Positions 1 to 24,647 of a stretch of 24,647 nucleotides of DNA are shown piece by piece; position 1 is the first letter of the stretch; the number at the start of each line of letters is the position of its first letter. The stretch spans positions 1 through 24,647 of IMG/VR virus record IMGVR_UViG_3300020188_000054; one strand, written 5' to 3'. This DNA comes from a virus. Made by a program: the position numbers and the translations under genes. Below the pieces are notes generated by a model. The model did not search any database. It was not told where the DNA came from and saw only the letters and a list, made by a program, of their open reading frames with translations.

Positions 1-1
1 C

Positions 2-124
2 GAGCCAACAGAGAAAGAAATATATCAAGCACGATGGGTTTGGTATCATACGATTCTCGCTGTTGAAATCGCATTTACTAACATTCTTTTATTGGGAATA
101 ATTTTAGTATTAGCATATAAGTGA
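2..124 (+). CDS. C-terminal end of a small membrane protein (5' truncated)
   Basis: Only the last 40 codons are in the window, read in the frame that ends at the TGA at 122-124. The visible part is a short polar stretch (EPTEKEIYQARWVWYH) followed by about 20 hydrophobic residues rich in Ile, Leu and Val, ending in AYK. This is one transmembrane helix with a short positively charged tail. The next gene starts 9 bases downstream behind a GAGGA-like ribosome site, so the two are probably co-transcribed. I do not recognise the family. A small phage membrane protein is all that can be said. Confidence 0.6.
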   Translation, partial: EPTEKEIYQARWVWYHTILAVEIAFTNILLLGIILVLAYK

Positions 125-133
125 GGATATTTT

Positions 134-295
134 ATGGCAGGTAAAGGTAGTAAGCCTAGGCCTTTTGGCGTGGATAGAAAAACATATGAAAGCAACTGGG
201 ACAAAATCTTTGCTCAGAAACAACAGCATCAACCTCCTCCGAATATTGACGTTGAAAAACAAAAAGAGCAAGCCCAAGATAAGAGAAATGGCTAG
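134..295 (+). CDS. Small conserved phage protein, 53 aa
   Basis: ATG at 134 follows GAGGATATTTT, giving a 53-aa basic, Pro/Gln-rich soluble protein. It begins MAGKGSKPRPF and carries the pattern YxxNWDxIF, followed by a polar Gln/Lys-rich tail. From memory, tiny proteins with this GKGSKxRP...NWDxIF pattern recur in T4-like marine phages, but no function is known to me. The stop TAG overlaps the GTG start of the next gene by one base (TAGTG), which supports both calls. No membrane segment or signal peptide is visible. Confidence 0.7.
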   Translation: MAGKGSKPRPFGVDRKTYESNWDKIFAQKQQHQPPPNIDVEKQKEQAQDKRNG

Positions 296-921
296 TGAAT
301 AATGAATATAATTTAGAATTCTTTGATGTCTCCGATATCATTGATTATTCCAATGTATTTGATCCATTTCATACAATTAATTTGAGAAAATTTTGGGATT
401 GGAACTACTTGGACTGTGTTCATTATAATTGGGACACTTTTGCTAGTTCTGAATTCGGAATTAAAACGCATACGTATGATGATTCTTTTGCAAGACTCGA
501 AAGTGCTATAATCAACAAGACTATAGGTTATAGTAAAGTGTTTCAACCGAATGGAGTTGTTGGACCACTCCACTACAAAGTTCATAAGGATAATCAACTT
601 GCTTATGTCAGTTTTGGATATATGAAATATCCAGGCGTCTATGAGCAATTTTTTAATTTTATTATTCCAACTCCATACGATGATGACAATAAGTGGATAT
701 TATCAGGACAATACGATAGACAGGGCGGTGAATTTTTAGATAGTATAGGACGTCCAATTCATACCTATCTCGCAACTGTACCAGAAAAAAGCCCTATGAT
801 GAGATGGATCAGAATGAGAAAAGCGTTCACTGTAACTTCAGTTATAGATAATCCAAAAGTTCCTGGCTCTAAGTTTGTGATGATGGATTGCAACTGGAGT
901 TGGGATAGTTCAGAAGGATAA
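295..921 (+). CDS. Hypothetical protein, 208 aa
   Basis: The frame opens with GTG at 295, overlapping the previous stop by one base; no in-frame ATG lies near the start, so GTG is the best choice. The product is soluble, rich in Trp, Tyr and Phe, with no signal peptide or membrane helix. Short recognisable strings (HYNWDTFASS, KVHKDNQLAYVSFGY, DCNWSWD) do not lead me to a family. The gene is AT-rich like the desaturase and glycosyltransferase that follow, and probably belongs to the same acquired cargo block. A role beside these lipid or sugar enzymes is possible but is inference only. Confidence 0.6.
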   Translation: MNNEYNLEFFDVSDIIDYSNVFDPFHTINLRKFWDWNYLDCVHYNWDTFASSEFGIKTHTYDDSFARLESAIINKTIGYSKVFQPNGVVGPLHYKVHKDNQLAYVSFGYMKYPGVYEQFFNFIIPTPYDDDNKWILSGQYDRQGGEFLDSIGRPIHTYLATVPEKSPMMRWIRMRKAFTVTSVIDNPKVPGSKFVMMDCNWSWDSSEG

Positions 922-926
922 TCAAC

Positions 927-1694
927 ATGTTATTTTATTTAATATTTTTTCCAATGGCTCTTGCAAGTTTAGTCTGGAGCTTGTTTAATGGTAGTTTTCA
1001 TTTATGGATAGCAACAGCGGTATTTACAATCATGTACAGTGGTTATGGTGTTACTATAGGATTTCATAAACTGTTAAGTCACAGACAATTTGAAACAACA
1101 GATACAATGAGAAAGATACTGACGTATCTTGGATGTCAAGGAGCGCAAGGTTCCTCTGTAACGTGGACATTGATACATAATAGAAGTCATCACGCACATA
1201 CAGACACAGAAAGAGATATGCATACACCGACTAAAGGAATATTGTATTCATTATTTGGCTGGATTTTTTATAAAGAGAATCATGAATTCGCACATAAAGA
1301 ATTATTTAAAATGAGAAAACAATTAGATCCGTTTGCACTGTGGTGTCATAAAAATTACGCTTTGCTGGTTATATTAAACTTATTAGTCATTGGATTGTTA
1401 ACTGGTTACATGTTTGGCAGTACATATGTTCTTGCAAGTTTGAATGCAAGTATTTTTAGTGTACTAGTTAGTGGCATAGTTAATTGGCTAGGACACTATC
1501 CTATTAAAGGATTAACATATGAAGATCATAAGATGAACAATAAAAGCACAAATAATCCTTGGGTTGTATTTTTAACGTGGGGTGAAAGTTTACATAATAA
1601 TCACCATGCAAATCCTCGCAGACTCAATTTGTCCAATAGATGGTATGAATTTGATATTGGTCTTTGGATGACAAATCTAATAAAGAAGAATTAA
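927..1694 (+). CDS. Membrane fatty-acid desaturase
   Basis: A 255-aa membrane protein of the di-iron fatty-acid desaturase superfamily (delta-9/stearoyl type), which introduces a double bond into acyl chains of lipids in the membrane. All three histidine boxes are present: H47-x4-H52 (HKLLSH), H84-x3-HH89 (HNRSHH) and H223-x2-HH227 (HNNHH), plus NWLGH at 186-190, matching the extra metal-ligand site of acyl-CoA desaturases. The second box has three rather than two residues before the His pair. Hydrophobic segments lie near residues 1-20, 27-45, 145-165 and 167-188. The gene follows the previous one by 5 bases and its stop overlaps the next ATG (TAATG). Desaturases occur as auxiliary genes in marine phages; here it could adjust host membrane fluidity or modify a lipid-linked sugar. 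Substrate is not determinable. Confidence 0.88.
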   Translation: MLFYLIFFPMALASLVWSLFNGSFHLWIATAVFTIMYSGYGVTIGFHKLLSHRQFETTDTMRKILTYLGCQGAQGSSVTWTLIHNRSHHAHTDTERDMHTPTKGILYSLFGWIFYKENHEFAHKELFKMRKQLDPFALWCHKNYALLVILNLLVIGLLTGYMFGSTYVLASLNASIFSVLVSGIVNWLGHYPIKGLTYEDHKMNNKSTNNPWVVFLTWGESLHNNHHANPRRLNLSNRWYEFDIGLWMTNLIKKN

Positions 1695-2638
1695 TGCAAA
1701 AAAACATTTATATCATCTGGCTTCAAGGATGGAATCAAAATAAAACACCTGCTGTCGTGTGGGAATGTGCTAGATCATGGATATATCGAAATCCAGACTG
1801 GGACGTACATTTAATTTCTGATGAAAATTTGAAAAATTATGTTGAGGAAGAATACATCGAAGAAACAAAAAATGTTGAGCCTATTCAAGCAAGATGTGAT
1901 CTTTTAAGATATCGAATATTATATAATAATCCTGGTTTGTATGTAGACGCAACTACATTCTGTTTGAAGCCACTTGACTCTTGGCTCAACGATTCGATGA
2001 TAGTTGACAATTGCTTTTGGCTCACAGTGGGTCAAGAGAATCGCAAAATGAAGTTCAATTTTGGAACTGAAGTATTTTTTGATACAGATTTTATTCCGTG
2101 CGTGACATTCCTTTATTCAGACGTTGAAAATAATCCTGTATATGACTCTAGAAATTTTGATAAGAAATACACAGAAAACTGGAAACATGATGCACATTGG
2201 GAAGAACATATTAACTTTCATTACTCTTACTTTAGATTCTGGCAGGCATTTGTTGACTGTACAGAATTAGAACTCAGAAAGAAAATTGCTAAGAATTGGC
2301 CATATAGATGGACAAAAAATAACGTATCTTGGCTGAGTGCGGGTAAAGACAAAGACGTAAAATTGCCTACTGGTGTGTATCAGATTATGAGTCCGTTTCT
2401 TATGTCTGAGAAAATAGATCGAAAATTTTTATATGATCTTGTGATGAAATGGTGGCCGTTCTTCAAACTTTCTGTCAAAAGGACTGATGAGATAAAAGAC
2501 TGGCAATTTATTCCGAAAGAAAATAACAAGAAAAATCTTCTGTCGTTGGAAAAGCAGTATTCGAATGACAGCAAAATAGTCTTTCTAAAACAAGCACTTG
2601 ATGAGGAGATAAAGAAGGAAGACGGGTTGACAAGATGA
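1694..2638 (+). CDS. Capsular-polysaccharide-type glycosyltransferase (Caps_synth/GT32-like)
   Basis: ATG at 1694 overlaps the desaturase stop (TAATG) and gives a 314-aa protein; a longer frame would run back into the desaturase and is not needed. The N-terminus (IWLQGWNQNKTPAVV, then CARSWIYRNPDW) and the block NNPGLYVDATTFCLKPLDSW near residues 80-100 match the pattern of Caps_synth/GT32-like transferases, where the Asp of V/I-D-A-T corresponds to the metal/nucleotide-sugar binding acidic motif. The C-terminal third is rich in aromatic and charged residues with no membrane anchor, so it is probably cytoplasmic. It likely transfers a sugar from a nucleotide donor onto a surface glycan or phage product. 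AT-rich composition and coupling to the desaturase suggest joint acquisition. Acceptor unknown. Confidence 0.8.
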   Translation: MQKNIYIIWLQGWNQNKTPAVVWECARSWIYRNPDWDVHLISDENLKNYVEEEYIEETKNVEPIQARCDLLRYRILYNNPGLYVDATTFCLKPLDSWLNDSMIVDNCFWLTVGQENRKMKFNFGTEVFFDTDFIPCVTFLYSDVENNPVYDSRNFDKKYTENWKHDAHWEEHINFHYSYFRFWQAFVDCTELELRKKIAKNWPYRWTKNNVSWLSAGKDKDVKLPTGVYQIMSPFLMSEKIDRKFLYDLVMKWWPFFKLSVKRTDEIKDWQFIPKENNKKNLLSLEKQYSNDSKIVFLKQALDEEIKKEDGLTR

Positions 2639-2655
2639 TCTAAATCAGTTACAAT
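2627..2655 (+). promoter_or_regulatory. Near-consensus sigma70 promoter
   Basis: TTGACA at 2627-2632, a 17-base spacer, then TACAAT at 2650-2655. It overlaps the end of the glycosyltransferase gene and would start transcription near 2662, about 23 bases before the ATG at 2685. An inverted repeat sits directly downstream. Confidence 0.75.
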
Positions 2656-2667
2656 TGTACTGTACAA
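2655..2667. promoter_or_regulatory. Palindrome at the transcription start, possible operator
   Basis: TTGTAC-T-GTACAA is a perfect 6+1+6 inverted repeat. It begins on the last base of the -10 box and covers the expected start site, a classical position for a repressor operator. It could also form a weak hairpin at the 5' end of the transcript. No protein in the window is an obvious partner apart from the AbrB-like protein at 19624. Confidence 0.4.
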
Positions 2668-2684
2668 CACAATGAGACTTTATT

Positions 2685-3011
2685 ATGATCATCTATGCAA
2701 ACAACAGCTACAAGCCAAGAAAGAAGCGAAAAGTGAAAGGAGAAGTATATGCGAAGTATAAGGGTCCGTCATTTCAACCGCTCGATCAGTCGTCAGGGAC
2801 GAAATCGTACAATATGGTACGACTTGAAGAATCAAAAGCAATCCCAAGCAATTTGGAATTCAGAGGTTCAGGATCTCAATCTACAGCAAAACAAGAGTCA
2901 CAGAGATACACAGGAGATTACATCATCGGAATAGCAACGATGCATAAGTCTAATGCTGTGCCTGTTACGAATCCAGAAACGGCAAAAGACATAGCAAAGA
3001 TGCGAAGATAA
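2685..3011 (+). CDS. Conserved phage protein, 108 aa
   Basis: A basic, soluble 108-aa protein starting at ATG 2685. The N-terminal third is rich in Lys and Arg (KPRKKRKVKG), the middle is Ser/Gln-rich and low in complexity, and the C-terminus has the recognisable string IIGIATMHKSNAVPV followed by NPETAKDI. From memory this C-terminal motif recurs in small proteins of T4-like marine phages, with no assigned function. It has its own sigma70 promoter (2627-2655). The basic N-terminus suggests nucleic-acid contact, which is inference only. No signal peptide or membrane helix. Confidence 0.75.
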   Translation: MIIYANNSYKPRKKRKVKGEVYAKYKGPSFQPLDQSSGTKSYNMVRLEESKAIPSNLEFRGSGSQSTAKQESQRYTGDYIIGIATMHKSNAVPVTNPETAKDIAKMRR

Positions 3012-3047
3012 ATAACGATAGTCTTACAATTTCCAGAGAATAGTATA

Positions 3048-3479
3048 ATGCAAAAGGAAAGAAAAAAATTATCGTTTATACAGAAAGTCTACTTGGACAA
3101 TTTGGATCGTATACGTGAAGAATTGCAGGTAGGCATTACTGATAGCACACTCACTCGGGCGCTGAATAAAATAGGCGTCCATTCTTCTAATTTTGGCACT
3201 AGTGTTACGCTTGTAGTCGATGATGAACTTGTGATGGAAACAGTCAATCCAGTTCTTATTGTGCCAACACGCAATCATCAAAACTCTAACATATCTTGTA
3301 TTATCAAAGATAAAGAGCATGAGCGATATCGACTCAGTAAGCCAACTATCATATCAGCCGATAAAAAATTTATTATCACAACAAAAACTGCTGGCTTAGA
3401 AATATTTGTAATGCAGTTGACAGAAGATTTTCGTAATGATATGATACGTACTTCATTCTTAAACAACAATCCATGGTGA
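3048..3479 (+). CDS. Hypothetical protein, 143 aa
   Basis: Starts at ATG 3048; the upstream spacer contains GATAAATA (3007-3014), one base off the T4 late octamer, so late expression is possible. The protein starts with a charged helix (residues 1-25, MQKERKKLSFIQKV) and continues with beta-rich segments full of Val and Ile (VTLVVDDELVM, NPVLIVPTRN, FIITTKTAGLEIFVMQL). No signal peptide, no metal motif, and no family I recognise. The last 60 bases hold a strong promoter for the MazG gene that follows 3 bases later. Confidence 0.6.
   Translation: MQKERKKLSFIQKVYLDNLDRIREELQVGITDSTLTRALNKIGVHSSNFGTSVTLVVDDELVMETVNPVLIVPTRNHQNSNISCIIKDKEHERYRLSKPTIISADKKFIITTKTAGLEIFVMQLTEDFRNDMIRTSFLNNNPW
3417..3445 (+). 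promoter_or_regulatory. Near-consensus sigma70 promoter inside the upstream gene
   Basis: TTGACA at 3417-3422, 17-base spacer, TATGAT at 3440-3445. Predicted start near 3452, about 30 bases before the MazG-like gene at 3483. It is embedded in the 3' end of the gene at 3048. Confidence 0.7.
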
Positions 3480-3482
3480 TTT

Positions 3483-3797
3483 ATGTCCTATTTGCTAGAG
3501 CCTGAAGATACAATCGATTATCTTGAAATGATTAAAGAGTGGCATCATGACCGCAATCTAATTGATGGTGCTACAGACAAAGACCAAGTATGTAAGCTCA
3601 TACAAGAAGTAGGAGAACTCAGTGATAATGTGTGTAAAGGCCGTGATGTTTCTGACGATATCGGTGATTGTATTGTCGTTCTGGTTAACATTGCCGAAAG
3701 AAACGGACTCACAATAGCAGACTGTCTTGCTCAAGCATACAACGACATCAAAGATCGAAAGGGAAAGATGGTCGATGGAATCTTTGTCAAAGAATGA
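3483..3797 (+). CDS. mazG: MazG-like nucleotide pyrophosphohydrolase
   Basis: A 104-aa all-helical protein of the MazG/all-alpha NTP-PPase superfamily, which hydrolyses nucleoside triphosphates to monophosphate and pyrophosphate. The first metal site is E42-x-x-E45 (QEVGEL) and the second is D59-x-x-D62 (DDIGDC), so the usual second ExxD appears as DxxD. The C-terminus AYNDIKDRKGKMVDGIF is typical of the family. MazG proteins are common in marine phages, where they have been proposed to influence nucleotide pools or ppGpp signalling; which applies here is unknown. The stop overlaps the next small gene (ATGA). It has its own promoter at 3417-3445. Confidence 0.85.
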   Translation: MSYLLEPEDTIDYLEMIKEWHHDRNLIDGATDKDQVCKLIQEVGELSDNVCKGRDVSDDIGDCIVVLVNIAERNGLTIADCLAQAYNDIKDRKGKMVDGIFVKE

Positions 3798-3961
3798 TAG
3801 TGCTACAGACTATTGACACGAAAGAGGTTCTTGGTGTATACTGTACAGAGCAAGAAGCAATTGATGGTGCATGTGCTTTAAGAAGAAATGGACAATATAA
3901 CGTTGAGGTTAATCTAAGTTATGAAGAGACACAGGAAGAACCAGCCAGAGCCGCCAGTTAA
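3794..3961 (+). CDS. Small protein, 55 aa
   Basis: ATG at 3794 overlaps the MazG stop by four bases (ATGA). The product begins MIVLQTIDTKEVLGVYC and runs as a mixed alpha/beta pattern (TEQEAIDGACALRRNGQY, then VEVNLSYEE), ending inside the next gene in another frame at TAA 3959-3961. Tight coupling and a protein-like composition support it, although a strong promoter (3813-3842) lies in its coding sequence. I do not recognise the family. Confidence 0.55.
   Translation: MIVLQTIDTKEVLGVYCTEQEAIDGACALRRNGQYNVEVNLSYEETQEEPARAAS
3813..3842 (+). promoter_or_regulatory. Near-consensus sigma70 promoter
   Basis: TTGACA at 3813-3818, 18-base spacer, TATACT at 3837-3842. Predicted start near 3849, about 70 bases upstream of the gene at 3921. 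It lies within the small gene at 3794. Confidence 0.65.
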
Positions 3962-4424
3962 GAAAGTTCGTAAGCGCCGAAAGCCTATGACCGAAGAGCA
4001 ACGTGCGGCGGCCATAGAACGTCTTGCGAAAGCGCGAGCGGCTAAAAAGCCAGCACAGAACACTTCTATTCACGAGAGCATTCGTGACTTGCCAGAAGAT
4101 CATGATCTCCATCCTGATAAAGTGAAGGAATGGATCAAAGATTGGAAACTTCGCCTCAAAGGTATGCGACACTACGCAAACTCTAAAGAAGTAAAGGAAG
4201 TAGCAAAGTACTACGAGGTTGATGGCTACATTAAAAACATGCAACGCTATCTCGACTCTGGTGTCTGGCTAGATTTCTGGGCAGGTCCTGATCGAACACA
4301 GCGAGTCAATAATATCTGTGTTGTGCCTGCATATGATAAGAATGGTGAAATTAAACGTTCTTACGGTGTCTACTATCCAGATATAAACATGGTATGGGGA
4401 ATAGACGATGAACCTCGACTATAA
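3921..4424 (+). CDS. Conserved phage protein with basic N-terminus, 167 aa
   Basis: Starts at ATG 3921, overlapping the small gene before it by 41 bases. Residues 1-45 are extremely basic and helical (KKVRKRRKPMTEEQR, then ERLAKARAAKK), like a nucleic-acid-binding or nucleoprotein tail. Residues 60-115 form charged helices containing a WIKDWKLRLKGM segment, and the C-terminal part is beta-rich and aromatic (GVWLDFWAGPDR, SYGVYYPDINMVWGID). I recall similar KRxRKPMTEEQRAAA proteins in T4-like marine phages without known function. The stop lies 17 bases inside the next gene. DNA-binding is inference from charge only. Confidence 0.7.
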   Translation: MKRHRKNQPEPPVKKVRKRRKPMTEEQRAAAIERLAKARAAKKPAQNTSIHESIRDLPEDHDLHPDKVKEWIKDWKLRLKGMRHYANSKEVKEVAKYYEVDGYIKNMQRYLDSGVWLDFWAGPDRTQRVNNICVVPAYDKNGEIKRSYGVYYPDINMVWGIDDEPRL

Positions 4425-4851
4425 AGGCTGGAATCGAATCGGATTTACATGCAGTACATTTGATCTGCTTCACGCTGGACATATCACGATGCTCGAAGAA
4501 GCAAAGCGACAGTGTGATTATTTGATTGTAGGTTTGCAGAGTGATCCAACGATTGATAGACCAGACACAAAGAACAAGCCAGTCCAGACTCTCATTGAGA
4601 GACAGATTCAGTTAAGCGCAGTGAAGTATGTTGATGAGGTAATAGTTTACAATACAGAGCAAGACCTTGAAGACTTGCTATTGACATTACCTATCGCGGT
4701 GCGTATACTAGGTGAAGAATATCGAGATACTGATTTCACTGGCAAGCAGATATGTGAGAAAAGAAACATAGACTTGTACTTCAATAAACGGGACCACAGT
4801 TTCAGTAGTACAAGCCTACGTGCAAGAGTTGTTGAGAGTTCTAAGTCTTAA
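4408..4851 (+). CDS. Cytidylyltransferase-like nucleotidyltransferase (HxGH family)
   Basis: A 147-aa protein of the HIGH nucleotidyltransferase superfamily, closest in pattern to glycerol-3-phosphate/phosphoethanolamine cytidylyltransferases (TagD-like). GFTCSTFDLLHAGH puts the signature at H22-A-G-H25; GLQSDP and the late RDHSFSSTSLR (128-138, equivalent of the R-T-x-G-I-S-S/T-T motif) complete the active site. Such enzymes join CTP to a phosphorylated alcohol or sugar, making CDP-activated precursors for lipids, teichoic-type polymers or capsules. In this phage it may feed the glycosyltransferases. It overlaps the gene before it by 17 bases and converges on the minus-strand gene at 4841, overlapping it by 11 bases. 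Confidence 0.85.
   Translation: MNLDYKGWNRIGFTCSTFDLLHAGHITMLEEAKRQCDYLIVGLQSDPTIDRPDTKNKPVQTLIERQIQLSAVKYVDEVIVYNTEQDLEDLLLTLPIAVRILGEEYRDTDFTGKQICEKRNIDLYFNKRDHSFSSTSLRARVVESSKS
4681..4709 (+). promoter_or_regulatory. Sigma70-like promoter directed into a minus-strand gene
   Basis: TTGACA at 4681-4686, 17-base spacer, TATACT at 4704-4709, inside the cytidylyltransferase gene. Transcripts would run antisense through the gene at 4841-5113 and could reach hsp20. The match is strong, but its position makes a real role uncertain. Confidence 0.4.
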
Positions 4852-5113
4852 CGATCTCTTCGACGGAACAAACTTGTTTTTTAGAGAAGCGAATCTTAGT
4901 TCCTTCTTTGATGTATCTGCTTTTTACTTTGAATTGAGTAATGTCTGATACTTTGACAAGGCAGTTTGTTACGACTTCATACTCGTTACCTGTTTTGTCT
5001 TTGAGGACAATATGTTCTGGTGTAAATCGAACAACTGGTAGCAAAGTTTTAGTTGGCACTTCGCTGTATGCGAGTGATGGGATGAGCAATAGAGCTAATA
5101 AAATAGTTCTCAT
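4841..5113 (-). CDS. Secreted small protein, 90 aa
   Basis: Minus-strand gene with start ATG at 5113 preceded by a strong ribosome site (AGGAGAT, complement of 5121-5127, 7 bases upstream). The first 18 residues (MRTILLALLLIPSLAYSE) are a clear Sec signal peptide with likely cleavage after AYS, so the mature protein of about 72 residues acts in the periplasm or outside. The mature part looks like a small beta barrel (TPEHIVLKDKTGNEYEVV, then IKEGTKIRFSKKQVC) with two Cys that could form a disulfide. Family unknown. It is one of only three minus-strand genes here and shares the 5114-5334 gap with hsp20. The plus-strand frame over the same DNA lacks these features. Confidence 0.75.
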   Translation of the reverse strand: MRTILLALLLIPSLAYSEVPTKTLLPVVRFTPEHIVLKDKTGNEYEVVTNCLVKVSDITQFKVKSRYIKEGTKIRFSKKQVCSVEEIVKT

Positions 5114-5129
5114 GAGTTTTATCTCCTCT

Positions 5130-5142
5130 CGCCGTCACGGCG
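5130..5142. promoter_or_regulatory. Short GC-rich inverted repeat
   Basis: CGCCGT-C-ACGGCG, a perfect 6+1+6 inverted repeat. It lies just upstream of the ribosome site of the minus-strand secreted protein. It could be a hairpin in that leader or a protein-binding site. Confidence 0.35.
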
Positions 5143-5204
5143 ATTAATCGTTTCACAACGGAATTGTTGCAGTTTTGTTACACTGCATTAGTATGTATAC
5201 AAAA

Positions 5205-5225
5205 TTCACATTAAAAAATTGTGAA
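5205..5225. promoter_or_regulatory. Inverted repeat beside the hsp20 late promoter
   Basis: TTCACA, nine A/T-rich bases, TGTGAA. The repeat ends 5 bases before the TATAAATA octamer at 5231 and may be a regulator site. The flanking region is so AT-rich that chance cannot be excluded. Confidence 0.3.
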
Positions 5226-5230
5226 AATTG

Positions 5231-5238
5231 TATAAATA
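5231..5238 (+). promoter_or_regulatory. T4-type late promoter for hsp20
   Basis: Exact TATAAATA octamer, the T4 late promoter core, in an intergenic gap upstream of hsp20. In T4 the octamer is centred near -10, so transcription would begin near 5244, leaving a leader of about 90 bases before the ATG at 5335. Confidence 0.7.
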
Positions 5239-5272
5239 GATTTGCTGATTCCTTGGGAAAGGGTCGGCACTT

Positions 5273-5297
5273 CTCTACGCCGAATGGTCGGGTAGAG
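5273..5297 (+). promoter_or_regulatory. Stable hairpin in the hsp20 leader
   Basis: CTCTAC pairs with GTAGAG (5273-5278 with 5292-5297). After a one-base bulge, CCGA pairs with TCGG (5280-5283 with 5288-5291), closing an ATGG loop. It sits in the predicted 5' leader between the late promoter and the AAGGAG ribosome site (5322-5327). Upstream TCCTT (5249-5253) is complementary to AAGGA of the ribosome site. A thermosensor or mRNA-stability role is speculative. Confidence 0.45.
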
Positions 5298-5334
5298 TAT
5301 AACAACAATCTTGCTTAATATAAGGAGAACTGTT

Positions 5335-5790
5335 ATGGTTTCTAAAGCATTTTCTTTTCCACGTTCACATTTCATTGGTTTTGATCACGTATGGTCAGAG
5401 ATTGAGAGACTGTCAGATATGGCAGACAATAAACTCTATCCTCCACACAACGTAGTCAAGCACACTGAAACTCAATTCTCTGTAGAACTGGCGCTTGCTG
5501 GTTACTCAAAAGATGCACTGACTGTTGAAGTCAAAGAAGGCATTCTGGTTGTAACAGGTGATGGTCGACCTACTTTGAATGATGAAGTTGAGCGTGAGTA
5601 TCTACACCGTGGTATTTCTGCAAAGAAATTTACACGTACCTTTAGACTCTCTGAACATGTTGTTGTAGAAGGAGCAGACTTCAAAGATGGATTACTGGTC
5701 ATTGACCTGAAAGTAGAGATCCCAGAAGAGAAGCGTCCTCGTACTATCCCAATTGGAAATACGGATAAACAACTACTAACAGAGGACTAA
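5335..5790 (+). CDS. hsp20: Small heat-shock protein (Hsp20/IbpA-like)
   Basis: A 151-aa alpha-crystallin-domain chaperone that holds unfolded proteins in the cytoplasm. Start is ATG 5335 behind AAGGAG with 7-base spacing; an upstream in-frame TTG would put the ribosome site inside the gene. The N-terminus (MVSKAFSFPRSHFIGFDHVW) precedes the domain at roughly residues 35-140, which contains YPPHNVV, ELALAGYSKDALTVEV, YLHRGISAKKFTRTFRL and the signature GLLVIDLKVEIPEEKRPRTIPI near the C-terminus. The C-terminal I-P-I is the usual oligomerisation motif. The pattern resembles proteobacterial IbpA class proteins. T4-like cyanophages also carry hsp20, where it is thought to aid virion assembly or scaffolding; the late promoter here fits that. 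Confidence 0.93.
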   Translation: MVSKAFSFPRSHFIGFDHVWSEIERLSDMADNKLYPPHNVVKHTETQFSVELALAGYSKDALTVEVKEGILVVTGDGRPTLNDEVEREYLHRGISAKKFTRTFRLSEHVVVEGADFKDGLLVIDLKVEIPEEKRPRTIPIGNTDKQLLTED

Positions 5791-5791
5791 G

Positions 5792-5992
5792 ATGAAAAAC
5801 TGGGCAATTCTGTGCCTATGTCTTTTCTCAACATTTGCCTCAGCAAACGAAATCGAAGAAGTTGTAGTCAAGGCACGGCAAGTTAAAGTTGTGATTGACT
5901 GGAAACTGTCAGAGAAGCATAAGCAGAATCCTCTTACAGGAAACTGGCATTATGTTGCTGAAAAAAATGTTAAGAAAAAGACTAAAGCATAA
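5792..5992 (+). CDS. Tiny secreted protein with TonB-box-like N-terminus, 66 aa
   Basis: ATG 5792 lies one base after the hsp20 stop. Residues 1-18 (MKNWAILCLCLFSTFASA) are a Sec signal peptide with likely cleavage after ASA. The mature protein would start NEIEEVVVKARQ, which closely matches the IEEVVVTAR-type TonB box found right after the signal peptide of many proteobacterial TonB-dependent receptors, with Lys in place of Thr. The remaining 36 residues are polar and very basic at the end (KNVKKKTKA), with no plug or barrel domain. Known fact: the TonB box is the short peptide by which receptors bind TonB. Inference: this is a periplasmic peptide that may engage TonB. No family recognised; a plain secreted basic peptide is the alternative. 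Confidence 0.7.
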   Translation: MKNWAILCLCLFSTFASANEIEEVVVKARQVKVVIDWKLSEKHKQNPLTGNWHYVAEKNVKKKTKA

Positions 5993-6119
5993 AATCTTGG
6001 GGGTGCTTTGCGCCCCCTTTCTGTTGTCTGGTTGTGTATCAAAAAACGATGACTGGGCTTGTGTACCAGTTTTTATTGAAGATATTTACATTCTGAGTTG
6101 TGTAATGGTGACAGCATGA
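5967..6119 (+). CDS. Small lipoprotein overlapping the gene before it, 50 aa
   Basis: ATG 5967 (or in-frame ATG 5952) lies inside the end of the preceding gene in another frame. The protein has a basic start (MLRKRLKHK), a hydrophobic segment and the lipobox LLSGC, so signal peptidase II should cleave before the Cys at residue 23, leaving a lipid-anchored peptide of 28 residues with two more Cys. Its stop overlaps the next start (ATGA), which supports translation. A GC-rich hairpin (5999-6017) falls in its coding sequence. Embedded lipoproteins next to lysis genes recall o-spanins, but no i-spanin partner is visible, so this remains a guess. Confidence 0.6.
   Translation: MLRKRLKHKILGVLCAPFLLSGCVSKNDDWACVPVFIEDIYILSCVMVTA
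5999..6017 (+). terminator. GC-rich hairpin, possible attenuator inside the lipoprotein gene
   Basis: GGGGG-T-GC, a TTT loop, GC-G-CCCCC, then TTTCTGTTGT. The stem has eight pairs counting one G-T wobble and is the strongest hairpin in the area. The T-run is short, and the hairpin lies within a coding frame just after the stop of the gene at 5792. It may partly terminate hsp20 transcripts or protect their 3' end. Confidence 0.4.
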
Positions 6120-6295
6120 AGATTAAAATTGAAATAGAAGCCTCTCCAGACGAAGTTCAAGACTTGTTTATTCCAAGTAGTAAACAGAAAGAATTCGCCG
6201 AGACTCTTTATAGAGCATACATTGATGCTATGTCTAAGACTGTATCTGGCGCAGTCAGTAAAGTTTTTAAGAAACGTTCTCGAGGCGAGTCATAA
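6116..6295 (+). CDS. Small conserved phage protein, 59 aa
   Basis: ATG 6116 overlaps the lipoprotein stop (ATGA). The 59-aa product begins with a beta-like MKIKIEIEASPDEVQDLF and continues as an amphipathic helix (EFAETLYRAYIDAMSK), ending in a basic tail (KKRSRGES). It has no signal peptide or membrane helix. I have seen similar short sequences in phages but know no function. It converges on the lysozyme gene, with the two 3' ends overlapping by 29 bases. Confidence 0.65.
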   Translation: MKIKIEIEASPDEVQDLFIPSSKQKEFAETLYRAYIDAMSKTVSGAVSKVFKKRSRGES

Positions 6296-6728
6296 GTCTT
6301 TCAGCACGATTGGTGACTTGTTTGTACCACAGAGAATCACGTCCTTCAGCGGCCGCTTTCTTCCAGTCATTACTGACAAGTGCCGTTCTCATTCTAACAA
6401 ACTTCGCCAGTCTCGTTCTGCCTAGATTGAACATCATGTTGACCAGTATCTCCTGGACTTCGGATGGGAAACGATCAAACCTTGGGCCGAATACAGCGTG
6501 ACAATCTCGGATAGATTGTCTGATGTCAGACTCGAATGCTTCATCGATTCTTTCTTCGGAAATTTTTGTGCCAACTGATAACCCGAATTCTGGGTCCGAT
6601 ACCGTAACGAGATGACCGATTCCAAAGGTGGGATGGCCGAGGTGGTCAAGATAGATTTCATTGACTTTTCCTTCATCAAAAATTAGAGCAGGCTTTACTC
6701 TATTGACTAGATCACTTTCTTCTTTCAT
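6267..6728 (-). CDS. e: T4-type lysozyme (GH24 endolysin)
   Basis: Minus-strand gene for a 153-aa muramidase that cleaves the beta-1,4 bond of peptidoglycan during lysis. With the start at 6728 (ATG after GGAGAAG, 10 bases upstream) the catalytic residues are E19 (DEG), D28 (IYLD) and T34 (PTFGIGH). The E-to-D gap of 9 and D-to-T gap of 6 equal those of T4 lysozyme (E11, D20, T26). Later blocks such as RFDRFPSEVQEILVNMMFNLG also match. A longer reading from 6794 would overlap the polymerase start and lacks a ribosome site. No signal peptide or SAR helix is seen, so a holin should be needed; none is adjacent. It is divergent from the polymerase gene. Confidence 0.93.
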   Translation of the reverse strand: MKEESDLVNRVKPALIFDEGKVNEIYLDHLGHPTFGIGHLVTVSDPEFGLSVGTKISEERIDEAFESDIRQSIRDCHAVFGPRFDRFPSEVQEILVNMMFNLGRTRLAKFVRMRTALVSNDWKKAAAEGRDSLWYKQVTNRAERLMTRLENVS

Positions 6729-6730
6729 GG

Positions 6731-6759
6731 TTGACTTTCTTCTCCATAACTTATATAAT
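6731..6759 (+). promoter_or_regulatory. Sigma70 promoter for DNA polymerase
   Basis: TTGACT at 6731-6736, 17-base spacer, TATAAT at 6754-6759. Predicted start near 6766, about 20 bases before the polymerase ATG at 6785. It fills the gap between the divergent lysozyme and polymerase genes. Confidence 0.8.
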
Positions 6760-6784
6760 GTTGAGATAACTGACAGAGGTTTGA

Positions 6785-9292
6785 ATGACATCATTTTACA
6801 CTAACGTATTTAATCTTGGTAATCATATTTATGTTCGCGGTTTCGATGAGAATGGCGAGCGAGTACAAAAACAGTACACTTATGAGCCATATCTTTTCGT
6901 ATCTGCTAAACAAGACACTGGCTATAGAGACATCCATGGACAGCCTGTTCGCCGTGTAGACTTCGACAACATACGAGAAGCCCGCGACTTCATCAAACAA
7001 TATACCGATGTCGGCGGCATGAATGTCTATGGCTATGATCGCTGGGCTTACACTTATATCTATGAGAAGTATCGCAACTGCAACTATGATACCTCTAAGA
7101 TAAACACTGTCTATATGGATATCGAGGTCGAGTCAGACGATGGCTTTCCTGAGCCAGATGTTGCCGAGAAGCGCGTGACTGCAATCGCACTGGTTCGAAA
7201 CAAAATGAAAGTTGTTCTCGGTCTCGGTGACTACGAACATGACGATAAGGACACTTACTATCTCAAGTGTGATGATGAGTTGATGTTGCTTCGCAAGTTT
7301 CTCAAAGTATGGGAGAACCTAGACGTAGACGTTCTCTCTGGCTGGAACACTGAGTTCTTCGATGTCCCTTATCTCTATAATCGAATCAATAAACTACTCG
7401 GCGAAGAACATGCGAACCGTATGTCGCCATGGAATAAAGTACGAGCCTACAGTGTTACGCAAGGCACAAAAGAACAGCGTGGTTATGAACTGTATGGCAT
7501 ATCACACTTAGATTACCTCGCAGTCTATAAGAAGTTCTGCCTAGCTCCTCGCGAATCATATCGTCTTGATTATATTGCTGAGTTAGAACTCGGTGAGAAC
7601 AAGATCGATTACTCCGAGTATGGTAACTTGTATACACTGCACCGCGAGAATCACCAAAAGTTTATCGAGTATAACATCAAAGATACAATACTGGTCCAAC
7701 GACTCGAAGAGCGCCTTGGCTATATCAATGTGGTATTTGCTCTGACATATGATTCTGGTTGCAACCACAATGATGGCTTATCGACTCTGACGATCTGGGA
7801 TACAATTATACACAACTATCTCATGGATCAGAACATCGTGATACCAGCGAAGAATAATGCGCGCCGTGATGCTCCTCAGATTGCTGGTGGCTTTGTAAAA
7901 GATCCACAAGTCGGTATGCATGACTGGGTAATGTCATTCGATTTGAACTCTCTGTACCCACACTTAATCATGCAGTACAATATATCACCAGATACTCACA
8001 TCGGCGAATCCAATGCTCTGACGGTAGATGATCTTCTGAATCAGTCAGTCGATACTGAATGGCTACAAGAGAAAGATATCACGATGACTGCCAACTCGCA
8101 GTTGTATCGAAAAGACTTCCGTGGCTTCTTACCTGAACTGATGCGTAAGATGTATGATGGTCGAGTCGAGTATAAAAAGAAGATGATTGCCGCACAGCAA
8201 AAGTATCAGACTAATCCAACACCTGAACTTGATCTCGAAATTACTCGCGCACACAACATGCAGTATGCGCTCAAGATTCTACTGAACTCTGCCTACGGCG
8301 CTGTTGCTAACAAATACTTCCGATGGTTCGAGCAGAAGAATGCTGAAGCAATCACACTGTCTGGTCAGTTGTCTATTCGCTGGATCGAGAAAGCAATCAA
8401 TCGATACATGAACAAACTACTCGGTACTGATTCGGACTATGTTGTTGCAGTTGATACCGACTCTGTTTATATCAACTTCGGTCCTATGGTCGAGCGCATC
8501 AAGCCTGATAATCCGATTGACTTTCTTGATAAAGTTGCGCAAGAAAAGATTGAGCCATTCATCGACAAATCGTACCGCGAACTCGCTGATTATATGAATG
8601 CGTATGAACAGAAGATGATCATGAAGCGCGAGAACATCGGTGATAAAGCTATCTGGACTGCCAAGAAACGATACATCATGAATGTCTGGGATAGTGAAGG
8701 TGTTCGATACAATGAACCGAAACTCAAGATGATGGGTATCGAAGCAATTCGTTCGAGTACTCCTGCCGCATGTCGTGATTACATTAAAGAAACACTCAAG
8801 ATGATCATGTCAACAAACGAAAACGAAGTGCAGGAATATATTGACAAGATTCGAACTGAGTTTAGGACTCTGCCGTTCGAGCGCATTGCCTTTCCTCGTG
8901 GCGTGAATCTAATGGCAAAGAAAAATATAAACGGTCGTGCGGTCACTGAGTCATATGCTGATGCTCAAACAATTTATAAGAAAGCCACACCGATTCAAGT
9001 CAAAGGTTCACTCATCTATAATCACTACATCAAGAAACTCGGTCTTGATAAAATCTATGAAGAAATAAAAGACGGCGAGAAGATTAAGTTCTGCTATCTA
9101 CTCATGCCGAATCCTGTTCAAGACAAAGTGATTGCCTGTCCGAGTGATCTGCCAAGTGATCTGAATCTAGATAAATATATAGACTATGACACTCAATTCC
9201 AGAAGGGCTATCTTGACCCGATTGAGATCATACTGAATACAATTGGTTGGAAGTCTGAGTCAATCGCTACTCTCGAAGACTTCTTCTCATAG
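6785..9292 (+). CDS. 43: Family B DNA polymerase (T4 gp43-like)
   Basis: The replicative DNA polymerase with 3'-5' proofreading, 835 aa (T4 gp43 is 898). The exonuclease domain shows Exo I D112/E114 (YMDIEVES), the same numbers as T4, Exo II NTEFFDVPYL with D193, and Exo III YNIKD with D300. The polymerase domain has motif A DLNSLYP (386-392), motif B K497...NSAYG (501-505) and motif C DTDS (557-560). All catalytic residues are intact. Start ATG 6785 follows AGAGG. The C-terminus ends in LEDFFS, the kind of short peptide T4-like polymerases use to bind the sliding clamp. It is followed after 14 bases by a small conserved gene. Its synonymous positions are more GC-rich than the neighbouring cargo genes. 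Confidence 0.98.
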   Translation: MTSFYTNVFNLGNHIYVRGFDENGERVQKQYTYEPYLFVSAKQDTGYRDIHGQPVRRVDFDNIREARDFIKQYTDVGGMNVYGYDRWAYTYIYEKYRNCNYDTSKINTVYMDIEVESDDGFPEPDVAEKRVTAIALVRNKMKVVLGLGDYEHDDKDTYYLKCDDELMLLRKFLKVWENLDVDVLSGWNTEFFDVPYLYNRINKLLGEEHANRMSPWNKVRAYSVTQGTKEQRGYELYGISHLDYLAVYKKFCLAPRESYRLDYIAELELGENKIDYSEYGNLYTLHRENHQKFIEYNIKDTILVQRLEERLGYINVVFALTYDSGCNHNDGLSTLTIWDTIIHNYLMDQNIVIPAKNNARRDAPQIAGGFVKDPQVGMHDWVMSFDLNSLYPHLIMQYNISPDTHIGESNALTVDDLLNQSVDTEWLQEKDITMTANSQLYRKDFRGFLPELMRKMYDGRVEYKKKMIAAQQKYQTNPTPELDLEITRAHNMQYALKILLNSAYGAVANKYFRWFEQKNAEAITLSGQLSIRWIEKAINRYMNKLLGTDSDYVVAVDTDSVYINFGPMVERIKPDNPIDFLDKVAQEKIEPFIDKSYRELADYMNAYEQKMIMKRENIGDKAIWTAKKRYIMNVWDSEGVRYNEPKLKMMGIEAIRSSTPAACRDYIKETLKMIMSTNENEVQEYIDKIRTEFRTLPFERIAFPRGVNLMAKKNINGRAVTESYADAQTIYKKATPIQVKGSLIYNHYIKKLGLDKIYEEIKDGEKIKFCYLLMPNPVQDKVIACPSDLPSDLNLDKYIDYDTQFQKGYLDPIEIILNTIGWKSESIATLEDFFS

Positions 9293-9306
9293 AAAAGGAA
9301 AATCAC

Positions 9307-9600
9307 ATGGCTATTCAATTAGACGAAACTTTTGACTTTGGCTTTACACTTGTAGACGCAGATGAACTTGCGGAAGTACAGGAGATACAAAGAACTGTAA
9401 CAGAAGTCGAAAGCACCGCCGAAGGATGGCAACAACAAGCAGAGCAGTGGCAGTATAAAGCACAGATGATTCATAAGTTAGTGCAACCACTGCTAAACAA
9501 TCTATCACTGAGTCCTGAGAAAGAATATATTTTATGGCCTGACCGTGTCGATAAGATAAATGCTTTCAAATTAAAACTATTACAGATACTCGAGGACTAA
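9307..9600 (+). CDS. Conserved T4-like phage protein, 97 aa
   Basis: Starts at ATG 9307 behind AAAAGGAAAA. The 97-aa acidic protein begins with DETFDFGFTLVDADEL, continues with a Gln/Glu-rich helix likely to form a coiled coil (residues 25-60), and ends with the block LLNNLSLSPEKEYILWPDR followed by KINAFKLKL. From memory, the PEKEYIxWPxR pattern is widespread in marine T4-like phages with no experimentally assigned role. It is between the polymerase and a membrane coiled-coil protein, with the stop directly abutting the next ATG, so the pair is likely co-translated. Confidence 0.75.
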   Translation: MAIQLDETFDFGFTLVDADELAEVQEIQRTVTEVESTAEGWQQQAEQWQYKAQMIHKLVQPLLNNLSLSPEKEYILWPDRVDKINAFKLKLLQILED

Positions 9601-10455
9601 ATGGAAAATAAAACCATAAGCATTTTTGTTTTGGTTATGGGATTAATGTTGACCGCAGTAGGCGGATTCTTTTCAGTGATAGGACTTGCTACTATCTTTG
9701 CTGGCGCATTTTGGCCAGTCGTTGTCATGGCTAGCACGTTAGAGCTATCTAAGATTGTCGCGGCTTCTTGGATTTACAGGTGTTGGTCAATCGCACCATT
9801 ACTCATACGTACATACATGGTGTCGGCAGTCGTGCTACTCGTATTCATTACATCTATGGGTATTTTCGGCTATCTTAGTAAGGCACACGTTGAACAAACA
9901 ATCAATCAAGGTGGAAATAATGAAATACGAATCGAATCTTTGCAACGAAAAATTGATCGACAGAATACTATTATATCGGACGCCGAGACGGTCATGGCGC
10001 AACTCGATGGGGCAGTTGAGATTTTACAACAATATGATCGAATCCGTGGTCCAGATGGTGCGTTGGCGGTTCGAGCAGGACAAGCAGAAGAAAGGTCGCA
10101 ACTCAACAACTCAATCAACGAAGCGTATGACAGCATTGAAGAACTCCAAGAAGAACTTCTGCCATTGCAGAAAGACCAACTCGCGCTTGAAGCGGAGATT
10201 GGTCCACTCAAATATATTGCAGAGTTAATCTATGGAGCCGAGAACGCCTCTACCTATTTTGATACTGCTGTTCGTTGGATTATTTTATTACTGGTATCTG
10301 TTTTTGATCCTTTGGCAATCGTTATGATTCTGGCTGGTAATGTTGGATTGAATCAGAGGAAAGAGATTTTACCGCTGACCGAGGCAGAGATACTGAAAGA
10401 CGTTGATATTATGCCAGAAACTACATCGCGGCACGGACATGGATTAGGACGGTGA
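9601..10455 (+). CDS. Membrane protein with periplasmic or cytoplasmic coiled coil, 284 aa
   Basis: ATG 9601 directly abuts the previous stop. Hydrophobic segments lie at about 5-30, 32-48, 70-92 and 222-246. Between the third and fourth is a long charged helical stretch (about 105-205) with heptad-like Leu/Ile and many Gln/Glu (LQRKIDRQNTIISDAE, IEELQEELLPLQKDQLALE), which should form a coiled coil. The strings ASTLELSKIVAASW and FDPLAIVMILAGN are conserved in proteins I recall from marine T4-like phages, function unknown. The topology would place the coiled coil on one side of the inner membrane. Its position in the replication cluster may hint at membrane attachment of replication or at superinfection control, but nothing in the sequence decides. 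Confidence 0.75.
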   Translation: MENKTISIFVLVMGLMLTAVGGFFSVIGLATIFAGAFWPVVVMASTLELSKIVAASWIYRCWSIAPLLIRTYMVSAVVLLVFITSMGIFGYLSKAHVEQTINQGGNNEIRIESLQRKIDRQNTIISDAETVMAQLDGAVEILQQYDRIRGPDGALAVRAGQAEERSQLNNSINEAYDSIEELQEELLPLQKDQLALEAEIGPLKYIAELIYGAENASTYFDTAVRWIILLLVSVFDPLAIVMILAGNVGLNQRKEILPLTEAEILKDVDIMPETTSRHGHGLGR

Positions 10456-11195
10456 TTAATAGTGGCAAGGCATATTATAATGATGTTGGCAAGACAGCAA
10501 CGAGTTTCGTATATGCACAGATGGAAAAAGTCTGTAATAGTATAGCGACTAGTAGACATGCTGTTTTAACACGAGACACAATTCGCTCTGACAATTTGAT
10601 TTTTTCTTCACTGAGAAATCCATATCAATATTATGTTTCTATATTCAACTATGAAGCGAGACCAGGGAAGACAGGCCCTCTGACAAAACAGTTTCTATCA
10701 CAGGAACAGAACTGTGATACTTTTTCAAATTTCATGCAAAATATTTTCAAGAAAAATTTACATTGGCTACCAAAAGAAGAGCCTACGATTAGAAATAGAC
10801 CTGAAGGCATTGGACTACTGACATTCAGATATCTAGCATGGACTGATACGACTTTCTTTATGGCAAGAAAACGAACTATGGAAGATGTGAAGCGATGGTA
10901 TGATGATCACTATTTCAATGATGGCTGTCCCTTTGAGTTTATAGGTCAGAACGATATGTCAAATGATTTCTGTGATCTCGTGATTAAATATCAAGACAAA
11001 TTTAGTCTGAAAGAAAACTGGATGAATCAAATAGATCACATAAGACAACACACAAAATGGGATAATCCCAGCGACACAGGCAAAGGCTACAAAGTCTTTG
11101 ATCATGATTTTCCGTCTTTTTATAATGATGAAATAAAAGACTGCGTGAAGAGAGGTGATCATATTCTACTTGACAGATATGGATTTACCTGTTAG
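10452..11195 (+). CDS. Sulfotransferase-like protein
   Basis: GTG start at 10452 overlaps the previous stop (GTGA). The 247-aa protein shows the landmarks of PAPS-dependent sulfotransferases: DVGKTATSFVYAQM near residues 11-24 resembles the 5'-phosphosulfate loop (PKTAGTS type), LRNPYQYYVSIFNY near 54-67 resembles the 3'-phosphate motif (LRdPxxRxxS), and the end, with FYNDEIKDCVKRGDHILLDRYGF, matches the usual C-terminal block. The family moves a sulfuryl group to sugars or other hydroxyl groups. The first loop is not canonical, so activity is uncertain. The gene is AT-rich compared with the polymerase and uvsX genes around it and is probably acquired cargo acting on glycans. The uvsX promoter overlaps its stop. 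Confidence 0.65.
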   Translation: MINSGKAYYNDVGKTATSFVYAQMEKVCNSIATSRHAVLTRDTIRSDNLIFSSLRNPYQYYVSIFNYEARPGKTGPLTKQFLSQEQNCDTFSNFMQNIFKKNLHWLPKEEPTIRNRPEGIGLLTFRYLAWTDTTFFMARKRTMEDVKRWYDDHYFNDGCPFEFIGQNDMSNDFCDLVIKYQDKFSLKENWMNQIDHIRQHTKWDNPSDTGKGYKVFDHDFPSFYNDEIKDCVKRGDHILLDRYGFTC

Positions 11196-11198
11196 TAT
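11170..11198 (+). promoter_or_regulatory. Sigma70 promoter for uvsX
   Basis: TTGACA at 11170-11175, 17-base spacer, TAGTAT at 11193-11198. Predicted start near 11205, about 26 bases before the uvsX ATG. It overlaps the end of the sulfotransferase-like gene. Confidence 0.65.
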
Positions 11199-11230
11199 AG
11201 CAAGAATGGAACAAACTACTTGGAGATATT

Positions 11231-12298
11231 ATGAGCGTATTAGCTAAACTGCAAAAGAATTCTACAATTAAAGATACGGCGATTCTTTCTGAGTCAAAGT
11301 TCTTTATGAAAAAAGACATGATCCCTACCTCTATTCCTGTCATCAATCTAGCATTGAGCGGCAGACTTGATGGCGGACTAACTCCTGGCCTCACGATGTG
11401 GGCAGGTCCTTCTAAACACTTTAAGACTGCATTCAGTCTACTCATGGCAAAGGCATACTTAGACAAATATGAAGATTCGGCACTACTTTTCTACGATTCG
11501 GAATTCGGTACCCCGCAAAGTTATTTTACTTCTTTTGGTATTCCCATGGAGCGTGTTCTTCATACTCCTATCACAGATGTTGAGCAACTTAAATTTGATG
11601 TGATGAAGCAACTCGATCAGATCGAGCGCAAAGATAAAGTAATCATCATCATTGATTCGATTGGCAACTTAGCATCGAAGAAAGAAGTCGAAGATGCAAT
11701 GAACGAAAAGTCTGTTGCTGATATGTCTCGTGCTAAACAGATCAAGTCGCTGTTCCGTATGATCACACCACACCTCACTCTCAAAGATATTCCTATGGTG
11801 GTTGTCAATCATACATACAAAGAGATTGGCCTGTTTCCGAAAGATATTGTTGGCGGTGGTACTGGATCGTATTACTCTGCTGATAACATCTATATTATCG
11901 GCCGTCAACAAGAGAAAGTCGGCACAGAGATAGTAGGCTATCACTTCATCATCAACGTGGAGAAATCGCGTCATGTTCGAGAGAAGTCTAAAATACCTGT
12001 TACAGTTACTCACGACGGAGGAATTTCTCGGTGGTCTGGCCTTCTCGATATTGCTATGGATGGAGGTTTCGTTGTTAAGCCATCTAATGGCTGGTACTCT
12101 AGGGTTAATATGGACACTGGAGAGGTTGAAGAGAAAAAATTCAGAATGAAAGAGACGAATACGTCAGACTTCTGGCTACCTATTCTTCAGAACGCAGTCT
12201 TCACAGACTGGGTACGCGATAAGTATCAGGTTGCTCACGGTGCCATTGTCAAGGACGATGAAGTCGAGCAATTCATTGGAGATGTTGTTGAGGCATGA
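11231..12298 (+). CDS. uvsX: UvsX recombinase (RecA family)
   Basis: The T4-type RecA/Rad51-family strand-exchange ATPase that drives recombination-dependent replication and repair, 355 aa (T4 UvsX is about 390). The Walker A is GPSKHFKT (59-66), matching the GPSKxFK form peculiar to UvsX. The glutamate after strand 2 is in FYDSEFGTP (E91). Walker B is KVIIIIDSIGNLASKKE with D142, followed by the typical DAMNEKSVADMSRAKQIKS. The DNA-binding loop region GGGTGSYYSADNIYIIGR is also present. Start ATG 11231 follows GGAGA. The stop overlaps the next gene (ATGA). All key residues are intact. Confidence 0.96.
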   Translation: MSVLAKLQKNSTIKDTAILSESKFFMKKDMIPTSIPVINLALSGRLDGGLTPGLTMWAGPSKHFKTAFSLLMAKAYLDKYEDSALLFYDSEFGTPQSYFTSFGIPMERVLHTPITDVEQLKFDVMKQLDQIERKDKVIIIIDSIGNLASKKEVEDAMNEKSVADMSRAKQIKSLFRMITPHLTLKDIPMVVVNHTYKEIGLFPKDIVGGGTGSYYSADNIYIIGRQQEKVGTEIVGYHFIINVEKSRHVREKSKIPVTVTHDGGISRWSGLLDIAMDGGFVVKPSNGWYSRVNMDTGEVEEKKFRMKETNTSDFWLPILQNAVFTDWVRDKYQVAHGAIVKDDEVEQFIGDVVEA

Positions 12299-13005
12299 TA
12301 CTTAACATTCTGACCACGGCAACTCCGAGACCAGAGTTGCAAGTAGAAACGTTGTTGCCGTGGCTTAGAGCGTTACATGAGAGCAGAATATTTGATCGTA
12401 TAAATTGGTTTGTTAATCTCGACAAGCCATCTATCTTTACTGCGAAGCAATTTCTTATTGGCAAAAAATTCATTCATGAGCGATTTCGTTACTTGCATAT
12501 TCACTATACGGAAAATTTAGTTAATCCTACATTTGCAAAAAGCTCTAGAACCCTATATGAAAATTGCAAAAAAAATATAAATAAGGCTGAAGATAATTAC
12601 TTCTTTTGGCTTGAAGACGATTGGGTAATGGATCGTGAAAAGTCGATTGATGCGATTAAAAATTATCTCTTATCTGGAAAAGATATTCTACTCTTTAACG
12701 GTAAAAATAAAATCACTGGCAATCCAAATATTGTTCGTCAGAAATTTTTTGATGGCGTTCATGATGTAGTTGTGAGGGAAAACATTGATCCAGAAATGGC
12801 AATGATGAAAGCCAAGTATGAGATTTATCCTGAAATTGTTAAGACGATATTTTATCCTAGAGATCCTCTTCATGAAGAATTATGTTACAGACCTTCTGTA
12901 TGTCTGTGTACTGACATCGGCAGAACATGGAGAAATTTAAGAAATGTACACAAGACATCTAAACTTAAAGTCGATCAAGATACTTGGAGAAAAATAAACA
13001 AATGA
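12295..13005 (+). CDS. Putative glycosyltransferase (GT-A-like), 236 aa
   Basis: ATG 12295 overlaps the uvsX stop (ATGA). The N-terminal strand and loop MILNILTTATPRPEL, with LLPWLRALHESR following, resemble the start of GT-A-type transferases, and FFWLEDDWVM near residues 103-112 supplies a candidate acidic metal-binding motif after a hydrophobic strand. The rest is charged and has no membrane helix. The gene is clearly more AT-rich than uvsX and the helicase and contains long A runs, so it looks acquired. It overlaps the following methyltransferase by four bases, which suggests the two modify the same sugar. I would not exclude another nucleotide-sugar enzyme. Confidence 0.55.
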   Translation: MILNILTTATPRPELQVETLLPWLRALHESRIFDRINWFVNLDKPSIFTAKQFLIGKKFIHERFRYLHIHYTENLVNPTFAKSSRTLYENCKKNINKAEDNYFFWLEDDWVMDREKSIDAIKNYLLSGKDILLFNGKNKITGNPNIVRQKFFDGVHDVVVRENIDPEMAMMKAKYEIYPEIVKTIFYPRDPLHEELCYRPSVCLCTDIGRTWRNLRNVHKTSKLKVDQDTWRKINK

Positions 13006-13559
13006 ACGAAAACCACTTATTCACAACAGAATATAAAAAACTTTTAGAAAAAAAACACGAAACAGGTACAGCAAAGCGAAAGTTTAGAGCATGGGGTGGC
13101 GCGGTAGTTCAAGATATCCAGTATGTCATGAAGTTTATTCATACATATAAAATCAATAGTGTTCTTGATTACGGCAGTGGTTCTGGCCATTTTAAACAGT
13201 GGCTAGATGAAAATGGTCGTGATGACATAGAAGTGCTTGAATACGAGCCAGGCCGAGAAGACAAACGCGAAAACAATCATCCTAGACAAGCAGTGATTTG
13301 CGTTGATGTGTTAGAACATGTTGAGCCAGAATTGATCGATAATGTTCTTCAGGACATCGAACGTTGTATGCTAGAGTTTGGTTGTCTTATTCCATCAACA
13401 ATACCTGCTGTACAGATATTAGCGGATGGAAGAAATGCACACTTAATTGTTGAAAGTGTTGAATGGTGGGAATCAAAGATTTCACAGTATTTTAGAATTC
13501 ATTCGATTTTCAGACGAAAAGGCAATACACCGATATTCATAGTAAAAAAGAAGTCTTGA
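13002..13559 (+). CDS. SAM-dependent methyltransferase, class I
   Basis: ATG 13002 overlaps the previous stop (ATGA); the frame extends a few codons upstream with a TTG, but that is less likely. The 185-aa protein has a Rossmann-type SAM site, VLDYGSGSGHF near residues 54-64, then an acidic residue after strand 2 (VLEYEPG), and the motif CVDVLEHVEP near 103-112, which is typical of small-molecule and sugar methyltransferases. A later block with DGRNAHLIVESVEWW is consistent with substrate binding. Its coupling to the glycosyltransferase-like gene suggests O- or N-methylation of a sugar, though substrate cannot be told. A sigma70 promoter begins at its stop. Confidence 0.8.
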   Translation: MNENHLFTTEYKKLLEKKHETGTAKRKFRAWGGAVVQDIQYVMKFIHTYKINSVLDYGSGSGHFKQWLDENGRDDIEVLEYEPGREDKRENNHPRQAVICVDVLEHVEPELIDNVLQDIERCMLEFGCLIPSTIPAVQILADGRNAHLIVESVEWWESKISQYFRIHSIFRRKGNTPIFIVKKKS

Positions 13560-13584
13560 CAATCTATCATTCGGATAGTAGAAT
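13556..13584 (+). promoter_or_regulatory. Near-consensus sigma70 promoter for the helicase gene
   Basis: TTGACA at 13556-13561, 17-base spacer, TAGAAT at 13579-13584. Predicted start near 13591, about 26 bases upstream of the helicase ATG at 13617, which is preceded by GGAGAT. Confidence 0.8.
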
Positions 13585-13616
13585 GAATACTTTAAGTAAT
13601 TAGCGTTGGAGATAGA

Positions 13617-15008
13617 ATGACAATTGAGCAAATGATTTTTAGTAATCTGATTGGCAACGAAGCATACCTCCGTAATGTTTTGCCTTATTTGAATAGTGAA
13701 TATTTTTCAAATCATGCCGAGCGCACACTGTTTCAATTGATAAAAGAATATTTTGAGAAATATAATTCGCCGCCGCAAGTGGAAGCTCTTCGTATTGAAG
13801 CCGAGAATAAAACAATGTCTGAGGGTGACTTTAAAGAAATTTTACAGACACTTGATGACCTCAATTTTATAGCCGATGACTACGACTGGTTGATGAAGCA
13901 GACTGAAAAGTTCTGTCAAGACAAAGCAGTGTATAATGCAATCATGGAATCGATTCAGATTATTGATGGCAAAAGTGATAGAGATAAAGGTAGTCTGCCT
14001 CAGATTCTTCAAGATGCTCTTGGCGTATCGTTTGACTCTAATATCGGTCATGACTTTCTCGAAGACTTCGAAACACGATACGACTTCTATCACAAGGTAG
14101 TTGAGCGTCTACCGTTCGATCTAAAATTCTTCAATACAATCACTCGCGGTGGCATTCCACGTAAAACACTGAATGTAATTCTAGCTGGCACTGGTGTCGG
14201 TAAGACTTTGATCATGTGTGACTTTGCCGCTACGAATATGATGAACGGTAAGAATGTATTGTATATTACACTCGAAATGGCAGAAGAGCGTATTGCCGAG
14301 CGTATTGATGCGAATCTAATGAACGTGCCTCTGAATGAACTTGAAACGTATCCAAAAGAAACTTATCAGACTAAGGTAGAGCGATTACAGAAAAAGACAC
14401 AAGGTAAATTGATCATTAAAGAATATCCACCTGCATCTGTAGGTGCTGGTCACTTTCGACATCTCCTGAATGAGATGAAACAGAAAAAGAACTTTGTACC
14501 AGATGTGATCTATATCGATTACTTAAACTTGGCTATCTCTTCTAGAATGAAGATGGGCGGCAGTGTTAACAGTTACACTTATATCAAGTCGATTGCTGAA
14601 GAACTGCGCGGTCTTGCTGTTGAATTCAATGTGCCTCTCTTCACAGCGACACAGACAAACCGAAGCGGTTTCACGAACTCTGATGTCGGTCTCGAAGATA
14701 CGTCTGAGTCGTTTGGTCTGCCTGCTACTGCTGACTTTATGTTCGCGGCAATCTCAAATGAGGAACTCGAATCTCTCGGACAACTGATGATTAAGCAGTT
14801 GAAGAATCGATATGGTGATCCTGCACTGCATCGCCGATTCGTTGTTGGTGTTGATCGATCACGCATGAAACTGTATGATGTTGAACAGGACGCGCAAGAC
14901 AATATTGGTCCCAGTATTGATGACACGCCTGTTATGGACAATACATCGTTTGGTCGTGGTGTGAACCGCGAGAAGTTTGACAAGTCATTGTTTGACACAT
15001 GGAAGTAA
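13617..15008 (+). CDS. 41: Replicative DNA helicase (T4 gp41/DnaB-like)
   Basis: Hexameric 5'-3' helicase of the DnaB/gp41 family, which unwinds DNA ahead of the polymerase; 463 aa, close to the 475 of T4 gp41. Residues 1-130 form the helical N-terminal domain. The RecA-like motor has Walker A GTGVGKT (191-197), catalytic Glu in YITLEM (E220), Walker B DVIYIDYLNL with D301, and a downstream TATQTNRSGF block, the usual sensor region. The arginine-finger region lies in the conserved C-terminal part (KQLKNRYGDP, then VGVDRSRMKLYD). It has its own promoter (13556-13584) and RBS GGAGAT. The 3' end carries another promoter (14992-15020). Confidence 0.96.
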   Translation: MTIEQMIFSNLIGNEAYLRNVLPYLNSEYFSNHAERTLFQLIKEYFEKYNSPPQVEALRIEAENKTMSEGDFKEILQTLDDLNFIADDYDWLMKQTEKFCQDKAVYNAIMESIQIIDGKSDRDKGSLPQILQDALGVSFDSNIGHDFLEDFETRYDFYHKVVERLPFDLKFFNTITRGGIPRKTLNVILAGTGVGKTLIMCDFAATNMMNGKNVLYITLEMAEERIAERIDANLMNVPLNELETYPKETYQTKVERLQKKTQGKLIIKEYPPASVGAGHFRHLLNEMKQKKNFVPDVIYIDYLNLAISSRMKMGGSVNSYTYIKSIAEELRGLAVEFNVPLFTATQTNRSGFTNSDVGLEDTSESFGLPATADFMFAAISNEELESLGQLMIKQLKNRYGDPALHRRFVVGVDRSRMKLYDVEQDAQDNIGPSIDDTPVMDNTSFGRGVNREKFDKSLFDTWK

Positions 15009-15020
15009 CATGCATAGAAT
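14992..15020 (+). promoter_or_regulatory. Near-consensus sigma70 promoter overlapping a start codon
   Basis: TTGACA at 14992-14997, 17-base spacer, TAGAAT at 15015-15020. The -10 box lies inside the gene starting at 15010, so the transcript (start near 15027) would serve the genes at 15179 and 15456, not the 58-aa gene. Confidence 0.55.
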
Positions 15021-15186
15021 AAGATACAAACATTGGAAAAGAGATGATGTAATATATGAAGTTCAAGGTACAATATTACATGATAATCCTGAGTCTGAAA
15101 GAATTGTCGTAAAACTTGAAAACGAACATTACGAAGACATCATTAAGACAACGATTATTGAGATTGAGGAAATTGTGAATGATTGA
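15010..15186 (+). CDS. Small protein, 58 aa
   Basis: ATG 15010 one base after the helicase stop; the only Met near the start. The 58-aa product begins MHRIRYKHWKRDDVIYEV and continues with beta-like segments (GTILHDNPESERIVVKL), then an acidic Ile-rich end (KTTIIEIEEIVND). It overlaps the next gene by 8 bases. No signal, membrane or metal motif and no family I recognise. It is probably translated from the helicase transcript because the local promoter starts inside it. Confidence 0.6.
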   Translation: MHRIRYKHWKRDDVIYEVQGTILHDNPESERIVVKLENEHYEDIIKTTIIEIEEIVND

Positions 15187-15475
15187 ATATAGATTTAATG
15201 AAGACAAGCTGATTGAAGAGTTCAAGCAATATATCGATTCGACATATAAACAACACTATGTCAATGCTGGCAAACAAACGATGGATTCAATCATCGCAAA
15301 AGGACATGGTACTGGCTTCTGTCTCGGCAATATTGAGAAGTATCATGATCGATATGGCAAGAAGGGCGAGACACCAGAAGAGTGGAGAAAAGACCTGATC
15401 AAGGTTATGCACTACACGCTGTTTCAATTGTTCATTCATGACAAGGAGCATTCAAATGAAGTTTCGGATACTTAG
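15179..15475 (+). CDS. DUF3310-like phage protein
   Basis: A 98-aa helical protein starting at ATG 15179. The central part, MDSIIAKGHGTGFCLGN followed by IEKYHDRYGKKGE, then EEWRKDLIKVMHY, follows the DUF3310 pattern (G-N-x-x-K-Y-x-x-R-x-x-x-K). DUF3310 proteins are common in phages, and some are loosely annotated as nucleotide kinases, without firm proof known to me. The protein is soluble. It overlaps the genes on both sides (8 bases upstream and 20 downstream), and the last codons carry the ribosome site of the next gene. Confidence 0.7.
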   Translation: MIEYRFNEDKLIEEFKQYIDSTYKQHYVNAGKQTMDSIIAKGHGTGFCLGNIEKYHDRYGKKGETPEEWRKDLIKVMHYTLFQLFIHDKEHSNEVSDT

Positions 15476-15758
15476 ACATTGTTGGTGGATGTTTTGGGCG
15501 GGCGGCATGGTCGTCTACCCTTTCATATTTTTTAGAATGAGATATCCGACTGATCAACTATTCAAACACGAGTTAATGCATTGCTATCAGATTAGAAGGA
15601 TGGGCATACTCAAGTTTTATTTTACATACGTCCTGCTGTACATTCGTCACGGCTACAACAATCATCCCTATGAAAAAGAGGCACGAGAGTACGCTAGATT
15701 GCCTCTAAATCCGAACGAACAGGTGTGGTTCGCAGAACTCAAAAACGTTAATTTTTAA
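15456..15758 (+). CDS. Minimal HExxH metallopeptidase-like membrane protein
   Basis: ATG 15456 is preceded by AAGGAG at 8-base spacing, which decides this start over an in-frame ATG at 15438. The 100-aa protein has a hydrophobic N-terminal segment (about residues 8-28), a zinc-peptidase signature H38-E39-L40-M41-H42 (FKHELMHCYQ), a second hydrophobic stretch (52-64), and HPYEKEAREYA at 70-80, where E73 or E76 could be the third zinc ligand. This order (HExxH, then about 30 residues to a Glu in an NPYExEA context) is that of minigluzincin-type peptidases. Whether it is active, and on what, is unknown. It would sit at the inner membrane. Operon with the DUF3310-like gene. Confidence 0.65.
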   Translation: MKFRILRHCWWMFWAGGMVVYPFIFFRMRYPTDQLFKHELMHCYQIRRMGILKFYFTYVLLYIRHGYNNHPYEKEAREYARLPLNPNEQVWFAELKNVNF

Positions 15759-15780
15759 TAAAAAATAAATCAAAAAACGC

Positions 15781-15809
15781 TTGACAGGCACCTCAAAACC
15801 AGCGATAAT
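15781..15809 (+). promoter_or_regulatory. Sigma70 promoter
   Basis: TTGACA at 15781-15786, 17-base spacer, GATAAT at 15804-15809, preceded by a very A-rich stretch (15757-15777) that could serve as an UP element. Predicted start near 15816, about 30 bases before the ATG at 15845. Confidence 0.75.
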
Positions 15810-15844
15810 TCTCTATGTTGTTGGTGAGATTGAGGTGTTCTGTT

Positions 15845-16048
15845 ATGAAAATTGGTTATAAAGAAGCCGCCGAAGCGTTAGAAGTTTATGACTTGGCGAT
15901 GAGCTATGTTGACTGGGCAGAGGCAAAGCATGATGTGAGCTACCAGGAAGTCATTGGAGCGCAGGCAGTGTTGCGTGAAGTAGTTGCCCACTGTGATCCT
16001 ATAGAAGCTCAGGCCGACGAATTCGCCGCGATTCTGCGAGACATGTAA
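15845..16048 (+). CDS. Small helical protein, 67 aa
   Basis: ATG 15845 is chosen over an upstream in-frame TTG at 15815, because transcription starts near 15816 and only 15845 leaves a leader. The 67-aa acidic protein is all helical by appearance (YKEAAEALEVYDLAMSYVDW, VIGAQAVLREVVAH, AQADEFAAILRDM). No motif or family recognised. It has its own strong promoter and is monocistronic or nearly so: the next gene 150 bases on has its own promoter. Typical of small early host-takeover proteins by context, but this is inference. Confidence 0.65.
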   Translation: MKIGYKEAAEALEVYDLAMSYVDWAEAKHDVSYQEVIGAQAVLREVVAHCDPIEAQADEFAAILRDM

Positions 16049-16133
16049 GTCATTGATTTCATTACTTATTTCTTTTTGTTATTTGCCCGTGATTTCTTAT
16101 GAAAAACTGTTCTCAGAAAGTGTGAATATTGCA

Positions 16134-16162
16134 TTGTTTTCTATGGCTACCTGTGAGATAAT
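16134..16162 (+). promoter_or_regulatory. Sigma70 promoter, copy 1 of a duplicated promoter
   Basis: TTGTTT at 16134-16139, 17-base spacer, GATAAT at 16157-16162. Positions 16144-16162 (most of the spacer plus -10) are identical to 16854-16872. Drives the gene at 16198 with a leader of about 30 bases. The rest of the 16049-16197 gap shows no gene. Confidence 0.7.
16144..16162 (+). repeat. 19-base direct repeat, copy 1
   Basis: Identical to 16854-16872. It begins TGGCTACC and ends in the -10 box GATAAT. Both copies occupy the same place in their promoters, so the repeat is a promoter module rather than random duplication. Confidence 0.85.
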
Positions 16163-16197
16163 ACTCCTGTAACGTTGATTGAGAGAGAGATTTGATT

Positions 16198-16623
16198 ATG
16201 GCTTACGTATCACAAGAAGACAAAAAGCGACTTGCTCCTGGTATCAAAGCGGTACTGAAAAAGTACGGCGTGAAAGGCACTATCGCTGTTCGTCATCACA
16301 TGTCACTGGTCGTGACTCTGAAGAGCGGCAAGCTCGACCTGATCGGGTCTGCCCAGCGACACAATGACCAGTTGGCGGCTCGCCGTGGTGAAGAGTCTTA
16401 CCCAGTCGGTGACTATCTTCAAGTAAACCACTTCTGGGCTGACAAGTGGGCTGAAGAGACTGGTGATATCGAGATCGGTAACTTCTACAAAGAGTTGGTA
16501 GCGGCCATGAAAGGCGACCAGTTCTTCGATGAGTCTGATGCCATGACTGACTACTTCCACTGTTCGCACTACCTTGACATTGATGCTGGTAAGTGGAACA
16601 AGCCCTACGTCTTGGAGGCCTGA
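16198..16623 (+). CDS. Conserved phage protein, 141 aa
   Basis: ATG 16198 lies behind a GAGAGAGAG purine run; a TTG two codons earlier is the alternative. The 141-aa protein has the pattern VSQEDKKRLAPGIKAVLKKY, GTIAVRHHMSLVVTLKSGKL, and near the end DESDAMTDYFHCSHYLDID followed by GKWNKPY. From memory this family is common in large phages of proteobacteria, with no known function. The codons favour C-ending forms (ttc, aac, gac, atc) more than neighbours, a sign of high expression or separate origin. It has its own promoter, and a possible terminator follows. Confidence 0.8.
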   Translation: MAYVSQEDKKRLAPGIKAVLKKYGVKGTIAVRHHMSLVVTLKSGKLDLIGSAQRHNDQLAARRGEESYPVGDYLQVNHFWADKWAEETGDIEIGNFYKELVAAMKGDQFFDESDAMTDYFHCSHYLDIDAGKWNKPYVLEA

Positions 16624-16631
16624 GTTCTTTG

Positions 16632-16691
16632 GTGAGTGTGTGCGTTCGAAAATTGCTACCGATTGCTATGTTGCACCACTCACTGTTTTTT
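16632..16691 (+). terminator. Possible factor-independent terminator
   Basis: GTGAGTG (16632-16638), a bulged T, GTGC (16640-16643) pair with GCAC (16673-16676) and CACTCAC (16677-16683), around a 29-base loop. TGTTTTTT follows at 16684-16691. The long loop is unusual, but the stem-plus-T-run arrangement directly after the gene at 16198 fits a terminator. Confidence 0.45.
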
Positions 16692-16705
16692 ATTCGGAGT
16701 TTGTT

Positions 16706-16825
16706 ATGAAAAATCCAGTTGCTAAGAATGCTCGCCGCTTTAACAAGGCAGTGGTCATGGTCGACCGTAAAAAGGCGGCAAAGCGTGGTTATAACAAACA
16801 CAAATCTTATAACAAAATATTCTAA
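16706..16825 (+). CDS. Small basic conserved phage protein, 39 aa
   Basis: ATG 16706 with a CGGAG ribosome site 8 bases upstream. The 39-aa protein begins KNPVAKNARRFNKAVV and ends in Lys/Arg-rich RKKAAKRGYNKHK. I recall short proteins of the form NPVAKxxxxFNKxxxHxDRxK in many enterobacterial and marine phages, function unknown. The charge suggests contact with nucleic acid or ribosomes, which is inference only. Confidence 0.7.
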   Translation: MKNPVAKNARRFNKAVVMVDRKKAAKRGYNKHKSYNKIF

Positions 16826-16843
16826 ATTTTGTTGAAAAAAAGT

Positions 16844-16872
16844 TTGACTTCCTTGGCTACCTGTGAGATAAT
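16844..16872 (+). promoter_or_regulatory. Sigma70 promoter, copy 2 of a duplicated promoter
   Basis: TTGACT at 16844-16849, 17-base spacer, GATAAT at 16867-16872. It shares 19 identical bases (16854-16872) with 16144-16162. Predicted start near 16879. It drives the gene at 16967 through an 88-base structured leader. Confidence 0.8.
16854..16872 (+). repeat. 19-base direct repeat, copy 2
   Basis: Exact copy of 16144-16162, here with the better -35 box (TTGACT). The flanking sequences differ, so only the promoter spacer and -10 are conserved. Confidence 0.85.
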
Positions 16873-16886
16873 TTGTTTGTTGAGTT

Positions 16887-16938
16887 GAGAGGTCTGGCGC
16901 GATTCTTCGCTAGGGACTCCGAGTCCACTGCTCCTCTC
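16887..16938 (+). promoter_or_regulatory. Structured 5' leader, predicted three-way junction
   Basis: An outer stem GAGAGG/CCTCTC (16887-16892 with 16933-16938) encloses two hairpins: GCGA-TTCT-TCGC (16899-16910) and GGACTC-C-GAGTCC (16914-16926). A pyrimidine run (16939-16954) and the ribosome site GAGGAA (16955-16960) follow. CCTC of the outer stem can pair instead with GAGG of the ribosome site, so two exclusive folds are possible. It may be a cis-regulatory RNA or a stability element. No known riboswitch class is recognised. Confidence 0.5.
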
Positions 16939-16966
16939 TTCCCCTTTTTCTTTTGAGGAATATATT

Positions 16967-17506
16967 ATGAAAGCAATCATCCAAACCCAACACCTCGAAA
17001 ACTACGGTGCCCACGACTGGGACGGTAAGGGCGAGTGCCCGCAGTACTGGAAACCCAAGGGTGGCAACACCTACATCTTCGATATCACTATCGAGGAGAA
17101 CATGTCACGCGAGTGGTGGGCGCGTGTTGAGTCTGCTTGCACCAGCAAGAGCGAGTACTTCCAAGAGTACTCCGTTGGTGAGACCGTGGTCGATGATATC
17201 GACTTCAATGTCGCTGACCACTGTGCTGAGTGGGATGCACCGTACTATGGCACGGTCAAGGACGACCGTGTGTCTTTCACTCGCACCACTCTCAACACCG
17301 AGTTCGGTTATATGCGCAAGGAAATTGTGAAGCAGTTCGATGCGTATGACGTATTGAACAACGGCGAGAACGTACACCACGGTGTTTCTTATGAGATGGT
17401 GAATGGCGATGTGGTCCTCTTCAAAGACCTCAGCGCGTGGTTAGAAAAGTATGCACCTGCGGAGTTTCATTTAATGAGGCAGCTTCATCAAATGGAGGTG
17501 GCGTAA
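16967..17506 (+). CDS. Conserved phage protein, 179 aa
   Basis: ATG 16967 behind GAGGAA. The N-terminal block IIQTQHLENYGAHDWDGKG, then ECPQYWKPKGG, is characteristic of a family I recall from many marine and large phages with no known role. The middle is acidic (VVDDIDFNVADHCAEWD) and the end helical. Codons in the first two thirds are strongly C-ending, pointing to high expression, in line with the strong promoter. The stop overlaps the next start (TAATG), and four genes follow in close coupling to 18352. Confidence 0.8.
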   Translation: MKAIIQTQHLENYGAHDWDGKGECPQYWKPKGGNTYIFDITIEENMSREWWARVESACTSKSEYFQEYSVGETVVDDIDFNVADHCAEWDAPYYGTVKDDRVSFTRTTLNTEFGYMRKEIVKQFDAYDVLNNGENVHHGVSYEMVNGDVVLFKDLSAWLEKYAPAEFHLMRQLHQMEVA

Positions 17507-17685
17507 TGACTATCGAAAAAATTGAAGAAAAGATGAAGGCAATTCAGATTGCAGAATCTTGTATTAACAGCGTGTTGTCGGTAAATCCGTCTGCTGTAGA
17601 TCAGAGTGTTTTTGGTCTGCTGGCAGAGTTGAAGATGGACCTGCTTGACGCGAAAGATGAATTGATGTTTGGAGAAATTGCATAA
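17506..17685 (+). CDS. Small helical protein, 59 aa
   Basis: ATG 17506 overlaps the previous stop (TAATG), with GGAGGTGG just upstream as a ribosome site. The 59-aa acidic product looks like two or three helices (IEKIEEKMKAIQIAESCINS and FGLLAELKMDLLDAKDELMF). Its stop overlaps the next ATG in the same way. I recognise no family. Translational coupling on both sides makes it a real gene. Confidence 0.7.
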   Translation: MTIEKIEEKMKAIQIAESCINSVLSVNPSAVDQSVFGLLAELKMDLLDAKDELMFGEIA

Positions 17686-18194
17686 TGGAAAATACTTATT
17701 GGAATCAGACTGGCAAGTATCAAGAGCAGTACAATCAGATGATGGACGATCTGGTGCCTGTAAGCGGCAACTGTGACACACTTGCTGGTGAGTTGGTGCG
17801 TTCCGCGAGTCGTCTCGGTTATGACTTCTACAACAATGGCATGGGCAACAATACGTCTGGTGCGCTGAACTTCCTAAAGCATCATTCTGCCATTGATGAT
17901 GATGTCTATGACACGATCTATGAGTACACTCGCGGTCGTATTTACAATGGCAACTATAACGGTGATGTTTTTCACTACGCTATCGAGCGAATGATCGACC
18001 AGACAATGGCGATGATTGTCAACAATCCTGTGTTGCTCACGATTGAGAACAAGGAAGATATGTTCGATTACGAAGAAGAGTTCCAGAACTTCTGCGAGAC
18101 TTGTGGCGATGAAACCGACCGCGGCTGGCAGTGTTATGACTGTGAGCGATATGATGAGGAAAATTGTTACGATGAGGAAGAGGACTACGCATGA
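17685..18194 (+). CDS. Conserved phage protein with C-terminal zinc-ribbon-like motif, 169 aa
   Basis: ATG 17685 overlaps the previous stop (TAATG). Residues 1-120 form a helical domain with LAGELVRSASRLGYDFYNN, GMGNNTSGALNFL and DVYDTIYEYTRGRIYNG blocks that I recall from other phage proteins. The C-terminus has two CxxC pairs (CETCGDETDRGWQCYDC, near 137-153), typical of a zinc ribbon, followed by a very acidic tail (DEENCYDEEEDYA) that could mimic DNA. Function unknown; a nucleic-acid or host-protein binding role is inference. Confidence 0.75.
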   Translation: MENTYWNQTGKYQEQYNQMMDDLVPVSGNCDTLAGELVRSASRLGYDFYNNGMGNNTSGALNFLKHHSAIDDDVYDTIYEYTRGRIYNGNYNGDVFHYAIERMIDQTMAMIVNNPVLLTIENKEDMFDYEEEFQNFCETCGDETDRGWQCYDCERYDEENCYDEEEDYA

Positions 18195-18352
18195 GAGACG
18201 CAACTATTTGGTTGGTAACTTATAAGGGTCAGACTGAATCGCCTTATACTTGGTCCGCAAATTACTTCGAACAGGCTCGTAATCTGATGAAAGAACTTGA
18301 GAATGAGTTTCCAGATCGCGAGTGGGACATCGAAGAGAAAGATGTCTCTTAG
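18191..18352 (+). CDS. Small protein, 53 aa
   Basis: ATG 18191 overlaps the previous stop (ATGA). The product has a short beta start (ATIWLVTYKG), an amphipathic helix (ANYFEQARNLMKELEN) and an end DREWDIEEKDVS. The layout resembles small ferredoxin-like or DUF-type phage proteins, but I recognise none. It ends the operon that begins at 16967 and meets the minus-strand lipoprotein gene tail to tail with a 4-base overlap. Confidence 0.65.
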   Translation: MRDATIWLVTYKGQTESPYTWSANYFEQARNLMKELENEFPDREWDIEEKDVS

Positions 18353-18531
18353 AGTCTTATGGTGCAAGTGATGATGAACTCGTCCGCTCTCACGCGAGCC
18401 TTTAACTTCTCGGTGCAGTATTCTTCTGCACCTACTATCTTCACTTTAGGCAATTCGCCTTTCTCGTGTTCAATGTCGATACTTGAACAACCGACCAAGA
18501 AAATAATGAAAACTATTAACAGTATTTTCAT
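18349..18531 (-). CDS. Small lipoprotein, 60 aa
   Basis: Minus-strand gene, start ATG at 18531. Residues 1-14 (MKILLIVFIIFLVG) are a lipoprotein signal peptide with lipobox LVGC, so the mature protein would begin at Cys15 and be lipid-anchored. The mature part is 46 residues, polar, with two further Cys (EYCTEKL and ITCTIRL) that could form a disulfide. No ribosome site is seen; instead a TATAAATA octamer ends 7 bases before the ATG, implying a nearly leaderless late transcript. Function unknown; superinfection exclusion or a spanin-like role are possibilities. Confidence 0.6.
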   Translation of the reverse strand: MKILLIVFIIFLVGCSSIDIEHEKGELPKVKIVGAEEYCTEKLKARVRADEFIITCTIRL

Positions 18532-18537
18532 ACATTT

Positions 18538-18545
18538 TATTTATA
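18538..18545 (-). promoter_or_regulatory. T4-type late promoter octamer on the minus strand
   Basis: Reads TATAAATA on the minus strand. Given the usual octamer position, transcription would begin near 18532, at the very start of the lipoprotein gene. The region is AT-rich and also holds the ribosome site of the divergent gene at 18558, so chance is possible. Confidence 0.4.
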
Positions 18546-18557
18546 AGGAAAAAAGAT

Positions 18558-18707
18558 ATGCTGAATAATATTTTCATCTTTTTATTGACAATCTTTTGGT
18601 TATTCATTACAATTGGTATTATACTGTTGCAAATCGACAGAGATGAATATAGGAGAACGAAGCATGACGATGCCGTACGAACGCAGACGCGCAGTGATTC
18701 AGACTGA
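18558..18707 (+). CDS. Single-helix membrane protein, 49 aa
   Basis: ATG 18558 with AAGGAA 7 bases upstream. Residues 1-25 are strongly hydrophobic (NNIFIFLLTIFWLFITIGII) and form one membrane helix. The rest is polar and charged (QIDRDEYRRTKHDD). It overlaps the following gene by 44 bases, and a near-perfect promoter (18585-18613) sits in the part coding for the helix. The good ribosome site supports translation. Family unknown; small size and single helix would fit a holin, antiholin or membrane-active peptide. Confidence 0.5.
   Translation: MLNNIFIFLLTIFWLFITIGIILLQIDRDEYRRTKHDDAVRTQTRSDSD
18585..18613 (+). promoter_or_regulatory. Near-consensus sigma70 promoter
   Basis: TTGACA at 18585-18590, 17-base spacer, TACAAT at 18608-18613. 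Predicted start near 18620, about 44 bases before the gene at 18664. It lies inside the small membrane-protein gene. Confidence 0.75.
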
Positions 18708-18867
18708 AGAATTTCTACGCGGTTTGTGCAGAGATATACCACGAGTGCCTAAGGCTGTTCGTGAAGAAGCGCGGCGATTGCTTAAACATTATCCGTCTGC
18801 GTACTATATGGATGAAGCCGCTGAACAATGTCCTGATATTTTTGGAAACTGGAAAAATGAGAAATAG
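18664..18867 (+). CDS. BPSL0761-family protein
   Basis: ATG 18664, behind AGGAGAACGAAGC, gives a 67-aa helical protein: MTMPYERRRAVIQTEEFL, RVPKAVREEARRLLKHYPSA, and an end with CPDIFGNW. This order (MPYERxRAVxxTxxFL, then LRRxARxLLRHYP) is that of the BPSL0761 family, common in proteobacterial genomes and prophages, function unknown to me. It has its own strong promoter. Its end overlaps the next gene by 11 bases. No membrane segment or metal motif. Confidence 0.75.
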   Translation: MTMPYERRRAVIQTEEFLRGLCRDIPRVPKAVREEARRLLKHYPSAYYMDEAAEQCPDIFGNWKNEK

Positions 18868-19144
18868 ATACGGTGATGAATATTATTGGCAACAGATCGG
18901 TGAGAAAGAATATCGGTTTGTAATGGAAGGCAAGTCGATGGACCACTGTCGTATCGGCGGTAAACCATTTCAAGAAGGACTTGATCCGAATGACCTTGGC
19001 ATGTTTGATCCGAGTGGTGGTCCTTATGTTGGAGTTGGTAGTGGAATCTACTGGGATGAAATCAAAGGTGCTGAAAAACAAGAACCTTTGACTGTGACAC
19101 GAATTCGCTCGACTGATGAAGGCTTTATTGTTGAGGTTGAGTGA
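18857..19144 (+). CDS. Conserved phage protein, 95 aa
   Basis: ATG 18857 lies at the end of the previous gene; longer readings run through that gene and are unlikely. The 95-aa protein has YRFVMEGKSMDHCRIGGKPF, DLGMFDPSGGPYVGVGS and a beta-rich end (TVTRIRSTDEGFIVEVE). I recall the GKSMEHCRxG...LGMFDPSGGPxV pattern from several phage genomes with no known function. The stop overlaps the next ATG (TGATG). Confidence 0.75.
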   Translation: MRNRYGDEYYWQQIGEKEYRFVMEGKSMDHCRIGGKPFQEGLDPNDLGMFDPSGGPYVGVGSGIYWDEIKGAEKQEPLTVTRIRSTDEGFIVEVE

Positions 19145-19476
19145 TGAGTGACTATTATCCCGACAGTTGGGTTGTACTGAAAATCAAAGAAGGCAAGTAT
19201 GATCGTGGATTCTACAAAGTGCTTGCTGGTTGGTCAGGCGGTTATCTTGAGGGTGACCGCTGGCGAATGAACAGTGGTATTACTCGTGTTGTTGAAGAAA
19301 ATAAGTCTTGGGAGTTTTATGGTTCAAGCGGTAGTTGCTATGTTTGTCGCAAAGGTGCTTACCGCTTGACTATGGCAAACAGTGGAGTGTATAATCAACT
19401 CAAAGAGAATGAAGCATTCGAAGGGCAGATTACACTGATGCCTGAAGACACGAATTGGATGGAGATTAAGTGGTGA
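19144..19476 (+). CDS. Conserved phage protein, 110 aa
   Basis: ATG 19144 is coupled to the previous stop (TGATG). The protein is rich in Trp, Tyr and Gly: YYPDSWVVLKIKEGKYDRGF, YKVLAGWSGGYLEGDRWRMN and SGSCYVCRKGAYRLTMAN. It looks like an all-beta fold. I recall the KVLAGWSGGYxxGDxWRxNSGI pattern from other phages, function unknown. A strong promoter (19366-19395) lies in its 3' part and the stop overlaps the next GTG (GTGA). Confidence 0.75.
   Translation: MSDYYPDSWVVLKIKEGKYDRGFYKVLAGWSGGYLEGDRWRMNSGITRVVEENKSWEFYGSSGSCYVCRKGAYRLTMANSGVYNQLKENEAFEGQITLMPEDTNWMEIKW
19366..19395 (+). promoter_or_regulatory. Near-consensus sigma70 promoter inside a gene
   Basis: TTGACT at 19366-19371, 18-base spacer, perfect TATAAT at 19390-19395. 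Predicted start near 19402, about 70 bases before the gene at 19473. Confidence 0.65.
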
Positions 19477-19640
19477 ATGAACTTATTGAACACTGCCTGT
19501 ATGAATCAGGTTTGACCGCACAGGGATGCTGGGACGAACTTGACGATTATGCTAAAGAGGCGATTGAAAGATTCGCAAAGTTGATTGTTAAAGAATGTTC
19601 CGACAACGGTCACAGGTGGAATTATGATAGTGAAACTTGA
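19473..19640 (+). CDS. Small helical protein, 55 aa
   Basis: GTG start at 19473 overlaps the previous stop (GTGA). The 55-aa product is helical: NELIEHCLYESGL, WDELDDYAKEAIERFAKLIV, then KECSDNGHRW. The block FAxLIVKEC resembles short proteins found in many enterobacterial and marine phages, function unknown. It overlaps the AbrB-like gene by 17 bases in another frame. Confidence 0.6.
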   Translation: MNELIEHCLYESGLTAQGCWDELDDYAKEAIERFAKLIVKECSDNGHRWNYDSET

Positions 19641-19794
19641 AGAAGACCCGTTGACAGGCGAACTGATCTTGCCTTTGCCTGATGAGATTATGGAAGAACT
19701 TGACATCGACATCGGTGATGAGTTAGAATGGATAGATAATGAAGACGGTACAATTACAATTCGTAAATTTGATTTTAGGAGATATGCGCAATGA
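19624..19794 (+). CDS. AbrB/SpoVT-like DNA-binding protein, 56 aa
   Basis: ATG 19624 preceded by AGGTGG. The 56-aa acidic protein matches a swapped-hairpin AbrB/MazE-type fold: EDPLTGELILPLPDEIMEEL, DIDIGDELEW, then DGTITIRKF, with the usual G-x-L-x-L-P and GDxLEW landmarks. Family members bind DNA as dimers, either as antitoxins or as transition-state regulators. No toxin gene is adjacent (the MazG at 3483 is unrelated to MazF), so a phage regulator is more likely than a toxin-antitoxin pair. The stop overlaps the next gene (ATGA). Confidence 0.65.
   Translation: MIVKLEEDPLTGELILPLPDEIMEELDIDIGDELEWIDNEDGTITIRKFDFRRYAQ
19700..19729 (+). promoter_or_regulatory. Near-consensus sigma70 promoter inside the AbrB-like gene
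   Basis: TTGACA at 19700-19705, 18-base spacer, TAGAAT at 19724-19729. Predicted start near 19736, about 55 bases before the gene at 19791. Confidence 0.6.
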
Positions 19795-20054
19795 GTGAGT
19801 TCAAATTAGATGTCGATGCTGGTACTTGGTTAGATGCTAAAGGCGCAACGACTACAGTATTCATTGGTGATGCATGTGAACCATGTGTAGAGATTGTAGA
19901 GACATATGAAGAGTTGATCGATAAAGAACTTCAAGCACATTGTGTCGGCGATTTGATCCTCAAAAGAAATCAACCAGACGCGGAAGAATTTGTGAATGCG
20001 ATGGCTGAAGCGGCAGAGTACGCAAGACAAAGATACGAGGCAATGAAAGAATGA
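19791..20054 (+). CDS. Hypothetical protein, 87 aa
   Basis: ATG 19791 overlaps the AbrB-like stop (ATGA), and its own stop overlaps the dCMP deaminase start (ATGA). The protein starts beta-like (EFKLDVDAGTWLDAKG, TTTVFIGDACEPCVEI), with a CEPC pair, and ends as a helix (DAEEFVNAMAEAAEYARQRY). I recognise no family. Coupling to dCMP deaminase suggests, weakly, a nucleotide-related or regulatory role. Confidence 0.65.
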   Translation: MSEFKLDVDAGTWLDAKGATTTVFIGDACEPCVEIVETYEELIDKELQAHCVGDLILKRNQPDAEEFVNAMAEAAEYARQRYEAMKE

Positions 20055-20497
20055 AACGTAAGTTTGTTGAAGCGTTCATGGATGTTGCCGAGCGATTCGC
20101 GCAACTGAGTACGGCAAAACGTTTACAAGTCGGCAGTATTATTGTGAAAAATAATCGCATTATTAGCATTGGTTATAATGGAATGCCTAGTGGATGGACC
20201 AATGAATGCGAAGAAGAATACCTCTATGAAGATGGTGGTCGAGAGTTTAAGAGTAAGCCAGAAGTACTTCATGCTGAGACAAACGCAATTGCAAAAGTAG
20301 CACAAAGTCCTGAGAGTTGTGAGGGCGCTACAATGTTCTGTACTCATACGCCATGTATTGACTGCGCTAAATTGATATACCAAAGCGGCATCAAAACATT
20401 GTATGTGAAGAACAGATATGAAGCAAGAAAAGGAAGTGGTCTAAATTTTTTAATTAAAAGCGGTGTAGAAGTTTTCATGGAGGACGATCATGAATAA
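20051..20497 (+). CDS. cd: dCMP deaminase
   Basis: A 148-aa zinc-dependent deaminase converting dCMP to dUMP, the precursor for dTMP. The catalytic zinc site is H74-A75-E76 (LHAETNAI) with P101-C102-x-x-C105 (TPCIDC), and the substrate region RLQVGSIIV...ISIGYNGMPSGW is typical. Length is close to bacterial and T4-type enzymes (T4 Cd is longer, about 190). All active-site residues are intact. It is coupled by ATGA to the gene before, and the next small membrane-protein gene starts within its last codons. It matches the MazG-like protein in pointing to management of nucleotide pools. Confidence 0.95.
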   Translation: MKRKFVEAFMDVAERFAQLSTAKRLQVGSIIVKNNRIISIGYNGMPSGWTNECEEEYLYEDGGREFKSKPEVLHAETNAIAKVAQSPESCEGATMFCTHTPCIDCAKLIYQSGIKTLYVKNRYEARKGSGLNFLIKSGVEVFMEDDHE

Positions 20498-20660
20498 GAT
20501 TACCAAAGAGAATGTGATTCGTTGGGGTAAAATGGCACTAATCATGCCAATCGTTTTAGTCTGGGACACAACATTCTGGCTCGTAACTTTTCTTCAAAAG
20601 AATATGGAGAAGTTTGATGAGTGGGGCGGCAAACTAATTGAGGAGTTCATCGATGTCTAA
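20490..20660 (+). CDS. Single-helix membrane protein, 56 aa
   Basis: ATG 20490 has GGAGGAC just upstream and overlaps the dCMP deaminase end by 8 bases. The product has a short polar start (NKITKENVIRWG), a hydrophobic segment with Trp (MALIMPIVLVWDTTFWLVTF) and an acidic helix at the end (EKFDEWGGKLIEEFID). This is one membrane helix with a soluble tail. It overlaps the next gene by 8 bases. Family unknown; the ribosome site and coupling make it a credible gene. Confidence 0.65.
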   Translation: MNKITKENVIRWGKMALIMPIVLVWDTTFWLVTFLQKNMEKFDEWGGKLIEEFIDV

Positions 20661-21330
20661 ACGTTATTTTAGAGTTACCCTTGCTGGCTACGGCGGTGAG
20701 TTTACCATGGGTCAAGTATCAGAAGAATTCTATGAGCGATGGAAAGACACTGATGACGATGAGCAGACACTAGGTGATTTTATCAATGATGTCGATTGGG
20801 AAGAAGGACTTGAGCAATACAATTCTCCTGATATGACTGAGCATGGTAACAATTCGTGGCATGAGTTTGATGAGTTGTCGCACAACTATGGTTGTTATAG
20901 TGATTCGTGGTACTATGTCGAAGAAGTTGATGCACCTGAACATAATGCAAAGATTTTATCTAATGAAGAACGCTATGAAATTAACGCTATGATCGGTTAT
21001 GAACGTTACACTTGTTTCTCTGAGGACTATGTGACAGTTCCTGTTCTGATGTGTCACTCTGGAGAGAAAGGTCAGTTTGGTCATATCTTCGTTGAAACTG
21101 ATGGCGATGATTTTGATCCTCAGAAGATGTCATTTCTAGCAGTTGAGTCAGACATGTGTGAACTCGTTGAAGGCGCACTGTACGATGGCCGACAACTCGA
21201 CATCGAATACGACTGGTGCGATACAGTCGGCAAGAGTTTCTTCTGCGAACTTGGTAGGGTGAATCTCGACTGGCTTGATCCATACCCAGATGAAGCAACA
21301 ATTAGTGAATATTACGATGATTTTTCATGA
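20653..21330 (+). CDS. Acidic phage protein, 225 aa
   Basis: ATG 20653 with AGGAG at 20641-20645, 7 bases upstream, decides the start. The protein is very acidic, rich in Asp, Glu, Tyr and Trp: RYFRVTLAGYGGEFTMG, DFINDVDWEEGL, NYGCYSDSWYYVEEVD, DYDWCD-like strings and YPDEATISEYYDDFS. The N-terminal TLAGYGGExTxG block followed by YW-rich segments recalls proteins in other marine phages, function unknown. Such acidity can reflect DNA mimicry, but that is only a possibility. A promoter for the next gene starts just after its stop. Confidence 0.7.
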   Translation: MSKRYFRVTLAGYGGEFTMGQVSEEFYERWKDTDDDEQTLGDFINDVDWEEGLEQYNSPDMTEHGNNSWHEFDELSHNYGCYSDSWYYVEEVDAPEHNAKILSNEERYEINAMIGYERYTCFSEDYVTVPVLMCHSGEKGQFGHIFVETDGDDFDPQKMSFLAVESDMCELVEGALYDGRQLDIEYDWCDTVGKSFFCELGRVNLDWLDPYPDEATISEYYDDFS

Positions 21331-21338
21331 AAAAATGC

Positions 21339-21367
21339 TTGACAATGGGGCATAAATACAGTAAAAT
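21339..21367 (+). promoter_or_regulatory. Sigma70 promoter overlapping a late-like octamer
   Basis: TTGACA at 21339-21344, 17-base spacer, TAAAAT at 21362-21367. Inside the spacer lies CATAAATA (21351-21358), one base off the late octamer. Predicted sigma70 start near 21374, before the ATG at 21401 (TAGGAG ribosome site). Confidence 0.75.
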
Positions 21368-21400
21368 TAGTATTGTTCTGTTGAATTTTAGGAGTTTCCT

Positions 21401-21766
21401 ATGAAAAAGTACTTAACTGCTGTTGTTGCCGCGCTGGCGCTGGGTGTGTCTGTCAATGCTTCAGCATGGGGCGATAAAGAGCAAGGCATTCTGATCGGCA
21501 TTGCTGGCACTCTTCTGGGTCAAGAGTTGATTCAGAATCATCGTCATCATGGCGCGCATGGCTCTTATGGGTCACCAGCTCCTGTTTATATTCCTCGTGG
21601 TTACGGTACTCGTTATCTCGAAGGTGTTCGCGATGGATATAGCACTCGCATTCAGGCAGAGATCGAACAGATTCGTGCGTGTGAACGCCGACAAGATTCT
21701 CTGATCTACCAGTGTGGTTCTGGAAATAGTGTTGCTTGTCGGATGATTGCTGACTGTAGTTTTTAA
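21401..21766 (+). CDS. Secreted glycine-zipper-like protein, 121 aa
   Basis: ATG 21401 follows TAGGAG. Residues 1-22 (MKKYLTAVVAALALGVSVNA, then SA) are a textbook Sec signal peptide, probably cut after ASA. The mature protein has a Gly-spaced hydrophobic helix (GILIGIAGTLLGQEL) like glycine-zipper proteins, a His-rich turn (NHRHHGAHG), and a C-terminal helix with four Cys (RACERRQ, YQCGSG, ACRMIADC) likely to form disulfides. It would act in the periplasm or outer membrane. Its own promoter and secretion signals suggest an envelope role; function unknown. Confidence 0.75.
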   Translation: MKKYLTAVVAALALGVSVNASAWGDKEQGILIGIAGTLLGQELIQNHRHHGAHGSYGSPAPVYIPRGYGTRYLEGVRDGYSTRIQAEIEQIRACERRQDSLIYQCGSGNSVACRMIADCSF

Positions 21767-21783
21767 TTGAGCGAAATTATATT

Positions 21784-21960
21784 ATGATTCTTGAATTCTT
21801 CTTTGGTCTCTATGTCCTAGCCAATATAATGATTCCCATAATCATACTAGGCGCTATCGTCTGGTTCTTATGGGAATTTGCTGGCTTTATCTTTAAATTA
21901 CTTGGTATTGGATTGCTGTTCATTATCTTGTTATTCTTTTTTGTGAGTTTATTGTTATGA
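21784..21960 (+). CDS. Small membrane protein, two helices, 58 aa
   Basis: ATG 21784, with a poor ribosome site (GAGCG). Almost the whole protein is hydrophobic: a first helix near 5-30 (MIPIIILGAIVWFLW) and a second near 38-58 (LLFIILLFFFVSLLL). The stop overlaps the next ATG (ATGA). Size and topology would fit a small holin or antiholin, and the lysozyme in this phage needs one, but the gene is 15 kb away and no specific motif supports this. Confidence 0.55.
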   Translation: MILEFFFGLYVLANIMIPIIILGAIVWFLWEFAGFIFKLLGIGLLFIILLFFFVSLLL

Positions 21961-22265
21961 CCCCGCCTAAAGAAGGCCGTGGCGATCCAATGGTTCGCGC
22001 AGACGGTCGAACTAAGCCTGATCGTAAATGGTATCCAGAAGACTTCGACTGGTATCTAAAGTGGATTGCTTCTCTGACTATTCTCACATCATTAGCAATG
22101 AGAGCGGCAGGTCCAGAATATCGTATGTATGACTTGACAATCGGCTTCATAGGCATTATTCTATGGACATGGGTATCAATAATATGGAAAGATAGGGCGC
22201 TTATCATGCTCAATGCTGTTTCAGGTTTTATGATAGCGACTACAATATTGAGAGAAATGGCATGA
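21957..22265 (+). CDS. Membrane protein, 102 aa
   Basis: ATG 21957 overlaps the previous stop (ATGA). A polar, basic N-terminus (TPPKEGRGDPMVRADGRTKP) precedes three hydrophobic segments at about 32-48, 58-76 and 80-96 (LTIGFIGIILWTWVSIIW, ALIMLNAVSGFMIATTIL). Its end overlaps the next gene (ATGA). Three helices with a basic cytoplasmic tail resemble the layout of class I holins, but also many unknown phage membrane proteins. No family recognised. Confidence 0.65.
   Translation: MTPPKEGRGDPMVRADGRTKPDRKWYPEDFDWYLKWIASLTILTSLAMRAAGPEYRMYDLTIGFIGIILWTWVSIIWKDRALIMLNAVSGFMIATTILREMA
22134..22162 (+). promoter_or_regulatory. Sigma70-like promoter, weaker -10
   Basis: TTGACA at 22134-22139, 17-base spacer, TATTCT at 22157-22162. 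It lies inside the membrane-protein gene, about 100 bases upstream of the gene at 22262. The -10 has four of six consensus bases. Confidence 0.4.
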
Positions 22266-22843
22266 ACGTATTTCCACTAGAACACGGCGACAATGACTAT
22301 CCTTGTCCTGTCGCCTCTGCTAAATCGCAGTGTGACAAACATGTAGTCAAAATGCCTACAGAGTCTGGTCAGATGTTATCGACTGCGCATCGTATGCTTG
22401 ACGGCAAACTTGAGATGCGCCCATCAAAATCTGGTAAGCGCATGGTCAAGTATTGGGACCTGTTCGAAGGTATTGATGATCTCGAAATGGAAATGATACT
22501 GTACAAAGCAGTACATATGGGTCATCCCTGTACAGTGTGGACTATGGAAACAGAGTCAAACTATCGTTGGCACTGGGAGCATATGTTCGCGCTCTGTCAA
22601 GAATACACACATCGGTATGGCAAGATTCATGGTGCTGAGAAAGTTCTCTGGCCTCTGCGTACACCACCCCGCAATATACCGCACGGTCCTTTGACTAAAA
22701 TGCCACTCGCAATGAAGTCTAATCCTGAGTGTATGCAGGATGATGTTGTCGAGTCTTATCGCGCATACTATCAAACAAAGCAAGAGCGTTTCTCTATGAC
22801 ATGGAAAAATCGCGATGTTCCTGGTTGGTTCTCTGTAGCATAG
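22262..22843 (+). CDS. Conserved phage protein, 193 aa
   Basis: ATG 22262 overlaps the previous stop (ATGA). The protein has the strings AKSQCDKHVVKMPTESGQML, STAHRMLDG, YKAVHMGHPCTVW, SNYRWHWEHMFALCQEY and TPPRNIPHGPLTKMP. From memory, this CDKHVVKM...STAHRxLDG...HPxxxW...NYxW...ALCxEY order defines a family found in very many phages, function unproven. The conserved Cys, His and Asp residues suggest a metal or active site. It is soluble. The late promoter of the next gene follows its stop directly. Confidence 0.8.
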   Translation: MNVFPLEHGDNDYPCPVASAKSQCDKHVVKMPTESGQMLSTAHRMLDGKLEMRPSKSGKRMVKYWDLFEGIDDLEMEMILYKAVHMGHPCTVWTMETESNYRWHWEHMFALCQEYTHRYGKIHGAEKVLWPLRTPPRNIPHGPLTKMPLAMKSNPECMQDDVVESYRAYYQTKQERFSMTWKNRDVPGWFSVA

Positions 22844-22844
22844 A

Positions 22845-22852
22845 TATAAATA
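22845..22852 (+). promoter_or_regulatory. T4-type late promoter
   Basis: Exact TATAAATA directly after the stop of the gene at 22262. Predicted start near 22858, giving a leader of about 23 bases with a CGGAG ribosome site before the ATG at 22881. Confidence 0.8.
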
Positions 22853-22880
22853 CTTCGATAACTTAATTCGGAGTATTAAC

Positions 22881-24248
22881 ATGGCCAGAGGTCTAACACA
22901 TCCTACTGCACATGTCGGTAAGGCTATTAAGCATTTAAAGACCAATAAAGAATACATCTATACGGGATTCGAGTTCAGTAGAGATGTCATGACATTGGTC
23001 GGAAATGTTGACAAGATCATTGATGAGATTGGCACTAAGAAGAAAACTGGTGCTATCTTTTATTTTAAAGAAAAGACTGGCAATAAGAAAGCGGGTGTAG
23101 TCTATTATGCTACTTCCGTTTCGTCTAGTTCCAATATCAATGCTGGCAAACTTGGTATGCAATACTCTGGCGCAAAGGGCGCGACTGAGAACCTAGGCAT
23201 TCAAGCAAGCAATTTAATCCTGAAAGGCACTTCCGAAAAATTGACAATCAATGGTCAAGAAGGTGTATCGTGTAAAACTTTCAGCGACCTCAAAACACTT
23301 AGAACATCTGTTATATCTTACATGAAAAGTTCGAATAAAGTCGGCAATCATATTGTTGATGCTGTCGATGAATGGTTTGCTAGTACATCACTGAAAAACT
23401 TCGATTGGCAAGACAAGTCATTTCAAGACTCTGAGATAAATGAACTTGGAAAATATCTCGGTGAAATCATCATTGGTGCTGTCGCACTCAAGAATAAATC
23501 TTCACTGATATCGCAAAATCCATTCAAGGGAAAAGCAAAAAAGTTTATTGTACCCGATGATCCTTCCTTCTCTGGTGTTGACTCTGCTGTAATGTTGGAC
23601 GATGGCACACTTGTTCCTATTTCTTCAAAAGCAGGAGTAGGCGCTAAAGCGTCTATCTTCACCAACTTCTTGCCGAAAGTAATCAACAAAACAAATCTAC
23701 CCGCAAGCGTGATTAAAGATTTAGTTGATTCTGCAAAGAAAGCAAATATCACAAAAGCGAAACTCGATGCAAAGCAAGGATCAAAAGACATTGTATATGA
23801 ATACGGCGTGAGAAAGATTTTAGGACTGAAGCAGTCACAGGTAAATGATCCATATGCAGTGTACACTGAGATACGTCAAGGTTCACTGAAAGGAAATCTG
23901 ACAGATTTTTCTGCGCCTACATTGAAAGTAATATCAGCGATTGCAAAGCATCCAGATATACCGCAGAATGTAAAAGACGCACTGCCATTATCAGTCACCT
24001 CTGCATTCAATCGTGAAATCGCAAGAAGACTAAATGAAGATTCTGTATCACAAGACATCGTTGCTAATATCCTTGCAGGCAAGAATTTTTATCAAGCAAA
24101 TTTAGACCTAAATAAATGGAAGAAAGGCGAAGTTTACTTTAAACTTTTACTGTCTGGTAATGCGAAGACATCTTTCATTGGAAGTAAAGCGGCGATCAAT
24201 GACATTGATGCTAAACAAGGTCTAGTAAATTACGAGTTGAAATATTAA
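22881..24248 (+). CDS. Late-expressed protein of unknown function with possible nuclease-like motif, 455 aa
   Basis: ATG 22881 with GGAG upstream, under an exact late promoter. The N-terminal half is beta-rich (TGAIFYFKEKTGNKKAGVVY) and the C-terminal half helical (TKAKLDAKQGSKDIVYEY). Near residues 234-250, DSAVMLDDGTLVPISSK resembles the core of PD-(D/E)XK nucleases: Asp at the end of one strand, then a hydrophobic strand ending in x-x-K, with Ser248 where Glu is usual, and E188 or E195 on the preceding helix. This is a motif-level guess, not a family assignment. No signal peptide or membrane helix. The stop overlaps the start of the next gene (TAATG), so the two proteins are made together late in infection. 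Confidence 0.7.
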   Translation: MARGLTHPTAHVGKAIKHLKTNKEYIYTGFEFSRDVMTLVGNVDKIIDEIGTKKKTGAIFYFKEKTGNKKAGVVYYATSVSSSSNINAGKLGMQYSGAKGATENLGIQASNLILKGTSEKLTINGQEGVSCKTFSDLKTLRTSVISYMKSSNKVGNHIVDAVDEWFASTSLKNFDWQDKSFQDSEINELGKYLGEIIIGAVALKNKSSLISQNPFKGKAKKFIVPDDPSFSGVDSAVMLDDGTLVPISSKAGVGAKASIFTNFLPKVINKTNLPASVIKDLVDSAKKANITKAKLDAKQGSKDIVYEYGVRKILGLKQSQVNDPYAVYTEIRQGSLKGNLTDFSAPTLKVISAIAKHPDIPQNVKDALPLSVTSAFNREIARRLNEDSVSQDIVANILAGKNFYQANLDLNKWKKGEVYFKLLLSGNAKTSFIGSKAAINDIDAKQGLVNYELKY

Positions 24249-24647
24249 TGAAAAATTTTAATCAGTTTCTTATTGAACAAAAAAATACTCATATGGAACA
24301 CGTTGAGGATTTGATCTTCAACGAAGGTGTCGATGGCACACGAAAAGCAATTAACTTTCTGCGTGATCTTAGAGACATGCTGGCTGGACATAATAAAAGC
24401 AAGATATCTCGAACTGTGAAATGGGATGGTGCGCCTGCTGTGTTTGTGGGCATCGATCCAAGTGACGGCAAGTTTTTTGTCGCGAAGAAAGGCGTTTTTA
24501 ACAAAAATCCAAAGGTTTATAAGACTCCTGCTGATGTAAAAGCAGATACGTCAGGCGACTTACAGAAAAAGCTATTGATAGCACTGAGTGAGTTTTCGAA
24601 GTTAGGTATTAAGTCTGGTGTATATCAAGGCGATCTAATGTTCACGA
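24248..24647 (+). CDS. Capsid-targeted nucleotidyltransferase-like protein (3' truncated)
   Basis: ATG 24248 overlaps the previous stop; 133 codons are visible before the window ends. The N-terminus MKNFNQFLIE closely follows the T4 capsid-targeting sequence (MKTYQEFIAE), including the Phe spacing and a L-x-E site fitting the gp21 prohead protease. The following HMEHVEDLIFNEGVDG and AINFLRDLRDML are conserved in a cyanophage family I recall (possibly DUF6267). VKWDGAPAVF puts a KxDG motif at K58-G61, like the nucleotidyl-lysine motif of DNA/RNA ligases; AKKGVF (79-84) and GVYQGDLMF (124-132) fit motifs Ia and III. Prediction: an adenylyl- or guanylyltransferase-fold protein packaged in the head. 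Later motifs lie outside the window. Confidence 0.75.
   Translation, partial: MKNFNQFLIEQKNTHMEHVEDLIFNEGVDGTRKAINFLRDLRDMLAGHNKSKISRTVKWDGAPAVFVGIDPSDGKFFVAKKGVFNKNPKVYKTPADVKADTSGDLQKKLLIALSEFSKLGIKSGVYQGDLMFT

What the first reader, a model, noticed from the sequence alone, without database searches (positions are those of the whole stretch)
24248..24647. Capsid-targeting N-terminus joined to a ligase-type KxDG motif
The truncated last gene starts with MKNFNQFLIE, which matches the T4 internal-protein targeting peptide in length, Phe spacing and a terminal L-x-E cleavage site. It then shows KWDG at residues 58-61 and a GDLMF strand about 65 residues later, the order of motifs I and III in DNA/RNA ligases and capping enzymes. 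Together these predict a nucleotidyltransferase-fold enzyme packed in the head and injected with the DNA, perhaps to seal or modify phage or host nucleic acid at once on entry. Known T4 injected proteins (IPI-III, Alt) do not have this fold.
Basis: partly seen in the sequence, partly recalled or inferred. Interest (0 to 1): 0.72.

Follow-up and report, generated by a model that had tools for sequence, protein, structure and literature searches.

The report
Capsid-targeted, ligase-like phage enzyme family
The cut-off last gene of this phage fragment belongs to an uncharacterised phage protein family that is predicted to fold like the enzymes that seal RNA and DNA ends, and here it carries a short front tag like the one phage T4 uses to load proteins into its head, so the enzyme may be injected into the host together with the phage DNA.

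Summary
Both halves of the observation hold. The truncated ORF (24248-24646) belongs to Pfam DUF6267, a phage family of unknown function. Full-length relatives (about 409 aa) supply the missing part: KWDG (K58), D129, EG (373-374) and K387 are invariant in 72 of 72 aligned members (W59 in 70). The second lysine of the classic ligase motif V (K-x-K) is V or I in all 72. A predicted structure of a compact relative matches RNA and DNA ligases in all 50 listed rows (best Z 8.8). Sequence-profile searches listed no ligase, so the branch is very divergent. The tag MKNFNQFLIE has the residues known to matter in T4 IPIII (MKTYQEFIAE: positions 4, 7, 8, 10), and 33 distinct tags in relatives conserve just those positions. 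Two untagged cyanophage relatives (S-SZBM1, S-CRM01) start about where the tag would be cut off. In S-CREM2 virion proteomics 5 of 6 tagged proteins were detected, against 52 of 219 overall; in S-SZBM1 1 of 3, not significant. I found no virion proteome of a phage with a tagged DUF6267 and no enzyme assay. Best reading: a covalent nucleotidyltransferase, probably joining RNA ends, packaged by a T4-type route and injected.

The parts
24248..24646 (+). 5' part of a DUF6267 gene (133 codons of about 409), cut off by the end of the record
   Evidence: PF19782 E 1.6e-44, profile positions 1-119 of 376; phrog_455 E 1.3e-44; 464 of 50,697 phage records match at E<=1e-3
24248..24277 (+). capsid-targeting-like N-terminal tag MKNFNQFLIE; predicted cut after E10
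   Evidence: positions 4, 7, 8 and 10 as in T4 IPIII; the same positions conserved in 33 distinct tags of relatives; residues 1-15 of the relative's model have pLDDT under 50
24278..24312 (+). start of the conserved core (QKNTHMEHVED...), about where the untagged S-SZBM1 homologue begins (MAKNTHLEHLEDD)
24419..24430 (+). KWDG, motif I; K58 is the predicted nucleotide-accepting lysine
   Evidence: K, D and G identical in 72 of 72 and in 197 of 197 loci aligned there without a motif filter
24485..24502 (+). AKKGVF, motif Ia-like (K81 invariant; the label Ia is recalled)
   Evidence: K81 and F84 identical in 72 of 72
24626..24643 (+). QGDLMF strand, motif III-like (D129)
   Evidence: Q127 and D129 identical in 72 of 72, G128 in 68; strand in the model of L003
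22881..24248 (+). upstream partner gene (455 aa, no Pfam match) whose stop codon overlaps the DUF6267 start codon by one base; the slot holds different proteins in relatives

Best explanation
The gene encodes a very divergent covalent nucleotidyltransferase (RNA/DNA-ligase fold) carrying a T4-type capsid-targeting sequence. Proposed working: (1) made with the 10-residue tag, it is drawn into the prohead core; (2) the prohead protease (T4 gp21 type) cuts after E10, leaving the mature N-terminus QKNTHMEHVED; (3) it stays in the head with the DNA and enters the host at infection; (4) K58 takes a nucleotide, probably AMP from ATP, and passes it to a nucleic-acid 5' end, most likely sealing RNA (for instance tRNA cut by a host defence) or nicked nucleic acid before phage genes are expressed. 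Shown here: family, motif conservation, predicted fold, tag conservation, tag end near the start of two untagged homologues, and protease genes in related records. Inferred: packaging, cutting, injection, catalysis and substrate.
For: Fold: the compact relative's model (pLDDT 86.3, pTM 0.82) gives ligases in all 50 VIA rows shown, best 6vt1_A (Naegleria RNA ligase) Z 8.8, rmsd 3.8, 183 residues; T4 Rnl2 1s68 Z 7.5, 4.2, 174; TbREL1 1xdn Z 7.4, 4.1, 183; T4 Rnl1 2c5u_A Z 7.3, 4.0, 161. Foldseek ranks 1-17 for it are all ligases or capping enzymes. The full-length model (pLDDT 85.1) gives ligases at VIA ranks 1-23, best Z 6.0, rmsd 4.5, 186 residues. K58/D60/G61/K81/D129/E373/G374/K387/R391 invariant in 72 of 72. 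Tag. In S-CREM2 5 of 6 tagged CDS were detected in the virion against 52 of 219 overall (Fisher 0.003). The tagged cytidylyltransferase/NMNAT, a neighbour of DUF6267 in several phages, is reported in virions of S-CREM2, S-SZBM1, S-SM1 and S-SCSM1 (tags read). Peptidase_S77 is in 3 of 4 relatives' records. In Phage C48C1 6 of the 8 tagged ORFs among 453 lie within 57.3-68.4 kb around DUF6267.
Against: I found no virion proteome of a phage with a tagged DUF6267. S-SZBM1: 1 of 3 tagged proteins detected, p 0.36. S-CREM1: its 14 detected proteins, as described in the passages seen, include no NMNAT although the genome map legend mentions one (tag not checked). Motif V lacks the second lysine in 72 of 72. 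Profile comparison with T4 Rnl2 gives probabilities of 0.3-0.7%; no ligase is among the 5 PDB sequence matches or the 25 of 69 Pfam families shown. Foldseek gives no E<=0.001 against the PDB. Many homologues have no tag (22 of 72 do not match the pattern), so the core function does not need packaging everywhere. I had seen the N-termini of the detected S-CREM2 proteins before running the pattern test, so that p-value is not blind.
Confidence: 0.6

Rival explanations
1. It is a ligase-fold enzyme that works in the cytoplasm during replication; the N-terminal segment is not a packaging signal.
For: The cyanophage homologues S-CRM01, S-SM1 and S-SZBM1 lack the tag and lie beside replication genes; the untagged S-SZBM1_141 is not among the 30 virion proteins.
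Against: In the tagged clade exactly the four positions that matter in T4 IPIII are conserved, the tag also occurs on unrelated neighbours (upstream gene tagged in 21 of 62 loci; other + strand ORFs 31 of 466 against 0.8 expected), and tagged proteins were detected in S-CREM2 virions.
Confidence: 0.2
2. It is packaged but catalytically degenerate: a ligase-fold protein that binds nucleic acid or a host factor without nucleotidyl transfer.
For: The second lysine of motif V is V or I in 72 of 72; motif III has D where T4 Rnl2 has E99.
Against: K58, D60, G61, K81, D129, E373, K387 and R391 are invariant in 72 of 72 across full-length and compact forms, which is unusual for a dead enzyme.
Confidence: 0.15
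3. It is a nucleotidyltransferase of the capping or AMP/GMP-transfer kind (target: RNA 5' end, small molecule or protein) and works with the fused or adjacent NMNAT/cytidylyltransferase-like protein, not as an end-joining ligase.
For: DUF6267 and a cytidylyltransferase appear fused in a 591-aa S-PM2 protein (inferred from name, length and structural match), in locus L080 (1379-aa open frame) and in the profile phrog_455; Foldseek for the compact model also lists capping enzymes.
Against: By VIA the 50 rows shown are ligases, RNA ligases first, with no capping enzyme; adjacency does not show a shared pathway.
Confidence: 0.25

Closest known systems
Pfam PF19782 DUF6267 / phrog_455
   Same: This is a member: E 1.6e-44 over the 133 aa present; all 61 full-length relatives in alignment A1 match.
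   Different: The family is described as of unknown function; a ligase fold and a packaging tag are not in the description shown.
RNA ligases Naegleria Rnl, T4 Rnl2, T4 Rnl1, TbREL1
   Same: Predicted fold (Z 8.8, 7.5, 7.3, 7.4) and order of motifs I, III, IV and V. E373 to K387 is 14 residues, as is E312 to K326 of the Naegleria ligase (residues named in entry titles; that they are motifs IV and V is recalled).
   Different: No detectable sequence-profile similarity to T4 Rnl2, in which the E204-K225 spacing is 21; in the compact form E286-K298 is 12; motif V K-x-V/I in place of K-x-K; a helical stretch of about 130 residues before motif IV in the long form.
T4 internal proteins IPI-III and Alt (capsid targeting sequence)
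   Same: Tag of the same length and key positions as IPIII; gp21-type protease in related records.
   Different: T4 cargo is not known as ligase-fold (recalled); packaging is not demonstrated here. IPI and Alt do not fit the tag pattern as closely (their starts are).
Cyanophage virion-associated enzymes (NMNAT/cytidylyltransferase, kinase, SAM hydrolase, Cas9-like) of S-CREM2, S-SZBM1, S-SCSM1
   Same: The same kind of N-terminal tag on these proteins (in the Cas9-like protein about 15 residues in).
   Different: Those were detected by mass spectrometry; this protein has not been tested.

Membership tests
DUF6267 (PF19782) | profile match above the curated cut-off | tested here: met
   153.2 bits against a cut-off of 27
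Covalent nucleotidyltransferase (ligase/capping) superfamily | motif I K-x-D-G | tested here: met
   K, D and G in 72 of 72; 197 of 197 loci aligned there without a motif filter
Covalent nucleotidyltransferase (ligase/capping) superfamily | motif III acidic residue on a strand after motif I | tested here: met
   D129 in 72 of 72, in strand 125-133 of the L003 model; D, not E
Covalent nucleotidyltransferase (ligase/capping) superfamily | motif IIIa | tested here: inconclusive
   a strand with invariant H179-T180-x-Y182 lies at about the right place but has no typical sequence
Covalent nucleotidyltransferase (ligase/capping) superfamily | motif IV E-G | tested here: met
   E373-G374 in 72 of 72
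Covalent nucleotidyltransferase (ligase/capping) superfamily | motif V K-x-K | tested here: not met
   K387 in 72 of 72 but position 389 is V (69) or I (3); T4 Rnl2 has K225-C-K227
Covalent nucleotidyltransferase (ligase/capping) superfamily | common fold | tested here: met
   predicted models only: all 50 VIA rows shown are ligases by entry title for the compact form, best Z 8.8; ranks 1-23 for the long form
Covalent nucleotidyltransferase (ligase/capping) superfamily | lysine-nucleotide adduct | not testable with these tools
   needs a bench assay
T4 Rnl2 family | sequence-profile similarity | tested here: not met
   hhalign probabilities 0.33 and 0.70% against a profile of T4 Rnl2 and 20 relatives
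T4-type internal protein (CTS cargo) | N-terminal 10-residue CTS with key positions 4, 7, 8, 10 | tested here: met
T4-type internal protein (CTS cargo) | prohead protease of the gp21 type in the same genome | tested here: inconclusive
   the window record is a 24,647-base fragment and was not itself searched for it; PF03420 found in 3 of 4 relatives' records and a head maturation protease is annotated in C48C1
T4-type internal protein (CTS cargo) | present, processed, in the virion | not testable with these tools
   no virion proteome of a phage with a tagged DUF6267 turned up in the passages seen

The most novel reading that the evidence does not exclude
T4-like phages outside the T-evens carry a cargo island: a variable upstream gene, a ligase-fold enzyme (DUF6267) and an NMNAT-like enzyme, several of them marked by a portable capsid-targeting tag, delivered with the DNA as a ready-made nucleic-acid repair or counter-defence kit. 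The tag is switched on or off in evolution on the same enzyme, and reading it from genomes would list the injected proteins of a very large group of environmental phages.
Probability: 0.4. Interest if true: 0.8.

Novelty: new variant of a known kind. Interest (0 to 1): 0.62.

Why it matters
It gives a first testable function to a family found in 464 of 50,697 phage records. It also offers a sequence rule for which phage proteins may ride in the head. Authors of two cyanophage virion studies left open whether some non-structural proteins were cargo or leftovers of purification (passages); the tag offers a way to sort them. An injected end-joining enzyme would act before any phage gene is expressed, the moment at which host nucleases and tRNA-cutting defences strike.

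Tried and rejected
Sequence-level search for a ligase relation: Pfam on 61 members (no ligase among the 25 of 69 families shown), the PDB sequence profile (5 matches, none a ligase) and hhalign against a T4 Rnl2 profile of 21 sequences gave nothing usable. Foldseek against the PDB for the long model listed no ligase among its 50 shown rows of 166; helical proteins are prominent in that list. In Foldseek's viral library, ranks 1-15 of the long model are mostly uncharacterised or cytidyltransferase-named phage proteins (membership of each row not checked); ranks 16, 20 and 31 are RNA ligase A, ICP-46 and an RNA ligase, all weak (E 0.08 to 1.1).

Direct virion evidence was sought and not found. 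S-CREM2 has no DUF6267 by motif search of its 219 annotated proteins. The S-SZBM1 homologue is untagged and not among the 30 detected proteins. In S-SM1 the homologue is T4-GC71, which a term search of the main text of PMC3037559 did not find; its Table S8 was not available. The 50-kb S-SCSM1 stretch read has no DUF6267 by motif search. The DLP6 paper has no virion proteome in the passages found. XacN1 proteome passages were seen but no homologue was looked up in that phage.

The upstream neighbour was examined as a possible nuclease. No Pfam match above a cut-off in the 7 and 10 proteins tried. A loose D...S-x-K pattern is present in the 8 proteins tried, but it was written for the purpose after looking and is not evidence. 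The window's own upstream protein matches none of the other 118 slot proteins at E<1e-4 and shows no real similarity to the S-SCSM1 virion protein (best E 0.16).

Literature: DUF6267 gives 0 papers. 'cyanophage' with 'capsid targeting' gives one paper, the T4 review PMC9026906, where the one cyanophage mention shown is in a reference title. 'cyanophage', 'prohead' and 'propeptide' together give only the same paper. Only this open-access library was searched.

Check on my own selection: the 148 and 72 sequences had been picked with a K-x-[DE]-G pattern; one search repeated the count at the aligned place without it.

Full report
What is there. The window is a 24,647-base virus record. Its last gene, 24248 to the end, is open for 133 codons and belongs to Pfam DUF6267 (PF19782, E 1.6e-44) and phrog_455. 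A relative is found in 464 of 50,697 phage records at E<=1e-3, mostly cyanophages, and in Methylophilales, Pelagibacter, Stenotrophomonas and a few other phages. Among these, genes with both ends present encode about 394-414 aa, apart from one 1379-aa frame, L080. The start codon overlaps the stop codon of the upstream gene by one base.

The enzyme half. From the loci then held, 148 proteins with a closed frame of 390-430 aa were kept; 66 remained after removing near-duplicates, and 61 of these (the 5 from named phage records left out) formed alignment A1. With five compact relatives and S-SZBM1 added, 72 sequences were checked: K58, D60, G61, K81, D129, H179, T180, E373, G374, K387 and R391 are identical in all 72. 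Because these had been picked with a K-x-[DE]-G pattern, I looked again at the aligned place without it: 197 of 197 loci that have an alignment there keep K-x-D-G; 3 of 200 have none there. Motif V keeps only its first lysine; position 389 is V in 69 and I in 3. T4 Rnl2 has K225-C-K227 there.

Fold. An AlphaFold2 model of the close relative L003 (pLDDT 85.1, pTM 0.74) shows a strand-rich core interrupted by a helical stretch, with residues 1-15 under pLDDT 50. Foldseek against the PDB finds nothing at E<=0.001. VIA-align of Foldseek's top 1000 puts ligases at ranks 1-23 (best 6vt1_A, Z 6.0, rmsd 4.5, 186 residues), and the first unrelated row is BiP at Z 4.5 over 82 residues. Cyanophages such as S-SM1 carry a compact form of about 301-324 aa that lacks part of the middle. 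Its model (L205, pLDDT 86.3, pTM 0.82) matches better: Foldseek ranks 1-17 are all ligases or capping enzymes, though the best E is only 0.026, and all 50 VIA rows shown are ligases, judged by entry titles: 6vt1_A Z 8.8 (rmsd 3.8, 183 residues), 1s68 T4 Rnl2 Z 7.5 (4.2, 174), 1xdn TbREL1 Z 7.4 (4.1, 183), 2c5u_A T4 Rnl1 Z 7.3 (4.0, 161); human DNA ligase I is at 6.0 and below. The tool's own caution is that Z under 8 can reflect a common arrangement, and it compares only chains that Foldseek ranked highest; here no unrelated fold appears in the 50 rows. By sequence alone no relation was detected. I therefore call it ligase-like and do not file it in a named ligase family.

The tag half. T4 IPIII begins MKTYQEFIAE. 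A review states that only the first 10 residues are required, with targeting mainly at residues 4 and 7 and processing at 8 and 10 (PMC9026906, passages seen). The window tag has F4, F7, L8 and E10. Of 68 full-length homologues among L002-L081, 62 match the anchored pattern; of the other 6, one starts two residues earlier, one has I at position 7, and in 4 my script placed the start inside the core. In 41 of the 68 the segment before the core has 11 residues, in 22 it has 10 (all 22 match the pattern). The 41 hold 33 distinct tags; position 4 is F or L in 33, position 7 F/Y/H in 32, position 8 aliphatic (L/I/V/M) in 33, position 10 E in 33, and the remaining positions vary; the 22 were not in that position count. 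The cyanophage homologues of S-SZBM1 and S-CRM01 begin MAKNTHLEHLEDD and MAKDGKNVHLEHLEDD, so a cut after E10 would leave QKNTHMEHVED, nearly that untagged start; the S-SM1 type is different, with an untagged stretch of about 20 residues before NTHLEH. On a quick midpoint-rooted tree (support not examined) 49 of the 50 tagged sequences, with L083, form one group and one (L101) lies among the Pelagibacter type; 22 of 72 do not match: the 5 compact forms, S-CRM01, S-SZBM1, 14 of the Pelagibacter type, and L083, whose tag-like segment starts a few residues later. Pelagibacter-type starts are short but mostly end in L-x-E before the core.

Does the tag go with virions? S-CREM2 lists 52 virion proteins (PMC10665884, the section with Table 3 read). 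Of its 219 annotated proteins 6 match the anchored pattern and 5 of those were detected: SAM hydrolase, kinase, cytidylyltransferase and two hypothetical proteins (Fisher p 0.003); with the pattern allowed anywhere in the first 35 residues it is 7 of 10, the Cas9-like protein among them. I had seen those N-termini before the pattern was run, so this is not a blind test. The second test, S-SZBM1 (PMC9146016, Table 1 read), gave 1 of 3 tagged detected against 30 of 218 overall, p 0.36; the two missed ones have 105 and 165 aa. The pattern itself is commoner than in shuffled sequences in both (6 and 3 observed, shuffled means 0.33 and 0.36, reached in 0 and 1 of 500 shuffles). The tagged cytidylyltransferase/NMNAT is reported in virions of S-CREM2 and S-SZBM1 (tables), S-SM1 (PMC3037559, passages) and S-SCSM1 (PMC9602691, passages); tags were read. 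Against this, the passages on S-CREM1 (PMC9964418) describe 14 detected proteins with no NMNAT named, although its map legend mentions one; its tag was not checked. The S-CREM2 paper says a kinase was found in S-CRM01 virions (passage); the S-CRM01 kinase starts MISFDQFLSEK. A caution: the S-SCSM1 record also labels the translational repressor as a virion protein, so such lists may contain passengers.

The neighbourhood. In L002-L081 the gene directly upstream is tagged in 21 of 62 loci that have one of at least 80 aa (near-duplicate loci not removed), and 31 of 466 other + strand ORFs of at least 80 aa are tagged (upstream genes that do not overlap DUF6267 are counted there too) against 0.8 expected by codon shuffling. 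In C48C1, 8 of 453 ORFs match and 6 of the 8 lie within 57.3-68.4 kb, with DUF6267 among them. In the window itself DUF6267 is the only match apart from a 94-aa frame on the other strand near 600. The upstream slot is variable: 119 slot proteins fall into 18 groups at E<1e-4, the largest with 85. The slot protein of L003 is related (24% over 370 aa, E 1e-10) to SSCSM1_90, labelled a virion protein. A prohead protease (PF03420) is found in 3 of 4 relatives' records; the one without it is a 94-kb record.

Mechanism and verdict. Most likely the protein is a packaged and injected covalent nucleotidyltransferase whose closest structural relatives join RNA ends. Fold: I judge about 0.9. Packaging of the tagged form: about 0.75. 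RNA-end joining as the reaction: about 0.45. That phages use RNA ligases to repair tRNAs cut by host defences is stated in PMC9503650 and PMC7824862 (passages seen); the passages seen do not mention this family. Novelty: a new cargo type in a known packaging system and a divergent branch of a known fold, hence 'new variant of a known kind'.

Noticed in passing
L210 7704-10313 (- strand), S-CREM2 gp12: A Cas9/Csn1-annotated protein listed in the S-CREM2 virion carries the tag motif (PLRFASFMAEA) about 15 residues in from its N-terminus; the SAM hydrolase gp6 and kinase gp14 start with the tag.
   Followed up: partly
L251 13448-13514 (C48C1 63448-63514): The annotated start of the C48C1 cytidyltransferase (63514) is probably 66 bases too late: an upstream in-frame start gives MIKNFSQYLLEEE, a tag.
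   Followed up: no
L248 22311-23125 (S-SZBM1_191 and _192): Two small tagged proteins near the terminase genes of S-SZBM1 were not in its virion list; candidates for missed internal proteins.
   Followed up: no
L080 4998-9134: One 1379-aa open frame joins DUF6267 to a cytidylyltransferase-like part and further regions, with a second tag-like stretch at the joint (judged by eye).
   Followed up: no
window 22881-24248: The upstream gene slot is highly variable between relatives (18 groups among 119 proteins). One group of 6 (L013 type, GSLTIFDIDDTLFHT near its start) looks like a HAD phosphatase (recalled; best Pfam hit of L013 is DUF2608, E 0.0014, below its cut-off).
   Followed up: partly
window 927-1694: Fatty acid desaturase gene (PF00487, E 1.1e-17) in a phage fragment.
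   Followed up: no
window 4408-4851: A small cytidylyltransferase-like gene (PF01467, E 4.3e-14), separate from the larger one that relatives carry downstream of DUF6267.
   Followed up: no
window 1664-2638: Capsular polysaccharide synthesis / DXD sugar transferase gene (PF05704, E 6.7e-18).
   Followed up: no
L003 4628-5014 and 6230-7613: In the relative L003 a NifU-like gene lies between the slot gene and DUF6267, and two genes that look like a sulfotransferase and a glycosyltransferase sit between DUF6267 and the cytidylyltransferase (all judged by eye).
   Followed up: no
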